This document shows positions 1 through 64,000 of a stretch of 64,000 nucleotides of DNA, piece by piece. Position numbers and translations under genes: made by a program. This stretch comes from Psychromonas algarum. Lineage in GTDB: Bacteria; Pseudomonadota; Gammaproteobacteria; Enterobacterales; Psychromonadaceae. The DNA is taken from NCBI RefSeq assembly GCF_004376845.1, contig NZ_SNUW01000007.1, forward strand, positions 1 through 64,000, written 5' to 3'. The stretch's first letter is position 1, and the number at the start of each line of letters is the position of its first letter. The notes below the pieces were generated by a model. That model did not search any database, was not told the DNA's origin, and worked only from the letters and a program-made list of their open reading frames with translations.

Positions 1-26
1 GAGCGTGCCTTTCGGCTAGGCGGCGT

Positions 27-54
27 ATATTACGCGCCTTTCGAACAATGTCAA
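27..54 (-). promoter_or_regulatory. rRNA operon P2-type promoter, pointing out of the window
   Basis: On the minus strand a perfect -35 TTGACA (49-54) is followed after 16 bp by TAATAT (27-32) and then by a GC-rich discriminator (ACGCCGCC). The 16-bp spacer and GC-rich start region are typical of rrn P2 promoters in enteric and related bacteria. It lies about 140 bp downstream of the P1-type promoter on the same strand. The transcribed rRNA genes would lie to the left of base 1 and are not visible here. Confidence 0.75.
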
Positions 55-163
55 CGTTTTAATTTAACTTAATTTCGAAGCGAACCTCGAAGCGTTAATA
101 CGTTGTGAATCATTCTCAAACTCGCTGAGTAACTTGCGTTACCTGCCGTGTCTGTGGGGTCGC

Positions 164-191
164 ATTATAGGGATTGAGATCACATTGGCAA
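164..191 (-). promoter_or_regulatory. rRNA operon P1-type promoter
   Basis: On the minus strand TTGCCA (186-191), a 16-bp spacer and a perfect TATAAT (164-169) are followed by GCGACCCCACAGACACGG. That discriminator and start region closely resemble E. coli rrn P1 promoters, which read TATAATGCGCCACCACTGACACGG. The bases upstream of the -35 (about 192-240) are very AT-rich, as expected for an UP element. The position downstream of gmhB on the same strand matches the gmhB-rrsH order of E. coli. Growth-rate and stringent control are expected from family knowledge. Confidence 0.85.
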
Positions 192-265
192 GCGTTTTAT
201 TACGATAAATTACAATTAATTTTTATACTTACCTTGAACACAAGTTACACACAATTTAAGTGTAG

Positions 266-274
266 TTATCCACA
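266..274 (+). promoter_or_regulatory. single DnaA-box match
   Basis: TTATCCACA matches the DnaA box consensus exactly. It lies in the short gap between the gmhB stop and the rrn P1 region. There is no cluster of boxes and no AT-rich unwinding element with it, so this is not an origin. It may be a chance match or a regulatory DnaA site. Confidence 0.3.
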
Positions 275-280
275 GAGTTA

Positions 281-832
281 TTAAATGACTTTAACAATTG
301 CAGCTAGGTCATCAAAAACATCTGTTGCTAATGTTTCACCTTCTGGCGTAATAGCTTTACCAGTTCGTACTAAATAATTAGTTTTAACACCCGCTGCGAT
401 ACCAGCTTGTAGATCAGAAACCTTATCTCCAATTAAAATCGAGCTTTCTATGTCAATATTTAAATCTTCAATCGCATTCATTAGCATGCCAGGTTTAGGT
501 TTACGACAATCACAATCAATTTTAAATTCACCTTGACCTTCTATTGAATGATGCGGGCAATAATAAATACCATCCAAATCTACGCCGCGGTCTGCCATCG
601 ACCAATCCATCCATTCAGTTAGAGTATGAAATTGCTCTTCAGTAAAATAACCTCTCGCAATACCTGATTGATTTGTAATAAGGACTAATAGGTAACCTTT
701 TTTCTGAAATTCTATGCAGGACTCTATTACACCCTCTAAAAATTCAAAATCATCGATTTGAGAAACATAGCCATTATCTTTATTAATAACACCATCTCTA
801 TCTAAAAATATTGCCGGTTTTGCTTTACTCAT
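281..832 (-). CDS. gmhB: D-glycero-D-manno-heptose 1,7-bisphosphate 7-phosphatase GmhB
   Basis: This HAD-superfamily phosphatase removes the C7 phosphate from heptose bisphosphate in the ADP-heptose pathway for lipopolysaccharide core synthesis, in the cytoplasm. The 183 residues carry the HAD motif DRDGVIN with nucleophile D11 and acid D13, the TNQSG motif II, and a late GD motif (GDKVSDL). The Cys/His zinc loop typical of GmhB is visible (C92, H94, C107, C109 in CPHH...CDCRKPKPG). Its length is close to the E. coli enzyme. Transcription runs leftward toward the rrn promoters, the same relation as gmhB-rrsH in E. coli. Confidence 0.95.
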
Positions 833-915
833 TTTTACTTCTCTATTTCAGGGCTGTTTAATAATGTTATTATGCCACCCATTATTATCTCCTACTATTA
901 ATAAGAGTGATGTTT

Positions 916-1293
916 ATGAATAGAATTATTGTTATAGCTTTTATTAGTCTGCTTTCTGGATGCAGCCATTACCAATTTACTACTAATGTAGATAAACAAA
1001 ACTTCGATACTTATTTCAAGCCATCGCAAGTAACCATTTATGATAAAAATGAATTATTAGATCTTGATTATACGGTATTAGGCGCAGTTGAAGGCAGTAG
1101 CTGCCAAGAAGAAACAAAGGATGTACCTGCAGATATAAAAGAAGCACGCACAAAAGCAAGAATCAATGCAGCAAACATGCATGCAAATGGAGTTATTTTT
1201 CAATCTTGTTTAAATTTTGAAGCAGACCAAAGCTGTGTGACTAATATTATTTGCTATGGCAGAGCAATTAAAGTGACTTTACCTAATGACTAA
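916..1293 (+). CDS. rcsF: RcsF-like outer-membrane stress-sensor lipoprotein
   Basis: The protein begins with a lipoprotein signal peptide ending in LLSGC. The mature part keeps four cysteines (in SSCQ, QSCL, QSCV and IICYG), matching the two disulfides known in RcsF. RcsF sits in the outer membrane and signals envelope damage to the Rcs phosphorelay; no other Rcs component is in this window. I chose the ATG at 916 because AAGAG lies at proper spacing, but GTG 907 and ATG 910 are in frame. Its 3' end overlaps trmO by 8 bp, so the two are probably co-transcribed. The rcsF-trmO-proS neighbourhood is common in gammaproteobacteria. Confidence 0.85.
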   Translation: MNRIIVIAFISLLSGCSHYQFTTNVDKQNFDTYFKPSQVTIYDKNELLDLDYTVLGAVEGSSCQEETKDVPADIKEARTKARINAANMHANGVIFQSCLNFEADQSCVTNIICYGRAIKVTLPND

Positions 1294-1987
1294 CTTTGCT
1301 CCTCTCGCAATATTGCATTCTCCTTATAAAGAGAAGTTTGCCGTCCCTAGACAGCCAGGATTAGTTCCGAGTGCAAAAGCAGAATTAGAAATTCTACCTC
1401 CTTACGATGATATTAATGCATTTAATGGATTAGAAGTGTTTAGTCATTTATGGTTAATTTTTGAGTTTCATAAAAACACGACTGATAAGTGGAGCCCTAC
1501 CGTACGTCCTCCACGTTTAGGCGGAAATAAACGGGTTGGTGTATTTGCAACTCGTAGTCCTAATAGGCCTAATTCAATAGGTTTATCTTTAGTTAAGTTT
1601 CATGGATTAATTCAACGAGATAAAAAGCTATTTTTGTCTCTAAGTAATATAGATCTAGTTGATTCCACACCTATTATCGATATCAAACCTTATATTCCTT
1701 ACGCCGATGCATTACCTGATGCAAAGGCTGGGTTTGCCCAAGAAGCACCTGAAACAATATTAACGATTAACTTTAGCGAACAAGCTAACTTACAACTAAA
1801 AGCGTTAACTAATGAATATATAGAACTAAAGCAATTTATTATTGAAGTCTTGCAACAAGATCCTCGTCCTGCTTATAAAAAGCTAAAGCCCGATAGCAAA
1901 GTCTATGCGATGCATTTATCGGACTTCAATATTAAGTGGCAATGTGCTTTAGATACAGTCTCTGTATTATCTATTAAACGGGTTTAG
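1286..1987 (+). CDS. trmO: tRNA (N6-threonylcarbamoyladenosine37-N6)-methyltransferase TrmO
   Basis: TrmO (TsaA/YaeB family) uses S-adenosylmethionine to methylate t6A37 in tRNA-Thr(GGU). The 233 residues have the N-terminal beta-barrel domain with the signature GVFATRSPNRPNSIGLS (residues 85-101) and the C-terminal extension (DPRPAYKK) typical of the bacterial enzyme. It overlaps rcsF by 8 bp and its last 14 bp overlap the convergent rhomboid gene. Confidence 0.92.
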   Translation: MTNFAPLAILHSPYKEKFAVPRQPGLVPSAKAELEILPPYDDINAFNGLEVFSHLWLIFEFHKNTTDKWSPTVRPPRLGGNKRVGVFATRSPNRPNSIGLSLVKFHGLIQRDKKLFLSLSNIDLVDSTPIIDIKPYIPYADALPDAKAGFAQEAPETILTINFSEQANLQLKALTNEYIELKQFIIEVLQQDPRPAYKKLKPDSKVYAMHLSDFNIKWQCALDTVSVLSIKRV

Positions 1988-2516
1988 AAAAAAGATAACC
2001 TAATACCCCTCCCACTAGTGCACCAAAGAAATGGCTTTCATAAGAAACATTAGGTGCACTTGGTAAAACACCAAATACCAGTCCTCCATAGAGGATCACA
2101 ACTAACACTGCAATTAACACATCTCGAAAATGTTTTTGCCTAAATCCATATACGATTAAATAACCCCACATTGCATACACAACACCACTCATACCAATAT
2201 GAATACTGCCGCCTCTGGCAAACAACCACACCAAACAACCAGTAAATAAAATAGATAAAGTAAATACCATCCAAAACCTTCTTAAGCTATGTAAACCAAT
2301 CAAACTGGATAAAATAACAAAAGGCAAAAAATTACTAATAAGATGTAACCAATCTGCATGTAAAAAAGGTGCAAATACAATACCTGATAAATGGTTTACT
2401 TCACGTGGAACGATCCCCAAACTATTAACGGGCAAAATAATATTAATTAATAATAAAGCAGCACATAATATCATGATCATTAAGCTATGTTTTGCAGGTT
2501 TTAAATAACGTTGCAT
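1974..2516 (-). CDS. Rhomboid-family intramembrane serine protease
   Basis: This 180-residue inner-membrane protein has about six hydrophobic segments. It carries the rhomboid catalytic motifs: GMSG with serine S110, SHFFGA with histidine H162, and the HxxxxHLISN motif (H53, H58, N62) of an earlier helix. It should cleave membrane-anchored substrates within the lipid bilayer. It is shorter than GlpG and lacks its cytoplasmic domain. It could be a rhombosortase-type enzyme, but no GlyGly-CTERM substrate is visible in this window. Its 3' end overlaps trmO tail to tail. Confidence 0.88.
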   Translation of the reverse strand: MQRYLKPAKHSLMIMILCAALLLINIILPVNSLGIVPREVNHLSGIVFAPFLHADWLHLISNFLPFVILSSLIGLHSLRRFWMVFTLSILFTGCLVWLFARGGSIHIGMSGVVYAMWGYLIVYGFRQKHFRDVLIAVLVVILYGGLVFGVLPSAPNVSYESHFFGALVGGVLGYLFSKPV

Positions 2517-2679
2517 ATAAGATCCTCAAGTTCAGAAGATAAACTAACTAAATTCACACTAAAAACACAACATTATTTAGATAAATTAACTAACAATGCT
2601 TTAGTCCACCGCCATCGACTGCTAAAATCAGCCAACTTTATATTTGCTATATGATAGATAACTATCAACAAGGATCTCC

Positions 2680-4401
2680 ATGCGCACTACTAATTATTTA
2701 TTATCCACTCAAAAAGAAGCACCAAGTGATGCAGTAATTGCCAGCCACCAGCTTATGTTACGCGCAGGTATGATCCGTAAACTTGCATCTGGTTTATATA
2801 CTTGGTTACCAACGGGTTTACGCGTATTACGCAAAGTAGAAAATATTGTACGTGAAGAAATGGAACGCGCAGGTGTTATTGAAGTATTAATGCCTGTCGT
2901 ACAACCTGCAGACTTATGGCATGAAACAGGTCGTTGGGACAAATTTGGTGGCGAGCTATTGCGCATTAAAGATCGTAATAGTCGTGATTTTGTTTTAGGT
3001 CCAACACACGAAGAAGTCATTACAGAACTGGTACGTAAAGAAGTTAGCAGTTACAAACAGTTACCACTTAATTTATTCCAAATTCAAACTAAATTCCGTG
3101 ATGAAACACGCCCTCGTTTTGGTGTAATGCGTGCTCGTGAATTCACGATGAAAGATGCTTACTCTTTCCACCTTGAGCAAGAGTGTTTAGAAAAAACATA
3201 CCAAAATATGTTTAATGCTTATTGCAAAATTTTTGATCGCCTAGGTTTAGAATATCGCCCTGTTATTGCTGATACAGGGAGTATCGGTGGTAGTGCTTCT
3301 CATGAATTCCACGTATTAGCGCAAAGTGGTGAAGATGCAATTGTATTCTCAGACCAAAGTGATTACGCAGCAAACATTGAAAAAGCAGAAGCGTTAACTC
3401 CTGCATTTGATCGCCCAGCAGCAAGCGCTGAATTAACTGTAGTAGATACTCCTAACACACATACTATTGAAGAAGTATGCAACCTACTTAATGTTGAAGC
3501 ATCAAATACAGTTAAAACATTGTTAGTTGAAGGAGATGCAGAAGAAGGGGAAGTGCCTGCTGTTATTGCATTAGTCCTACGTGGTGACCACAATCTGAAT
3601 GAAATTAAAGTTGAACACATTGAAGGGATTGCAAGCCCATTACGTTTTGCAAGTGCTCAACAAGTTTTAGACGCTGCAAACTGCGAAGCTGGTTCTATTG
3701 GTCCTAAAGGTTTATCTATTCGCACTATCGTTGATCGCAGTGCAGAAAAATTAGCAGACTTTGTTTGTGGTGCCAATGAAACAGGTAAACATTTAACAGG
3801 TGTTAACTGGGATCGTGATATCACTGAATATGAAGTTGCTGATTTACGTGACGTGGTTGAAGGTGACCCAAGTCCATGTGGTAAAGGAACATTATCAATT
3901 GCTCGCGGTATCGAAGTGGGTCATATATTCCAATTAGGTGATACTTACGCTAAATCAATGAATGCGGCAGTATTAAACCAACAAGGTAAAAATCAAGTGA
4001 TGACCATGGGTTGTTACGGGATTGGTATTTCTCGTATTGTTGCAGCGGCTATTGAACAGAATAATGATAAAAACGGTATTATTTGGAATGATGCTTTAGC
4101 ACCTTTCTCTGTTGTTATTGTGCCTATGAATATGAAGAAATCACACCGAGTGGCAGATCTAGCAGAACAATATTATGCAGAATTAAAAGCTGCAGGTATT
4201 GAGGTGTTATTAGATGATCGTAAAGAACGCCCAGGGATTATGTTTGCAGATGCTGAATTAATCGGTATTCCGCATACTTTCGTCATTGGTGATCGTAGTA
4301 TTGACAACGGAGTTATTGAATATAAAGATCGTATCTCTGGCGAAAAACAAGAAGTGAAAATTGAAGAAGTGATTGAGTTTATTAAAGCTAAATTTGCTTA
4401 A
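2680..4401 (+). CDS. proS: Prolyl-tRNA synthetase
   Basis: This class II aminoacyl-tRNA synthetase charges tRNA-Pro with proline. The 573 residues match the bacterial-type ProS with an internal editing (INS/YbaK-like) domain at about 225-390. Motif 2 ([13 protein letters not shown]) and motif 3 (GCYGIGISR) are visible, followed by the C-terminal anticodon-binding domain. AAGGATCTCC supplies the ribosome site upstream of ATG 2680. A strong intrinsic terminator follows. Confidence 0.97.
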
Positions 4402-4430
4402 ATAAAAACTTCTTGATGATAGTTAAACAA

Positions 4431-4458
4431 AACCACGCCGTATTCGCGTGGTTTTTTT
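4431..4458 (+). terminator. Intrinsic terminator after proS
   Basis: AACCACGC (4431-4438) pairs perfectly with GCGTGGTT (4446-4453) and is followed by a T run. Confidence 0.9.
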
Positions 4459-4552
4459 ATACGCAAAATTCAAATAGCCTTAGAAATATTCATTCATCAT
4501 TTACCTAAATTACATTAATATTAAGAGAAATCAGATTAAATATGGATGTTTT

Positions 4553-5671
4553 ATGAAATGGTTATTACAGCTTTTATTATTCATACCTATCATTTTCACT
4601 TCATTTTATTCAAACGCAGAGGCAAATTCGCCAACCATGGAAAATAAGTTAGGTGAAATGCTAGATAATAAATATCAGCTTAATACTGAAGCACAGCTAG
4701 ATAATAACTATTCTCCTGAAATTAATGAATTTTGGGATAAACATGCCCAAGTATATTCTTTTGAAAGCACTAATGGTGGCACCATCCATACCATTCACAT
4801 CACTACAGGGCAAAAAAATGCAGTTGTCATCAGCCAAGGTCGTAATGAGTCAGTTTTAAAATATAAAGAGTTTGCTTTCGATCTAAGTAAGCAAGGTTAT
4901 GATGTCTTTTTAATTGACCATAGAGGACAAGGTTTCTCAAGTCGTTTAGGTGGCGATGCTCACCGAGGTCATGTAGAAGATTTCCAACATTATGTAATCG
5001 ATCTAAAAACCTTTATTGATTCATTACAATTAGACAAACATTATCAATATCGATTCTTGTTATCTCATTCAATGGGAGGCACCATTAATGCTTTATATTT
5101 AGAGGAACAATCACATCCCTTCCAAGCAGCCGCTTTTTTCAGCCCAATGTTTTCTATTAATTTAGGAGGATTACCCGCTTTCATTGCAAAAATAATTAGT
5201 TATATCAGTGATTTATTATGTCGTTGGTTTAGTGATTTAGCTTGTTATGCTCCAGGTGTAGGCCCCTATAAAGCAACATCATTTGAAAAAAATGAATTAA
5301 CAAACAGTACAAAACGTTACGCTTCTGCTTTTCATTTTTTTGAAGTTGCAAAAGAAACACAACTTGGCGGTGCAACCATGCGATGGGTTAACCAAAGCTT
5401 ATATGCTACTGAAAAAGCAATTGATAGCGCTTCCCTTATAAAAATCCCAGTCATTATTATTCAATCAGGAGCAGACTCCATCGTAACAGCAGAGGGGCAA
5501 CAGGCATTTTTAGAAAATAGCGCACAATGTGCTGCGAGTAAGTTAGTTACAATAGCCGGCGCTAAACATGAGTTATTATTGGAGCAAGATATATATAGAA
5601 TACCTGCAATAACCGCTGTACTTGATTTCTTCCAACAATATCAAAAAGGTAAACTAGCATGTATAAAATAG
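4553..5671 (+). CDS. pldB: Alpha/beta-hydrolase, lysophospholipase L2 (PldB) type
   Basis: The 372 residues begin with a hydrophobic N-terminal segment that looks like a signal peptide or membrane anchor. They then show an alpha/beta-hydrolase fold with nucleophile elbow SHSMGG (S173), a DHRGQG motif after strand 4 and a late AKHE histidine. The family hydrolyses lysophospholipids or monoacylglycerols. The downstream neighbour is a YigL-like phosphatase overlapping by 13 bp, the same pair as pldB-yigL in E. coli, which supports the name. Exact substrate is inferred. Confidence 0.82.
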   Translation: MKWLLQLLLFIPIIFTSFYSNAEANSPTMENKLGEMLDNKYQLNTEAQLDNNYSPEINEFWDKHAQVYSFESTNGGTIHTIHITTGQKNAVVISQGRNESVLKYKEFAFDLSKQGYDVFLIDHRGQGFSSRLGGDAHRGHVEDFQHYVIDLKTFIDSLQLDKHYQYRFLLSHSMGGTINALYLEEQSHPFQAAAFFSPMFSINLGGLPAFIAKIISYISDLLCRWFSDLACYAPGVGPYKATSFEKNELTNSTKRYASAFHFFEVAKETQLGGATMRWVNQSLYATEKAIDSASLIKIPVIIIQSGADSIVTAEGQQAFLENSAQCAASKLVTIAGAKHELLLEQDIYRIPAITAVLDFFQQYQKGKLACIK

Positions 5672-6471
5672 CCATTTCAGATCTTGATGGGACATTACTT
5701 GGGCCTGATCATAAGATATCAAATACAACAAAGCAGAGCATTGATCAGTGGATACAAAATGATAGAAGGTTTGTCATTGCCACAGGTAGGCATTATATCG
5801 AAGCTAAAACAATCCAAGATGAAATCATAGAATCAACATATCTTATTTCATCGAATGGAGCTCGCGTACACAATAAACATGGTGAAATTGTTTTAAAACA
5901 GAACCTACCAGCAGATATTGCAACAATCATTTGTAATGATTACTTTGATAGTGAAATACAAACCAACCTTTTTACTGACCAACAATGGTACGCCAACTTC
6001 TTATTACCAGAATTAACTGAGATGAGTTTGAATAAAAAATTTCAATGTGAAGTTACAAATTTAAAAGAGATTGATAAATCAGACACCATTAAAATATTCT
6101 TTTGGGGAGAAAGAGAAAAGCTAAATATTATTTATAAAGCACTTCACTTACAATTTTCAGATAAAATTAACCTCACCTTTTCACTTGATAGATGCTTAGA
6201 AGTCATGGCGGCCAATGCCAATAAAGGCAGTGCGATAACTGCATTATTAGCATCAAAAAATTTATCGGTAGAGCAAACCATTGCTTTTGGTGATGGCATG
6301 AATGATGTTGAAATGTTACAAGTTGTAGGTAAACCTATCTTAATGGCAAATTCTCAAGCAGATTTACTCAAAGCATTACCCGATGCTGAAATTACAAAGT
6401 CATCAAAAGAAAACGGCGTAGCCATTAAGCTAAACAGTATTTTACATAACGCAAAAAATACTAAAACTTAA
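5659..6471 (+). CDS. yigL: Cof-type HAD hydrolase, YigL-like sugar/pyridoxal phosphatase
   Basis: The 270-residue protein has the HAD motif DLDGTLL (D8, D10), a large C2B cap domain, and motif IV GDGMNDVEML near residues 211-220. These define Cof/YigL-type phosphatases acting on small phosphorylated metabolites such as pyridoxal 5'-phosphate or sugar phosphates. It overlaps pldB, as in E. coli. The exact substrate cannot be read from sequence. Confidence 0.85.
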   Translation: MYKIAISDLDGTLLGPDHKISNTTKQSIDQWIQNDRRFVIATGRHYIEAKTIQDEIIESTYLISSNGARVHNKHGEIVLKQNLPADIATIICNDYFDSEIQTNLFTDQQWYANFLLPELTEMSLNKKFQCEVTNLKEIDKSDTIKIFFWGEREKLNIIYKALHLQFSDKINLTFSLDRCLEVMAANANKGSAITALLASKNLSVEQTIAFGDGMNDVEMLQVVGKPILMANSQADLLKALPDAEITKSSKENGVAIKLNSILHNAKNTKT

Positions 6472-6483
6472 AATAAATAGTTT

Positions 6484-7356
6484 TTATTTTGGTTGAGTAA
6501 ATAACTTAAAAAGAGCTTCAGCTGCATTAGATAAATAACGTTCTTTCGAATAGGCCATAGCAAGTTGCCAGCGGATCTCAGGTTGAGTCTGACGAAATAT
6601 ATATTCATCTCCATCTAGCTTTTTACAAATTGGCTCTGGTATAAAGCTGACACCAAGGCCACTTTTTACCATCGCGGCAATAAAATCCCATTGGCTACTT
6701 CTCATTCCTACTTTAGGATAAAATCCTGCATCTTGACAGACTCCTTCAACCCGATCACTTAATGCAAAATCAGTGTTATAAAGATAAAACATTTCATCTT
6801 TAAGAGCAGATACTTGCAATGTTTGAATAGATTGCCAACGTGATTGTTTTGGAAGAACAGCCCACACTGAATAATCATCAATTTTTTTATAACTCAACTT
6901 CTCACTTTTCAGGGGTAGCATAGTGATCGCTAAATCCAATTCACCATTTAATAAAGCCAATTCATTTTTATGGCTACCATGCTCGAAAGTAACTAAATCA
7001 ATATTAGGATGCGCTAAACGAAATTCAGCTAATAATTGAGCATATAAATGCCCAACCATTGGTGGAATACCAACCTTTACTTCACCGTGTCCCAATTGGC
7101 TTAAATCATTTAATTCAGCTTTCATTTGCTGCATTTGCAATATCATCATTTCACCATAACGAAATACAACTTCCCCTGCAGCGGTTAATCCGATATTTCG
7201 TCCCTGCCGATGCAAGAGCTTTTCATTACATTGTGTCTCCAATGATTTCACTGCTTTACTTATTGTTGGCTGAGTTACATATAAAACCTCTGAAGCACGA
7301 GTAAAACTTTTAGTACGAATAAGGGTAACAAAATAATGTAATTCACGATTATTCAA
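6484..7356 (-). CDS. LysR-family transcriptional regulator, probably of lrgAB
   Basis: The N-terminal 60 residues form the LysR winged helix-turn-helix (FTRASEVLYVTQPTISKAVK), followed by a substrate-binding domain to residue 290. It is transcribed divergently from lrgA-lrgB across a gap containing a perfect inverted repeat at 7376-7390. In Vibrio and Bacillus-like systems a LysR gene (CidR type) often controls neighbouring cid/lrg genes. Control of lrgAB and of itself is therefore likely but inferred. Confidence 0.88.
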   Translation of the reverse strand: MNNRELHYFVTLIRTKSFTRASEVLYVTQPTISKAVKSLETQCNEKLLHRQGRNIGLTAAGEVVFRYGEMMILQMQQMKAELNDLSQLGHGEVKVGIPPMVGHLYAQLLAEFRLAHPNIDLVTFEHGSHKNELALLNGELDLAITMLPLKSEKLSYKKIDDYSVWAVLPKQSRWQSIQTLQVSALKDEMFYLYNTDFALSDRVEGVCQDAGFYPKVGMRSSQWDFIAAMVKSGLGVSFIPEPICKKLDGDEYIFRQTQPEIRWQLAMAYSKERYLSNAAEALFKLFTQPK

Positions 7357-7375
7357 GATGAATGCTCCTTAAATC

Positions 7376-7390
7376 ATTCCAAAATGGAAT
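7376..7390. promoter_or_regulatory. Probable LysR operator between lysR and lrgA
   Basis: ATTCCAAAATGGAAT is a perfect dyad (6-3-6) and contains the LysR-type T-N11-A spacing. It is 20 bp upstream of the lysR start and about 85 bp upstream of lrgA. Confidence 0.55.
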
Positions 7391-7474
7391 ACTTTACACT
7401 TATATTATTCATTTCATAATATTAACCAAGTACTTTATACTGATTTACATCAATTTATTAACTTGGTTTTGAAA

Positions 7475-7882
7475 ATGAAAAAAAACGGGTTTACCTTACT
7501 CCAAGTCGCATTGTTATGCGCAATGTGGATACTAGCAGATATAGTAGTTAAAAAGTTTTCCATCCCTCTACCTTCTAATGTTCTAGGCATGTTAATACTA
7601 TTTATTTTGTTATTAACAGGCATTGTAAAAGTTAAGTGGTTTAAACTCGGTGCAATGTGGCTTTTAGCTGAAATGTTACTCTTTTTTATTCCCGCCGTTA
7701 TTTCAATCGTTAATTATCAAGAAATTGTACTTTCAAGCGGCCTAAAAATTCTTGCCGTTATTATGATAAGTACTGTTTTTGTTTTAGGTATTACAGCAAA
7801 AGTTGTAGAAAAGATTTATGAATATGAAGTTAGAAAGTTAGATGAAAAAAAATTAAAAACTGATATAGAAGGAATAGAATAA
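7475..7882 (+). CDS. lrgA: CidA/LrgA-family holin-like membrane protein
   Basis: About 135 residues with four predicted membrane helices and the family motif PLPSNVLGMLILFILL. LrgA/CidA proteins act in the inner membrane with LrgB/CidB partners; proposed roles include murein hydrolase control, and pyruvate or acetate-linked transport. ATG 7475 is preferred over the upstream TTG 7463, which would add only MVLK; no strong ribosome site is seen for either. One base separates its stop from lrgB. Confidence 0.88.
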   Translation: MKKNGFTLLQVALLCAMWILADIVVKKFSIPLPSNVLGMLILFILLLTGIVKVKWFKLGAMWLLAEMLLFFIPAVISIVNYQEIVLSSGLKILAVIMISTVFVLGITAKVVEKIYEYEVRKLDEKKLKTDIEGIE

Positions 7883-7883
7883 T

Positions 7884-8570
7884 ATGCATCCTCTCATTCC
7901 ATTTGTATATTTAGCATTCACAGTACTTTGTTATTACTTAAGTAAAGCTATTTATAACCGCACTAAATTCATCCTATTTGTTCCACTTATTTTTGTACCT
8001 ATTATCCTATTGATTTTAGTTTCAATAATGCACATTGATTACAGCCAATATATTGCAGAATCTCATTGGTTATTATGGATGTTAGGCCCTGCAACAATTG
8101 CTTTTGCTATTCCGGTTTATGAAAACCGTCATTTAATGGTTCAACATTGGCGTTCACTTACCGTTGGTGTTTTGGTAGCCGTACTTGCAGGTGTTGGTAG
8201 TACCGTTTTATTAAGTCGACTATTTTCATTATCTGAATTATTACAACGCAGCTTAGCAATGCGTTCAATTACTACTCCTTTTGCCATTGAAGCAACTAAG
8301 AGTGTTGGTGGTCAACCTGATTTAACAGCGGTATTCGTGGTTATTACAGGCGTAGTTGGGATTTTATTTGGAGAGCTGATTCTAGGCTGGTTATCAATTG
8401 GCTCTCATCATGGTAAAGGTGCAGGCATGGGAGCTTGTGCACATGGAGCAGGTACTGCAACAGCTTATAAAATACACGACCAAGCCGGTGTTATCGCAAG
8501 TTTAGTGATGATGTTATCAGGTGTATTAACTGTTTTATCAGCACCTTTACTTGGGCATATCCTCTGGTAA
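7884..8570 (+). CDS. lrgB: CidB/LrgB-family membrane protein
   Basis: This 228-residue protein has about six hydrophobic helices and LrgB signatures: LGPATIAFAIPVYENR, RSITTPFAIEATKSVGG and GACAHGAGTATA. It pairs with the LrgA-like protein encoded immediately upstream and presumably forms one membrane unit with it. It is followed by a strong terminator shared with the convergent yaaA. Confidence 0.9.
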   Translation: MHPLIPFVYLAFTVLCYYLSKAIYNRTKFILFVPLIFVPIILLILVSIMHIDYSQYIAESHWLLWMLGPATIAFAIPVYENRHLMVQHWRSLTVGVLVAVLAGVGSTVLLSRLFSLSELLQRSLAMRSITTPFAIEATKSVGGQPDLTAVFVVITGVVGILFGELILGWLSIGSHHGKGAGMGACAHGAGTATAYKIHDQAGVIASLVMMLSGVLTVLSAPLLGHILW

Positions 8571-8587
8571 ATTGAATTAAGCCCCAT

Positions 8588-8616
8588 AAAAAAGATCCTT
8601 TATAGGATCTTTTTTT
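8588..8616. terminator. Terminator between lrgB and yaaA
   Basis: AAAGATCCT and AGGATCTTT form a perfect stem with a TTAT loop. A T run follows on the plus strand and an A run precedes, so it can serve both convergent genes. Confidence 0.88.
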
Positions 8617-8633
8617 GGGTAATGAAAACATAA

Positions 8634-9410
8634 CTATTGTTGATCACGCTGAAAAACTAAATTCGTTTCATTAGAAGCCGCTTCAACAAAATAATAACCA
8701 TCAACAGAAAAAGCTTTTAACAGCTCAATATCTGTAATTTCATTTTCCATAATATATCGCGCCATTAAACCACGCGCTTTTTTCGCATAAAAACTGATCA
8801 CTTTATATTGCCCATTCTTTTGATCTTTAAAGATAGGCGTGATCACAGTTGCATTTAATTGCTTAGTTTTCACTGCTTTAAAATATTCATTAGATGCCAA
8901 GTTAACTAAATACTGGCTACCTACTTCTTGCAGTTTTAGATTTAGTTTTTCGGTGATCAATTCTCCCCAAAACTGATAAAGATTTGTACCTCGTTCGTTA
9001 TCTAAACGTGTTCCCATCTCAAGACGATACGCCAGCATTAAATCTAAAGGGCGTAATAAACCATATAATCCAGATAAAATTCGTAGGTTCTGCTGCGCAT
9101 ATTGCAGCGTTTTATCGGTTAATGTCTCAGCATCTAAGCCAGTATAAACATCACCTTTAAAAGCAAATAAACACTGTTTTGCATCATTATCTAACGAAAA
9201 AGGAGTTTGCCATTGCGCAAAACGAGCAACATTTAAACCAGCTATTTTGTCACTTACTTTCATTAATGAAGCAACATCTTGCATTGATAGTTGCTTACAA
9301 CGATCGATTAATCGCTGGCTTTCAGTTAATAAATCAGCTTGGGAATATTCTGTTGTGGTGGCAGGCGTATCAAAATTTAATGTTTTTGCTGGAGATATAA
9401 CAACAATCAT
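8634..9410 (-). CDS. yaaA: Peroxide stress protein YaaA (DUF328)
   Basis: The 258 residues match the YaaA/UPF0246 family in length and motifs: the N-terminal [23 protein letters not shown] and YRLEMGT. In E. coli YaaA limits intracellular free iron and DNA damage during hydrogen peroxide stress. It binds DNA through a cluster of basic residues. The start overlaps no other gene and the ribosome site AGGAAAA is good. Confidence 0.93.
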
Positions 9411-9488
9411 TTTTTTTCCTAATCTATCAAAAAAGAAAGCGACAACCGCAACCGCTTTCTTTTAGTTAATATTTAACTATCAGTCTAC

Positions 9489-10601
9489 TTAACCAACAGT
9501 AACATCATTTAATGTACCTGCACTACGATTTGCAGAAGCACCGGTTTCTTTTAATTTAATCATCAAACGTAAATCATTAGATGAATCTGCATGTGCTAGT
9601 GCTTCAGTATATCCAATATGCCCTTCATCATATAAATTGAACAACGCTTGATCAAATGTTTGCATACCATGCTCTGTAGAAGCTTTCATAATATCTTTTA
9701 ATAAATGTAAATCTCCTTTACGAATAGCGTCTGCCAAAGTCGGAGTATTAAACATAATTTCAAAAGCAGCCCTACTACCTTTACCATCAACGGTTGGGAT
9801 TAATTGTTGAGCGACAATTGCTTTTAAGTTTACAGAAAGATCAAATAAAAATTGACGATGACGTTCTTTAGGCACTAAGTGCAAAATACGATCCAGCGCT
9901 TGGTTGGCATTATTAGCATGTAATGTTGCCATACAAAGATGCCCTGTTTCAGCAAACGTTAATGCATATTGCATTGTTTCACGTGTTCGAATCTCACCTT
10001 GAACGATGACATCTGGCGCTTGACGTAATGAATTACGTAATGCTTCTTCAAAAGAATCCGTATCTAAGCCCACTTCTCGCTGAGTAATAACTGAGCGAGC
10101 ATGTTCGTGAACAAATTCAATTGGATCTTCAACGGTCAAAATATGCCCGGATGCATGTTGATTACGGAAACCAATCATCGCCGCTTGGGTTGTTGATTTG
10201 CCTGCACCGGTTGCACCAACAAATAAAATAAGCCCACGTTTAGCCATGCAAGCTTCTTTTAATTGCTCAGGCAAATATAACTCTTCAAAAGTTGGAATAT
10301 TACCTTGGATACGGCGAACAACCATGCCTGGACTATCTTTTTGCATAAATGCACTAATACGAAAACGCCCTGCATCGGGTAAATGAATCGCAAAATTAGC
10401 TTCTTTTTTACTTTTAAATTCAGCCATACGATCTTCATCCATCGTACTCGCTAACAAATCATAAATATCATCAGCCGCTAAATTTTTTTCAGATAAAGAC
10501 TCTAATCGACCATTTAATTTAATGGTTGGTGGTAAACCAACTGAAATATATAAATCCGAGGCTTTTACTTGGTCCAAGGTATTTAATAATTTATTTAACA
10601 T
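9489..10601 (-). CDS. pilU: Type IV pilus retraction ATPase PilU
   Basis: This 370-residue hexameric ATPase helps PilT retract type IV pili at the inner membrane. It has a PAS-like N-terminal domain, Walker A GATGAGKSTT (129-138), the Asp/His-box region and Walker B-like VIVQGEIR. It lies 9 bp downstream of pilT, the standard pilT-pilU order. The Walker B replacement of D/E-rich residues by QGE is normal for PilU. Confidence 0.95.
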   Translation of the reverse strand: MLNKLLNTLDQVKASDLYISVGLPPTIKLNGRLESLSEKNLAADDIYDLLASTMDEDRMAEFKSKKEANFAIHLPDAGRFRISAFMQKDSPGMVVRRIQGNIPTFEELYLPEQLKEACMAKRGLILFVGATGAGKSTTQAAMIGFRNQHASGHILTVEDPIEFVHEHARSVITQREVGLDTDSFEEALRNSLRQAPDVIVQGEIRTRETMQYALTFAETGHLCMATLHANNANQALDRILHLVPKERHRQFLFDLSVNLKAIVAQQLIPTVDGKGSRAAFEIMFNTPTLADAIRKGDLHLLKDIMKASTEHGMQTFDQALFNLYDEGHIGYTEALAHADSSNDLRLMIKLKETGASANRSAGTLNDVTVG

Positions 10602-10610
10602 ATCTATTCC

Positions 10611-11645
10611 CTAGAAAGTTTTAGGATCCATCGCTTTTTGAGAAGCATCTTCATAAGACACAACACCTTGGCTAACTAAATTACGTAAACACTGATCTAA
10701 TGTTTGCATACCATGTACCATCCCAGTTTGAATAACCGAGTACATTTGAGCAACTTTATCTTCACGAATTAAGTTACGAATAGCAGGAATACCTAACATG
10801 ATCTCATGAGCAGCCACACGTCCACCGCCATGTTTTTTTAATAATGTTTGTGAAATTACAGCTCGTAATGACTCAGAGAGCATTGAGCGCACCATACTTT
10901 TTTCTTCAGCAGGAAATACATCAATAATACGGTCAATCGTTTTAGCCGCAGAAGTTGTATGCAATGTACCAAATACCAAGTGTCCCGTTTCTGCAGCAGT
11001 TAAAGCAAGACGAATAGTTTCTAAATCACGCATCTCCCCCACTAGAATAACATCGGGATCTTCACGTAACGCACTACGTAGAGCCATATCAAATCCTAAT
11101 GTGTCTTTATGCACTTCTCGTTGGTTAATCAGTGCTTTTTTAGATTCATGCACAAACTCAATAGGATCTTCGATAGTTAAGATATGCTCATGGCGAGATT
11201 CATTAATATAATCAATCATCGCAGCTAACGTAGTTGATTTACCTGAACCTGTTGGGCCTGTAACGAGTACCAATCCACGAGGGAACTCAGATATTTTTTT
11301 AAAAATTTCTGGCGCAGCAAGGTCATGCAGAGTTAATACCGTACTAGGAATGGTACGAAATACGGCACCAGCACCGCGCTTTTGATTAAAAGCATTTACA
11401 CGAAAACGAGCTAAATCTGGAATTTCAAAAGAAAAATCTGTTTCTAATTGCTCTTCATAATCTTTACGCTGTTTATCATTCATGATGTCATAAATCAGGC
11501 TATGTACCTCTTTATGGTCTAATGCAGGTACATTTACCTTACGTACCTCACCATCTACCCTAATCATTGGCGGAACACCTGCAGAAAGGTGTAGATCTGA
11601 TGCATTATGCTTTACACTAAAGGCTAATAATTCCGTTATATCCAT
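10611..11645 (-). CDS. pilT: Type IV pilus retraction ATPase PilT
   Basis: PilT powers pilus depolymerisation for twitching, DNA uptake and surface sensing. The 344 residues carry Walker A GPTGSGKSTT (130-139), Walker B VILVGEMRD, the AAETGHLVFGTLHT His box and a C-terminal AIRNLIRE motif known to be needed for retraction. A good ribosome site (TTAGGGA) precedes ATG. It is divergent from yggS with only 20 bp between the two start codons. Confidence 0.97.
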   Translation of the reverse strand: MDITELLAFSVKHNASDLHLSAGVPPMIRVDGEVRKVNVPALDHKEVHSLIYDIMNDKQRKDYEEQLETDFSFEIPDLARFRVNAFNQKRGAGAVFRTIPSTVLTLHDLAAPEIFKKISEFPRGLVLVTGPTGSGKSTTLAAMIDYINESRHEHILTIEDPIEFVHESKKALINQREVHKDTLGFDMALRSALREDPDVILVGEMRDLETIRLALTAAETGHLVFGTLHTTSAAKTIDRIIDVFPAEEKSMVRSMLSESLRAVISQTLLKKHGGGRVAAHEIMLGIPAIRNLIREDKVAQMYSVIQTGMVHGMQTLDQCLRNLVSQGVVSYEDASQKAMDPKTF

Positions 11646-11665
11646 AATTTAAAATCCCTAATAAT

Positions 11666-12358
11666 ATGACTAATATATCTAACAATATTGTCGCCATTCA
11701 ACAAAGAATAGCGAAGGCGAATAAACAAGCACAGCGTCAAGATGAAGTGCAGTTATTAGCCGTGAGCAAAACCAAGCCGGTTTCGCTAATTAAACAAGCA
11801 TTTGCACAAGGTTTATCTCACTTTGGAGAAAATTATGTGCAAGAAAGTGTGGATAAAATTCAACAAATTAAACTAGATAGTGATTTTGACAGACCTATAT
11901 ATTGGTATTTTATAGGCCCCCTTCAATCCAATAAAACACGTCCTGTTGCTGAAAATTTTGATTGGGTACAAAGCGTTGATCGTTTAAAAATAGCACAACG
12001 ACTTAATCAACAACGCCCAGAAAACTTACCGATTCTCAATATTTGCTTACAGGTTAATATTAGCGGAGAAAAAAGTAAATCAGGTACTACTTTATCACAG
12101 GTAATGGAACTGGCTTCACAAGTTCAGGATCTACCTCGCCTAAAACTTCGTGGTATTATGGCAATACCTCAAAAGAGTGATGACCTAGCAATAGTTGAAC
12201 AACAATTCTCAGAGTTACACAATATATATCAAGAGTTACAACAACAATATTCTGACATAGATACATTATCGATGGGTATGAGTGCTGATTTAGAAAGCGC
12301 GATCAAATGTGGTAGCACTATGGTACGAGTAGGTACTGATATTTTTGGTGCTCGATAA
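11666..12358 (+). CDS. yggS: YggS/PLPBP pyridoxal-phosphate homeostasis protein
   Basis: This 230-residue single-domain protein has the alanine-racemase-like TIM barrel. The PLP lysine is in LLAVSKTKP (K35), and the phosphate-binding GMSADLESAI is near the end. PLPBP proteins buffer pyridoxal phosphate and influence amino-acid and keto-acid pools. The yggS-proC-yggT order is conserved in gammaproteobacteria. The start lies only 20 bp from pilT and no Shine-Dalgarno is visible. Confidence 0.94.
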   Translation: MTNISNNIVAIQQRIAKANKQAQRQDEVQLLAVSKTKPVSLIKQAFAQGLSHFGENYVQESVDKIQQIKLDSDFDRPIYWYFIGPLQSNKTRPVAENFDWVQSVDRLKIAQRLNQQRPENLPILNICLQVNISGEKSKSGTTLSQVMELASQVQDLPRLKLRGIMAIPQKSDDLAIVEQQFSELHNIYQELQQQYSDIDTLSMGMSADLESAIKCGSTMVRVGTDIFGAR

Positions 12359-12381
12359 AAATTAAAGTAAGGAAACATTAC

Positions 12382-13206
12382 ATGCAACATAAGAAAATCA
12401 CCTTTATCGGAGCCGGCAACATGGCAGGCAGTATTATTAGTGGTTTAGTAAAAGGTGGGTATCCTGCTGAACTGATCTGTGCATCGGCACCAAGTTTGAC
12501 TAATACACAGAAATTAAGTGCTGAGTTTTCAATATTAAATAGCCAAGATAATATTCAATCTGCACAATGGGCTGAAGTGGTTGTGTTATCTGTGAAACCT
12601 CAAATGATGGCAGATGTTTGTGAAACCCTGATTAAAGATGGTGTCGATTTTAGTAATAAATTAGTTATCTCAATTGCAGCAGGAATTTCAGTTGAACGCT
12701 TGCAATCAATTCTAGGTGAAAACACTGCAGTGATACGCACTATGCCAAATACACCTTCTTTACTGGGTAAAGGCATGACAGGTTTATTTGCTTCATCACA
12801 AGTAACGAATGATGATAAAAGTTACGCAGGTGATTTAATGGCTGCGGTTGGTGAAATTATTTGGGTTGAAAAAGAAACAAAAATTAATGGCATTATTGCG
12901 GCTTCTGGTTCTGCACCTGCTTATTTTTTCTTGTTTATGGAAGCAATGCAAACAAAAGCAATGGAACTTGGTTTTAATGAACAAGAAGCGCGTTTATTAG
13001 TTCAACAAACTGCAATTGGTAGTGCTGAAATGGTCAAACAGAACCCACAATTAGATTTAGCAACATTGCGTAATAACGTAACATCAAAAGGTGGCACAAC
13101 GGCTGAGGCTGTTCGTACGCTACAAGAATTGTCTTTACCAGAAACAGTAGCAAAAGCGATGCAAGCAGCAGTTGATCGTGGCGCAGAAATGGAAAAACTG
13201 TTTTAA
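12382..13206 (+). CDS. proC: Pyrroline-5-carboxylate reductase
   Basis: ProC reduces pyrroline-5-carboxylate to proline with NAD(P)H, the last step of proline synthesis. The 274 residues show the N-terminal dinucleotide-binding GAGNMAGS, the middle VIRTMPNTP motif and the C-terminal signature TSKGGTTAEAVRTL. It follows yggS after 23 bp with an AAGGAAA ribosome site, so the two are probably co-transcribed. Confidence 0.97.
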   Translation: MQHKKITFIGAGNMAGSIISGLVKGGYPAELICASAPSLTNTQKLSAEFSILNSQDNIQSAQWAEVVVLSVKPQMMADVCETLIKDGVDFSNKLVISIAAGISVERLQSILGENTAVIRTMPNTPSLLGKGMTGLFASSQVTNDDKSYAGDLMAAVGEIIWVEKETKINGIIAASGSAPAYFFLFMEAMQTKAMELGFNEQEARLLVQQTAIGSAEMVKQNPQLDLATLRNNVTSKGGTTAEAVRTLQELSLPETVAKAMQAAVDRGAEMEKLF

Positions 13207-13233
13207 TATTCTAATAAAAATACGAGGTAGTAA

Positions 13234-13779
13234 ATGAACGCAGTTAATTTTTTAGTTAATACCCTGTTTGACCTGTATATCATGGTCATTCTTTTACGTG
13301 TTTGGTTACAACTAGCACGAGCAGATTTTTATAATCCATTCAGTCAATTTATTGTTAAGGCAACTCAGCCTGTAGTTGGACCATTACGCCGAATGATCCC
13401 CAGCTTAGGTGGGTTAGATATTGCCACTATTTTATTTGCGGTCGTTGTTGCTGCACTTAAAGTGATCACATTAAGCCTAATGATGAATTACGGTATTGAT
13501 CCTGTCGTCACCTTAATTTCAGCATTGGTTATTGTAATTACAGCTGCCTTCAAATTAGTATTTTGGGTCTTAGTATTACGTGCCATTCTTAGTTGGGTTA
13601 GCCGTGGTCAAAACCCTATTGAAGCAGTAATGATTCAATTATCAGAGCCTCTTTTAAGCCCAATACGTCGCATTCTTCCTCCATTAGGTGGATTAGATTT
13701 ATCAATTGTTGTTGTGCTTTTAGGATTACAGTTTTTAGAAATTTTATTGAATGATGTGATCGCAAGATTTCTAGGTTAA
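13234..13779 (+). CDS. yggT: YggT-family inner-membrane protein
   Basis: The 181 residues contain two YggT repeats, each with a hydrophobic helix pair and a conserved loop: NPFSQFIVKATQPVVGPLRR, then the related SEPLLSPIRRILPPLGGLD. The family is membrane-bound and linked to osmotic stress and, in other lineages, to division or thylakoid organisation; its biochemical role is unclear. It lies between proC and the DUF167 gene, as usual. Confidence 0.93.
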   Translation: MNAVNFLVNTLFDLYIMVILLRVWLQLARADFYNPFSQFIVKATQPVVGPLRRMIPSLGGLDIATILFAVVVAALKVITLSLMMNYGIDPVVTLISALVIVITAAFKLVFWVLVLRAILSWVSRGQNPIEAVMIQLSEPLLSPIRRILPPLGGLDLSIVVVLLGLQFLEILLNDVIARFLG

Positions 13780-13806
13780 TCTTTTAATTATGTTTATAGT
13801 CGAATA

Positions 13807-14091
13807 ATGACAAATTATTATTCATATCAAGGCGAAGATTTATTGCTTCGCCTTTATTTACAACCTAAAGCCAGTCGCGATCAGTTTGTAGGGCAACACG
13901 GTGAAGAATTAAAAGTGAGTATTACCGCTCCACCTATAGACGGTAAAGCGAATGCACATTTAATAAAGTTTTTAAGTAAACAATTTAACGTAGCTAAAAG
14001 TGCAATTAATGTCGAAAAAGGAACACAAAGCCGACACAAATTAATTCGTATTAAAGCGCCTAAAAAACTACCGTCCATTTTTTCAGAATAA
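13807..14091 (+). CDS. yggU: DUF167-family protein YggU
   Basis: A 94-residue cytoplasmic protein with the DUF167 pattern: [13 protein letters not shown], then [18 protein letters not shown] and GTQSRHKLI. The fold is known but the function is not. Its place after yggT is conserved. Confidence 0.93.
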
Positions 14092-14099
14092 GGGAAAAC

Positions 14100-14540
14100 A
14101 TGTTTCGTTCAATAACGGTATTTAAAGCATTATTAATGAGTACATTATTATTCAGTAGTGTATTTGCTAATGCAGGACAATTTAAACAATTTGCTAATTT
14201 AGAAGTACATTACATCGCTTTACCAAGTACATTCATACAACCCGATGTCGCACAAAAAAACAATATCAAACGTAGTAAATATAATGGATTACTAAACTTA
14301 GCAATACTTGATAACAACCAAGATAAAAAAGCAGTCACAGCAATCATCACTGGAACAGGTAGAAACTTACTTGGACAAACACATCAATTAAAATTTACTG
14401 AAATAAAAGAAGGTAAAGCTATCTATTATATAGCTGAGTACCCTTTTACCAATGAAGAAATTGTTAATTTTGATATTAATATCAAGACAGAAAAGAAATC
14501 GAATACACTTAAATTTCAACATAAATTTTATGTTGATTAA
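14100..14540 (+). CDS. DUF4426-family secreted protein
   Basis: The 146 residues start with a signal peptide (positively charged start, hydrophobic core, cleavage near VFANAG), so the protein is probably periplasmic. The mature part is a beta-rich domain that begins with LEVHYIALPSTFI, a pattern I recognise from DUF4426 proteins in this gene order in Vibrio and Shewanella. Function is unknown. It is 8 bp after yggU and 9 bp before rdgB. Confidence 0.82.
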   Translation: MFRSITVFKALLMSTLLFSSVFANAGQFKQFANLEVHYIALPSTFIQPDVAQKNNIKRSKYNGLLNLAILDNNQDKKAVTAIITGTGRNLLGQTHQLKFTEIKEGKAIYYIAEYPFTNEEIVNFDINIKTEKKSNTLKFQHKFYVD

Positions 14541-14549
14541 GGAAATGAC

Positions 14550-15155
14550 ATGAAACAAAAATGGGTACTTGCCACCGGCAATCAAGGCAAAGTAAAAGAG
14601 ATGAGCGAGTTGTTAAATAGCTTTTCTATTGAAGTTTTACCACAAAGTCAATTTAACGTACCAGATGTTCCAGAAACAGGTACCACGTTTGTAGAAAATG
14701 CCATTATTAAAGCACGCCATGCAGCCAAATTAACCGGGTTACCTGCGATCGCTGATGATTCAGGTTTAGAGGTGGATTTTTTAAATGGTCAACCAGGGAT
14801 TTATTCTGCGCGCTTTGCCGGTGAAAATGCAACAGACCAAGATAATATAGACAAATTATTAAATAAGCTTGAGGGGATCGCAGTAGAACAACGCAAAGCA
14901 CGTTTCCAGTGTGTATTAGTTTATATGCGTCATGAGTTAGACCCAACACCTATCATCTGCCAAGGAACTTGGGAAGGCAGCATAACAGAGGTTAAACATG
15001 GAGAGAATGGCTTTGGATACGATCCTTTATTTTGGGTAGAGAGCGAACAATCAACTTCAGCACAGCTAAGTAAACAACGTAAAAGTGAATTAAGTCACCG
15101 TGGCAAAGCACTAACGCAATTAGTGGCATTATTAAAAGAGCAATTATCAGCTTAA
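14550..15155 (+). CDS. rdgB: XTP/dITP diphosphatase RdgB
   Basis: RdgB hydrolyses dITP, XTP and ITP to the monophosphates and so keeps deaminated purines out of DNA and RNA. The 201 residues show ATGNQGKVKEM at the N terminus, the metal-binding PAIADDSGLEVD, GIYSARFAG, and the base-recognition GENGFGYDPLFW and SHRGKAL. The position in the yggT-rdgB-hemW series is conserved. Confidence 0.97.
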   Translation: MKQKWVLATGNQGKVKEMSELLNSFSIEVLPQSQFNVPDVPETGTTFVENAIIKARHAAKLTGLPAIADDSGLEVDFLNGQPGIYSARFAGENATDQDNIDKLLNKLEGIAVEQRKARFQCVLVYMRHELDPTPIICQGTWEGSITEVKHGENGFGYDPLFWVESEQSTSAQLSKQRKSELSHRGKALTQLVALLKEQLSA

Positions 15156-15184
15156 TTTTACTTTAAAATAACTTTCATACATTT

Positions 15185-15209
15185 AAAAGCGGCTTTTAGG
15201 TCGCTTTTT
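15185..15209 (+). terminator. Terminator-like hairpin between rdgB and hemW
   Basis: AAAAGCGGC and GTCGCTTTT pair with one G-T wobble around a TTTTAG loop, ending in a T run. HemW follows within 16 bp, so it may only partly stop transcription. Confidence 0.7.
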
Positions 15210-15224
15210 CAATTGGATAAAATA

Positions 15225-16367
15225 ATGTTGCAACTTCCCCCTCTTAGTTTGTATGTACATATTCCTTGGTGCATAGAGAAATGTCCTTACTGCGATTTTA
15301 ATTCACATAAATTACGTGGAGAAATCCCTGAAACAGAATATTTATCTGCTCTTATTGATGATTTAAAACAAGATCTGCATTTTGTTCAAGGACGAGAGTT
15401 ATTTAGTATTTTTATTGGCGGTGGAACACCTAGTTTAATTTCAGCATCAGGTATGAGTTGGTTATTAGAAAACATCCAACAACTGCTCCCTTTTAGTAAC
15501 CATATCGAAATTACACTTGAGGCAAACCCCGGTGCAATAGAAAATCAAAAGATAGCTGACTTTAAAGCCGCAGGCATAACGCGATTTTCATTTGGAGTAC
15601 AAAGTTTTCAACAAGAAAAACTCACTAAACTTGGCAGAATACATGGAGTAGAAGAAGCTAAAACAGCAGCAAAACAAGCACACTATGTTGGAATGAAAAC
15701 ATTCAATCTAGACTTAATGCATGGTTTACCAGATCAAAGTTTAGAAGATGCTATGAGTGACCTAAATACAGCAATCGCATTAAAACCAACTCATTTATCT
15801 TGGTATCAATTAACTATAGAGCCGAATACTCAATATTTTTCTCATCCCCCTAAATTACCAGATGATGAAACCTTATGGGAGATTCAAGAAAAAGGTGTTG
15901 AGCTATTAGCAGAGCATGGTTACCAACAATATGAAATTTCTGGTTACAGTCAAACTGGTTGGCAATGTCAACATAATTTAAATTATTGGCGCTTTGGAGA
16001 TTACTTGGGCATTGGTTGTGGGGCTCACGGTAAAATATCATTACCATTAGAAAATAAAATATTACGCACCACTAAAATAAAGCACCCTAAAGGATACTTA
16101 GATCCAACCCGCTCATATACCGATGATTGCAGCACTGTTGATAAAGATGAGTTAGTTTTTGAATATATGATGAACCGATTAAGATTAATGGAGAAAATTC
16201 CATTTGCAGAATTTGAAAGCTATACAGGATTACAACGTTCAGTCTTAAATAAACAATTAGCAAAAGCCAGTAGTAAGCAACTAATCACTATTGAACAAGA
16301 TTATTGCCATGTAACACCGCTTGGACATCGTTATTTGAACGAATTATTAAGCATTTTTATGGACTAA
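15225..16367 (+). CDS. hemW: Radical-SAM heme chaperone HemW
   Basis: HemW binds heme and delivers it to respiratory proteins; it resembles coproporphyrinogen dehydrogenase HemN but is not that enzyme. The iron-sulfur motif CIEKCPYC is at residues 16-23, followed by FIGGGTPS and SFGVQSFQ. ATG 15225 is preferred to TTG 15213, because GGA lies just upstream of it. The C-terminal HemN domain is present. Confidence 0.93.
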   Translation: MLQLPPLSLYVHIPWCIEKCPYCDFNSHKLRGEIPETEYLSALIDDLKQDLHFVQGRELFSIFIGGGTPSLISASGMSWLLENIQQLLPFSNHIEITLEANPGAIENQKIADFKAAGITRFSFGVQSFQQEKLTKLGRIHGVEEAKTAAKQAHYVGMKTFNLDLMHGLPDQSLEDAMSDLNTAIALKPTHLSWYQLTIEPNTQYFSHPPKLPDDETLWEIQEKGVELLAEHGYQQYEISGYSQTGWQCQHNLNYWRFGDYLGIGCGAHGKISLPLENKILRTTKIKHPKGYLDPTRSYTDDCSTVDKDELVFEYMMNRLRLMEKIPFAEFESYTGLQRSVLNKQLAKASSKQLITIEQDYCHVTPLGHRYLNELLSIFMD

Positions 16368-16451
16368 AGGTGCCATAAATAAAGAATAAAAATATAACAA
16401 AATTGAGTTAAGGAAAGAATTATCAATAGCCAGCAACGGAAGAAAACTGAA

Positions 16452-17171
16452 ATGCTAGCCGGTTCAAAAGCGGCATTGCCATTAATAGTTGGAGGTATTC
16501 CCTTTGGTATTTTATTTGGCACACTCGCCCCGACTAGTGGCTTATCTATATGGGCAACAATGGCGATGTCATTAATTGTATTTGCTGGCTCAGCACAATT
16601 TATTGTTTTAGCCTTAATTGCAGTACAAGCCCCACTTGAAGTCATTTTATTAACCACATTTGTGGTTAATTTACGCCATCTACTTTATGCAACAGCATTA
16701 GTACCTAAAGTAAGTCATTTATCATTACCCTTGCGTACATTTCTAGCTTTCGGGTTAACAGATGAGACTTTTGCTAATATGAGCCAACGTTATCAACCGG
16801 ATTCACCATTAGGAAGTGATCACCAATTTGCACATTTTTTCTATATTGGTTCAATGATAAGTTTTTATATTACTTGGTCTACTTCTACAGCCGTTGGATT
16901 AATCTTAGGCAATATGATCCCCGATATGACTAGTTGGGGATTAGAATTTGCAATGTCAGTCACCTTCATTGGCATGGTCATCCCTTATTTAAATAGTAAA
17001 GCTATGTTCAGCGCAATGTTAAGTGCAGGTATCGCTTCTTTATATTTTGCATATTTACCTAATAAATTAGGACTTATTGTTAGTGCCTTGATTGGTGTTG
17101 CAATGGGATTATTAGTAATACATTTTCAAAATATGCCAATTAATCAGATCAAGGATAATAAACATGAATGA
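16452..17171 (+). CDS. azlC: AzlC-family branched-chain amino-acid exporter, large subunit
   Basis: This 239-residue membrane protein has about seven hydrophobic segments and AzlC signatures: IVGGIPFGILFG, FAGSAQFIVLALI and VVNLRHLLYA. AzlC with AzlD (YgaZ/YgaH type) exports branched-chain amino acids such as valine. The ATG at 16452 has GGAAG nearby. The frame is open upstream as far as 16407, and a strong AAGGAAAG site sits before an ATT codon at 16419, so an AUU start is possible. It overlaps azlD by 8 bp. Confidence 0.9.
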   Translation: MLAGSKAALPLIVGGIPFGILFGTLAPTSGLSIWATMAMSLIVFAGSAQFIVLALIAVQAPLEVILLTTFVVNLRHLLYATALVPKVSHLSLPLRTFLAFGLTDETFANMSQRYQPDSPLGSDHQFAHFFYIGSMISFYITWSTSTAVGLILGNMIPDMTSWGLEFAMSVTFIGMVIPYLNSKAMFSAMLSAGIASLYFAYLPNKLGLIVSALIGVAMGLLVIHFQNMPINQIKDNKHE

Positions 17172-17484
17172 GTTTTGGTTAATATTAGGTATGTTTGTTG
17201 TCACTTTTGGTATTCGTTTTGTGATGTTTGCTTTTGCAGGAAAAATGACTTTCCCTGTATGGATGCAACAATCATTAAAATTTGTACCTCCAGCAGTGCT
17301 CACCGCTATCATTATTCCAGCTGTAGTTATGCCTTATGGAAAAATAGATATTAGCTTCACTAATGTTTATTTATTGGCGGCTATTATCAGTGTAATAATC
17401 AGTCTAGTAACAAAAAGTCTATTAAAAACGATTTTCTTTGGCATGCTTGTGTTTCTATTGCTTAAGTTTTTAATGGCCACTTAA
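17164..17484 (+). CDS. azlD: AzlD-family small exporter subunit
   Basis: The 106-residue protein has three to four hydrophobic helices and the AzlD pattern TFGIRFVMFAFAG...LKFVPPAVLTAIIIPAV. It is the obligate partner of AzlC and its start codon lies within the end of azlC. Transcription ends near the strong hairpin shared with convergent recA. Confidence 0.9.
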   Translation: MNEFWLILGMFVVTFGIRFVMFAFAGKMTFPVWMQQSLKFVPPAVLTAIIIPAVVMPYGKIDISFTNVYLLAAIISVIISLVTKSLLKTIFFGMLVFLLLKFLMAT

Positions 17485-17518
17485 AACAAAAAAGCGTGAA
17501 TATTTCTATTCACGCTTT
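17485..17518 (-). terminator. recA terminator (shared with convergent azlD)
   Basis: AAAGCGTGAATA and TATTCACGCTTT form a perfect 12-bp stem with a TTTC loop. The T-rich tail lies on the minus strand, that is, after recA. Confidence 0.92.
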
Positions 17519-17551
17519 CTAGATTATTTAATTATTAATCTTCTGATAAAA

Positions 17552-18595
17552 CTATTCAGCTTCAGGTAACTCTGTTTCTTTTGTTTCAGGTACTACTTTT
17601 ACTAATAAAATTTCACGTAATTTAGCATCTAACTCTTGAGCTGAAGCAGGATTTTCTTGTAAGAACTTACAAGCATTACTCTTACCTTGACCAATCTTAT
17701 TGCCATTATACGAGTACCAAGATCCTGATTTTTCAACTAGATCTTGTTTCACACCTAAATCAATTAACTCGCCGTAATTATTAATCCCTTCACCGTATAA
17801 GATTTGGAATTCAGCTTGTTTGAAAGGAGGAGAAACTTTGTTTTTCACAACTTTAACACGTGTTTCATTACCAGTAATTTCATCTCCATTCTTAACTGCA
17901 CCAATACGACGAATATCTAAACGTACAGAAGCATAGAATTTTAATGCATTACCACCTGTTGTTGTTTCAGGATTACCAAACATGACTCCAATTTTCATTC
18001 TAATTTGGTTAATGAAAATCACCATGGTATTCGTTTGTTTGATATTACCAGTTAATTTACGTAACGCTTGAGACATTAAACGTGCTTGAAGACCCATGTG
18101 TGAATCACCCATATCACCTTCAATTTCAGCTTTTGGTGTTAAAGCAGCAACTGAATCGACAATCACAACACCAACAGCGCCAGAACGTACTAACATATCG
18201 CAAATTTCTAAAGCTTGCTCACCCGTGTCAGGTTGAGAGATAAGAAGATCATCAACATTAACACCTAATTTTCTCGCGTAACTTGGGTCAAGTGCATGCT
18301 CAGCATCGATGAAAGCACAAGTTTTACCTTGTTTTTGTGCTTCTGCAATAACTTGTAAGGTTAATGTTGTTTTACCTGAACTTTCTGGACCATAAATTTC
18401 AACAACACGACCGTATGGTAAACCGCCTATACCTAATGCAACATCTAAACCCAATGAGCCAGTTGAAACAGATTCAATTTCCATCATTGCTGCTGCACCG
18501 TCACCTAGACGCATAATTGAACCTTTACCAAATTGCTTTTCAATTTGGCCTAATGCCGCTGCTAATGCTTTATCTTTATTCGCGTCCTGACTCAT
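17552..18595 (-). CDS. recA: Recombinase A
   Basis: RecA forms filaments on single-stranded DNA, drives strand exchange and triggers LexA self-cleavage. From ATG 18595 the protein is 347 residues with Walker [10 protein letters not shown] (69-77), [17 protein letters not shown], and the DNA-binding loop [12 protein letters not shown]...[15 protein letters not shown] chose this start because GGAGAAGAT precedes it and it gives the standard N terminus [11 protein letters not shown]; the longer frame adds 19 unlikely residues. Two LexA-like boxes lie 30-65 bp upstream. It follows pncC, as in E. coli. Confidence 0.97.
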
Positions 18596-18624
18596 ATCTT
18601 CTCCAGTTGTTCTTATTAAATTTA

Positions 18625-18640
18625 CTGTATATGCATGCAG
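18625..18640. promoter_or_regulatory. LexA (SOS) box 1 upstream of recA
   Basis: CTGTATATGCATGCAG fits CTGT-N8-ACAG except for one base in the right half. It lies 30 bp before the recA start codon. Confidence 0.75.
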
Positions 18641-18644
18641 TATA

Positions 18645-18660
18645 CTGCTCATTTATACAG
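18645..18660. promoter_or_regulatory. LexA (SOS) box 2 upstream of recA
   Basis: CTGCTCATTTATACAG fits CTGT-N8-ACAG except for one base in the left half. Its centre is 20 bp from box 1, so two LexA dimers would bind about two helical turns apart. Confidence 0.7.
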
Positions 18661-18675
18661 TATCAAGTTTTTTTA

Positions 18676-19176
18676 TTAAAAATGTGACTCTATATTATCT
18701 ATTAAGCCTAAAAGTGCCAAACGAATTGCTTGAGTTCTAACTTCAGAGCGGTCACCAACAAACAAATAACTTTCCGCTTTATGACCACTATGTGCGTTAT
18801 ACCAAGCAATACATACGGTACCGACAGGTTTTTCTTCTGTTCCACCACCAGGGCCAGCAATTCCACTAATTGCAACTGCGATGTCCGCATCAGAATTTTT
18901 TACGGCACCAATTGCCATTGCATTAACTACTTCTTTTGAAACGGCTCCAAATTCAGAAATTAAACTTGGATCTACATCTAGCATCTGACTTTTAGCACCA
19001 TTACTATAAGTGATAAAGCTACGATCAAACCACAGTGAACTTCCAGAAATTTCTGTAATAGCGTATGCTACACCACCACCGGTACAGGATTCAGCGGTTG
19101 TAGCAACTAAGCCAGCATTAGTCAGTTTTTCACCTAATAGTTGTGCCAATTCTTTAACGGTTTTTTCGGTAAACAT
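18676..19176 (-). CDS. pncC: Nicotinamide-nucleotide amidase PncC (CinA C-terminal family)
   Basis: PncC deamidates nicotinamide mononucleotide to nicotinate mononucleotide in the NAD salvage cycle. The 166 residues show the family motifs TAESCTGGGVAYAIT, FITYSNGAK and AVAISGIAGPGGGTEEKPVG. It is the single-domain form, without the N-terminal MoCF-like part of CinA. Position directly before recA is conserved (E. coli ygaD-recA). Confidence 0.95.
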   Translation of the reverse strand: MFTEKTVKELAQLLGEKLTNAGLVATTAESCTGGGVAYAITEISGSSLWFDRSFITYSNGAKSQMLDVDPSLISEFGAVSKEVVNAMAIGAVKNSDADIAVAISGIAGPGGGTEEKPVGTVCIAWYNAHSGHKAESYLFVGDRSEVRTQAIRLALLGLIDNIESHF

Positions 19177-19221
19177 ATTATTTTCCGCCTTTTTTAGAAA
19201 TAGTTATTAAGTGTATTCATT

Positions 19222-21795
19222 ATGAAGCCAAGTGCGCAAGAATTAAAACAACATACTCCTATGATGCAACAATTTTTAACCTTAAAAAGTGAAGTGCCTG
19301 ACACCTTACTCTTTTATCGCATGGGAGACTTCTATGAACTCTTTTTTGATGATGCACGTAAAGCCTCGCAACTATTAGGAATTTCCTTAACTCAACGAGG
19401 AAAAACAGGTGGTAATGCAATTCCTATGGCCGGCGTTCCTTATCATAGTGTAGAAGGTTATTTAGCTAAATTAATTGCACTAGGTGAATCCATTGCAATT
19501 TGTGAGCAAATTGGTGACCCAGCAACGAGTAAAGGCCCTGTTGAACGTAAAATTGTACGAATTATTACCCCAGGTACGATCACCGATGAAGCTCTACTAA
19601 ATGATAAACAAGATAATTTATTATGTTCTGTTTACCAACAAGGTGAAACCTTTGGTATTGCTTCCTTAGACATAGGTAGTGGTCGTTTTATTGTAAATGA
19701 ATTTGATAAAGCAGAGTCTTTACAAGCTGAAATACAACGATTAAATCCAGCTGAATTGTTATACCCAGATAATTTTGAGTACGTTGAATTAATTGAACAT
19801 CTACCAACTATTCGTCGCCGCCCTGAATGGGAGTTTGAGTTAGGGACTTGCAGAAATATACTGACGCAACAACTTGGCACAAAAGATCTCGTTGGCTTTG
19901 GTATTGAAAAAGCACATTTTGCTATTTGTGCAGCTGGTGCGTTATTACAATATTTAAAAGATACGCAACGTACCGCTTTAACGCATATTCAATCCATCAC
20001 CTTAGAACAAAGTACCGATACCGTTATTTTAGATGCGGCAACACGTCGTAACCTTGAACTGACATTTAATCTAGCAGGTGGCACAGACAACACATTAGCG
20101 CAGACACTTGATACCACTGTAACTCCTATGGGGAGTCGCTTATTAAAACGTTGGATCCACCAGCCAATTCGTAATTTAACAATATTAAATTATCGCCAAA
20201 CCATGATCCAAACTTTAATGGATTTGGATTTAACTGACGCATTATCAATTCCATTAAAGCAAATTGGTGATATTGAACGTGTCATTGCTCGCTTAGCATT
20301 ACGCTCAGCACGACCTCGTGACTTAACCCGTTTACGTTGTGCTTTTTCTTTATTGCCTGAATTACAACATTTAATTGCTCAATTACCTTCAGAACTTGTT
20401 GCAACCCTAAGCCAAGAAATGGGGAACTACCCTGAGTTATTATCATTATTAGAAAGCGCTGTCATTGATAATCCACCGGTACTTATTCGAGATGGAGGAG
20501 TAATCAAAGAAGGTTATAACGAAGAATTAGATCATTGGCGCAATTTATCAAAAGGTGCAACCGATTATTTAGAACAGCTAGAAAAAAGAGAGCGAGAAAG
20601 CACAGGTATTAGCACATTAAAAGTTGGCTATAACCGTGTTCATGGATATTTCATTGAGATTAGTCGTAGTCAATCAACTCATGTACCAGATCATTATGTT
20701 CGTCGCCAAACACTGAAAGGTGCTGAGCGTTACATTATCGCCGAATTAAAAGAACACGAAGAAAAAGTATTATCTAGCCAAGGTAAGGCATTAGCGTTAG
20801 AGAAAAAACTCTACGAACAATTAATTGAATTATTATTACCACACCTAAGAAGTTTACAATTTACTGCCAAAGCATTAGCAGAGCTAGACGTATTAAATAC
20901 TTTAACAGAACGCGCATTAACGCTGAATTATGTACGCCCTACTTTGCAACAAGAAAATGGTATTGAAATTGAAGAAGGTCGTCATCCAGTTGTTGAGCAA
21001 GTCAGTAAAACACCTTTTATAGCCAACCCTGTTAACTTGCATAATGATCGTCGAATGTTAATCATTACCGGCCCCAACATGGGTGGTAAATCAACCTATA
21101 TGCGCCAAGTTGCGCTAATGGTACTAATGGCTCATATGGGAAGTTTTATACCTGCACAAAGTGCAAAAATAGGCCCTGTAGATCGCATATTTACACGTAT
21201 TGGTGCATCTGATGATCTAGCAAGTGGACGCTCAACATTTATGGTTGAAATGACTGAAACCGCAAATATTTTGCATAATGCTACAACTAACTCATTAGTT
21301 TTAATGGATGAAATTGGTCGAGGTACTAGTACTTTTGATGGTTTATCATTAGCTTGGGCCTGTGCAGAACAACTTGCTCAAAACATTCAATCTTACACTT
21401 TATTTGCAACGCATTATTTTGAATTAACTCGTTTACCAGAAACTATTCCAGAGTTAGTTAACGTTCACCTAGATGCTGTTGAACATGGTGATAGCATTGC
21501 CTTTTTACACTCATTACAAGAAGGTGCTGCAAACAAAAGCTATGGTTTACAAGTCGCTGCATTAGCGGGTGTACCTAAGTCCGTATTAAATAATGCAAAA
21601 CGTAAGTTACAACAACTAGAAGCATCACAGGATATAACACTTGTACCTGAGAACACAGAGAATCCACAAACCAGTTTAAACTTATCTATCCCAGAACAGC
21701 ATCAAGCTCTAGATTTATTGAAGAACTTAGATCCTGATGAGCTAACACCTAAACAAGCATTAGCAATGCTTTATCAATTAAAAGAACATATATAA
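19222..21795 (+). CDS. mutS: DNA mismatch repair protein MutS
   Basis: MutS recognises base mismatches and starts methyl-directed repair. The 857 residues have the mismatch-wedging F-Y-E motif (F37, E39 in GDFYELFF), the lever and clamp domains, Walker [10 protein letters not shown], Walker [14 protein letters not shown] and the dimerising C-terminal tail. It is divergent from pncC-recA, with 45 bp between start codons, a common arrangement in gammaproteobacteria. A strong terminator follows. Confidence 0.98.
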
Positions 21796-21809
21796 ACCAC
21801 AGCATTTTT

Positions 21810-21838
21810 AAGAGGGAATTTATTCCCTCTTATTATTT
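21810..21838 (+). terminator. mutS terminator
   Basis: AAGAGGGAAT and ATTCCCTCTT form a perfect 10-bp stem with a two-base loop, followed by ATTATTT. Confidence 0.85.
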
Positions 21839-21934
21839 ACACGTTATGTATTTCAGCTGTTCAAGCCAAAGTAAACATCAAAAACTCACCTTATAAAACT
21901 ACTTACTCGCTTTATTCCTTCTGTTTTATTTCAA

Positions 21935-21968
21935 CTGAAATAATTCTGTAACAAAACTCTGTTCTAAT
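21935..21968 (+). promoter_or_regulatory. Candidate Pho box and promoter upstream of nptA
   Basis: CTGAAATAATTCTGTAAC (21935-21952) matches 13 of 18 positions of the PhoB consensus CTGTCATAAATCTGTCAT, with the two half-sites 11 bp apart. Ten bases later comes a -10-like TCTAAT (21963-21968), which is the usual Pho-box-to--10 distance. The downstream gene is a Na/phosphate cotransporter, so PhoB control makes sense. Confidence 0.55.
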
Positions 21969-22019
21969 CCCCCTCATAAAATTTAGATACAAAACAGCTT
22001 CAATCAATAGGCTTATAAA

Positions 22020-23159
22020 ATGAATAACCAAGATAACACCACAACATTAAATAAACTTTTTAACTGGTCTGCAGTCGTCTTTTTAGTATATTGCATGTTA
22101 GTTGCCGTCAGCAGTGTCAGTGGTGGCTTTAAAATATTCTCAGGTGGTTCAGCAGGTGCAGAGCAAATATTTCAATTTGCAAGCAACCCATTAATAGCAT
22201 TAATTCTAGGTATTTTAGCAACCGCATTAGTGCAGTCTTCTTCAACTGTTACAGCTGTCACCGTAGGTTTAGTTGCAGGTGGTTTACCTGTATCAATTGC
22301 CATTCCAATTATCATGGGGGCAAATGTTGGTACAACCATTACTAACTCTATTGTATCAATTGGGCATGTACGTAATAACGAAGACTTTAAACGTGCTTTC
22401 AGTGCGGCCACTGTGCATGATTTCTTTAACTTAATTGCAGTTATTATCTTCTTACCACTTGAGTTAATGTTCCATTTATTAGAAAAAATATCAGCTGCAA
22501 CTTCTCATCTATTAATTGGTAGTGCAGATATGTCCATGAAAGGTTTTAACTTTATGAAACCTTTAACAAAACCAGGTGTAGACTTAATTTCAGACATGGC
22601 TTCAATAATACCAGGGAAAATGGCAGGAATTGCAATGGTTGTCGCTGGTATTGCTCTTATCTTATTCTCTGTTGCTTTTTTAGGAAAAGTACTGAAAAAA
22701 GTATTAGTAGGCAAAGCAAAAAATATCCTTCATAACGCAATTGGTAAAGGCCCTGTTGCAGGTATTAGCTCAGGCGCATTAGTGACTGTGATGGTGCAAT
22801 CATCATCAACGACAACAAGTTTAATGATCCCATTAGCGGGCAGTGGCATGTTTACTACTCGTCAAATATACCCATTCACGCTTGGTGCTAATATTGGTAC
22901 AACAATTACTGCATTGTTAGCAGCAACTGCTATTTCAGGAACAATGGCTGAAGCTGCATTAACGATTGCTTTAGTACACTTCTACTTCAATGCCCTTTCA
23001 GTATTAGTTATTTACGGAACACCATTCTTACGTGACTTACCAATCAAGGGAGCAGAACGACTAGCTGAAGTGGGCACTAAAAATAAACTACTCGCTTTAG
23101 GATATGTTATTGGTGCTTTCTTTGTCTTACCTGGATTAATCTTAGTGGGCGTGCGTTAA
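22020..23159 (+). CDS. nptA: Sodium-dependent phosphate cotransporter (NptA/SLC34 type)
   Basis: The 379-residue inner-membrane protein contains two inverted repeats, each with the QSSS signature: LVQSSSTVTAVTVGLVAGG near the N terminus and VQSSSTTTSLMIPLAGSG in the second half. GANVGTTITN and GANIGTTITA follow each repeat. This is the Na/Pi cotransporter family of Vibrio cholerae NptA, importing inorganic phosphate with sodium. It has no PhoU-like tail, unlike YjbB. It appears monocistronic, between its own promoter and a terminator. Confidence 0.93.
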   Translation: MNNQDNTTTLNKLFNWSAVVFLVYCMLVAVSSVSGGFKIFSGGSAGAEQIFQFASNPLIALILGILATALVQSSSTVTAVTVGLVAGGLPVSIAIPIIMGANVGTTITNSIVSIGHVRNNEDFKRAFSAATVHDFFNLIAVIIFLPLELMFHLLEKISAATSHLLIGSADMSMKGFNFMKPLTKPGVDLISDMASIIPGKMAGIAMVVAGIALILFSVAFLGKVLKKVLVGKAKNILHNAIGKGPVAGISSGALVTVMVQSSSTTTSLMIPLAGSGMFTTRQIYPFTLGANIGTTITALLAATAISGTMAEAALTIALVHFYFNALSVLVIYGTPFLRDLPIKGAERLAEVGTKNKLLALGYVIGAFFVLPGLILVGVR

Positions 23160-23198
23160 GCCATTATTTAACAAAATTTAAAATCTGCATGTAATTAT

Positions 23199-23227
23199 AA
23201 AGCGACTCTTTGGAGTCGCTTTTTTTA
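23199..23227 (+). terminator. nptA terminator
   Basis: AAAGCGACTC and GAGTCGCTTT form a perfect stem with a TTTG loop and a T run. The fis terminator uses almost the same sequence. Confidence 0.93.
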
Positions 23228-23341
23228 TATAAATAAAAATTCAGCAGCTTAATAGCATTTCAGCTTAACCAATAATTAACCCCGCTATTGTTATTTTATT
23301 TACCTAATATAAAGTATTAAAAATAATCAATAGAGGTGAGC

Positions 23342-24040
23342 ATGGATACAGATAAATTACAGTTATTATTAGTAGAAGATGATATCGATTTAGCCACTGC
23401 AATCATTGATTATTTTGAGCTTGATAAAATTAACTGTGATCATGCATCAAATGGTTTATCCGGCTTCAACTTGATCCAATCCAATCATTATGATGTGGTT
23501 ATTTTAGATTTAAATATGCCTAAAATGAGCGGTCTAGAAGTGTGTGAAAAACTACGATCACAAGGTATTGATGTCCCTATTTTAATGCTTACCGCAAAAG
23601 ATACACTTGATGATAAATTAGAAGGTTTTTCAAAAGGAGCGGATGACTACTTAGTTAAACCCTTTGCCATGGAAGAGTTGATTGTTCGAGTGCAAGTCTT
23701 ATCACGTCGACGTAGTGGGCAAATGCAAAAATTAGCAATATGCGGTCTTGAATTAGATACAAAACAGCAAACGATTGCCCGCAACACCATGCCTCTAAAG
23801 TTATCCCCTATCAATTTCAAAATTTTAGAAACACTTATGTTAGCTAGCCCGGAGCCAGTAAGCAGAGATAAATTAATACAAAGTGTTTGGGGGAATGATC
23901 AACCAGATAGTAACAGTCTCAAAGTACATATGTTTAATTTAAGAAAAATCATCGATGGAGAGATAAATGATAAGAATAAAAAACTCATCCATACTATTGT
24001 CGGCTATGGTTTTGCATTAAAAGGTGAGTCTACCCCATGA
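23342..24040 (+). CDS. OmpR/PhoB-family response regulator
   Basis: The receiver domain (about 1-120) keeps the acidic pair EDD, the phosphorylation site in VVILDLNMP, the threonine in LTAKD and the lysine in LVKPF. A winged-helix DNA-binding domain follows (about 130-230). ATG 23342 is preferred over GTG 23336 because AGAGG sits five bases upstream. The stop overlaps the kinase start by four bases (ATGA), so the two form a two-component operon. The signal is unknown; it lies next to nptA but does not look like PhoB. Confidence 0.92.
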   Translation: MDTDKLQLLLVEDDIDLATAIIDYFELDKINCDHASNGLSGFNLIQSNHYDVVILDLNMPKMSGLEVCEKLRSQGIDVPILMLTAKDTLDDKLEGFSKGADDYLVKPFAMEELIVRVQVLSRRRSGQMQKLAICGLELDTKQQTIARNTMPLKLSPINFKILETLMLASPEPVSRDKLIQSVWGNDQPDSNSLKVHMFNLRKIIDGEINDKNKKLIHTIVGYGFALKGESTP

Positions 24041-25308
24041 AAATAAAACCCAGTTTAAAGCTCTATTTTCTCGCCATGACCATTATGGCAGGCATCGCTA
24101 CTATCTCTATTATGTCAGTGGTTAGCTTCAAATATTTTTTAGACGGTATTGATTTCTATATGCTTAACACAATGCGTTCACAAGCATATAAACAACCAGT
24201 GAATGATGCTGAACCTGTGATGATTAATGATTTTGTCATTGCTAACCGCTGGCAAGATCTACCAGATCCAATTAAAAATCACCTTAATCAAACAGACTTA
24301 GTAGAAGGAGAATTACTTAAACATATTGTTGGTAATCCTCCATTTTCTCGTCCTGAAGCAGGATACTTTGCACTTAAGCTAAATTACGATGGTCAAACTC
24401 GTTATGTATCCTCAATGTTTTCAAAAGCTGAAGAAAGGATACCCATAGAAAATAATCCTTCGCAGTTTTTATACCTTATATTTATTGCACTTGTTGTTAT
24501 GCTCCTATTTTCCTTAGTCCCTTATTTTATTTTACGAAAGGTCACCACTCCCGTTGAAAAATTAATGAGTTGGACTAAAAAATTAAATAGAAAAGAGTTA
24601 GTACAAACTACACCAGACTTTCATTATAGTGAATTCAATAAGTTAGCAGCCATTGTGCAATCAAGTCTAGTATCTGTACAAGAAAGTTTAGATAGAGAGC
24701 AACAGTTTTTAGGTTATGCAAGTCATGAATTACGGACCCCCATTGCCGTCACTCGTACTAATACCGAATTATTACGCAAAATGATCTCAAAAAATATTAG
24801 CCCTGAAAAACAACTTCAAGTTTTAGATAGAATAGAAAGGGCTAGTGTTACCATGACAGATCTTACTGAAACCTTATTATGGTTGAATCGTCAGTCGGAT
24901 AAATCTATTCCTTCAAAATCAATAGAAATTGGTTTATTAACCAATCAACTATTAGAAGAGTTAGCTTATTTACTAACTGGAAAAGATGTTGAGGTTTCCA
25001 TAATAACGGATCAAAGTAGCCATATTTTACCGCAAGCATTGTGTCGCATTGTGATCACTAATTTAATTAGAAATGCCTTACAGCACACGGCAGAAGGTAG
25101 TGTCACAATCAAACAAAATAAGACAAACCTTATTATTAGCAACAAAAATGTTAAAGGTGAGAATAACCAAGATGAATTAGGATTTGGTTTAGGGCTGGAA
25201 TTAACTAAACGACTGGTACAGCATTATGGTTGGAAATATAAAAATATAGCGACTGATAATGGCCATTATGTGGAGATTGATTTTAATATCGATTCTGAAT
25301 CGAGTTAA
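24037..25308 (+). CDS. Sensor histidine kinase, partner of the preceding regulator
   Basis: The 423 residues have two transmembrane helices (about 10-35 and 145-167) flanking a periplasmic domain, then a HAMP-like linker, a dimerisation domain with phospho-acceptor SHELRTPI, and an ATPase domain with N box (NLIRNALQH) and G box (GFGLGLELTK). The periplasmic part (about 36-144) is short and shows no family I recognise, so the stimulus cannot be named. A long inverted repeat covers the stop codon. Confidence 0.92.
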   Translation: MKIKPSLKLYFLAMTIMAGIATISIMSVVSFKYFLDGIDFYMLNTMRSQAYKQPVNDAEPVMINDFVIANRWQDLPDPIKNHLNQTDLVEGELLKHIVGNPPFSRPEAGYFALKLNYDGQTRYVSSMFSKAEERIPIENNPSQFLYLIFIALVVMLLFSLVPYFILRKVTTPVEKLMSWTKKLNRKELVQTTPDFHYSEFNKLAAIVQSSLVSVQESLDREQQFLGYASHELRTPIAVTRTNTELLRKMISKNISPEKQLQVLDRIERASVTMTDLTETLLWLNRQSDKSIPSKSIEIGLLTNQLLEELAYLLTGKDVEVSIITDQSSHILPQALCRIVITNLIRNALQHTAEGSVTIKQNKTNLIISNKNVKGENNQDELGFGLGLELTKRLVQHYGWKYKNIATDNGHYVEIDFNIDSESS

Positions 25309-25340
25309 TGCTAAAAGCGACTGCTTTAAATTAACTCGAT
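25299..25340. terminator. Hairpin across the kinase stop codon (convergent genes)
   Basis: ATCGAGTTAAT and ATTAACTCGAT form a perfect 11-bp stem, with a second imperfect stem (TAAAAGC/GCTTTAA) inside. It has no strong T tail but sits between convergent genes and may end or stabilise both transcripts. Confidence 0.5.
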
Positions 25341-25396
25341 TACTATCCTAGACTACATTTTCAGAGCTTTAGTTAACCGAAAATTTTCAATCTAAA

Positions 25397-25975
25397 TTAG
25401 TCATTCACCAGAGGTGTTAAATTCGCAGGGCGATAGAAGACAGATTTAAGTACTTTACCCTGACGTACTAATTTACCCTCTAATTGCACATCTTCAGCAC
25501 ACTTGGCAATGATAAATTCACCTTTAATACTGTCCACTAATTTTACGCCTTGTTTAGCATAAAAAGCTTTTGTTTCAGCATATTCACTTGGGTTACGGCA
25601 CACTTTACTCATATTACTTGAATGTACTTCATCCCAACATGGTAGAAAATCAATTGCACGTTGTTTGGCTACATTTAAAAATAGGTCAATCAGATAACTG
25701 ATAGCCAGATTATCAGTAACTTTACTATCTCCTAAATGAACTAAACGGCCCATTAATACATAAATACTATCTACAATGGCATCTGCTTGCTCCACTTTAC
25801 AAGGTGCTTCAGCTAATTCTGTTAGCTCTTCAATAATTAATGAAGTATGTAGAGCGTCTGCTTTTTCATCTAAACTTTCAGGGGATGAACAAGGTAAATC
25901 AAAGGTTTCTCTGAACTGTGTAATATCACGATATAATTTTTGATACATAGTAGGCGTTAATTGAGTTAATTTCAT
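25397..25975 (-). CDS. MazG/PRA-PH-like NTP pyrophosphohydrolase-family protein
   Basis: The 192 residues show an all-alpha NTP-PPase pattern: EELTELAEA (about 49-57) and a second acidic helix QADAIVDSIYVLMG. These match the EExxE...D metal-binding motif of MazG and phosphoribosyl-ATP pyrophosphohydrolase-like proteins. Such enzymes clean up non-canonical nucleotides or act in nucleotide metabolism. The C-terminal extension (about 120-192) is not one I recognise. The gene is 35 bp downstream of guanine deaminase on the same strand, which suggests a purine-related role. Confidence 0.72.
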   Translation of the reverse strand: MKLTQLTPTMYQKLYRDITQFRETFDLPCSSPESLDEKADALHTSLIIEELTELAEAPCKVEQADAIVDSIYVLMGRLVHLGDSKVTDNLAISYLIDLFLNVAKQRAIDFLPCWDEVHSSNMSKVCRNPSEYAETKAFYAKQGVKLVDSIKGEFIIAKCAEDVQLEGKLVRQGKVLKSVFYRPANLTPLVND

Positions 25976-26010
25976 GCTTTTTCCTATCTTTAAATAACCA
26001 AGAGATATTA

Positions 26011-27360
26011 TCAGAAATCACTCTTTTTACCGCTGTATTTATTTGCACTATAAACTAACTTTCCTGTGATATAGGTTTCAGCAATATTACGATCATCCGC
26101 TAACATCATTAATGCAAATAATTTATCTTCAAGTGTTGTTGAAGATTGTTGACGTAATTTTTGAAGGTCCGTTGCAGCCCAATTTAATACAACAAAATCA
26201 GCTTCTTTTCCTACCTCAAAATTACCTACTTGATCATCGAGACTAAGTGATTTAGCACTGCCTAATGTGGCTAAATATAAACCTTTAAAAACTGATAATT
26301 TTTGCCCTTGTAATTGCATAATTTTATAGGCTTCATTTAATGAGGTAAATTGAGAGAAACTAGTGCCCGCTCCTACGTCAGTACCTAAGCCCACTCTAAT
26401 ATTATTTTTTTCTGCTTTATCTAAATCAAATAACCCGCTGCCTAGAAACAAATTAGAAGTAGGACAAAATGAAATAACTGAATTGCTGCTAGAAAATGCC
26501 AGCCACTCTTTATCCGTGAGGTGTAAACAATGAGCAAATATTGATTTATGCCCAGTTAACCCATGATGTGCATAAACATCAAAATACCCTTCTCGCTCTG
26601 GAAACAAAGATTTAACCCATTCAATTTCATTCTTATTTTCAGATAAATGCGTATGCACATAAACATCAGGATATTCTGATTTTAATTTTCCCGCTGCCTG
26701 TAATTGCAAAGGAGAAGAAGTAGGAGCAAATCGCGGGGTAATGGCATACTGTAAACGCCCTTTATTATGCCACTTTTCAATGAGAGCTTTAGATTCATCA
26801 TAGCTTGATTGGGCAGTATCTAATAAGTAGTCAGGCGCATTTCTATCCATCATCACTTTACCTGCAATTAATCGCATATCTATTTTTTGTGCTTCTTCAA
26901 AAAGCGCATCAATAGACTCGGAATGAACAGTTCCAAAAACTAATGCACTCGTTGTGCCGTTCTTTAATAGTTCATTAATAAAGAACTTAGCTATTTTTTG
27001 TGCATACTCTTTATTTGAAAACTGTTTTTCCGTTAGAAAAGTATAATTTTCTAACCATTCTAATAGCTGATCACCATAAGCTGCGATCATTTGAGTTTGT
27101 GGGTAATGGACATGAGTATCAATAAAACCGGGAATAATTAACTTACCTCGTTTATCTTCAATATTGCTGTATAACTCCGCCTCTTCTTCAGTAAATAATG
27201 TTAATGATTGAACTTTACCTTCATTAACAATCATCAAACCATCTAAGATAAATTGATAAGCCCGATCAACTTGCTCAACCTTTGCAGGATCTTCAATAAA
27301 ATGTAAAAAACTAGCTCTAATAGCAACTATGTTAGTGCTAGCTGGTAACTGTTGTTCCAT
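26011..27360 (-). CDS. guaD: Guanine deaminase
   Basis: GuaD converts guanine to xanthine and ammonia. The 449 residues belong to the amidohydrolase superfamily: the metal-binding DTHVHYPQ, YVHTHLSEN, the later HCLHL histidine, and the catalytic aspartate in GLGTDVGAGTSFS. ATG 27360 has GGAG seven bases upstream on its strand; the TTG further upstream would add four residues. It is the only purine-catabolism gene here apart from the MazG-like neighbour. Confidence 0.93.
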   Translation of the reverse strand: MEQQLPASTNIVAIRASFLHFIEDPAKVEQVDRAYQFILDGLMIVNEGKVQSLTLFTEEEAELYSNIEDKRGKLIIPGFIDTHVHYPQTQMIAAYGDQLLEWLENYTFLTEKQFSNKEYAQKIAKFFINELLKNGTTSALVFGTVHSESIDALFEEAQKIDMRLIAGKVMMDRNAPDYLLDTAQSSYDESKALIEKWHNKGRLQYAITPRFAPTSSPLQLQAAGKLKSEYPDVYVHTHLSENKNEIEWVKSLFPEREGYFDVYAHHGLTGHKSIFAHCLHLTDKEWLAFSSSNSVISFCPTSNLFLGSGLFDLDKAEKNNIRVGLGTDVGAGTSFSQFTSLNEAYKIMQLQGQKLSVFKGLYLATLGSAKSLSLDDQVGNFEVGKEADFVVLNWAATDLQKLRQQSSTTLEDKLFALMMLADDRNIAETYITGKLVYSANKYSGKKSDF

Positions 27361-27672
27361 AAAAAACTCCAAGCGTTAAATTGAATAGGCTCACAACGCG
27401 AATTTTTGACTCATGCCAACTAACCTTTTGTTTTAGAACTAATAATTGATATTAAGCATATTCATACTGTGGCAATAACACTAATATAATGTGCAATAAT
27501 AAATACGCCTGAAATAATCATAGTGTAAATAATAAAACTTGAACGTCAGCAAAATTGTTTACATAGAATTAAATAAAAATAAGTACCGCTAAATGCTATA
27601 TTTTTTATAATACAAACTCATTACAAGCTGTTTTAATCGGGATATACTGCTGTTTAATCAAGGAGATATTAA
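27361..27672. other. Intergenic gap between divergent guaD and the 486-residue gene
   Basis: This 312-bp AT-rich stretch must hold promoters for both divergent genes. Apart from TATAAT-like patches near 27609 (TTTTTTATAAT) and the AAGGAG ribosome site at 27660, I see no gene, RNA or clear operator. Confidence 0.5.
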
Positions 27673-29133
27673 TTGCCAAAGTTCACTCTTAAACAAGAAG
27701 ATAAATTATCAATTAAATTAACTCATCATATGAAAATGAGAGAATTCAGACGGATTGATTTATATTTTTCGTTACCAAAAGAGATGGGAATTAATAAAGA
27801 TACACTATCTGAAGTTGATTATTTTAATGCAGGTATAAAAGGTCGTAGAGCCTATTATACCAAAGGCCTGCATTTACCCTTATTGCATCGTCGTTTTGCA
27901 AGTCGTATGAAACGTTCTCTTGCTGAATATAGAACCAACCTAAATCTTTTTGCTTATCAATATATTACGGCACTAGATACTGATGCGAATGAAGTATTAG
28001 CGATTGATGATAGTGAAGGACTAGGTGATTTCTATCATGCTATGGTTGAATTAACGGAGCACTGTTTAGATATTCTAAAAAAGCACCGTAGCCACCAACC
28101 TACTCGTGCGAAACTAATTCCCATTTATGAAAATGTAGATAATTATCTTTCTTGGTATACCGAGCAAACTATTATGCTCATGTTATCTAAAAAACCCCGT
28201 CATTCTGAATTTTCAGAAACACGTTTAGCTTTACTCACCATCTGTGACGAAGAAAGCCAATACCGTAAAAAAAATGCTTATAACTCGGAAGCAACTTTAA
28301 AAGACGCAAATCGAATAGCTAATAAAATGCGCTTATTACGACGCTTAATTGAATACAGTGTCATTTTCAAAAGCAAAACTGTCGTATTAGGTAATATCAC
28401 ACGTAAATTTGTTACCGGCATTGCAACGGCTTTATTAATGAGTGTTGTGCTAATTCTAATTATTAAAACGCAAGGTGCCTTTAGCCAATTAACAGCTTTG
28501 ATGATTTTCTTATTAGCGATCATTTATGGCGCACGCGAAGTGTTTAAAGATGATTTTAAAAATATCTTATGGCGCTGGATACGAACCGGTAAACCTAAAT
28601 GGTCTCGCACTTTATTAGACTCCACCAATAAACATGAAATAGCAAAGCAAAAAGTTTGGTTAGATTACAGTAAAAGTAAAAAACTACCTCAACAAAGTAA
28701 GGACTTACTCGCAGAGCGCCATACACAGAATAAACAAAGTGCAGAGTTATTACATTTCCGTATTGAAACGAGAGTAAGCAAAAGTGGCTTTCAACCTGGT
28801 TACGACACAATGGAAGAAAATATCGTATTTAATTTACGTCCATTAACTCGTTATGTTGAAGGTGGCACTGGAAAAGTATTTGAACGTTTAGATAGCACCA
28901 CTAACAGGGAAAAAATTCAAAGTACTTCTATTGAACGACGTTATCAAATCAATATTATTGTCGCCCTTGATCAAGGAGAATATCTGGCGCAATTTGAACG
29001 TTATAAAATAACCTTAAATCGTTCCGGTATCATTGATATTGTCAAAGCGGGAGAAGCAAAAATTAAAGATAAAGCAGATCAAAAGTATCAATCTAAACTA
29101 CATGCTCTGCTACATATCAAAAAACGCTTATAA
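27673..29133 (+). CDS. Unrecognised protein with a central pair of membrane helices
   Basis: The 486-residue protein starts with TTG, seven bases after a consensus AAGGAG, and no ATG is better placed. Residues 1-240 are charged and largely helical with no motif I know. Two adjacent hydrophobic helices lie near 248-290 (TGIATALLMSVVLILII and LTALMIFLLAIIYGA). A basic and beta-rich C-terminal part follows (about 300-486). The layout suggests an inner-membrane protein with two cytoplasmic domains. I do not recognise the family and name no function. It converges on the metal-transport genes. Confidence 0.85.
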   Translation: MPKFTLKQEDKLSIKLTHHMKMREFRRIDLYFSLPKEMGINKDTLSEVDYFNAGIKGRRAYYTKGLHLPLLHRRFASRMKRSLAEYRTNLNLFAYQYITALDTDANEVLAIDDSEGLGDFYHAMVELTEHCLDILKKHRSHQPTRAKLIPIYENVDNYLSWYTEQTIMLMLSKKPRHSEFSETRLALLTICDEESQYRKKNAYNSEATLKDANRIANKMRLLRRLIEYSVIFKSKTVVLGNITRKFVTGIATALLMSVVLILIIKTQGAFSQLTALMIFLLAIIYGAREVFKDDFKNILWRWIRTGKPKWSRTLLDSTNKHEIAKQKVWLDYSKSKKLPQQSKDLLAERHTQNKQSAELLHFRIETRVSKSGFQPGYDTMEENIVFNLRPLTRYVEGGTGKVFERLDSTTNREKIQSTSIERRYQINIIVALDQGEYLAQFERYKITLNRSGIIDIVKAGEAKIKDKADQKYQSKLHALLHIKKRL

Positions 29134-29152
29134 GGGCGATAAACTTGCCCTT
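29132..29152. terminator. Short hairpin between convergent stop codons
   Basis: AAGGGC and GCCCTT pair across the 18-bp gap between the two stops. It is followed by TTTAAAA on the plus strand. Confidence 0.5.
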
Positions 29153-30033
29153 TAAAATAACCAACGCTGTAATGGGTGTTGGTTATTAATGCCAATACTT
29201 CCCCAACGATCAATACTATCCACCACTAAAATATTTTTAAAATCAGGTAACAATTCACGTAAATTTTTAGAAACTTTTCTACTCGTTAACAACCACAAAT
29301 GAGGAGACTCTTTTAATAATGTTTTTAATACTAATTTATCTTGTTCAGTCCACTCTAATTCTGCTTTAAATAAACGTTTCACAACAAATAACTGATTAGC
29401 AGAAGAAAAATCTTCTAATTGTTCAGATAAAAGCACAACTGAATCAATCTCTTTATCAAACAAAACTTGCTGTTGCTGATTAATTAACAAGCGAATATCC
29501 ACTAATAATCGCTGCTGATTTTTTTCAATCAAAGTTGCATATTCAGGCCAAATTTTTTGTAAGTCATCACTTACAATACTTAACATTGTTCCTAGATTAT
29601 TAGGATTCAACCAAGCATAAATCGAACTTTTACCATTATTCAACGTCACTGTAGCCACTCCTTTTGCTAAAGGAGCCAGGGATTGTGAAGCATCAATCTC
29701 GATGAGTTTAATATTTCCCTGACGAGCATAAATAAACAGAGGATCTTGTGGCCATAAAGCCTTTAACGTAATAGCAACAGTCGCTTCTTTACCTGCGTGT
29801 AATGCTTTTTCCGTTCCTTTACTCATATACCAATTATTTAAACGCTCAATACCATAACGTTTTGGTGCCAGATAACTTGTTGTTATAGGGGAACCTTTCA
29901 TTAACTGTGTTGCAATCATATAAGTAACAGGGGCTGTGGTTAAAATATCTTTCGCCCATAGCTGAGTAGGCAATAAAGCAACAATACACAAGAGTAATTT
30001 ATAGAGTCTATTTTTTTGTATCAACGTTTTCAT
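29152..30033 (-). CDS. ZnuA/TroA-like protein lacking the metal-binding histidines
   Basis: This 293-residue protein has a signal peptide (cleavage near LWAKD) and the overall pattern of a cluster A-I metal-binding protein: TAPVTYMIATQLMKG, a helix of about 30 residues, YAWLNPNNLGTMLSIV and a C-terminal lobe ending VVDSIDRWG. At the places where ZnuA-type proteins have histidines (GADPH and DPHVWLDP) it has APKRYG and SIYAWLNP. It is the last gene of the ABC operon, 21 bp after the permease. It may be an accessory protein or bind another ligand. A normal binding protein is encoded upstream. Confidence 0.65.
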   Translation of the reverse strand: MKTLIQKNRLYKLLLCIVALLPTQLWAKDILTTAPVTYMIATQLMKGSPITTSYLAPKRYGIERLNNWYMSKGTEKALHAGKEATVAITLKALWPQDPLFIYARQGNIKLIEIDASQSLAPLAKGVATVTLNNGKSSIYAWLNPNNLGTMLSIVSDDLQKIWPEYATLIEKNQQRLLVDIRLLINQQQQVLFDKEIDSVVLLSEQLEDFSSANQLFVVKRLFKAELEWTEQDKLVLKTLLKESPHLWLLTSRKVSKNLRELLPDFKNILVVDSIDRWGSIGINNQHPLQRWLF

Positions 30034-30054
30034 CCATGACCTTAGTTGCGTTAT

Positions 30055-30933
30055 TTATCTACGCTGCAATATGATGCGATACATTGTCGCGATTAAAAAG
30101 AAAGTGGCTGCAACTAATATAATTGAAGCACCCGATGGGATAGGTAACTTCAACTCCATAGGCAATAATGTACCAATCAAACAACTTAAGGTTGCTAATG
30201 CTGAAGATAACAACACAAAACTGCCCATACTTTTAGTCATTAAACGTGCTGTCGCACCTGGAATTAATAACAAGGCTCCAACTAATACCGCACCAACAAT
30301 TTTAACCGCAGCAATAGTGACTAAGGTGATCATCATGACAAATAAGTAATCATAAAAATGGGTATTATGGCCACGCACTTTCGCAATATCAGGACTAATT
30401 GAAGCCAGTAAAATTCGATTAAAAGTAAACATCAATCCAACTACAATCAAAGTACAACTGATGGCTAGCACTAACAAATCAAAATCAGTAATAGTTAAAA
30501 TCGAACCAAATAAAACATTTTCTAACATGTGAATATTTATTTTGCGCGCAACATACATCAATAGGGCTGCACCACCAGCAAGAGCAACAGCAAGGAAAAC
30601 ACCCACTAAAGTATCATAAGGTACTGCGGTACGATTACGCACAAAGTGCAGCAACAAAGCAAACAGCATACAAAAGCAGAATAAACCAATAATAGGATTT
30701 TCAGGTGGTTCGCCCAATAAAACTCCAATCGCAATACCAGTCAAAGCAGCATGACCAACTGCTTCAGAAAAGAAAGCCAAACGTTTGGCGATGACCAAGG
30801 TGCCTAATCCACCTAATAACGGCCCTACTAATAAAGCAGCAACTAACGCATTAACCATAAAAGCATAAGAAAAACTTTCACTTAACCAACCCGCTTCAGC
30901 ACCTTGACTAGCGACTAAACGTAACCAATCCAT
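30055..30933 (-). CDS. Metal ABC transporter permease (ZnuB/ABC-3 family)
   Basis: The 292 residues have eight or nine hydrophobic helices and ABC-3 signatures: GPLLGGLGTLVIAKRLAFFSEA, GHAALTGIAIGVLLG and KIVGAVLVGALLLIPGATARL. This family forms the inner-membrane channel for zinc, manganese or iron. It overlaps the ATPase gene by one base, so translation is probably coupled. Confidence 0.93.
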   Translation of the reverse strand: MDWLRLVASQGAEAGWLSESFSYAFMVNALVAALLVGPLLGGLGTLVIAKRLAFFSEAVGHAALTGIAIGVLLGEPPENPIIGLFCFCMLFALLLHFVRNRTAVPYDTLVGVFLAVALAGGAALLMYVARKINIHMLENVLFGSILTITDFDLLVLAISCTLIVVGLMFTFNRILLASISPDIAKVRGHNTHFYDYLFVMMITLVTIAAVKIVGAVLVGALLLIPGATARLMTKSMGSFVLLSSALATLSCLIGTLLPMELKLPIPSGASIILVAATFFLIATMYRIILQRR

Positions 30934-31685
30934 TATGCGACCTCATTATTATGTGGGTGAATTTGAGTAGAGTTAAGACAAGACGTCGCTCGGTAATGAT
31001 TAAAAAGTTGTTCTATTTTATGTGCTTTCAATACTTCACTCGCATCGCCACTTTCTAATAATTCACCATTCACTACATGCACAGTGGCTTCTAAACGGCG
31101 TACTGCGCTGATGTCATGATGCACAATAATAATTGTTTTATTTTCTTTCACTAACTCAACAATCAGCGATTCAAAATAACGCACACCTTGATCGTCCATA
31201 CCATTAGTTGGCTCATCTAAAATTAATAGATCAGGGGTATCTAATAAAGCTTGTGCAAACAGAACACGCTGTTGCTCACCTCCTGAAAGTTGCCCCATTC
31301 TTAACATAGCCCGATCAGCCATGCCAACTCTTGCTAACTGCAGTAATGCTTTTGTTTTATGCTTTTTATTAAAGTTAAAAAATAACGGAGAACGGCTTTG
31401 ATTAAGCAAAATAAAATCTAATACGGTTAAAGGTAAACTAGGTTCAAAGGTTGCCTTTTGAGGAACATACCCCACCTTTCCAGGATTTTCTGACCAATGA
31501 ATATTGATACCTCCTTTAAAAGGAGTCAGACCTAACATAGAACGTAAAAGTGAAGTTTTACCACCTCCATTTGGTCCCATGATCACATGGCACTTTCCTG
31601 CATCAAGCGTTAATGAAATATTTTCTAATATACAGTTATTTTCATAACGTAAACTCACACTTTGCAGTGAAATTGAAGGCCCCAT
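30933..31685 (-). CDS. Metal ABC transporter ATPase (ZnuC type)
   Basis: The 250-residue ATPase shows Walker A GPNGGGKTS, the Q-loop VPQK, the signature LSGGEQQRV, Walker B LLILDEPTNGMD and the switch histidine in IIIVHHD. The family energises uptake of zinc, manganese or iron. The start and stop overlap its neighbours by a single base each. Confidence 0.94.
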   Translation of the reverse strand: MGPSISLQSVSLRYENNCILENISLTLDAGKCHVIMGPNGGGKTSLLRSMLGLTPFKGGINIHWSENPGKVGYVPQKATFEPSLPLTVLDFILLNQSRSPLFFNFNKKHKTKALLQLARVGMADRAMLRMGQLSGGEQQRVLFAQALLDTPDLLILDEPTNGMDDQGVRYFESLIVELVKENKTIIIVHHDISAVRRLEATVHVVNGELLESGDASEVLKAHKIEQLFNHYRATSCLNSTQIHPHNNEVA

Positions 31686-32587
31686 TAAACACCTCCTTTT
31701 TGCTGAGCAGTAAATTTCATTGCTTCAACCAAAGTTTGTATATTGTCATGCATTTCTATCTCTACTTTATTGGCTTTGTAGGCTCCATGTGTCATGTGTG
31801 AAAAGCGGTATAATTTAATGCCCGTTTCTTTTTCAATAGTATCAACATAACGATTAGGCATATTTAACTCATAAAATAAGACATCGATATTTGAGTCTCT
31901 AATTTTTTCTATGGTTTCTTGTAATTGACTCGCACTTGGCTCAACACCGTGCGCAGGCTCAATAACAGCTGAAACTTCAACACCAAACTCCTGCAGAATG
32001 TAACCATAAGCATTATGTGTTGTTGCCACTTTCATACCTACTGTATTGATATCACTTAATTCTTGCATTGCTTGATGCTTCATTTTTCTAAATTTCATTG
32101 CATAAGCTCGTGCATTTGCACGATAAAAAGCAGCATTAGGAGGGTCGATTTTCGCCATTTCATTAGCAATGGTATAAACCTTTTGAATAGTAGTAGAGAT
32201 GCCAACAAACGTATGTGGATTAACTACACCATTACCCACTGATTGCCCCATTGCAGGCAATAAAGGAACATCTTTATTCGCTTGAATAACAATCAAATCA
32301 CTACGGTTAGCTGCATCAATTACTTTCAAAGCAAAATCATCATGACCAATACCATTGACCACAATGATATCCATTTTGTTTAAACGACGTAAATCATTCG
32401 CTTGTGGCTGATAGTTATGTGGATTAAACCCCTCATCAACTAAAGGCAATATTTCAACACGATCACCAACAACCGCTTTTACATAACTATAATAAGGTTG
32501 CAAGGTGATCCCAACAATCAACTTATCCGCCAAGCTTGCTGTACTATAAAGTACTAATAACAAACTTAAAAATAGCTTTTTAAACAT
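31685..32587 (-). CDS. Metal ABC transporter substrate-binding protein (ZnuA/TroA family)
   Basis: The 300-residue protein has a signal peptide (cleavage near SLADK) and the cluster A-I fold with three metal-ligand histidines: H57 in GFNPHNYQP, H125 in VNPHTF and H191 in ATTHNAYGY. It lacks the His-rich loop of typical ZnuA. The C-terminal region normally holding a fourth Asp ligand reads instead FSHMTHGAYK, so metal preference (zinc, manganese or iron) cannot be assigned. It delivers metal to the permease encoded downstream. Confidence 0.88.
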   Translation of the reverse strand: MFKKLFLSLLLVLYSTASLADKLIVGITLQPYYSYVKAVVGDRVEILPLVDEGFNPHNYQPQANDLRRLNKMDIIVVNGIGHDDFALKVIDAANRSDLIVIQANKDVPLLPAMGQSVGNGVVNPHTFVGISTTIQKVYTIANEMAKIDPPNAAFYRANARAYAMKFRKMKHQAMQELSDINTVGMKVATTHNAYGYILQEFGVEVSAVIEPAHGVEPSASQLQETIEKIRDSNIDVLFYELNMPNRYVDTIEKETGIKLYRFSHMTHGAYKANKVEIEMHDNIQTLVEAMKFTAQQKGGV

Positions 32588-32623
32588 GGAAAATAATCTC
32601 GTTAGTTAATTGATATATATTTA

Positions 32624-33184
32624 TCAATGTTGATGGTTTGCATGATGATTATCTGACTCAAAAACCACTTGAGTCCAACCAGCTTTAATAAGAAAAGCAG
32701 TATTGAAAGCAAAGCCATCTTCAAGGTTAATAGGTTGCGCTTGCTGCTTAAGGTCAATCCAAATATCAAGTTGCTCATGTTGACTAATTAAAATATAACG
32801 CGCGCTATCATTAGTCGGTTCACTTTGATAAACACCATCGGCCACTTGTACCCAAATATGCTTACCTTGATGCTCCCAGCTTTTGTCTTTGACAAAAGGA
32901 GCAATCCAATCTTGCTCCAATTGATTAACCGATAACCAGGTTTGATTAGCTTGATAAAAATAACGGATCTCTTCATGAGCAAGACGCAATTCTGAGATCA
33001 TAGATAATGGCGGAGGCGTTAAAGAAGTAATTAGAACTTGATGCGGTTCGATAGTTTGATGCTGATGGCCAGTACTATTATAAGGTAATAATATTGCCCC
33101 TAATAAAAGAATAAGGACGCATAAGGCGCTGATCCAAGCACCTTCTTGTCCTTTATTTTCACTCACTACAGCTTGAATTATCAT
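32624..33184 (-). CDS. DUF6162-like membrane-anchored protein with His-rich tail
   Basis: The 186 residues have one N-terminal membrane helix (about 17-35) and a periplasmic domain. Histidines cluster just after the helix (GHQHQTIEPH) and at the very C terminus (NHHANHQH), as expected for a metal-binding accessory protein. I recall this type as DUF6162 next to metal ABC transporters, from memory only. It overlaps the upstream small gene by four bases and precedes the binding-protein gene by 36 bp. Confidence 0.7.
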   Translation of the reverse strand: MIIQAVVSENKGQEGAWISALCVLILLLGAILLPYNSTGHQHQTIEPHQVLITSLTPPPLSMISELRLAHEEIRYFYQANQTWLSVNQLEQDWIAPFVKDKSWEHQGKHIWVQVADGVYQSEPTNDSARYILISQHEQLDIWIDLKQQAQPINLEDGFAFNTAFLIKAGWTQVVFESDNHHANHQH

Positions 33185-33504
33185 TTTTCTGAAATCTCAA
33201 CACTATCAACTTCAACAGGGCTTTCATGACCAGAATCGAAGACAATATAAAACTCATCCGTTGTTTTAGTAAAAGTAGCAATAGAACGATTATCTGTTTG
33301 CACTTTAGCAATTAAATTATCATCGTAATCAAACATATTGATTTGATAATCAACGGCAGTGCTACCATCACTATAACCCGCTTCACATTCGATCATTTCG
33401 CCTTGATACCAACATTGCATCAAAGGAAAATGTGCAAAAGCAAACTGACTAAAAAATAATAGAGGAACGCCACAGGCATTCCTTAATAAGTTAAAATTGC
33501 TCAC
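33181..33504 (-). CDS. Small secreted protein of unknown function in the metal locus
   Basis: This 107-residue protein has a signal peptide ending near FAFAHF. The mature part keeps one pair of cysteines (MQCWYQGEMIECEAGY), probably a disulfide, and is acidic and beta-rich. I do not recognise the family. It overlaps DUF4198 by one base and the DUF6162-like gene by four, so it is translated as part of the operon. A periplasmic accessory role is inferred from context only. Confidence 0.75.
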   Translation of the reverse strand: MSNFNLLRNACGVPLLFFSQFAFAHFPLMQCWYQGEMIECEAGYSDGSTAVDYQINMFDYDDNLIAKVQTDNRSIATFTKTTDEFYIVFDSGHESPVEVDSVEISEK

Positions 33505-34337
33505 TATGGTAATACCGCTTCAAAAGTTAGGTTTACGCTCGCCATCATTTTGTCTGCAAATTGATTATCAACTAATACATCCTGATGTTTTGCAACTAAC
33601 AGGTATCGCCCTGCAATTTCAGGTGTAAAAGTAACAAATCCTTTTTCATCACTAACGACCTTTACTTCTTCTTGTTGATTACGATAAATCATACCTTCAC
33701 GAACGACTTCAACTTCAACACCCGCTTGAGCTTTACCGTTAAAGAAAAGCTGCAAACGAACAGGCTCTTCAGCCACGATATCTGATGGGTGAGTAATTGG
33801 CATTAACTCTAAATACTTACCTTCTAACTCAAATGCCTTGGTATTGGGTTTTCCCACAGTGATATAGCTTTCTACGCGAGTAAACATCACCGCTGTTTCT
33901 ACATCTCTAGACTCTTTTGGTAAAAGGGCAACACGGTCAATTTTATTGGCACGCATTCTCTTAGGAGTATCACGACGCCCTGCTTTAAATCGAGTGAAGT
34001 AACTTGGCTCATTATTGATGGTTACTTTATGTGTGCCTGCTTCAATAAATTCAAAATCGAATACAGATCGGCGTTTACCACGTAATACAAAATTTGGTCG
34101 CTCTTTACGGCCATCAGGCATAATGATTCGCGCATTTTCACTGCCGGCAGGTTTATCAAATACAAAAGTTGCATTAGCAGCCGTCACATCAAAAGTTAAC
34201 CATTCACCTCCTTCTGTTGAAACGGTAAAGTTTGACGGTAATACCCAACGAGTATGTGCGCTTGCAGCACTAGAAAAAGCAGCGCCAGCTAACATAGTGC
34301 AAGCAACGGCTAATACATTGATTTTTTTATTTAACAT
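33504..34337 (-). CDS. DUF4198 periplasmic protein
   Basis: From ATG 34337 (GAGAG upstream) the protein is 277 residues with a signal peptide cleaved near ASAHTRW. The mature part begins AHTRWVLPSNF and has beta-sandwich domains, the last with GKAQAGVEVEVVREG...GFVTFTPEIAGRYLL. This is the DUF4198 family, often coded beside nickel, cobalt or other metal uptake systems. The mature N-terminal histidine is reminiscent of metal sites in such proteins. The ATG further upstream would add four residues. Confidence 0.82.
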   Translation of the reverse strand: MLNKKINVLAVACTMLAGAAFSSAASAHTRWVLPSNFTVSTEGGEWLTFDVTAANATFVFDKPAGSENARIIMPDGRKERPNFVLRGKRRSVFDFEFIEAGTHKVTINNEPSYFTRFKAGRRDTPKRMRANKIDRVALLPKESRDVETAVMFTRVESYITVGKPNTKAFELEGKYLELMPITHPSDIVAEEPVRLQLFFNGKAQAGVEVEVVREGMIYRNQQEEVKVVSDEKGFVTFTPEIAGRYLLVAKHQDVLVDNQFADKMMASVNLTFEAVLP

Positions 34338-34374
34338 TTTGACTCTCAATTAATAATTTTAAACGGACATTATT

Positions 34375-34890
34375 CTATTTAGTTCGATACTTAAGGGTTA
34401 TCAGCCCAGTTTCTTGTGTCGGTTTTAGCTGTTTACTAAAACCATTTTCAAATAGTTGTAGTTTTTGACGTAAAATATTTCGCCCTCCATGCTCACGAAC
34501 AACTTCAATATAAAGCGTGTATTCACCTTGCTCTATACGTTCACCTTGGTCATTCAAACCATCCCAAGTAAAACGGTATTTCCCTGCAGGTCGAGAAGCA
34601 GAAGTCACGGCATCGACTAATTGACGATCATTTCGTCCAACTTTTCTCCACCAGCTGCGTAGATCTTTTAGCCAATCATCCTTACCCACCCAAAGTTGCA
34701 AAGTACGAACTGATTTTTTTTGTTCATTCTCAAGCCAGACCGCAACATAAGGTCTCGCATAACTAGTAGTTTCAATAACCGGCAACTCAAGATGTACATC
34801 CAAAGTGGCATTATCAGGAATTGTTTTAGCCCAGCTTGGTAAAGCAATACAAAGAGCAAACAACAAGTAACTTATATTTTTAATTTTCAT
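34375..34890 (-). CDS. DUF2271 periplasmic protein
   Basis: The 171 residues start with a signal peptide (cleavage near SWAKT), then a single beta-sandwich domain with the DUF2271 patterns YVAVWLENEQ, TLQLWVG, WLKDLRSWW and YRFTWDGLNDQG. The family is typically found with PepSY membrane proteins and TonB-dependent receptors, as here. Its function is unknown. Confidence 0.85.
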   Translation of the reverse strand: MKIKNISYLLFALCIALPSWAKTIPDNATLDVHLELPVIETTSYARPYVAVWLENEQKKSVRTLQLWVGKDDWLKDLRSWWRKVGRNDRQLVDAVTSASRPAGKYRFTWDGLNDQGERIEQGEYTLYIEVVREHGGRNILRQKLQLFENGFSKQLKPTQETGLITLKYRTK

Positions 34891-34955
34891 TTTTTACATT
34901 CTCAATCAGATATCAATGCGATCATTTTCGATGCTGCACTCAACAACAAATAACA

Positions 34956-35609
34956 CTAAGGTACTGCCAAGAAAAAGATCAACAGACTGGCAATAGAACC
35001 CAATGCAGTCCATTTCAGTCCAAGACGAAAACTCTTTTTCTTAGGCACTAACAAACACACTCCAGTTACAACAAAAAACACCATTAACAACGCACTAATA
35101 TCAATAAACCAAGCCCATACCTGACCACTATTTCGCCCTTTATGTAGATCATTTAATACTGCAATAAGCCCATAGTGACTTGTTTCAATTTCAACTTGTC
35201 GACTCACTAAATCGATAAAGACAGTACTGTTATAACCAGGACCTTTGTAATCGAGAGAGATTTCTCCTTCAAGTAACTCTCCATTTTGCACATCACTAAA
35301 CAATTGCAGTTCAGAAGGTTTGCCAGATAAATTTCCTTGAGTAGCTAAGAAGTCCAACAATAATGGTTTCTCTATATTTAGGCGTCCTTCCTCAATATTA
35401 AAAAAGTGAGCAGGCATGATCAGTTCACTGTTTTCAATTTGAGGTTTTTCACTTACAAAGAGTTGAGGACGATTTAAGGTGATCCCTGTTAACGAAAAAA
35501 ACAGTACAACCAACAATAATGACATCGAAACATAGACATGTAAGCGACGAGCCCAAAGCTGTACTTTTTTATTTTTAAGCGAAGTTGTGATGGTATTAGA
35601 CATATTCAT
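34956..35609 (-). CDS. PepSY-associated transmembrane protein
   Basis: The family pattern is an N-terminal WARRLHVYVSM helix followed by a hydrophobic segment, a periplasmic domain of about 120 residues with LLDFLATQG and FIDLVSRQVEIETSHYGLIAVLNDLHKGR, and C-terminal helices (about 165-215). The HxxxxxS and DLHKGR histidines resemble heme-ligand or metal-ligand positions of PepSY-type siderophore reductases. ATG 35609 is the first ATG; TTG 35633 would add eight residues, and ATG 35603 is also possible. A weak Fur-like site lies just upstream. It may reduce or process the imported metal complex; that is inference. Confidence 0.8.
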   Translation of the reverse strand: MNMSNTITTSLKNKKVQLWARRLHVYVSMSLLLVVLFFSLTGITLNRPQLFVSEKPQIENSELIMPAHFFNIEEGRLNIEKPLLLDFLATQGNLSGKPSELQLFSDVQNGELLEGEISLDYKGPGYNSTVFIDLVSRQVEIETSHYGLIAVLNDLHKGRNSGQVWAWFIDISALLMVFFVVTGVCLLVPKKKSFRLGLKWTALGSIASLLIFFLAVP

Positions 35610-35634
35610 TGTGTGGTTAATTTTAAAATGCAAA

Positions 35635-35649
35635 TGTAACTCATTATCA
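35635..35649 (-). promoter_or_regulatory. Weak Fur-like box before the PepSY gene
   Basis: Read on the minus strand, TGATAATGAGTTACA has one perfect half-site of the 7-1-7 Fur motif and three mismatches in the other half. It lies 26 bp upstream of the chosen start. Confidence 0.45.
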
Positions 35650-35699
35650 TTTAAGTTCTAATTAAACTTACATTCTTTACATTTATATCAGGGGTTATA

Positions 35700-35723
35700 A
35701 AACGACTAGTGACCTAGTCGTTT
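35700..35723 (-). terminator. Terminator after the TonB-dependent receptor gene
   Basis: AAACGACTAG and CTAGTCGTTT form a perfect 10-bp stem with a TGAC loop. On the minus strand it is followed by TTTTATAA, so the receptor gene can end here and the downstream genes form a second unit. Confidence 0.8.
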
Positions 35724-35749
35724 CTATTCGTAGTAGTAACTAAAGGTAA

Positions 35750-37879
35750 TTAGTAACGAACTTGTACTGAAGCCATAAAGTTGCGACCTTCACCCAGTAC
35801 AACATTTTGGGCACCATTATTTGTATAGTCATCACTGGTAGAACCACCGCCACCGTAATAACTAGTATCAAAGACATTTTCTACGTTAAAACGAAATACC
35901 ATTTCTAAATTTTGGTCATATTGTAAATGATGAGCAACACCTAGATCGAAACGGGTATAAGCATCTTTTTTGAAGGTATTTGCAGCATCACCAAATCGCT
36001 CACCAACATAAATAGCACCAACATTAAGATCGGTATTATGAGTTACTTGATAACGAGACCAAAGGCTAGCAGATAATTCAGGCACGTCTGCAGGACGATT
36101 ACCTTGGTAGTTTGCATCCTTAGTATATTCAGCATTCAAGTAAGTACCTGTTCCACTTAATGATAAATCAGTAGTTAAATTACCTTGTAATGTTAATTCA
36201 GCACCACGGTGAATACGCTCACCCGCTTGAGTAACTTCGTAGTTACCATTACCTTTATCAACATTGATTGTTGAATTTTCTTCACTAATTTGGAAAATAG
36301 CAGCAGAAGTATATAGACGGTTATCAAACAGTTCCCATTTACTACCTAACTCATAAAGTTTACCGGTAACTGGATCTAATTTAGCCCCATCATTAGTTGC
36401 ATTAGTATCTGAAACATCAGATAAAGGTTCAAAACTTTCAGAGTAAGTTAGATAGATAGAACCATTACTTGCAGGATGATAAATTAGGGCTAATTTAGGT
36501 ACAACCGCATCTAATTTTTCATCTGATTCGCCATTACTTCCTGGTGTCACTTTAAGATCATAACGAAGGCCACCTAAGACTTGCCATTGATCATTAAGTG
36601 TTACCATGTCTTGGATATAGACACCAACTTGTTCATACTCAGTATTAGAGGTTCTAACACTAGCAGTTGTATCAATTTCAGGTGATGCCGTTGGTTGGCC
36701 TGGCGTTGTTGTCGATCCTACTAATGAATACTGAACACGATCATAGCTCTGACCTAACCAGTTACTACCGATTAATAATTGGTGTCCAATACCACCTGTT
36801 TGAAACTCACCAACTAAATCAATATTTGCTGTTCTATAAATCCAGTTGTCACTTCGATCATTACCACCTTGGGTATAAGTGTTAGTTGTTGGGTCATAGG
36901 TTTCTTCTCGCGGATAACTTTCTACATCATGACGCTTAAAGTCTTGGTAATTAAAACCAACATTAAGTGACCAGTTATCACTTAATTGTGCAGCCACATC
37001 AACTCCAATATTCTCAACTTCATTTTCTATATTTGACCACTGAGCATCCCAAATATATTTATCACCAAGTACTGTTTTATCATCTTTAATGTAAGCACCA
37101 GAATCAACGCCGCCATTATCATCTGTACGGTCATAATGAAAAGAAACAGTAATTGCATCATTCAAATCATAATCAACAAATAATCCACCAACAAAACGAT
37201 CCGTAGTAGGAGTAGAACCATCACTATAACTGCGCCATGATTCCATATTTTGTTGTGATAAAACTAAACGACTACGTAATGTTTTAGCTTCATTTAATGA
37301 ACCGCTGATATCAATTGTGCTACGCGTATCATTATTTGAACCAATATCCTGACTGAATACAACGTGAGTTTCTGCAGTTGGTTTTTTAGAAACCATATTG
37401 ATTAAACCACCCGGCGCAGATTGTCCATATAATAAACTTGCTGGCCCTTTTAAAACTTCAACAGATTCTAACAACTCAACAGGCAGACGGTAATGAGCCC
37501 ATTGTTGCTTACCGTCACGTAAAAAACCACTACTGCTCTCTAATTCAAAACCACGTAAAGAAAAACGTTCACGATTACGACTATTACCTCCTGCCGATAC
37601 ACTTGAGTCATTCTTTAAAACTTGGCTTAATGATGTCGCTCGTTGCTCTTCAATTAATTGTTCATCAATGACGGTTACTTGTCCTGGAGTTTCAAGCTGA
37701 GTCATCTCCATACGCATCGAACCAGTATTGGTATCATCTTTATAATTAGCTCGCTCTCCTGTTACAACCATTGTTTGCTCAGGATCCACATCAATACTTG
37801 TTTCTGCAGCATTAACATAAAACATTGATGAAGTTAGTGCTGTCCCTACAAACATTGCCAACTGACTTTTATTAAACAT
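35750..37879 (-). CDS. TonB-dependent siderophore/metallophore receptor
   Basis: The 709-residue outer-membrane receptor has a signal peptide, a TonB-box-like EQTMVVTG near residue 35, a plug domain (about 50-160, with VLKGPASLLYGQSAPGGLINMVSKKP) and a 22-strand barrel ending in the aromatic-terminated VQVRY. The plug and barrel style is that of the siderophore receptor family. It should import an iron- or other metal-chelate complex using TonB energy. A perfect Fur motif lies about 100 bp upstream. No siderophore synthesis genes are in the window, so the ligand may be foreign. Confidence 0.92.
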   Translation of the reverse strand: MFNKSQLAMFVGTALTSSMFYVNAAETSIDVDPEQTMVVTGERANYKDDTNTGSMRMEMTQLETPGQVTVIDEQLIEEQRATSLSQVLKNDSSVSAGGNSRNRERFSLRGFELESSSGFLRDGKQQWAHYRLPVELLESVEVLKGPASLLYGQSAPGGLINMVSKKPTAETHVVFSQDIGSNNDTRSTIDISGSLNEAKTLRSRLVLSQQNMESWRSYSDGSTPTTDRFVGGLFVDYDLNDAITVSFHYDRTDDNGGVDSGAYIKDDKTVLGDKYIWDAQWSNIENEVENIGVDVAAQLSDNWSLNVGFNYQDFKRHDVESYPREETYDPTTNTYTQGGNDRSDNWIYRTANIDLVGEFQTGGIGHQLLIGSNWLGQSYDRVQYSLVGSTTTPGQPTASPEIDTTASVRTSNTEYEQVGVYIQDMVTLNDQWQVLGGLRYDLKVTPGSNGESDEKLDAVVPKLALIYHPASNGSIYLTYSESFEPLSDVSDTNATNDGAKLDPVTGKLYELGSKWELFDNRLYTSAAIFQISEENSTINVDKGNGNYEVTQAGERIHRGAELTLQGNLTTDLSLSGTGTYLNAEYTKDANYQGNRPADVPELSASLWSRYQVTHNTDLNVGAIYVGERFGDAANTFKKDAYTRFDLGVAHHLQYDQNLEMVFRFNVENVFDTSYYGGGGSTSDDYTNNGAQNVVLGEGRNFMASVQVRY

Positions 37880-37975
37880 ATTCCCTTACTCCAAAGCGCT
37901 AATTAATTTTGTATTTTTCTCAATTCCATTTGAGTGATAAATCACATGTATGAATGGAAGAAACAGGAATCTATA

Positions 37976-37990
37976 TGATAATAATTATCA
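37976..37990 (-). promoter_or_regulatory. Fur box upstream of the TonB-dependent receptor
   Basis: TGATAATAATTATCA is a perfect 7-1-7 Fur motif, TGATAAT-N-ATTATCA. It lies 97 bp before the receptor start, in the position of its promoter. Confidence 0.85.
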
Positions 37991-38200
37991 ATAACAACAA
38001 ACTTACATTCTTTACATATAAATATTTATTGTAAAAACTAATTTCAGGAAAAATTTCAATCGTTAAATTTAAGGTAAGCAATTGTTTTAATTTACAAAAT
38101 AAAGTAGTTAAGCAAGTAGTGGGATAAGTGAGTGCAGTCTCATGGAGAGTAATGGGTGTTAACTAAAATTAATTTTAATCGTCATTTTATGAACGATATG

Positions 38201-38269
38201 ATCTAAATTTCACGCAGAAAATATTTAATAGGAGGTGTAAACAGTTGTTCCATTTACGAAATTCATAAG
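38201..38269 (+). repeat. Intergenic repeat, copy A
   Basis: This stretch shares ATCTAA-TTT-ACGC-GAAAA, AGGTGTAAA and ATTTACGAAATT in the same order and similar spacing with 50409-50489. It lacks about 10 bp present in the other copy. It is non-coding and lies between the orphan regulator and the receptor gene. Confidence 0.55.
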
Positions 38270-38301
38270 TAAAAAATGAGTTATTTTGAGCAAGAAATTA
38301 T

Positions 38302-38994
38302 TTACAAAAAAGAAAGAAAAGCAAAAGAAAACTGAGCAACTTTTTCACAAAAGCTATAACCCTTTCCATGCACTGTTTGAATATGTAATTTAGAAAGTCC
38401 CGCATTCAGCATTTTGCGGCGAATATTACTAATATGAACATCTAAATTTCGATCAAAGGTGGAAAGTTCTTTTTTAAGCACCTTTTTTTGTAGTGTTGCT
38501 TTAGAAACAATATCACCATTATTTTTACTCAAATATTGCACTAATAATTGTTCCGTTTCCGTGAGTGGCAAACGAGATATTTTAAAAGAAAATTGCTGGC
38601 TGCAATGTTGGAAAGCTAAACGTTTTTTTTCTAAAGTTATACGTCGCAATAAAGCATCAATATGTACGAGTAGAGACTTATTAGAATAAGGCTTGATCAT
38701 GTATTGATCTGCCCCAGCTTGTAATCCATCAATAGCATTTATTTCATCTTTTTCTGAGGTTAAAAATAAAATAGGAATAGCAAAACGTTGGCTGATTGAT
38801 TCTATTAATTGCAGCATTACTTGAGGTGTAGAACAATGATCTAATAGGATCAAGTCAGCATCACATTGTTGAAGATAATTTAATACTTTCTCATGCTCAT
38901 TAACATAAGTAACTTGATGTGAAGTTTTATTAAAAGCTTGGATTAATAATTGTTTATTTTGTACATCATTATTAACCACGACAATATGTGACAT
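38302..38994 (-). CDS. Orphan OmpR-type response regulator with an atypical receiver
   Basis: From ATG 38994 the protein is 230 residues. The receiver keeps the phospho-acceptor position D52 (LILLDHC), T79 and K101 (YMIKPY), but the usual acidic pair near residue 8 reads NN (VVVNNDVQ). A winged-helix domain follows (about 130-220: LSKNNGDIVSK...LDVHISNIRRKM...VHGKGYSF). No histidine kinase is adjacent. A good Fur box lies 20 bp upstream, and the next genes on the same strand are the metal-uptake locus. It may regulate that locus. The longer frame from 39012 adds six residues. Confidence 0.85.
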   Translation of the reverse strand: MSHIVVVNNDVQNKQLLIQAFNKTSHQVTYVNEHEKVLNYLQQCDADLILLDHCSTPQVMLQLIESISQRFAIPILFLTSEKDEINAIDGLQAGADQYMIKPYSNKSLLVHIDALLRRITLEKKRLAFQHCSQQFSFKISRLPLTETEQLLVQYLSKNNGDIVSKATLQKKVLKKELSTFDRNLDVHISNIRRKMLNAGLSKLHIQTVHGKGYSFCEKVAQFSFAFLSFL

Positions 38995-39013
38995 AACTAC
39001 TCTAAAAAACAAA

Positions 39014-39028
39014 TGATAATGATTCTCA
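39014..39028 (-). promoter_or_regulatory. Fur box upstream of the orphan regulator
   Basis: TGATAATGATTCTCA matches the 7-1-7 Fur motif except for one base in the right half (plus-strand reading). It sits 20 bp upstream of the regulator start codon. Confidence 0.75.
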
Positions 39029-39071
39029 TTGTACTTTAAAGCATTAATAATTCAAACAAATAAATGAAAGA

Positions 39072-39104
39072 TAATTTGTCACATAACAATTATGAGACAA
39101 ATTA
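39072..39104 (-). terminator. leuA terminator
   Basis: TAATTTGTC and GACAAATTA form a perfect 9-bp stem, and inside it CATAA and TTATG pair around a short loop. The minus-strand tail TCTTTCATTTATTTG is T-rich. Confidence 0.75.
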
Positions 39105-39121
39105 CCAATCAAAAAACACAA

Positions 39122-40861
39122 TTAAGCAATAAGCGCAGTAGGTGCCACCTCTTTTATATCAATATCACTACGTCCTAATGCATTTAATACTGCTTGCATT
39201 GATGCGGTAACAATATCAACACAATGAGCGGCGGCACAATAACGACTGCCTTTAATACTGATTTGTACATACGCCATAGCTTCGGCCTGTTCATTTTCAG
39301 CACCCGCTATACTCGGCAATGCATGCTCATTGTAATCAAGTAACACAATATCGTGGCCAATTGTTTCACTTAATCCTTTTACAAATGCATCTAACACCCC
39401 TTTGCCTTGGCCAGTTAATTCAACAATAGAGGTATCGAATTGTAATTCGGCAGATAAAGTATCTACGCTACCTTCACGGCTAAGTTGGTAATTACTAATA
39501 TTAGGCGCATGTTTAGGGTTTAAGTAAGTTGTTGAAAAAATATGATGAATAGCTTCTGAACCTACTTCAGATTCACTTTGCTCAGCATGTGTTTGAATAT
39601 GAGGACTAAAATCAACTTGCATCCAGCGAGGCATTTGAATGCCATAATCTTGCTCAAGTACGTAAGCTACCCCGCCTTTACCAGATTGACTATTAATACG
39701 GATCACTTGTTGATAAGTTCGTCCTAAATCGCGTGGATCAATTGGTAAATAAGCCACTTGCCAATGTGCATCAGGATCAACTTTACGTTGTTCTGCATCG
39801 ATGCTCATACATTTATTAATCGCATCTTGATGACTACCAGAAAAAGCAGCAAAAACTAACTCTCCTGCATAAGCATGACGAGGGTGAACAGCTAATTGAG
39901 TACAACGTTCAACGGTGGCAATAATTCTATCCATATCTGAAAAATTTAATTCAGGATCAATACCTTGGCTATAGATATTCATGGCCATAGTCACGATATC
40001 CATATTACCAGTACGCTCACCATTACCTAATAATGTACCTTCGATCCTATCAGCTCCAGCTAATACGCCTAGCTCCGCAGCAGCAACACCACAACCTCGG
40101 TCATTATGAGTATGTAAGCTAATTTTCACTGAATCTCGATGACTAATATTGTCATTAATCCATTCAATTTGGTCTGCATAAACATTAGGTGTCGACACTT
40201 CGACAGTGGCAGGTAAATTTATAATAACTTTATTTTCTGGCGTTGGTTGCCAAACAGCAATCACTGCATCACATACTTCAAGCGCATAATCCATTTCCGT
40301 ACCGGTAAAACTTTCTGGTGAATATTGGAAAGACCAACGTGTTTCAGGTTGTGCTGCAGCCATCTCTTTTACCCACAGTGCACCTTGAGTTGCAATGCTT
40401 TTAATTTCTTCTGTAGATTTTTTAAAAACTTGTTCACGTTGTACTGTAGAAGTTGAATTATATAAGTGAACAATCGCTTTTTTAGCGCCTTTTAATGCTT
40501 CAAAGCTACGTGCAATTAATGGCTCTCTTGCCTGAGTTAACACTTGAATAGTGACATCATCAGGAATTAAATCTTGCTCGATCAATTGACGTACAAAATC
40601 AAAGTCTGGTGCTGAGGCAGCTGGGAATCCAACTTCAATTTCTTTAAAGCCGACATCAACTAATAGCTTAAACATTTCTAGTTTTTGGCTAGGACTCATC
40701 GGTTCAATAAGAGCTTGATTGCCATCTCTTAAATCAACACTACACCAGTCCGGAGCAGTACTGATAATTTGATTAGGCCAACGTCTATCCGTTTTTTGAA
40801 TAGGTGTAAAAGCACGGTATTTTTTGTGATTAAACTGAGATGTTTGAGTATTAACTGACAT
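39122..40861 (-). CDS. leuA: 2-isopropylmalate synthase, long (LeuA2) type
   Basis: LeuA condenses acetyl-CoA with 2-ketoisovalerate, the first step of leucine synthesis. The 579 residues are the longer LeuA2 form: catalytic DLRDGNQALIEPMS, SLHTHNDRGCGVAAAELGVLAGADRIEGTLLGNGERTGN (read as separate motifs), a linker, and the C-terminal regulatory domain that binds leucine. ATG 40861 has GGGA seven bases upstream; ATG 40867 would leave only two bases. No leuBCD follows, so the other leucine genes must be elsewhere. A leucine-rich leader peptide and three hairpins lie upstream. Confidence 0.94.
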   Translation of the reverse strand: MSVNTQTSQFNHKKYRAFTPIQKTDRRWPNQIISTAPDWCSVDLRDGNQALIEPMSPSQKLEMFKLLVDVGFKEIEVGFPAASAPDFDFVRQLIEQDLIPDDVTIQVLTQAREPLIARSFEALKGAKKAIVHLYNSTSTVQREQVFKKSTEEIKSIATQGALWVKEMAAAQPETRWSFQYSPESFTGTEMDYALEVCDAVIAVWQPTPENKVIINLPATVEVSTPNVYADQIEWINDNISHRDSVKISLHTHNDRGCGVAAAELGVLAGADRIEGTLLGNGERTGNMDIVTMAMNIYSQGIDPELNFSDMDRIIATVERCTQLAVHPRHAYAGELVFAAFSGSHQDAINKCMSIDAEQRKVDPDAHWQVAYLPIDPRDLGRTYQQVIRINSQSGKGGVAYVLEQDYGIQMPRWMQVDFSPHIQTHAEQSESEVGSEAIHHIFSTTYLNPKHAPNISNYQLSREGSVDTLSAELQFDTSIVELTGQGKGVLDAFVKGLSETIGHDIVLLDYNEHALPSIAGAENEQAEAMAYVQISIKGSRYCAAAHCVDIVTASMQAVLNALGRSDIDIKEVAPTALIA

Positions 40862-40933
40862 AAGCATTTCCCTAAAACTATTTCTGATTTGCCATGCAGT
40901 GGCTTTCAGGTGTTTGTCATACGATAAAGTAAT

Positions 40934-40975
40934 AATGTTGAGTAATAATATCGGGTAATATCATCACTCAACATT
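40934..40975 (-). promoter_or_regulatory. leuA leader hairpin 3, candidate attenuator terminator
   Basis: AATGTTGAGT and ACTCAACATT form a perfect 10-bp stem that extends to about 18 bp through two G-U pairs, with a TACCCG loop region. The minus-strand tail ATTACTTTAT is only moderately T-rich. It lies 73 bp upstream of the leuA start. Confidence 0.6.
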
Positions 40976-40976
40976 G

Positions 40977-40995
40977 CTTCATTAATTTAATGAAG
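40977..40995 (-). promoter_or_regulatory. leuA leader hairpin 2
   Basis: CTTCATTAA and TTAATGAAG are perfectly complementary around one base. Its CATTAA and TTAATG arms can also pair with arms of hairpin 1, as required for alternative folding in attenuation. Confidence 0.55.
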
Positions 40996-41001
40996 TAGGA
41001 T

Positions 41002-41040
41002 CCTTTAATGGTTATTCTCTGGTTAAGGTAGCATTAAAGG
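41002..41040 (-). promoter_or_regulatory. leuA leader hairpin 1, overlapping the leader peptide
   Basis: On the minus strand CCTTTAATG (41032-41040) and CATTAAAGG (41002-41010) form a perfect 9-bp stem. The 5' arm lies inside the leader-peptide codons Pro-Leu-Met, so a stalled ribosome would mask it. Confidence 0.6.
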
Positions 41041-41061
41041 ATCAGCAAGTTGGCTCAGCAT
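41023..41061 (-). CDS. leuL: Leucine-rich leader peptide of leuA
   Basis: The 12-codon ORF encodes MLSQLADPLMLP, with four leucines (CTG, CTT, TTA, CTA), and ends in TAA inside the first leader hairpin. A run of six G lies 13 bases before the ATG. Position, Leu content and overlap with alternative hairpins are those of an amino-acid attenuator leader. The sequence is unlike E. coli LeuL, so the assignment rests on architecture. Confidence 0.6.
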   Translation of the reverse strand: MLSQLADPLMLP

Positions 41062-41238
41062 GGTAAGATTATTGCCCCCCATTTCCGGTTAGAAACTTCG
41101 CTCGCTATCCATGGTGAAACTATAATCCCTTTTGTATAGGGAATGGTTGCAAAGTCACTTCTAAAAATGCAGTATAATGCAACAAATAACTACTATTAAA
41201 CAAATTAATAGCGATTAAAACCAAGTGTAAGATTAACT

Positions 41239-41715
41239 ATGCAACCAATCATTAAATTAGATCGAATTGATAAGCAAATACTGCAACTAATGCAAGCAAA
41301 TGCGCGTATTAGTAATTTAGAATTAGCAGACAGTATCGGTTTATCCCCAACCCCCTGTTCTCGACGAGTTAAACGTTTGGAAGAATCAGGTATTATCGAT
41401 AAACATGTCACCTTATTAAAATCATCTGCATTAGGGTTAAACTTAACAGCTATGCTTGGTATCAGTATGGATCGCCATACTCCTGAGCGTTTTGATAATT
41501 TTGAAGCCGCTGTAAGTGCAATGCCTGAAGTATTAGAATGTTTAATTGTAACCGGTCAATCTGCAGATTTTTTATTAAAAGTGGTTGTTAAAGATATGCA
41601 ACATTACGAACGTTTTTTACTTGGGCAATTAACTAAATTAGAAGGTGTAACAGGTGTTCATTCTAGTTTTGTGTTAAGAGAAGTGATCAAAAAAACGGCG
41701 TTACCACTCGATTAA
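41239..41715 (+). CDS. Lrp/AsnC-family transcriptional regulator
   Basis: The 158 residues have the N-terminal AsnC helix-turn-helix (IDKQILQLMQANARISNLELADSIGLSPTPCSRRVKRLE as successive motifs) and the C-terminal RAM ligand-binding domain. It is divergent from leuA across the leader region. Members sense amino acids such as leucine, so it might also act on leuA, though this is inference. It is shorter in detail and different from global Lrp, so I give no symbol. Confidence 0.92.
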   Translation: MQPIIKLDRIDKQILQLMQANARISNLELADSIGLSPTPCSRRVKRLEESGIIDKHVTLLKSSALGLNLTAMLGISMDRHTPERFDNFEAAVSAMPEVLECLIVTGQSADFLLKVVVKDMQHYERFLLGQLTKLEGVTGVHSSFVLREVIKKTALPLD

Positions 41716-41742
41716 AAAGAACTAAATAAAAGGACAAACCAG

Positions 41743-42414
41743 ATGTCAGTAAAAAACTTAGAGCGAATTGTGATTGAACCAGCTACTAGCGCAACTAGTT
41801 GTGTTATTTGGCTACATGGTTTAGGTGATTCAGGCGCTGGTTTCTCCCCTATTGTTCCAGTATTGAAACTGCCTAAAAACCACAGCATTCGTTTTGTTTT
41901 TCCACACGCGCCAGAACAAGCAGTCACTCTAAATCAAGGTGCAGTAATGCGTTCATGGTACGACATTAAAAGTATGGATTTACATAATAGAGCGGATATA
42001 GCAGGTGTACTTGACTCTGAACAAGCGATTCATGCACTAATTCAAGAACAGCTTAATAGTGGCATTAATAGCGACAGTATTATTCTCGCGGGTTTCAGTC
42101 AAGGTGGTGTAATGAGTTTATTTACAGGACTTAGATACCCACAAAAACTAGCCGGCATTTTAGCAATGTCATGTTATTTACCTAATGGCGATCAATTACC
42201 ACTACAGCTAAGTGCGACTAATAAACATACACCTATTTTGCAACATCATGGCGAGCAAGATGACGTTGTTCCATTTAGCGCAGGGCAAATGGCAAATCAA
42301 TTACTGCTAGAAAATGGTTATCAAACTCAATGGACAAGCTATGCAATGGGTCACACGGTTGTCATGGAACAATTAGAAGAAATTTCAACGTGGATTCAGG
42401 ATGTTCTAAAATAA
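41743..42414 (+). CDS. Phospholipase/carboxylesterase-family hydrolase
   Basis: The 223-residue alpha/beta-hydrolase has WLHGLGDSGAGF, the nucleophile elbow GFSQGG (S119), aspartate in GEQDDVVPF (about 173) and histidine in MGHTV (about 204). This is the carboxylesterase / acyl-protein thioesterase family (YpfH/EstB-like). It lies 27 bp after the Lrp-type gene and may be co-transcribed. Natural substrate unknown. Confidence 0.9.
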   Translation: MSVKNLERIVIEPATSATSCVIWLHGLGDSGAGFSPIVPVLKLPKNHSIRFVFPHAPEQAVTLNQGAVMRSWYDIKSMDLHNRADIAGVLDSEQAIHALIQEQLNSGINSDSIILAGFSQGGVMSLFTGLRYPQKLAGILAMSCYLPNGDQLPLQLSATNKHTPILQHHGEQDDVVPFSAGQMANQLLLENGYQTQWTSYAMGHTVVMEQLEEISTWIQDVLK

Positions 42415-42543
42415 GACTTCCCGTTATTTAATGGCAATAAACGCCTTTGCATAATTTAGTTTTATTGAACATTTTGCAACTAAATAAGTGTTCTAGATAA
42501 GCATCAGGGAATTAGGCACCTGGAAAGTTCGGCGAAAACAGGG

Positions 42544-42583
42544 TATTAAGCTTGTAATCAACTCTCTCATTACAAGCTTAATA
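42544..42583. terminator. Long perfect hairpin between convergent genes
   Basis: TATTAAGCTTGTAAT and ATTACAAGCTTAATA form a perfect 15-bp stem with a 10-base loop, located between two convergent genes. No strong T tail is present on either strand. Confidence 0.5.
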
Positions 42584-42625
42584 ATTAAATAACTTACTTA
42601 GAGTGGTATAAAGCAGACATTTCAA

Positions 42626-43228
42626 TTAGCAGTGTATTTTTTGCCAAGTATACTCCATTTGCCTAGCTGTTTTTTCACCCAAGTTAAGTGTTGAAGTGGT
42701 TCCAGTTAAAGTCGGCAAAACAGAAACTAAATGCAAGGTCATATCAATACCAGCAGATATTCCTCCAGAGGTAGTATACTTACCATCACAAACCCAACGT
42801 TTATTATCAACAACCTGTAATGTCGGATAGCCTACTTTTAAATCATCAATATCTTCCCAGTGTGTGGTAACAGATAAACCATTAAGCAGTCCCGCTTCTG
42901 CTAATAAAAATGCACCGGTACATACTGACAGCGTTTGTTTCGTTAAGGTATCAGTTTTCTTGATCCACTCGATCACCTTTGTTTTCTTCATTTCTTCAGT
43001 ATGAATTCCCCCCACTACGATTAAAACATCAATGGCAGGATGATCATCAAATGTATAATGCGGTTTAACTAAAAAACCACCACGAGCACTAACTAAGGCA
43101 TCAGATTCGCCAACAAAAAAAATATTCCAATCATTACCCGCTATTCTTTTTGCTGTGCTTAATACTTCATATGGACCAGAGAAATCTAAAACTTCTGCAT
43201 TTTCATAAAGGTATATGGCAATATTCAT
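42626..43228 (-). CDS. DJ-1/PfpI-family protein (isonitrile-hydratase-like)
   Basis: The 200-residue protein has the DJ-1 superfamily nucleophile cysteine C103 in LSVCTGAFLLAEAGLL, after VVVGGIHTEEM, and a short TTHWEDIDDL motif. In this subfamily (PfpI/InhA-like, related to AraC-type N-terminal domains) activities include isonitrile hydration or glyoxal-related functions, but no substrate can be assigned. It is separate from the LysR gene downstream in coordinate order, on the same strand. Confidence 0.85.
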   Translation of the reverse strand: MNIAIYLYENAEVLDFSGPYEVLSTAKRIAGNDWNIFFVGESDALVSARGGFLVKPHYTFDDHPAIDVLIVVGGIHTEEMKKTKVIEWIKKTDTLTKQTLSVCTGAFLLAEAGLLNGLSVTTHWEDIDDLKVGYPTLQVVDNKRWVCDGKYTTSGGISAGIDMTLHLVSVLPTLTGTTSTLNLGEKTARQMEYTWQKIHC

Positions 43229-43339
43229 TGTTGCTCCTTGTCTCGTTTAAATATTTAAAATACTAAATATAAGTAGTCAATAAGTCGTTAACTATTAGCA
43301 ATAGTTGTATGCCCACAGGTTCAAGCATGGTCTATAAAT

Positions 43340-44206
43340 TTATTGAAGATGCGCAGCTAGATGATCAATCAGTAAACGGATTTTTGGTGATAAATAACGA
43401 TTTTGAGGGTACACAGCCCATATACCCTCTGCAGGTTCTCTAAACTGATCTAATATCGTCATTAATTGTCCCGACTCAATATATGACTGCACGTAATAAT
43501 CAGGCAATTGCACAATACCGATATCCTTTAACGCTGCATCAACTAGCGCCATACCACTATTACAGCGTAAATTCCCCTTTACTCTTAAGCTCTTCTCTTT
43601 ACCAGATTCAATAAAGCGCCAATAGTCTCTAGTGCCTAATAAGCAATTATGCTGTTTCAATTCTGATACAGAATGAGCTTCTCCATATTTTTGTAAATAA
43701 GCTTCTGAAGCACACACATAATTAGATCGTTGGCTTAACTGTTTTGCGATTAAAGTAGAATCTTGTAGTTGCCCTAATCGAATAGCCACATCAAACCCAC
43801 CATCAATCAAATCAACTCTATGATTAGTTAATTCAGTGGTCACTTCAATATCGCTATACAAAGATACAAAGTCATTCACTAAGGGTAATATTTTTTGTTC
43901 ACCATAGGTTACCGGTGCGGTTAGTTTTATTTTCCCTTGTGGACTACTCTGTAGGTTGCTAATGGCTTGCTCAGCAATATCTAAGCCATCTAATAGATTG
44001 CGGCAATGCTGATAAAATAACTGCGCTTCCTGGGTTAATGAGACCTTACGTGTGGTACGGTAGAATAATTTAACCTGCAAGCGCTTTTCTAATGCACTAA
44101 TTTGACGGCTTACTTGTGCCGTTGATAAATTAAGATTTTTAGCTGCTAATGAAAAGCTGTGAGTTTCAGCGACAGCAACAAACTCATTAATGCCTTGCCA
44201 TTTCAT
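43340..44206 (-). CDS. LysR-family regulator divergent from frmA
   Basis: The 288 residues from ATG 44206 (AGGTGG six bases upstream) contain a LysR helix-turn-helix (SLAAKNLNLSTAQVSRQISALEKRL) and a substrate-binding domain. Divergent placement before frmA-fghA suggests it controls formaldehyde detoxification, as similar LysR genes do in other gammaproteobacteria. GTG 44215 would add three residues. Confidence 0.9.
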   Translation of the reverse strand: MKWQGINEFVAVAETHSFSLAAKNLNLSTAQVSRQISALEKRLQVKLFYRTTRKVSLTQEAQLFYQHCRNLLDGLDIAEQAISNLQSSPQGKIKLTAPVTYGEQKILPLVNDFVSLYSDIEVTTELTNHRVDLIDGGFDVAIRLGQLQDSTLIAKQLSQRSNYVCASEAYLQKYGEAHSVSELKQHNCLLGTRDYWRFIESGKEKSLRVKGNLRCNSGMALVDAALKDIGIVQLPDYYVQSYIESGQLMTILDQFREPAEGIWAVYPQNRYLSPKIRLLIDHLAAHLQ

Positions 44207-44240
44207 TGTTACCACCTAGTAAAAGTAATTTTCATTTTAG

Positions 44241-45443
<1,203 letters not shown>

Positions 45444-45469
45444 TCTCCCAACTTAATAAATTAAAAGAC

Positions 45470-45508
45470 AACTCTTGCAGTTCAAACCACGATGCGAGAG
45501 TTTTGTTT
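45470..45508 (+). terminator. Hairpin between frmA and fghA
   Basis: AACTCTTGC and GCGAGAGTT pair with one G-U and are followed by TTGTTT. It may act as a partial terminator between the two genes. Confidence 0.55.
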
Positions 45509-45528
45509 AATATCGATAAGGAAAACTT

Positions 45529-46386
45529 ATGATCCTTGAAAGCATTAGCAGTAATAAATTATTTGAAGGCTGGCATAAACAATACACACACCCTTCTCAA
45601 ATATTAAATTGTAAAATGCGTTTTGCCATCTATTTACCCCCTCAAGCTTCTAGCACAAATCCTGTTCCTGTTATGTATTGGTTATCTGGTTTAACCTGTA
45701 GCGATGAGAACTTTATGCAAAAAGCAGGTGCACAAAAGTTAGCCGCCAAATTAGGCATCGCAATTGTTGCACCCGATACAAGTCCGCGTGGTAAAGGTGT
45801 AGCAGATGATGAAAATCAAGCTTATGATTTAGGGGTAGGTGCAGGGTTTTATGTGAATGCAACACAAGCGCCGTGGAACAAACATTATCAAATGTATGAT
45901 TATATCGTTAACGAGTTACCCGCTTTAATTGAAGCTAATTTTCCCGTCACTAAACAACGTGTGATCAGCGGACATTCAATGGGTGGCCATGGCGCGTTAA
46001 CCATTGGTTTACGTAACCCAGATTTATACCAATCCATTAGCGCATTTAGTCCAATTTGTAATCCAATTAATTGCCCATGGGGACAAAAAGCCTTGTCTGC
46101 ATATTTAGGTGAGAATAGAGACGATTGGAAAGCCTATGACAGTTGTGAATTACTAGCAAAAACAAAACAACATCAAGCGATTTTAATTGATCAAGGTAGT
46201 AACGATTCATTTTTACAAGAACAGTTAAAACCAGACAATTTGCTTGCCGTCGCTAACTCAGAATTGAATAACTTCACACTTAATATACGTGAAGGTTACG
46301 ACCATAGTTATTATTTCATCAGTAGTTATATTGAATCACATTTGCAGTTTCATGCTAAAAATTTAGGGTTAACTACACAAAACTAA
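45529..46386 (+). CDS. fghA: S-formylglutathione hydrolase
   Basis: The enzyme hydrolyses S-formylglutathione to formate and glutathione. The 285-residue alpha/beta-hydrolase has the nucleophile S150 in SGHSMGGHGAL, WLSGLTCSDENF, PRGKGV near the oxyanion region and the late catalytic GYDHSYYFI histidine. It follows frmA after 85 bp and completes formaldehyde detoxification. Confidence 0.95.
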   Translation: MILESISSNKLFEGWHKQYTHPSQILNCKMRFAIYLPPQASSTNPVPVMYWLSGLTCSDENFMQKAGAQKLAAKLGIAIVAPDTSPRGKGVADDENQAYDLGVGAGFYVNATQAPWNKHYQMYDYIVNELPALIEANFPVTKQRVISGHSMGGHGALTIGLRNPDLYQSISAFSPICNPINCPWGQKALSAYLGENRDDWKAYDSCELLAKTKQHQAILIDQGSNDSFLQEQLKPDNLLAVANSELNNFTLNIREGYDHSYYFISSYIESHLQFHAKNLGLTTQN

Positions 46387-46629
46387 CCAATTAGTATTAG
46401 AACCTTCGTCACAATAATTTTTAAAACGACGTTTTACTACTGTGATATACTGACAAAACTTAACGTACATTTGCTATATCGCGCATAACGTTCTGTTATA
46501 AAGAATGAATAAACTTTGGATTATTAAAAGCAATTAATGAAGGTAGCCTTTTTAAACTAGGGTTACCTTTACCCTACTTATATTTATTTCTACGCTTTAA
46601 TCCAGAGTATTTTACGTCTACCTACTATC

Positions 46630-48006
46630 ATGCGATGGTTTATGAAACTTTCAAAAAAAATATTATTACATAATGCTTCTCTTGCCTGGCCAATGACCTG
46701 CAATGCAATTCTAATGCAATCAGTGACCATCATTGACTTGCTGCTAATTGCTTCATTAGGTGATTCTCCAGTCGCAGCTTATGGTATTGCAGGTGCAATT
46801 GTTGCGTTTATTTTAGGGATCCAATTTGCTATCGCAAATGGTACGCAGCTTGTGCTTTCAAGAGCAGTCGGGGCTGGTGACAAAAAAAATATTGGCTTAG
46901 TTATGTCATCCGCTTGGGTAACTAATCTAGGTTTTTCAGTATTTGCCTTAGTCACTTTACTCATTATTGGCAGCCCTCTTATTGATGCCATTGCTCATAA
47001 CCCTCTTGTTTCATCTGAAGCCCAAAGCTATGTCAACGTTGCTTTATTATTGCTTCTATTTTCTTCAGTTTCACAAGTCATTGTGGTTTATTTTAATGCC
47101 ACGAAAAAAACACGCATCCCATTATATGGCTTCATGATCGAAATACCATGTAATATTGTATGCAGCTATGTGCTTATTTATGGCATGTGGGGGGCGCCTG
47201 AACTAGGATTGGCAGGCGCTGCTTGGGGAAGTGTGATCGCCATTATTATTCGTCTAACTTACTTAACTTACAGTTTTAACAAAGAAAGAATAAAGGGACT
47301 GGTTAGCGGATTCACTGTGGTTAGTAAAGCTTCTATTATCGAGCATATTCAAGAAGTTGTGCCAATCGTCGCAAATTTTATGGTGTTATTAACAGGATTA
47401 CTATTATTCCAAATGTTGTTTGCTCAACTTCCTGTTGAATCCTACGCGGCCATAACATTAGTTTTACCTTGGATTAAAATAGGTTCGATGTTTGCAAATA
47501 CTTGGGCACAAGCAAGTACCATTTTGGTGAGCCAGTATATTGGGCAAAAAGAATACAAGAAAATCCCCGAATTTATCGCGCAATCATTAATGGTCACCCG
47601 GATTATTTCCGTATTTATCATGATGCTGTTTTTTGCATTCAGTGAGTTAGCACATTTAATCTACCCCAACCTATCAGCAGTCACATTAGCTGCATTAGCA
47701 ACTATTGCACCGGTTTATATTATTCTGCCGTTGATCCGTACTAATAATATGTTTTGCGGCAATATGATCCGAGCAATGGGAGATAGTTATTTAATTGTAC
47801 GTGTGAACATCATTACACAATGGGTGATATCTTTACCGTTATGCGCACTGATGATCTACCTTGGTGCTCCGTTGTATGTGGTGTTTGGTATTATGTTATT
47901 TGATGAAATATTAAAATTTCAACCATTCAGAAATACCCTACAAAAACGTTTAGATAGTTATGAAAAAACGGCAAAAATAGAGACAGTAGCAAAACCAGCA
48001 GAGTAG
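46630..48006 (+). CDS. MATE-family multidrug efflux protein
   Basis: The 458-residue inner-membrane protein has twelve hydrophobic helices in two MATE halves, with GIAGAIVAFILGIQFAIANGTQLVLSRAVGAG in the first and the matching region SQYIGQKEYKKI in the second. Such transporters export cationic drugs or metabolites with Na+ or H+. ATG 46630 or ATG 46642 is the start; neither has a clear ribosome site. It is followed by a hairpin shared with the convergent gene. Confidence 0.88.
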   Translation: MRWFMKLSKKILLHNASLAWPMTCNAILMQSVTIIDLLLIASLGDSPVAAYGIAGAIVAFILGIQFAIANGTQLVLSRAVGAGDKKNIGLVMSSAWVTNLGFSVFALVTLLIIGSPLIDAIAHNPLVSSEAQSYVNVALLLLLFSSVSQVIVVYFNATKKTRIPLYGFMIEIPCNIVCSYVLIYGMWGAPELGLAGAAWGSVIAIIIRLTYLTYSFNKERIKGLVSGFTVVSKASIIEHIQEVVPIVANFMVLLTGLLLFQMLFAQLPVESYAAITLVLPWIKIGSMFANTWAQASTILVSQYIGQKEYKKIPEFIAQSLMVTRIISVFIMMLFFAFSELAHLIYPNLSAVTLAALATIAPVYIILPLIRTNNMFCGNMIRAMGDSYLIVRVNIITQWVISLPLCALMIYLGAPLYVVFGIMLFDEILKFQPFRNTLQKRLDSYEKTAKIETVAKPAE

Positions 48007-48026
48007 GAAGGACAAAGCCTTAGGTC

Positions 48027-48056
48027 ATTTAAAAGGGCATCAAAGCCCTTTTAAAT
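48027..48056. terminator. Terminator between MATE gene and VC0807-like gene
   Basis: ATTTAAAAGGGC and GCCCTTTTAAAT form a perfect 12-bp stem with an ATCAAA loop, in a 58-bp gap between convergent genes. Confidence 0.75.
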
Positions 48057-48064
48057 CAATTAAC

Positions 48065-48763
48065 TTATTTTTTTGTAGCCATCACTTCATCAAGTGTTAA
48101 CCCAGTAAGGTCGCGGACAGTACGCCATAAGTAATAAAAAACACCAAATAACATGACCATAGATGGCAATGCTATCATCGGGTAACTATATAAAGTTAAC
48201 TGCCCTAATTCTGCATTAAATGCTTCAGTTCCGGCAGGGCTAGTCACTAACCATTTAGCAAGTATGTAATTCATTGTTGCAGAAAAAGCAAAAGAACAAG
48301 CAACAAGATAAGTAGCTTTTAACAAACGTCGATCAAATGCCTCTGTGCAATTATGCTCAATTAGTTTTTGTTTGATTTTTTCTACATCCATAACATCAGG
48401 ATTAAATAGCAATGCTCTTACTAAAGGGTAAGGTGTAAAAGTTGAAACCAATACAGCAATGCCTATTATTGCAGGAATAGCAGCTTCTTTAATTGCCAAC
48501 CATTTATTATCTAACTCAAATAAACCAATTCCCCCAGTTAACAAAACACTGAGTAATCCTAATAAAGCGATAAAGTTAAATTTTCTGTATTTTACTAATT
48601 CAAAAATACCCCAACCCAGTGGGAAAGCTAAAGCTGCAATTAAACCACCGGTCGCTCCTAGGTCACTATCACCACTTAATTTCATAAGGATAAACGAAGG
48701 AATAACAATGCTGACAAGCAGGTCAACCATTGGGCGAGGTTTGTGTGTGGATTTACTATTCAT
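48065..48763 (-). CDS. VC0807-like multi-pass membrane protein
   Basis: The 232 residues contain about six hydrophobic helices and recognisable stretches: PRPMVDLLVSIVIPSFILMKLSGD, LGATGGLIAALAFPLGWGIFELVKYRKFN and ALLFNPDVMDVEKI, which I recall from VC0807-type proteins in Vibrionales. The function is unknown. Confidence 0.75.
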   Translation of the reverse strand: MNSKSTHKPRPMVDLLVSIVIPSFILMKLSGDSDLGATGGLIAALAFPLGWGIFELVKYRKFNFIALLGLLSVLLTGGIGLFELDNKWLAIKEAAIPAIIGIAVLVSTFTPYPLVRALLFNPDVMDVEKIKQKLIEHNCTEAFDRRLLKATYLVACSFAFSATMNYILAKWLVTSPAGTEAFNAELGQLTLYSYPMIALPSMVMLFGVFYYLWRTVRDLTGLTLDEVMATKK

Positions 48764-49075
48764 AGAATTTACTTATTGATTACCGATTAAAGATGCATGG
48801 TTATAGCTAATTATGTTCAACAATACAATAGATAGGTAGTTAGGTAGCCTGTTCAATAGAAAATATGTGATCATAAAAACTTAACATATAACCTCAATTT
48901 ATTAAGTTATATGGAAATTTCACCACTTCTCTATTTAGAACCAAATCACCAATAAAACGAAGATAATCTCTTCATTCAAATACAAGAGTTAGAAAATACA
49001 AATACTTAGGTAAAATAGCGAAAAAAATTGTCTTCGTTTTCTTAATAACGTCTTCGTTTTAATTCCACGAATACA
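48764..49075. other. Non-coding gap with short direct and inverted repeats
   Basis: I see no gene in this 312-bp AT-rich gap. It holds TCTTCGTTTT twice, 20 bp apart (49031-49040 and 49051-49060), an inverted AAAACGAAGA at 48954-48963, and a perfect 8-bp inverted repeat CATATAAC/GTTATATG at 48885-48913. Confidence 0.55.
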
Positions 49076-50281
49076 CTAAACCTCTTGTCCCGCTGCCCAA
49101 CCACAACTCCAGCACCAGCTAAAATTAAAGCCGCCTAACCATCCTGTGACATCCATGGCTTCACCAACAATGTATAAACCTTTCACTGATTTACATTCCA
49201 TGGTTTTTGAAGAGATGGCATCGGTATCAATGCCTCCTAATGTCACTTCTGCTGTTCGGTAACCTTCTGTGCCATTAATTAATGGTTTCCATTCATGGAA
49301 GAGTTCTGCCACTTGCTTTAACTCTTTTTCGTTAAACTGTTTTAAAGGTCGGCTTTCGATATCAGCTAGTGCTAACAAACATTCAACGACGCGTTTAGGA
49401 AGGTGTTGTGATAATAAGGTTTTTAAGGCTAGCTCTGGACGATCTTGTTGTGTATTGGATAATAATTGCTGTAGATCTTCGCTTGGTAATAGGTCAATTA
49501 AGATAGTATCGCCAGGTTGCCAATAATTAGAAATTTGTAAAATAACTGGCCCACTTAAACCACGGTGCGTAAACAACAAAGCTTCGCTAAAGCTAACTGG
49601 TTTATCTTTTTTGCTGGCTTCTTTTTTAATGGACGTAGCTGTTGCAGGGAAGCTGATCCCCGATAAACCTTCTAACTTTTCTTTTAAGCTCGGTTGCAAA
49701 GTAAAAGGTACTAAGCCTGCACGAGTGGGTTTTACGGCGAGCCCGTATTGTTCTGCCAGTTGATAAGCAAAAGGAGTAGCGCCCAATTTAGGAAGCGATA
49801 ATCCGCCCGTTGCAACCACTAATGACTGACAACTAAAATCACCATGAGTGGTTTGTAATGAGAAATGATTGTCTGCAATTTGTTGATGATTAAGCACTTC
49901 ACACTGGGTTTTGATCATCACGCCAGCTGATTTTGCTTCGTCTAATAACATGCCTACAATTTGCTTTGCGCTATCATCACAAAACAGCTGTCCATGGTCA
50001 CGCTCATGCCAACTGATATTGTGCTTATCCACCATGGCGATGAAATCCCATTGTGTATAACGACTTAATGCTGATTTCACAAAATGAGGATTGCTACATA
50101 AAAAATTACTTGGTTCAACATATAAATTAGTGAAATTACAACGTCCACCACCACTCATTATTATTTTTTGGCCAATACGCTTTGCATGTTCAATTAACAA
50201 CACGTTACGCCCGCGTTTACCAGCTTCAATTGCACACATCAAACCTGATGCACCAGCACCAATAATAATTACATCAAACAT
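49076..50281 (-). CDS. HI0933/YhiN-family FAD-dependent oxidoreductase
   Basis: From ATG 50281 the protein is 401 residues with the Rossmann FAD motif IIIGAGASGLMCAIEAGKRG, KIIMSGGGRCNFTN, and a C-terminal GWLGGFNFSWCWSCGWAAG. This is the HI0933 (YhiN/BaiN) family of flavoproteins, proposed to reduce or hydrolyse various substrates; no cellular role is settled. The longer frame adds 18 hydrophobic residues that I consider unlikely. Confidence 0.9.
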   Translation of the reverse strand: MFDVIIIGAGASGLMCAIEAGKRGRNVLLIEHAKRIGQKIIMSGGGRCNFTNLYVEPSNFLCSNPHFVKSALSRYTQWDFIAMVDKHNISWHERDHGQLFCDDSAKQIVGMLLDEAKSAGVMIKTQCEVLNHQQIADNHFSLQTTHGDFSCQSLVVATGGLSLPKLGATPFAYQLAEQYGLAVKPTRAGLVPFTLQPSLKEKLEGLSGISFPATATSIKKEASKKDKPVSFSEALLFTHRGLSGPVILQISNYWQPGDTILIDLLPSEDLQQLLSNTQQDRPELALKTLLSQHLPKRVVECLLALADIESRPLKQFNEKELKQVAELFHEWKPLINGTEGYRTAEVTLGGIDTDAISSKTMECKSVKGLYIVGEAMDVTGWLGGFNFSWCWSCGWAAGQEV

Positions 50282-50408
50282 AGCAGACCTTAAATACACG
50301 AAGCTTAGATAATATGCACTGAAGCATAAACACATTAAAAATAATCGCCCAAGGATACACTATTTGCTTTTTTAAGTGCGAAATTATAGCGATTACATTA
50401 AATATGTT

Positions 50409-50489
50409 ATCTAAGTTTTACGCTGAAAAAATAGCTCTATTCAAGGTGTAAATTACGCAAAAAGCTGTTTTATTTACGAAATTTACAAC
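50409..50489 (+). repeat. Intergenic repeat, copy B
   Basis: This stretch aligns with 38201-38269 (shared ATCTAA-TTT-ACGC-GAAAA, AGGTGTAAA and ATTTACGAAATT). Within it AAAAAATAGCT and AGCTGTTTTAT can pair, and GTAAATT/AATTTAC flank a second stem, so it could fold as RNA. Confidence 0.55.
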
Positions 50490-50580
50490 GAGGAAGTGGT
50501 TGTTTATTGTGATTGGTATTAGTCAGGCACTTATGTGTAAGTTTTAAATATTGATGAGAATAAGTGGAGATGTTTATGAT

Positions 50581-50610
50581 AAAAAAAGGCCGCGTAGCAG
50601 CGGCCTTTTT
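50581..50610 (-). terminator. fkpA terminator
   Basis: AAAAGGCCGC and GCGGCCTTTT form a perfect GC-rich stem, with a run of T on the minus strand after fkpA. Confidence 0.92.
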
Positions 50611-50628
50611 ATTAATGCTTTGCACTAC

Positions 50629-51408
50629 TTATTTAGTAGCTGGAGCATCTTTAGCATCTTGAGAATCAATTGCTAATAATTCAACTTCAAAAATAAGTGT
50701 TGCACCAGGAGGAATTGGACCTGCACCTTTTTCTCCGTAAGCTAAATCAGCAGGAATAACAAATTTGTATTTCTCACCAACGCTCATTAGTTGAACACCT
50801 TCAGTCCAACCAGGAATAACACCATTTAGAGGGAATTGAACTGGTTCACCACGGCTAATAGAGCTATCGAACTCAGTACCATCGATTAAAGTACCAACGT
50901 AATGTACTGTTACTAAATCATCAGCACTTGGTTTAGGACCTTCAGCTTTAGTGATAACTGAATATTGTAAACCAGATTCAGTTACTGTTACGCCTTCAGC
51001 TTTTGCATTTTTATCTAAGAATGCTTTTGCATCTGCTGCTGCTTTCTCTGCCGCTTCTTGTTGTGCTTTTTGTGCAGCTTCTTGTACCCTTGCATCATAA
51101 GCTTTTAATGTTTGAATAGTGTCTTCATCAGTTAATTTAGATTTACCACGTAAAGTATCTGAAATACCTTCTAAAATAACTTCTTTATCTAACTCCATAC
51201 CAAATTCAGCTTGTTTATCTAACGTTGTTTCAACGTAACGAGAGAATGAAGCACCAATTGCGTATGCAGCTTTATCGTTATCACTTTTGAAAGTTACAGC
51301 GGCAGCTTCTTGAGTTTGTGCTGTTGTTGCTGGTTCATCTTTTGCATTACAGCCAACTGTAAATGCAACTGCTGCTGCTAATAAAGAAACTTTAAAAACG
51401 TTTTTCAT
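50629..51408 (-). CDS. fkpA: FKBP-type peptidyl-prolyl isomerase, FkpA/Mip type
   Basis: From ATG 51408 the protein is 259 residues. It starts with a lipoprotein-type signal ending FTVGC (C20). A helical N-terminal dimerisation region follows, including AQKAQQEAAEKAAADAK (coiled coil), and then the FKBP domain (about 150-245) with VHYVGTLIDGTEFDSS, PVQFPLNGVIPGWTEG and IPADLAYGEKG. It is a periplasmic chaperone and prolyl isomerase. The start is chosen for the signal peptide; the longer frame adds 36 unlikely residues. Confidence 0.93.
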   Translation of the reverse strand: MKNVFKVSLLAAAVAFTVGCNAKDEPATTAQTQEAAAVTFKSDNDKAAYAIGASFSRYVETTLDKQAEFGMELDKEVILEGISDTLRGKSKLTDEDTIQTLKAYDARVQEAAQKAQQEAAEKAAADAKAFLDKNAKAEGVTVTESGLQYSVITKAEGPKPSADDLVTVHYVGTLIDGTEFDSSISRGEPVQFPLNGVIPGWTEGVQLMSVGEKYKFVIPADLAYGEKGAGPIPPGATLIFEVELLAIDSQDAKDAPATK

Positions 51409-52076
51409 TGTTACTCCAAATATTAAATTAAAAAGATTACGGTGAAATTCCATCACAAAATGTAAGCCAAGCATCCAAACTATTGCGTTTATATTACCCC
51501 TAAAGTTATTCATCAACCAAGGTTATTTACCTTGAGGGGCTGTTAACACGTCATTTTTAAAAAATGTTAAATACTTTATTATTGAATACTTACGAATATT
51601 CTCATTGATCATTCAATAATATTAAACATACAGCGAGATACCTACCGTTTTAAAAAAGAGGCTTATTTTATCAATTCCATTTAACTAAATTGATGGGATC
51701 ATCTAAATTATCACTACTATTTAACCGGCATCACATTAACAGTCAAAGTAACAATCTATTTATTGTGCGTTTGTCTGCAAATAACTGTATTACATTGCTT
51801 ATAAACGATTAAAAATTTATTTGGGCATAATAAAAGTAAGTGATTGATGACACCAATTGTTAATGGACAAAGTAAGACAAAATTAGTTCATTTCAATTTT
51901 ATGATTACTGGTAGCGACTTTTTAAGAGGAATAATCATTTATCTCAATGACGTATAATAAAATCACTACCCGCTTTGCTAGCTGTAGTATACTCGGCTGT
52001 ATTATGGAGTTATGCACAGGTGCAAAATTCCACTTAATTGTTATCATTTGGCTAAGCCTGCCTATATAGAGAAATT
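51409..52076. other. 668-bp gap between fkpA and slyX
   Basis: Apart from promoters expected for the two divergent genes, I find no RNA gene, repeat or convincing ORF in this AT-rich stretch. A 36-codon ORF (51847-51957) has a weak ribosome site and no recognisable product. Confidence 0.5.
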
Positions 52077-52301
52077 ATGAATAGTACACAATTACAATTA
52101 GCAGAACGTATTGAACAATTAGAAATGAAAATTGCTTTTCAAGAAGATAATATCGAGACACTTAACAAAGAGATTTTTGAACAACAACGTCGGACACAAC
52201 AACTTATTGAGCAGGTTGCATTATTAGCTGTTAAGTTAAAAGAGAGTGAGCCTAACCAACTGGCATCAGAAAAAGAAGAGATGCGCCCTCCTCATTATTA
52301 G
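52077..52301 (+). CDS. slyX: SlyX-family protein
   Basis: The 74-residue protein is a predicted coiled coil (LAERIEQLEMKIAFQEDNIETLN) with a basic/acidic C terminus ending RPPHY, typical of SlyX. Its molecular role is unknown. In E. coli slyX is next to fkpA as well, supporting the call. Confidence 0.93.
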   Translation: MNSTQLQLAERIEQLEMKIAFQEDNIETLNKEIFEQQRRTQQLIEQVALLAVKLKESEPNQLASEKEEMRPPHY

Positions 52302-52305
52302 AAAG

Positions 52306-53046
52306 TTAAAGATGAAGTGATAGTGTGGCATTAGGTTGCGGTGTTAAATAATCTATATATTGCAATTTTATTTTGTCACCTAAGGGTTGTTTTTGATCAA
52401 CGTCAATCATAGTGAAACTAACTGTCTGTGCATCTTCTCGATACATTTTTACTGAACATTTACCTGATGGGCCTTGGTGTTGATGATAGGCAATATAATC
52501 AGCAGTCGTTGTTTGTTGTCCTGTGATCATTTTCTTAAATTGCTGTTTTCGTGATGCGTAAACATTTTCATAATCAACACCAGATGATGTTAATGGTAGT
52601 GAATATTCTGCAGATAACGTAACATAAGTTAATTTTTTTCCATCCCAAGTATACTGCCAAGCCAGTTCACTTTTACTTTGTTTTGCAGATAACTTATTAG
52701 CAAATACACACAATTGAAAAGCTTGAAAATGCCTAAAATCCATCTTCATTAAATACTCATGAATATTGTTCACATTCTCTAATAACCTCGGAATAATAAC
52801 TCCACGACTAGTAAAAATATTAAGGTTTGGATCAACTTGTGCTTGATAATAATTCAATAAAGCCAAGCTCACACCGCTTTCATGCACTGCAATCCATGTT
52901 CCACCACCATTAGGATCAATAGGATAAATCGCTTTTAAAGAAGAGTTTACTGTTGGAGGGATCGCCTGCGATCTAAGCTTGTTCTCATCTCGATTAAAAA
53001 AGAGTTGATAGCCTTGCTCTGTTAATCGATAAGTTAATGTACACAT
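52306..53046 (-). CDS. NRDE-family protein (TANGO2-like)
   Basis: The 246 residues begin with a cysteine directly after Met (MCTLTYR), and then the diagnostic FFNRDEN motif, followed by GGTWIAVHESGVSLALLNYY. This is the NRDE/TANGO2 family, possibly an Ntn-hydrolase-like protein, with a role in heme or lipid metabolism proposed for the eukaryotic members. The function in bacteria is unknown. The stop is only 5 bp from slyX (convergent). Confidence 0.88.
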   Translation of the reverse strand: MCTLTYRLTEQGYQLFFNRDENKLRSQAIPPTVNSSLKAIYPIDPNGGGTWIAVHESGVSLALLNYYQAQVDPNLNIFTSRGVIIPRLLENVNNIHEYLMKMDFRHFQAFQLCVFANKLSAKQSKSELAWQYTWDGKKLTYVTLSAEYSLPLTSSGVDYENVYASRKQQFKKMITGQQTTTADYIAYHQHQGPSGKCSVKMYREDAQTVSFTMIDVDQKQPLGDKIKLQYIDYLTPQPNATLSLHL

Positions 53047-53051
53047 AACTA

Positions 53052-53552
53052 TTAGCCTGTACGTAAAAAAGTCGCGGTTGCTGGAGCAATCCCTAAACCA
53101 CTATCTACTTTGAGTTTCTGAATTTGAGAAATTTGTTTGATTGTTGAAAAATGGTGAACCGCATGGCTTCCTACAAAAATCACTTCACGAGCAAGAGTTG
53201 TATTAACAATAACCACTTGTTTACTTTTAACAGATATTTCAGTCGATAATTTTAAGGTTTGCTGTAGTTGTTGCTCAGTCAACTCTGATAAAAAAAGCTC
53301 TATTTCCATAATCGATTCTAACGCTGCTTGAGGAGAGCTTTCTAAAACACCTCCACGGCTACGTTGATCATAATCGATAAGCCCCGTTTCTAAGCCATTA
53401 ATAATCGCATAATAATGATCCAAAATATGGCGAATATGCGCACCCGGTGCACTCATAAAAGAAGGTGAAATAATTTCTATGTATTGTTGTTCAGACACTG
53501 ATGTTAAATAGGTTTTTGCTTGTTGTAAAATAATAAGCTGACTTTCAATCAT
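53052..53552 (-). CDS. DinB/YfiT-fold protein
   Basis: The 166-residue helical protein shows histidines at HIRHILDHYYAII near 38-46 and SHAVHHFSTIKQI near 128-133, the spaced positions of the DinB/YfiT metal-binding triad. Such proteins act as metal-dependent enzymes or thiol transferases, but no substrate is evident. It lies five bases upstream of the NRDE gene, same strand, so they are probably co-transcribed. Confidence 0.82.
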   Translation of the reverse strand: MIESQLIILQQAKTYLTSVSEQQYIEIISPSFMSAPGAHIRHILDHYYAIINGLETGLIDYDQRSRGGVLESSPQAALESIMEIELFLSELTEQQLQQTLKLSTEISVKSKQVVIVNTTLAREVIFVGSHAVHHFSTIKQISQIQKLKVDSGLGIAPATATFLRTG

Positions 53553-53655
53553 TGGCTAAACATTCCTTGAAATAGACACTGTGATTATAAATAGAGTGAT
53601 AAATTCATTTATAGTTCATCTAATAGACCGGTACTTGCGCTTATTTTATTTCAAT

Positions 53656-54369
53656 TTAATTAACATTTTCTGAAAATAATGTTGATAATTGAAGGTTATT
53701 GATAAGCTCAGTGTTATCAATACGTCCGTAACTCTGCCAACCATCTTCAGCGGACTCAATGCCCGTTGTAGGATCTGCTATTATTTTGGGGTAGCCATCA
53801 CCAACCGAATGAACAGAAGTGGCTTGATATAAATAACCATTGTGGATAACAAATGCCCCTTTGCTGTATTCCATATTAGGCTCAAAGTATAAGATTTCGT
53901 TAGTAGTTAGTTGCGAAACAATAATCCCCGCTAATTGAGCTGTCATTTCAGTATTGTCACTACTTGATAATAAGCTTAAATTCACCAATTCTGAATGTAT
54001 AAAATGCTCTACCTTACCTTTTGCGTTAATCCAAGATACATCCATTTCAATTTCTTTAAAATCAATTGCAGTATTGAGTTCATTACTAACATCATGCACA
54101 TTCCAAGTAATATTAAACTGACTATTACCAAGTTGTATATCCGTTTCCGAGGTGTTATCTAATGCCACTAATTGTTGCACATTAGAGAGTGTTAATAGTT
54201 GCTCTCTCTTCTCTGTCACTAATGGAATAACTAAGGAATGGGTTAAATTATCACGTTGCTGATCGGCAATTCTCTTTTGTAAACCTGTTATATTTACAGC
54301 CGTTAAACTAACCACTATTAATGATACTAATACTTCAATTAATGAAAAACCTGCAAGTTTACATAACAT
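53656..54369 (-). CDS. Type IV minor pilin-like protein with a CBM5/12-like C-terminal module
   Basis: From ATG 54369 the protein is 237 residues. It has a class III prepilin start, KLAG|FSLIEVLV, with cleavage after G7 and E12 as mature Glu5, then a long hydrophobic helix. The C-terminal part (about 158-226) reads YFEPNMEYSKGAFVIHNGYLYQAT...GWQSYG, with Tyr, Gly, Val, Gly, Tyr, Ala and Trp at the spacing of chitin-binding CBM5/12 modules; the usual first Trp is Phe. Its ATG overlaps the TAA stop of the upstream gene (TAATG). It may place a sugar-binding tip on a pilus; this is inferred. Confidence 0.8.
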   Translation of the reverse strand: MLCKLAGFSLIEVLVSLIVVSLTAVNITGLQKRIADQQRDNLTHSLVIPLVTEKREQLLTLSNVQQLVALDNTSETDIQLGNSQFNITWNVHDVSNELNTAIDFKEIEMDVSWINAKGKVEHFIHSELVNLSLLSSSDNTEMTAQLAGIIVSQLTTNEILYFEPNMEYSKGAFVIHNGYLYQATSVHSVGDGYPKIIADPTTGIESAEDGWQSYGRIDNTELINNLQLSTLFSENVN

Positions 54370-55733
54370 TAGAAGTCCCTCCATGTACCAGCAACCAATT
54401 GATAACTACTTGCTGCAGCTGTCATTCCCATTTGCTGATATAACGTATTTAATATTGTTTTGTCATATCGAGCAGATAGATATTGCTGAGTACTATCACT
54501 ATCTATTGTATCGACTCCACCTGTTGAGCAATTATATTCACTTAATAATGCACCATTAACACGAATTCCGGCCATATCAATACGTTGATCTTTTTGGGTT
54601 TGTTTCACTCCATCGATATAAACGATACTGCCTAACTCATCCATCACATCATGGGTTGCCGGGAGAAAATACAGCATCCCAATTACAGAAGCTGTTGTAT
54701 TTGTTTCAGTAATGAAGGTACCTCCTTCAATAAAAACCATTTTAGGTCTTTCTGATGAACCAACAGTAAAATGGTTATATTCAGATGTCTGACTTTTTAA
54801 TGTATCATTTTGATCAATATTACAGTCACCTTTAATATAAATAACCGAGGTATCATCGCTAACATCTTGAAGCTGATCCGAACAACTTAGCGAGCTTAAA
54901 TGAGTCATATCAATTCGCACCACTTGCCCTGAACTACTCAACTCATCTTGAGCATCTTCTAAATTAATACCAAAAGTACGTTGAAATAAAGAACTCGCAT
55001 TGCTCATATCTTCAATCGAACTTACTTGGTCAAAAATAGAACCCGTTGAAGAAGCAGCAACTCCCCACTGATTATTACTTATTTCTTTAAAACGCGTTTC
55101 TCCAGTCTGATCTTCTAACAAACCATAAATAGCATTTTCATCAATACTATTAACTTGTAGTTCATCTCCAGTACAAAGATCCGTTTGTTCTAATTCAGCA
55201 CTAGGCTGACTCACAATAAGTTGTTTTGCTATATTACCCGGTGAACGGCAGCCTTCTTTGCTTAACCCTTCACAACCATCATTAATCATAGCCAATGCAT
55301 TAATATTCAGTTTTCCATTACTTGAAACAGGTGCAACCGGGATATCAAATGCATTACTGTAATAGACTTGTAAAGATATTTGTCGTGAAGCCGAAGCATC
55401 TTGAGATTGTCCTTTTGATACGATTTGAAATTTATGGCGAGTGATTTTAGTTACTGTTACTTGATAAGGAGTGTTTTCACTCATTTGTGCGGGATAAACA
55501 AAAGGTAAGTTTTCTATTAATTCATTCGCAATAGCAACACTATTTAATTTATTTAAAATTAAATTAACACCAGACTCTGCATTAATAAATGCCTCACTAT
55601 TACGATAATAATTAGCTAAAACTTGATTATCAATGAGTTGAGATCGCGCCATATTAACCGTATAAACAATGCCCGCAACACTCAATAGGATAGCAAACGT
55701 TAATACAGCAAAACCTTGCTTATTATTCTTCAT
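54369..55733 (-). CDS. PilX-like pilin-related protein of unknown family
   Basis: The 454 residues start with a prepilin-like segment (KQG|FAVLTFAILLSVAGIVYTV) that has Thr instead of the usual Glu5, and a helix continuing to about residue 60, as in PilX-type minor pilins. The rest is a large beta-rich domain with several cysteines (CEGLSKEGC, LCTG, SCSDQL, DCNI). I do not recognise that domain. It is translationally coupled to the CBM-like pilin gene through TAATG, so the two should work in one structure. Confidence 0.78.
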   Translation of the reverse strand: MKNNKQGFAVLTFAILLSVAGIVYTVNMARSQLIDNQVLANYYRNSEAFINAESGVNLILNKLNSVAIANELIENLPFVYPAQMSENTPYQVTVTKITRHKFQIVSKGQSQDASASRQISLQVYYSNAFDIPVAPVSSNGKLNINALAMINDGCEGLSKEGCRSPGNIAKQLIVSQPSAELEQTDLCTGDELQVNSIDENAIYGLLEDQTGETRFKEISNNQWGVAASSTGSIFDQVSSIEDMSNASSLFQRTFGINLEDAQDELSSSGQVVRIDMTHLSSLSCSDQLQDVSDDTSVIYIKGDCNIDQNDTLKSQTSEYNHFTVGSSERPKMVFIEGGTFITETNTTASVIGMLYFLPATHDVMDELGSIVYIDGVKQTQKDQRIDMAGIRVNGALLSEYNCSTGGVDTIDSDSTQQYLSARYDKTILNTLYQQMGMTAAASSYQLVAGTWRDF

Positions 55734-56109
55734 TTCCCCGACCTTAAGGATTTTAAATTTTATTTAATCAGTTATTTTGCAATATAAAATTATCATTATC
55801 CTTTCATTTATCGTCATTCCACAAACCACCTAAAGACTTTATTTTTACTTATAGTTTAGTTAATCACTAAGTAAATTTCCGCCAATAATATTAATAAAAA
55901 AAGAAGTGTATTTATCTTCTTGTATTTATTGACCTTGATCTCAAAAAACACTGCTTAGTGCGCGCTAGTTAACATATTTGTAACAACAGAGGCCTGTCTC
56001 ACAATATATATCCAAACTGTCGACTAGAATGAAATCATCAATATTTAACCAATCGAATATAAATAAAAAACCATAAGCAATTGATTATTATACAATAATG
56101 GAGTTAAAC
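55734..56109. other. Divergent control region between the pilin-like genes and acs
   Basis: The 376-bp stretch is AT-rich and non-coding. It should contain promoters for both sides. A short inverted repeat AAGAAG/CTTCTT lies near 55901-55921. I could not confirm a CRP site. Confidence 0.45.
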
Positions 56110-58059
56110 ATGAGCGAGAACCATATTTATCCTGTTTCACCAGAAGTAGCAAAAAAAAGCTTATTAACTAACAAACAATATTTATCTGATTACAAAGCTT
56201 CAATTGAAGATCCTGAAGCCTTCTGGGGTGAAAAAGGTAAAATTTTAGACTGGATGAAACCTTATACAAAAGTTAAAAATAGCTCATATGATCCAGGGCA
56301 TGTTGATATTAAATGGTTTGAAGATGGTCAATTAAACGTTTCGGTTAACTGTATCGATCGTCATTTAGCAACAAGAGCGGATCAAGTCGCTTTATTATGG
56401 GAAGGTGATTCTCCAGATCAGGATGCAAAAATTACTTACCGCACACTTTATACACAAGTATGTCAATTTGCTAACGCCCTAAAAGAACAAGGCATTAAAA
56501 AAGGTGATGTTGTTTGCTTATATATGCCAATGACACCAGAAGCAGCTGTTGCAATGCTCGCTTGTACGCGTATTGGTGCTGTGCATTCGATTGTATTTGG
56601 TGGTTTTTCTCCGGATGCTATTGCCGGACGTATTGTCGATAGTAGTGCAAAATTAGTGATCACCGCTGATGAAGGCCGACGTGGTGGACGCACAGTTCCA
56701 CTAAAAGCAAATGTTGATGAAGCGTTAACACGTGAAAGTACTGATTGTGTTCAATGTGTCATTGTATTCAAAAATACAGGTGGAGAAGTTAACTGGGTTG
56801 AAGGTCGAGATTTAGATTGGGCGGAAGCAACTCAATCACAAGCAACCGAGTGCGAACCAGAAGCAATGAACGCAGAAGATCCACTGTTTATTCTTTATAC
56901 ATCAGGCTCAACTGGCACACCGAAAGGTGTATTACATACAACAGGTGGTTACCTTGTTTATGCGGCTATGACATTTAAGTATGTATTTGATTACCAAGAG
57001 GGTGACATATACTGGTGTACTGCTGACGTAGGCTGGATAACAGGTCATAGTTACCTAGTGTATGGTCCACTTGCAAATGGTGCGACGACATTATTATTTG
57101 AAGGTGTTCCTAATTACCCTACACCTGCTCGCATGAGTGAAGTGGTTGATAAACACCAAGTCACATTATTATATACAGCACCAACGGCAATTCGCGCATT
57201 AATGGCAAAAGGTGATGAAGCAATTCAAGGAACTAGCCGCAGTTCTTTAAGAATACTTGGCTCTGTAGGTGAACCAATTAACCCTCAAGCATGGGAATGG
57301 TACTACGAGAAAATTGGCGATAAACGTTGCCCTATTGTTGATACATGGTGGCAAACAGAAACAGGTGGCATTTTAATTACGCCACTTCCAGGTGCAACAG
57401 ATCTTAAACCCGGCTCAGCAACTCGTCCATTTTTTGGTGTGCAACCTGCATTAGTAGATAATGATGGTGCCATTTTAGAAGGTGCTGTTGAAGGTAATTT
57501 GGTTATGCTAGATAGTTGGCCTGGTCAAATGCGTACACTTTACGGTAACCATGAACGCTTTGAACAAACTTACTTCTCAACCTTTAAAGGTATGTACTTT
57601 ACTGGTGATGGCGCTCGCCGTGATGAAGATGGTTATTACTGGATCACGGGCCGTGTGGATGATGTACTAAACGTATCCGGGCACCGTATGGGAACGGCTG
57701 AAATTGAAAGTGCATTAGTTGCGCACCCTAAAATTGCAGAGGCAGCCGTGGTAGGTGTTCCTCATGAAATTAAAGGACAAGGCATTTACGCCTACGTTAC
57801 ATTAAATTCAGGCGAATTTTCTTCACCTGAGTTGTATGCAGAAGTAAAACAATGGGTGCGTAAAGAGATTGGCGCGATTGCAACACCGGATATTTTACAT
57901 TGGGCAGAAGGATTACCTAAAACACGCTCGGGTAAAATTATGCGTCGTATTTTACGTAAAATTGCGACAGGTGAAAGTGATCAACTAGGTGATACATCAA
58001 CACTAGCAGATCCAAGTGTGGTTGATAAACTAATCAAAGAGAATCAAGAGCTTACTTAG
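56110..58059 (+). CDS. acs: Acetyl-CoA synthetase
   Basis: Acs activates acetate to acetyl-CoA through acetyl-AMP. From ATG 56110 the protein is 649 residues with the adenylate-forming motifs [39 protein letters not shown], and the acetylatable lysine in RSGKIMRR near the C terminus. GGAG lies six bases upstream of this ATG; ATG 56098 would overlap it. A terminator follows 62 bp after the stop. Confidence 0.97.
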
Positions 58060-58120
58060 ATTTAATTTGATTGTTCTAATAATGCCATTAGGGTTGTAGC
58101 CAATTGCCGGCTTTATCGCT

Positions 58121-58160
58121 AAACTCCTCGATAGCAAGATTGTTCTCGAGGAGTTTTTTT
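58121..58160 (+). terminator. acs terminator
   Basis: AAACTCCTCGA and TCGAGGAGTTT form a perfect 11-bp stem, followed by a T run. Confidence 0.92.
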
Positions 58161-58189
58161 ATGAGGCCTATATTAAAAAGGAGTAGAAA

Positions 58190-58621
58190 GTGAAAGTACT
58201 AGTATTAAATGGCCCTAATCTTAATTTATTAGGTAAAAGAGAGCCTGAAGTTTACGGCAGTCAAACATTGACAGATATTATTGATTCTCTACAAATTGAA
58301 GCACACAAATTAGACATTCAATTAACACACCTACAATCTAATCGTGAATATGAACTCATTGAGAAAATTCATGAAAGTGCTGGAAACATCGACTTTATTA
58401 TCATTAACCCAGCTGCTTTTACTCATACAAGCGTAGCTATTCGAGACGCATTATTAGGTGTTGCTATTCCTTTTGTAGAAGTACACCTATCGAATATCCA
58501 TAAACGAGAAAAATTTAGACATCACTCTTACTTATCAGACATTGCTTGTGCTGTTATTTGTGGGATGGGAGCGAAAGGTTATTCATTTGCATTACAAAGT
58601 GCAGTACATTTTGTAAAATAA
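58190..58621 (+). CDS. aroQ: 3-dehydroquinate dehydratase, type II
   Basis: AroQ dehydrates 3-dehydroquinate in the shikimate pathway. The 143 residues carry [16 protein letters not shown] (with catalytic Arg and Tyr), [12 protein letters not shown] and the [16 protein letters not shown] motif. It starts with GTG after AAGGAG. In many gammaproteobacteria aroQ precedes accB-accC; here it stands alone between terminators. Confidence 0.96.
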
Positions 58622-58680
58622 ACATAATAGAAACATTAAAAATACAAAATGAAATACACTTTATCTACATAGAGCTAACA

Positions 58681-58707
58681 AACTACCCGTTCGGGTAGTT
58701 ACTTTTT
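58681..58707 (+). terminator. aroQ terminator
   Basis: AACTACCCG and CGGGTAGTT form a perfect stem with a TT loop, followed by ACTTTTT. Confidence 0.85.
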
Positions 58708-58773
58708 AAAATCAATTAAGGCATCCTATATTTGTCTTAAGGAATTGAGGCATAGTAGTAAACCCACTTTAAT

Positions 58774-58858
58774 GCCAATTTAAATGGATTTTTTATTCAA
58801 ACATTTGTAATAAAAAGACATATTACAGGCGAGCCTAACTTTGTTGGGCTTTTTTTTT
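58774..58858 (+). ncRNA. Candidate small RNA
   Basis: A second strong terminator (AGCCTAAC/GTTGGGCT then eight T, 58832-58858) follows the aroQ terminator with no gene between. A promoter-like TTGAGG, 17-bp spacer, TTTAAT (about 58746-58774) would start an RNA of about 75-85 bases ending at this terminator. No known family is recognised and the promoter match is modest. Confidence 0.35.
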
Positions 58859-58914
58859 ACCTAAAATAAAGTCAGGTATATACTAACAATCTACTACAAT
58901 ACTGGAATTTGAAT

Positions 58915-60582
58915 ATGGATGTTCAAAAGACATTAAAACAACAATTAAGATGGCAATCATTACGCCCTTTTAATATCACTATAGTCTGTTCATTTATTTT
59001 CTTCTTTTTAACGGGTATTGGCCAAAGTTATACTATATTCGATTCATCTCCTATTTTTACAACCCCATTATTTATCCCATTGATTATTCTATTATTTTGC
59101 TTAATAACATTACATTGCATTATTAATAAAAAAGATATTTTTGCACAACGAATTATCCCGACAACAAGTATAATGATCACGTTATTTGTTGTTATTAATA
59201 GCCACTTCCAAGAACAAACTCAGCTTAATAATTTCTTATATTTAGTACTCTTATTACCACTTTTTTATTCCTATTTATTTGCCTACAACACTGCATATTT
59301 AGTCATCAATAATATTTTATTAGTGGTTTGTTATGTATTTGCTTCACTTATCGGTAATACAGATGCATTAGTTTTTTTATTCAATAGCACCTTTTTAATT
59401 ACATTATGTTATCTCACTATCTTCACTCAATCTCGTCATAGCAATTTAAAAGAAGATCCCGTTGAGAAGAAGTTTGAAAAAACAACAGTACTCAGTCAAA
59501 AAAGCGGGCGTTATTTAAACCGAATTGTTCACGATATACGACAGCCATTGAGTAGTTTATCTCTGTATAGCAGTTTGTTAGAAAATAAATTAAGTAATAC
59601 AACTCACCTAAAGTTAGTTCAAAACATTAAACATTCATCAGAAGAATTAGAACGTTGGATAGCGAGTTTATTAGATTTAGCTCGCTTAGATGGAAATGCA
59701 ATTACACCAACGATCAGTGAATTTCCATTAACCTCTGCGTTATTACCAACAATCAAAAAATATCAATACCAAGCATCTACCATGGGTATTCAACTGATCA
59801 GTCGCATCCCAGAACTAGCAGTAAAGAGTGATAAACGATTATTAACTGAAATTGTTGAAGTCTTACTGAGTAATGCCATAGTGCATGGTAGCCAAAAGAA
59901 AGGAGCCTATATCCTATTAAGCGTACGCCATTATTCTGACAAAGTGTTATTACAAGTATGGAACCAAGGACAAGCTATCCCCGACTCAATTTTTGAAAAT
60001 TTATTTGATGAAGTCGCACAAGCCGATAACCCTCTGCATAACAGAAGCAAAGGTATTGGCCTTGGATTAGCTGTAGCACAACGTAAAGCTATTTTATGTG
60101 ACACAAAAATAGTGGCAATAAGCAATGATCACGGTAGTCGATTTAGCTTAAATTTAGAGAGCGCACAACATATTCCAAAGCAATTTGATTTTAATAAAGT
60201 GGCTAATCATGCTCCTCATCACAAAATATTATTAATCGATGATGATCAAGGTATCTTAAGTGCTTTAAGCATGTTACTTGAAAATTGGGGGTACCAAGTT
60301 GATTGTGCCAGTACTGCAGAAGAAGGGTTACAAAAACACAATACAACACAATATGATTTAGTGATTTCAGATTATCGTTTGCCCAATCAAAAAACTGGAT
60401 TGGATATCATTAAAGTCATTAAACGAAGCAGTAATATTCCCGCAGTATTATTAACTGGAGAAGCAGATCCAGGGAAGTTAAAAGAAGTACAAAATATAGG
60501 AAAAGAAATTAATTATAAGGTTCTAAATAAACCGGTTAAACCCGCTTCACTAAGAGTTTTATTAAAACAGGTATTAAAATAG
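58915..60582 (+). CDS. Hybrid sensor histidine kinase with C-terminal receiver
   Basis: From ATG 58915 the protein has 555 residues: six or so hydrophobic helices (about 18-170), a histidine-kinase dimerisation domain with H206 in VHDIRQPLSSL, an ATPase domain with GIGLGLAVAQR, and a receiver (about 435-555) with ILLIDDDQG, VISDYRLP and LNKPVK. The kinase H box has Q instead of the usual E/R context. It converges on a NarL-type regulator with 9 bp between stops, so the two may form a system. TTG 58909 would add two residues. Confidence 0.92.
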   Translation: MDVQKTLKQQLRWQSLRPFNITIVCSFIFFFLTGIGQSYTIFDSSPIFTTPLFIPLIILLFCLITLHCIINKKDIFAQRIIPTTSIMITLFVVINSHFQEQTQLNNFLYLVLLLPLFYSYLFAYNTAYLVINNILLVVCYVFASLIGNTDALVFLFNSTFLITLCYLTIFTQSRHSNLKEDPVEKKFEKTTVLSQKSGRYLNRIVHDIRQPLSSLSLYSSLLENKLSNTTHLKLVQNIKHSSEELERWIASLLDLARLDGNAITPTISEFPLTSALLPTIKKYQYQASTMGIQLISRIPELAVKSDKRLLTEIVEVLLSNAIVHGSQKKGAYILLSVRHYSDKVLLQVWNQGQAIPDSIFENLFDEVAQADNPLHNRSKGIGLGLAVAQRKAILCDTKIVAISNDHGSRFSLNLESAQHIPKQFDFNKVANHAPHHKILLIDDDQGILSALSMLLENWGYQVDCASTAEEGLQKHNTTQYDLVISDYRLPNQKTGLDIIKVIKRSSNIPAVLLTGEADPGKLKEVQNIGKEINYKVLNKPVKPASLRVLLKQVLK

Positions 60583-60591
60583 TAGAAAGAG

Positions 60592-61233
60592 TTAAGCTTT
60601 CAATAATCCCAGTTCAAGTGCTTTTTCAACTGCTTTTAAACGACTTAAAGAGCCTGACACTTGCAAAGCATTATATAAACCTTTTTGATGAAACTTAACT
60701 GTATCTTGTGAAATACATAGTGCATCAGCAATTTCTCTATTTTTTTTGCCCTCATAAATCAGCTTTAGAATTTGTAACTGTCTATCAGATAAATGATAAT
60801 CTTGTTTATTTTTCACTTCTAGGTTTGCAATATTATCTATCTCAATAGCAACATGCTCTGGCACAAAAATATCACCTTTAGAAATAACTTCTAATGCCGA
60901 TAACATTTCCTGTGGAGAATAAGATTTAGGAATAAACCCCATTGCCCCTTTTTGCAAAGCATAATAAACATTCTGGTAATTTTCACAGGCAGATAACACA
61001 ACCACAGGAGAAGCAACTTCTGCTTCTATTAAGGCATCCATCATGGCAACCCCATCCATCTCAGGCATTGATAAATCCATTAAGATCAAATCAGGTTGAA
61101 TATTTTTAATCTCTATTAATGCTTTGAACGGACTATCAAAAGTAACGACCCTATTATTTTCATTTTCTAGGGTTAACTTTAAGCCATATAAAAACAACTG
61201 GTGATCATCAATAATCACAATCTTGTTCATCAA
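60592..61233 (-). CDS. NarL/LuxR-family response regulator
   Basis: The 213 residues contain an N-terminal receiver with IIDDHQLF, phosphorylation site in LILMDLSMPEMDG and FIPKSYSPQ, and a C-terminal LuxR helix-turn-helix (LSDRQLQILKLIYEGKKNREIADALCISQDTVKFHQKGLY). It converges with the hybrid kinase and is probably its target. Similar LuxR-type regulators control acs in some gammaproteobacteria (CrbR), but this kinase lacks the transporter domain of CrbS. Confidence 0.93.
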   Translation of the reverse strand: MMNKIVIIDDHQLFLYGLKLTLENENNRVVTFDSPFKALIEIKNIQPDLILMDLSMPEMDGVAMMDALIEAEVASPVVVLSACENYQNVYYALQKGAMGFIPKSYSPQEMLSALEVISKGDIFVPEHVAIEIDNIANLEVKNKQDYHLSDRQLQILKLIYEGKKNREIADALCISQDTVKFHQKGLYNALQVSGSLSRLKAVEKALELGLLKA

Positions 61234-61442
61234 ACTATCCTTTCAGCACAAACCGCTGTTTTGCTCGATATCATATTTTACAATGAAAATAACATAAAAT
61301 TTCTATCTATAATAATCGATTATAAAGAATAATTTTTGAACTTACGCGCACAATTTCTAATAGATGGAGCCGCGGTATATTATTTTTTCAATTCCCTGTA
61401 TTCTTTCGCCCTATCTATTGACGTAAATAAAAAGAGAAAATC

Positions 61443-62327
61443 ATGCCTTGGATCCAACTTAAATTAAATGCCAGTAACGTAAATGCTGAACAAATTGGCG
61501 AATTATTAATGGATAACGGAGCGTTATCTGCAACCTTCACTGATTCGCAAGACACCCCCATTTTTGAACCTATGCCAGGGGAAACTCGCCTTTGGGGAGA
61601 TACTGATGTCACAGGCTTATACGATGCTGATACAGACATGTTACCTGTTATTGCTCTATTAAAAGGCAGTAACCTACTTGCTGAAGATTTCGCTTTTAAA
61701 GTAGAGCAATTAGAAGATAAAGATTGGGTTCGTGAATGGATGGACAACTTTCATCCAATGCAATTTGGTGAACGTTTATGGATTTGCCCAAGTTGGAAGC
61801 CTGTGCCTGATGAAAATGCAGTTAATGTCATGTTAGATCCAGGTCTTGCTTTTGGTACAGGTACCCACCCAACTACCGCATTATGTTTAGCTTGGTTAGA
61901 CGCACAAAACCTACAAGATAAAGTTGTTATCGATTTCGGTTGTGGTTCAGGTATTTTAGCAATCGCTGCGCTTAAACTAGGGGCAAAACGTGTGATCGGT
62001 ATTGATATTGATCCACAAGCTATCACTGCAAGTCGTGATAATGCAGAGCGTAATGGTGTTTCAGAACAATTAGAGCTTTATTTACCTGATGATGTGCCAG
62101 AAGGTATTGTAGCTGATGTGGTTGTTGCTAATATCCTTGCGGGCCCATTGCGTGAATTATCTAGTAGTATCGAATGTTTGGTTAAAAAAGGTGGAGCTTT
62201 AGCGTTATCTGGCATTTTAGAACAACAAGCTGAAGAATTAATTACTGTTTATAGTCAATGGTTTGATATGGATACGGCTAAAATCAAAGAAGAATGGGCG
62301 CGTTTATCTGGAATTAAATGCATCTAA
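61443..62327 (+). CDS. prmA: Ribosomal protein L11 methyltransferase
   Basis: PrmA trimethylates ribosomal protein L11 using S-adenosylmethionine. The 294 residues have an N-terminal L11-binding domain and a Rossmann methyltransferase domain with [13 protein letters not shown], the acidic DIDPQAI and NILAGPL. It lies upstream of dusB-fis, the usual order in gammaproteobacteria, though a 137-bp gap here suggests a separate promoter for dusB. Confidence 0.96.
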
Positions 62328-62464
62328 AACGGTTATAAATCACTGAGAACAAAGTGTTGCTCAATTTGCAAGCAAAATAATTACAAAATGCTTAATTATT
62401 AACCTTTATTCTGACGACAAAAATGCGTAGACTACGCCGCCTTAACTTAGAGAACGCTTAGAAT

Positions 62465-63427
62465 ATGCGCATTGGACAGTATCAATTAGACAATAATCTT
62501 ATTTTAGCACCAATGGCAGGTGTCACAGACCGACCATTCAGAGAACTTTGCCGCAAGCAAGGTGCTGGATTGGCCGTATCAGAGATGCTGTCATCCAATC
62601 CTCGTGTTTGGAATAGCACTAAATCTAAGTTACGAATGGATTACCATGATGAATCAGGTATTCGTTCTGTACAAATTGCTGGCGCAGAGCCGCTAGCAAT
62701 GGCCAACGCTGCACGATTGTCTGTACAGCAAGGCGCTCAGATCGTTGATATTAATATGGGTTGTCCCGCGAAAAAGGTGAATAAGAAAAAAGCAGGCTCA
62801 GCATTGTTACCACACCCTGAATTAGTGAAGGCTATTTTAGAAAGTGTTGTTGATGCAGTTGATGTACCTGTGACTTTGAAGATTCGTACCGGCTGGGATC
62901 CTGAAAATAGAAATGGATTAGAGATTGCACAGATCGCTGAACAAGCAGGTATCCAAGCACTAGCTGTGCACGGTCGTACACGACAATGCCTTTATAAAGG
63001 TGAAGCCGAATACGACACAATAAAAACAATTAAAAAAAATATAACAATCCCTGTGATTGCAAATGGCGATATAACTTCTGTTGAGAAAGCTAAGTATGTG
63101 CTGGATTACACAGGAGCTGATGCCATTATGATTGGACGAGGCGCACAAGGTGCACCTTGGATATTCAACGACATCAACCATTACCTAAACACTGGGCAAC
63201 ATGCTCAAGGTTTAGCACAAATGGAAATTACAGAAATATTGTTAAAACATGTGCAAGCTTTGCATGTGTTTTACGGTGATGTAATGGGACCTCGAATCGC
63301 TAGGAAGCACGTCGGGTGGTATTTGCAAGAGCAAGACAGGTTAGGTTATTTTAAGCGAAAATTTAATGCGATAGAATGTTCTAGCGAGCAATTAAATGCA
63401 TTAGAAAATTATTTAAATCAATTGTAA
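62465..63427 (+). CDS. dusB: tRNA-dihydrouridine synthase B
   Basis: DusB reduces uridine to dihydrouridine in the D-loop of tRNA using FMN. The 320 residues show [15 protein letters not shown], the catalytic-cysteine motif [31 protein letters not shown] and [11 protein letters not shown]. The next gene is fis, 18 bp downstream, as in E. coli. Confidence 0.97.
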
Positions 63428-63445
63428 TTAAAAGAGTTAATACCC

Positions 63446-63745
63446 ATGTTTGAACAAAATATTTCTCAAGAAGCACTGACAACAACAACTAGTATTCCTG
63501 CTACAGGGCAAATAACTCAACGTCCACTACGTGACTCAGTACGTCAAGCTGTATCTGGTTATGTGGCAAAATTGAATGGCCAAGACACCACTGAATTATA
63601 TGAATTAGTATTGGCAGAAGTTGAAGCGCCGATGTTAGATATCATTATGCAATACACTCGTGGTAACCAAACGCGTGCAGCGACTATGTTAGGTATTAAC
63701 CGTGGTACATTACGCAAAAAATTAAAAAAATACGGCATGGGCTAA
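63446..63745 (+). CDS. fis: DNA-binding protein Fis
   Basis: Fis is a nucleoid and rRNA-promoter activating protein. The 99 residues match E. coli Fis in length (98) and end with the helix-turn-helix [28 protein letters not shown]. It is co-transcribed with dusB. An rrn-type promoter is present at the other end of this window, a known type of Fis target. Confidence 0.97.
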
Positions 63746-63770
63746 ACTCTTACCTATTTTGAAATTTAAA

Positions 63771-63797
63771 AAAGCGATTCTTAGAGTCGCTTTTTTT
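63771..63797 (+). terminator. fis terminator
   Basis: AAAGCGATTC pairs with GAGTCGCTTT (one wobble) around TTA, followed by a T run. Confidence 0.92.
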
Positions 63798-63932
63798 ATG
63801 TCCAACCTTTTTGTTATATGACAGTAAAGTCACTTATCTTTTGATTTAAAAGCGAAATAGATAAATATCTAAAGACAGATTCTAAATTAGCCTATAATCT
63901 TAACCTCTTTTGAAGCTGTATATAGGACTACT

Positions 63933-64000
63933 ATGCTATCTCTTTCCATCAATAATCAACTAACAGATTTACAAGCGTGGCAGCAGAGCGTATTTTGCAT
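63933..64000 (+). CDS. Partial gene cut by the right edge of the window
   Basis: An ATG at 63933, preceded by AGGA at good spacing, opens a frame of 22 codons (MLSLSINNQLTDLQAWQQS...) that runs off the end. The product cannot be identified from this fragment. Confidence 0.55.
   Translation, partial: MLSLSINNQLTDLQAWQQSVFC

Follow-up and report, generated by a model that had tools for sequence, protein, structure and literature searches.

The cassette described here raises the question of which metal it brings into the cell and where that metal is parted from its carrier. The window, i.e. the whole 64-kb stretch of DNA that was analysed, comes from a marine bacterium and contains eleven leftward genes (29152-38997, all on the minus strand) with two strong Fur boxes. 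The initial annotation had counted ten genes; its gene positions and named families were all borne out. Our analysis points, with a probability of roughly 80%, to a Fpv-type system which takes iron from a ferric siderophore by flavin or haem reduction and imports Fe(II) through FpvC-FpvDE. The iron would probably be stripped from the captured carrier between the two membranes and imported bare, in the manner of the pyoverdine machine, and a flavin-based reducing unit apparently stands in place of the usual one.

Coupled starts and stops of one to four bases had been claimed for the locus, and these are present at four junctions. Overlaps of 1 bp join the DUF4198 gene to the 107-residue gene, the FpvC gene to the ATPase gene and the ATPase gene to the permease gene, and an overlap of 4 bp joins the 107-residue (FpvJ-type) gene to the DUF6162 gene. 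Elsewhere the genes are separated by 21-422 bp; the gaps measure 21-65 bp except between receptor and PepSY gene (149 bp with the start codon chosen for computation) and between regulator and receptor (422 bp). Promoter-like sites (33 vs 40.9 expected) and terminator-like sites (8 vs 6.5 expected) occur across the locus at chance level. The flanking open reading frame at 39122-40867 was read by eye as a putative 2-isopropylmalate synthase.

Conservation was followed in 15 relatives chosen by a DUF6162 match within the taxonomic order, and in a scan of named loci consisting of the best 80 of 139 relatives, the 59 weaker ones lying outside every count. Seven of the 80 repeat loci among the 15; with the window counted there are 89 distinct loci, of which 88 are complete, and wherever a total of 94, 95 or 96 is given, the seven repeats are part of it. 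From the PepSY gene through to that of the second binding protein, nine genes are arranged identically in all 15 relatives, so the set of accessory proteins is not the unusual one it had been taken for. The same order is found in 79/80 named loci (best 80 of 139; the 80th, L070, is cut at a contig end) and in all 88 distinct complete loci (named loci again the best 80 of 139), the closest relatives being Psychromonas, Vibrio, Photobacterium, Aliivibrio, Moritella and others. The survey of gene order thus upheld a nine-gene unit but not the eleven-gene order, as the receptor and the regulator vary and lie outside the conserved unit. In L096 the ATPase profile matches two successive open reading frames. 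The tree, which took in 28 of the 80 named loci (best 80 of 139), sets the flavin-type loci apart from other Fpv loci with full support. DUF6162 was found in 2 of 369 genomes in an even draw of the class, one being the window's own; no cassette gene occurs in the other one, L035, so DUF6162 alone is no marker of the cassette. Within the genus and order of genome G295, FpvC was found in G295 alone (1/4 genomes), and no FpvC was found in viral contigs.

The six genes at the end of the cassette correspond, as far as sequence can tell, to the core of the pyoverdine Fpv system of Pseudomonas. Homologues of FpvJ-K-C-D-E-F follow one another in this order not only in the window but also in L154 and in 79/80 named loci (best 80 of 139). 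The FpvC of L154 matches PDB entry 6r3z with 100% identity over 272 aa; L154 is therefore taken to be P. aeruginosa, and L146-L151 and L155-L157 belong to the same family of genomes. The FpvC-type metal-binding protein (31685-32587) has 6r3z as its best PDB match (E 3e-90); by their titles 6r3z, 6r44, 6ru4 and 6r6k are FpvC, 6r3z being from P. aeruginosa. The FpvD-type ATPase (30933-31685) matches PF00005 (E 3e-26) and the FpvE-type permease (30055-30933) matches PF00950 (E 2e-52); the window-type profiles of the two match FpvD and FpvE of L154 at E 3e-64 and 3e-104, respectively. The FpvK-type protein (32624-33184) belongs to DUF6162 (PF19659, E 4e-13), as does FpvK of L154 (E 8e-45). It has one N-terminal membrane helix, as judged by eye, and a His-rich tail, which carries at least three His in 30/95 loci (7 repeats; named loci the best 80 of 139). 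A ligand-less second binding protein had also been proposed, and the protein at 29152-30033 is indeed of the FpvF type without metal ligands (FpvF of L154 by profile, E 3e-46). Its sequence reaches only 17 bits against the ZnuA model, yet its predicted structure (pLDDT 92) has the ZnuA fold (1pq4, E 5e-12). Sequence-profile comparison of FpvC with FpvF gave no alignment of note; the fold search shows that the two share a fold.

The six FpvC histidines which are Gly in the PDB mutant 6r6k are all kept in the window (H57, H82, H125, H191, H213 and H264), in 96/96 loci (7 repeats; named loci the best 80 of 139) and in 15/15 other Fpv loci, which makes iron the most likely metal. The usual ligand set of zinc or manganese differs from this six-His site, and its presence in every locus counted argues against a zinc or manganese importer built of a ZnuABC-like transporter, a metallophore receptor and periplasmic metal chaperones. 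A reductase module would moreover be useless for zinc, and the receptor is of the siderophore type. We regard such an importer as improbable, although the ABC transporter and the binding protein are of the ZnuA/ABC-3 class, plasmid records automatically name the binding proteins zinc transporter, and the FpvC crystals examined contain Ni or Mn, not Fe. The genome also has no ZnuA-family protein elsewhere at E 0.1, yet encodes a Zur-like regulator, and five 16/23 matches to the presumed Zur consensus occur in the window, that at 28995 near the locus and that at 38574 inside it. Scores against the ZnuA, ZnuB and ZnuC equivalog models (47.9, 100.2 and 129.8 bits) stay below the respective cut-offs (268, 284 and 306). 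As a main reading, zinc or manganese was rejected on the two strong Fur boxes, the reductase and the six-His site.

Those two boxes each agree at 16/19 positions with the 19-bp sequence which we take to be the Fur consensus. They precede the response-regulator gene (39015-39033) and the receptor gene (37977-37995) and are the two best matches in the 64-kb window; a score of 16/19 occurred in none of 20 simulated windows (first-order Markov). Three Fur motifs had been claimed, and those at 39014 and 37976 hold. The third, a weak Fur-like box before the PepSY gene (35630-35648), matches only 14/19, a score that chance alone would give about four times in a window, though a near-identical 14/19 site recurs in the same place in 5/15 relatives. 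Box 1 is one of three one-mismatch sites genome-wide for a related pattern; the genome-wide pattern itself was uninformative (190 matches at up to three mismatches vs 228 for the reversed control). Upstream scores of at least 13/19 were found in 87/94 loci vs 157/564 control pieces, and of at least 15/19 in 8/94 vs 14/564, a modest excess in a comparison where the loci (named ones the best 80 of 139) are related, 7/94 are repeats and the controls are mostly coding DNA. Base composition contributes to these scores, as there is also a slight Zur-like excess (mean 13.8 vs 13.1 of 23). The locus is a candidate for Fur control by its upstream motifs, and the available text of PMC3751524 and PMC12004947 describes a Caulobacter cluster as a Fur target.

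The regulator (38302-38997), formerly called atypical, has a receiver domain (PF00072, E 1e-12) and a Trans_reg_C domain (PF00486, E 1e-16) and is of the OmpR/PhoB type. No kinase was found among the cassette genes tested. A regulator homologue stands upstream on the same strand in 8/15 relatives and in 6/79 named loci (best 80 of 139). The TonB-dependent receptor (35750-37879) scores 318.1 bits against TIGR01783, a general TonB-siderophore model with a cut-off of 223.5; FhuA, Fiu and FoxA, the next named models, are each far below cut-off. No IucA/IucC siderophore synthetase was found in the host genome. The metal had been left open, but orthology to the Fpv iron system, the Fur boxes and the TIGR01783 receptor indicate iron.

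The 107-residue protein (33181-33504), formerly listed as unknown, is of the FpvJ type and matches the NikL model significantly (E 1e-10), though its 41.6 bits fall short of the curated cut-off of 100; the FpvJ profile of the window type finds FpvJ of L154 at E 9e-21. The protein carries an N-terminal His and two invariant Cys and resembles the NikL ectodomain. Its fold search pointed to a macroglobulin/Ig-like sandwich, but none of 1296 matches reached E 0.001. The NikL model matches all seven FpvJ-type proteins tested, the available text of PMC7190382 reports DUF4198 in components of Ni/Co ECF systems, and FpvC crystals hold Ni, which together would suit a nickel or cobalt route. We consider that route very unlikely. 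Every NikL match lies below cut-off and ends at or before position 98 of 180; window FpvJ covers the first half of the model (positions 4-98) and lacks the second. The cassette has no NikMQO family, which sets it apart from the NikKMLQO nickel ECF importers; it has Fur boxes, and FpvJ acts in the iron pathway of P. aeruginosa (PMC6954188, in the text available). An NCBIfam search with DUF4198 gave no match.

No profile match to FpvG or FpvH was obtained in the window, and profile-profile comparison on shallow alignments gave its proteins a probability of 1.1% or less; the reductase role therefore rests on the PepSY/DUF2271 families instead. The PepSY_TM_like_2 membrane protein (34956-35603; PF16357, E 1e-52) is a candidate haem electron carrier occupying the place of FpvG, with His21 and His153 kept in 95/95 loci (7 repeats; named loci the best 80 of 139). 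Both it (E 6e-13, weak) and FpvG (E 5e-66, strong) match PF03929, and a remote kinship of the two is therefore possible. The idea that FpvH is a divergent DUF4198 or DUF2271 protein was rejected, since profile-profile comparison gives it no support. The DUF2271 periplasmic protein (34375-34890; PF10029, E 3e-45) is a candidate covalent flavoprotein. Its ApbE-type motif DAVTSAS (34594-34614, minus strand) differs from the consensus D-x-x-[ST]-G-A-[ST] by one residue, Ser for Gly (TSAS). The form D..[ST][SG]A[ST] is found in 88/88 distinct loci after repeats were dropped (86 Ser, 2 Gly; named loci the best 80 of 139), the acceptor being Ser in the window and Thr in every other one; across 42,079 aa from the remaining ten families of the window and 15 relatives, this form had no match. 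In one model protein, flavinylation fell to about 50% when Gly was changed to Ala (PMC12052999, available text). The host genome has a single ApbE, encoded beside nqrF, and no apbE was found within the locus. The DUF4198 secreted protein (33504-34337; PF10670, E 6e-46) has a His right behind the likely signal cleavage site, as read by eye, and AxA|H occurs within the first 70 residues in 88/95 loci (7 repeats; named loci the best 80 of 139). Clusters of PepSY-like, DUF2271 and DUF4198 proteins have been linked to ferric reduction, with flavinylation of one DUF2271 demonstrated (PMC8238504), and in Alteromonas DUF4198/DUF2271 are reported only beside iron-responsive receptors (PMC7190382), both according to the parts of these papers at hand.

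The PepSY and DUF2271 proteins could also serve elsewhere, e.g. in envelope protection, if an intact metal-siderophore or haem passed through the ABC transporter and was reduced only in the cytoplasm. An entire siderophore could be the cargo of the FpvF-like protein, and PMC7190382, in its available portion, reads PepSY proteins as siderophore permeases. The permease, however, fits the ABC-3 class far better than FecCD (E 2e-8), and according to Fpv studies the iron is freed within the periplasm (PMC6954188, in the text available); intact import is hence thought quite improbable.

In the preferred iron-stripping mechanism, the receptor would admit to the periplasm a ferric siderophore, probably of the hydroxamate type and produced by other organisms, which the FpvF-like protein may hold there. 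Electrons would cross the inner membrane via the two conserved His of PepSY_TM_like_2, probably binding one haem, and reach a flavin which the single ApbE of the cell would have bound covalently to DUF2271. This flavin would reduce Fe(III) to Fe(II), on which the siderophore releases its iron, and FpvC would take Fe(II) by its six His and hand it to the FpvDE transporter. FpvJ, DUF4198 and FpvK may assist release or hand-off; the His at the likely mature N-terminus of FpvJ and DUF4198 could bind metal. With plentiful iron, Fur would switch the locus off. The complete route of receptor, periplasmic processing and ABC import set out in the initial annotation is well supported. Its description of the periplasmic proteins as uncharacterised is not, as most match Fpv or flavinylation-cluster proteins, though the available text of PMC6954188 lists FpvH, FpvJ and FpvK as proteins of unknown function.

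Both halves of this arrangement are already in print, and our literature search found no report joining the Fpv core with a flavinylation cluster; under PDB code 6r3z no paper was relevant by title. It is possible, and we offer this tentatively, that the Fpv machine is modular, that FpvG-FpvH were replaced in one ancient swap by a covalently flavinylated reductase (PepSY_TM_like_2, DUF2271, DUF4198) served by ApbE beside Na+-NQR, that this form is standard in Vibrionaceae, Psychromonas and Moritella, and that FpvJ and DUF4198, with exposed N-terminal His, act together as a pair that hands on metal in nickel ECF importers as well as in iron ABC importers. Such a pair would account for the 'orphan' NikK/NikL proteins reportedly noted in 2009. 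On the preferred reading, the PepSY/DUF2271/DUF4198 clusters, iron-linked so far by neighbourhood, would gain a definite iron-import partner, and the function-unknown Fpv proteins would gain comparison families (the NikL ectodomain for FpvJ, DUF6162 for FpvK). Periplasmic iron release with bare-iron import, called a particularity of the pyoverdine pathway, may be common in marine Vibrionaceae which, to our knowledge, make no pyoverdine. Swapping modules would allow a test of which cofactor, flavin or haem, serves as the last electron donor.

In comparison to known systems, the flavinylation clusters of Meheust et al. 2021 (PMC8238504, available text) share the three families, the flavinylation-type motif in a near-consensus form and the iron context, whereas the window cluster is without apbE, has Ser for Gly in the motif and is attached to a dedicated Fpv-type ABC importer; the main text of that paper makes no mention of an ABC transporter, FpvG, ZnuA or pyoverdine. 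The J-K-C-D-E-F core is shared with loci having a PiuB-type reductase in Azospirillum, Shinella, Cereibacter and a Vibrio plasmid, where the DUF2271 and DUF4198 profiles found no match. Their PepSY_TM protein measures 382 aa in Azospirillum, 551 in Cereibacter and 585 in the Vibrio plasmid; FpvG and FpvH homologues accompany it in Azospirillum and Shinella, and DUF3325/DUF3649 in Cereibacter. Between 6r3z and the FpvC of a flavin-type Vibrio locus, sequence identity is 51%. In P. aeruginosa the FpvGHJKCDEF proteins free the iron of pyoverdine by reducing it, and its onward transport is ascribed to FpvC with FpvDE (PMC6954188, as far as available). With that system the window shares the J-K-C-D-E-F order, the six-His FpvC and the second binding protein without metal ligands; the receptor is known here only as a general TIGR01783 siderophore receptor in comparison with FpvA. 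The window lacks FpvG (PepSY_TM, 403 aa in L154) and FpvH (179 aa), and PepSY_TM_like_2, DUF2271 and DUF4198 stand where they would be, which suggests a Fpv variant rather than FpvGHJKCDEF proper.

Eleven leftward genes, running from about 39000 to 29152, were found in the window. Family matches gave the following leftward order: response regulator, TonB-dependent receptor, PepSY_TM_like_2, DUF2271, DUF4198, a 107-aa secreted protein, DUF6162, ZnuA-class binding protein, ATPase, ABC-3 permease and a second, degenerate ZnuA-class protein. Four of the gene junctions show an overlap of 1 or 4 bp. The gene positions and families of the initial annotation were retained, and its number of ten genes had to be raised. 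On the + strand, convergent with these genes, 27673-29133 encodes a 486-aa protein with no Pfam match at E 0.001.

The closest solved structures of the window binding protein are 6r3z, 6r44, 6r5s, 6ru4 and 6r6k, and the titles that a fold search gave for four of these name Pseudomonas aeruginosa FpvC bound to Ni or Mn, and a mutant form of FpvC. In 6r6k six FpvC histidines are replaced by Gly, as read off the alignments; all six are conserved in the window protein, in 96/96 loci carrying the cassette from PepSY to the second binding protein (7 repeats included) and in 15/15 other Fpv loci. A family search gave a reference locus (L154, genome G906) with an FpvC that matches 6r3z at 100% identity. 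With Fpv names assigned by gene order, this locus encodes a PepSY_TM protein of 403 aa (FpvG), a protein of 179 aa (FpvH) and one of 109 aa (FpvJ), which the profile built on the window's 107-aa family matches at 9e-21; next come a DUF6162 protein (FpvK, Pfam E 8e-45) and then FpvC, FpvD, FpvE and FpvF, the last matched by the second-binding-protein profile at 3e-46. The published order is fpvGHJKCDEF, in which FpvJ is periplasmic, FpvK is a predicted membrane protein and the function of FpvH, FpvJ and FpvK is described as unknown (PMC6954188). As the profile matches in L154 follow this order, the last six genes of the window are identified by homology as fpvJ-K-C-D-E-F. Hence the 107-residue protein, earlier listed as unknown, corresponds to FpvJ, and the second binding protein, earlier described as ligand-less, corresponds to FpvF, which binds the siderophore in P. 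aeruginosa.

DUF6162 was present in 16/60 relatives (11/24 within the genus), and the nine-gene order from PepSY to the second binding protein was kept, besides the window, in 15/15 relatives in the 20 kb around each DUF6162 hit. Of 139 relatives of the binding protein the best 80 were compared, a sample which leans to close kin and includes 7 repeats of loci counted above; the order was intact in 79/80 loci, the remaining one beginning at a contig end; these belong to Psychromonas, Photobacterium, Vibrio, Aliivibrio, Moritella, Ferrimonas and Motilimonas. In one Photobacterium locus (L096) the ATPase profile matches two successive ORFs, perhaps due to a frameshift or sequencing error. The regulator was upstream in 8/15 relatives, with homologues in 6/79 of the named loci. 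A receptor-family match above 500 bits was found anywhere in the 20 kb in 11/15 relatives, and receptor homologues lay within 1.5 kb upstream in 7/79 named loci (3 on the other strand) and within 6 kb in 35/79, counts which cover homologues of the window's receptor and would miss other receptor families. The order of the nine genes being constant and the receptor and regulator variable, the conserved unit is nine genes; of the proposed ten-gene linkage, these nine stay linked in relatives and the receptor and regulator are partly unlinked. FpvC-type proteins were found in 2/369 genomes of the class, the window's own included (E 1e-50), in 10/398 of the phylum (E 1e-60) and in 76/298 of the family of genome G684, to which the P. 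aeruginosa-like genome G906 also belongs (E 1e-80 to 6r3z). An FpvC-like protein was also seen far outside Proteobacteria, in Fusobacterium vincentii (NZ_CP084075.1, 2081875-2082774; 44% identity to the window's, 49% to 6r3z). The Caulobacter vibrioides control genome has DUF6162 and no ZnuA family, hence DUF6162 also exists without FpvC.

Scored on a 19-position consensus, the 16/19 Fur-box matches directly before the regulator and before the receptor are the two best in the 64-kb window, and none as good appeared in 20 simulated windows. A weaker third Fur-like site before the PepSY gene is nearly letter-identical in 5/15 relatives. Upstream of the PepSY gene the best match reached at least 13/19 in 87/94 loci vs 157/564 control pieces and at least 15/19 in 8/94 vs 14/564; as the loci are akin to one another and include 7 repeats, and most of the control DNA is coding, this excess lends support to Fur and is not proof. 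Across the whole genome, a Fur pattern performed no better than its reversed form used as control. Fur control of the locus may be inferred. At E 0.1 no ZnuA-family protein was found in the genome other than the FpvC-type protein and its degenerate partner, although another contig encodes a Zur-like regulator (154 bits; cut-off 167). The next-best models of the receptor are FhuA, Fiu and FoxA, and no IucA/IucC was found in this genome; for these reasons the substrate is probably a ferric hydroxamate made by other organisms.

The NCBIfam NikL model matched the window FpvJ-type protein (E 1e-10), L154 FpvJ (3e-7) and, in all, 7/7 tested. As these matches cover the first half of the model and fall below its curated cut-off, FpvJ is a relative of the NikL ectodomain and not a NikL. 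A 2009 survey reported orphan NikK/NikL whose neighbours gave no clue (PMC2667541). Two Cys and an Ala-His at the probable N-terminus of the mature protein do not vary among 44 cassette FpvJ sequences, and the His and both Cys are also kept in 15/15 other Fpv loci. The FpvJ model is a small beta sandwich (pLDDT 89), for which the fold search gave no confident solved relative. DUF4198 likewise carries a His after its likely signal peptide (AxA|H in 88/95, repeats included).

The flavinylation consensus is D-x-x-[S/T]-G-A-[S/T] (PMC12052999), and the near-consensus motif of the window DUF2271 is D-A-V-T-S-A-S. With S or G allowed at the Gly position, the motif occurs in 88/88 distinct loci, and the other ten families, 42,079 aa in total, lack it. 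Because Ser replaces the consensus Gly in 86/88 and no locus except the window's has a Ser acceptor, flavinylation of DUF2271 is only likely. A single ApbE, with a lipobox recognized by eye, is available in the genome, adjoining nqrF. CC3060 and CC3061, the Caulobacter genes for DUF2271 and DUF4198, were lowered in a zur mutant (PMC4176598). The path of the electrons and the roles given to FpvJ, FpvK and DUF4198 are proposed by inference.

In FeGenie, FpvGHJKCDEF is one of the sets for siderophore transport (PMC7005843), and a Shewanella siderophore review, in its available portion, describes FpvG and FpvC for P. aeruginosa only (PMC8891985). The literature search found no paper on DUF6162; FpvG and FpvC were absent from the two closest flavinylation papers, whose main texts mention neither FpvG nor pyoverdine nor an ABC transporter. 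Fpv import and PepSY/DUF2271/DUF4198 flavinylation are each known, and among the papers searched none was found that joins the two halves.

No DUF2271 or DUF4198 profile match was obtained in ten loci of the G684 family (L146-L151, L154-L157) or in the other Fpv loci L121-L124 and L126. PiuB-type PepSY_TM proteins occur in L121, L122, L124, L154 and L126, in the last of these downstream and on the opposite strand. FpvG and FpvH homologues were found in 10 of the 11 loci searched, namely L122, L123 and eight from the G684 family, with none in L156. In L124, on the Cereibacter azotoformans plasmid pORIO2, typed conjugative, the Fpv core is accompanied by DUF3325/DUF3649 and by a set of sigma factor, FecR and TonB receptor. 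In L151, a second Fpv-like copy in G684, two DUF6644/CopD-like membrane proteins precede the DUF6162 gene and fpvJ lies at the end; none of the three upstream proteins tested gave a PepSY match, and the cluster may hold a third type of reductase module. In an unrooted FastTree phylogeny of FpvC+D+E (828 columns; 61 loci, including 28 from the named 80), the 46 flavin-type loci are split from the 15 others by a branch with support 1.000, so that one reductase swap would be the simplest reading. The window PepSY protein and FpvG share a weak Pfam relationship (PF03929), and profile comparison gives no alignment between them. In comparison to the FpvG-FpvH loci, the window carries PepSY_TM_like_2, DUF2271 and DUF4198 instead, and this is the same trio of families as in the PepSY-like flavinylation clusters of Meheust et al., for which iron-reducing roles were proposed and one DUF2271 was shown to be flavinylated (PMC8238504).
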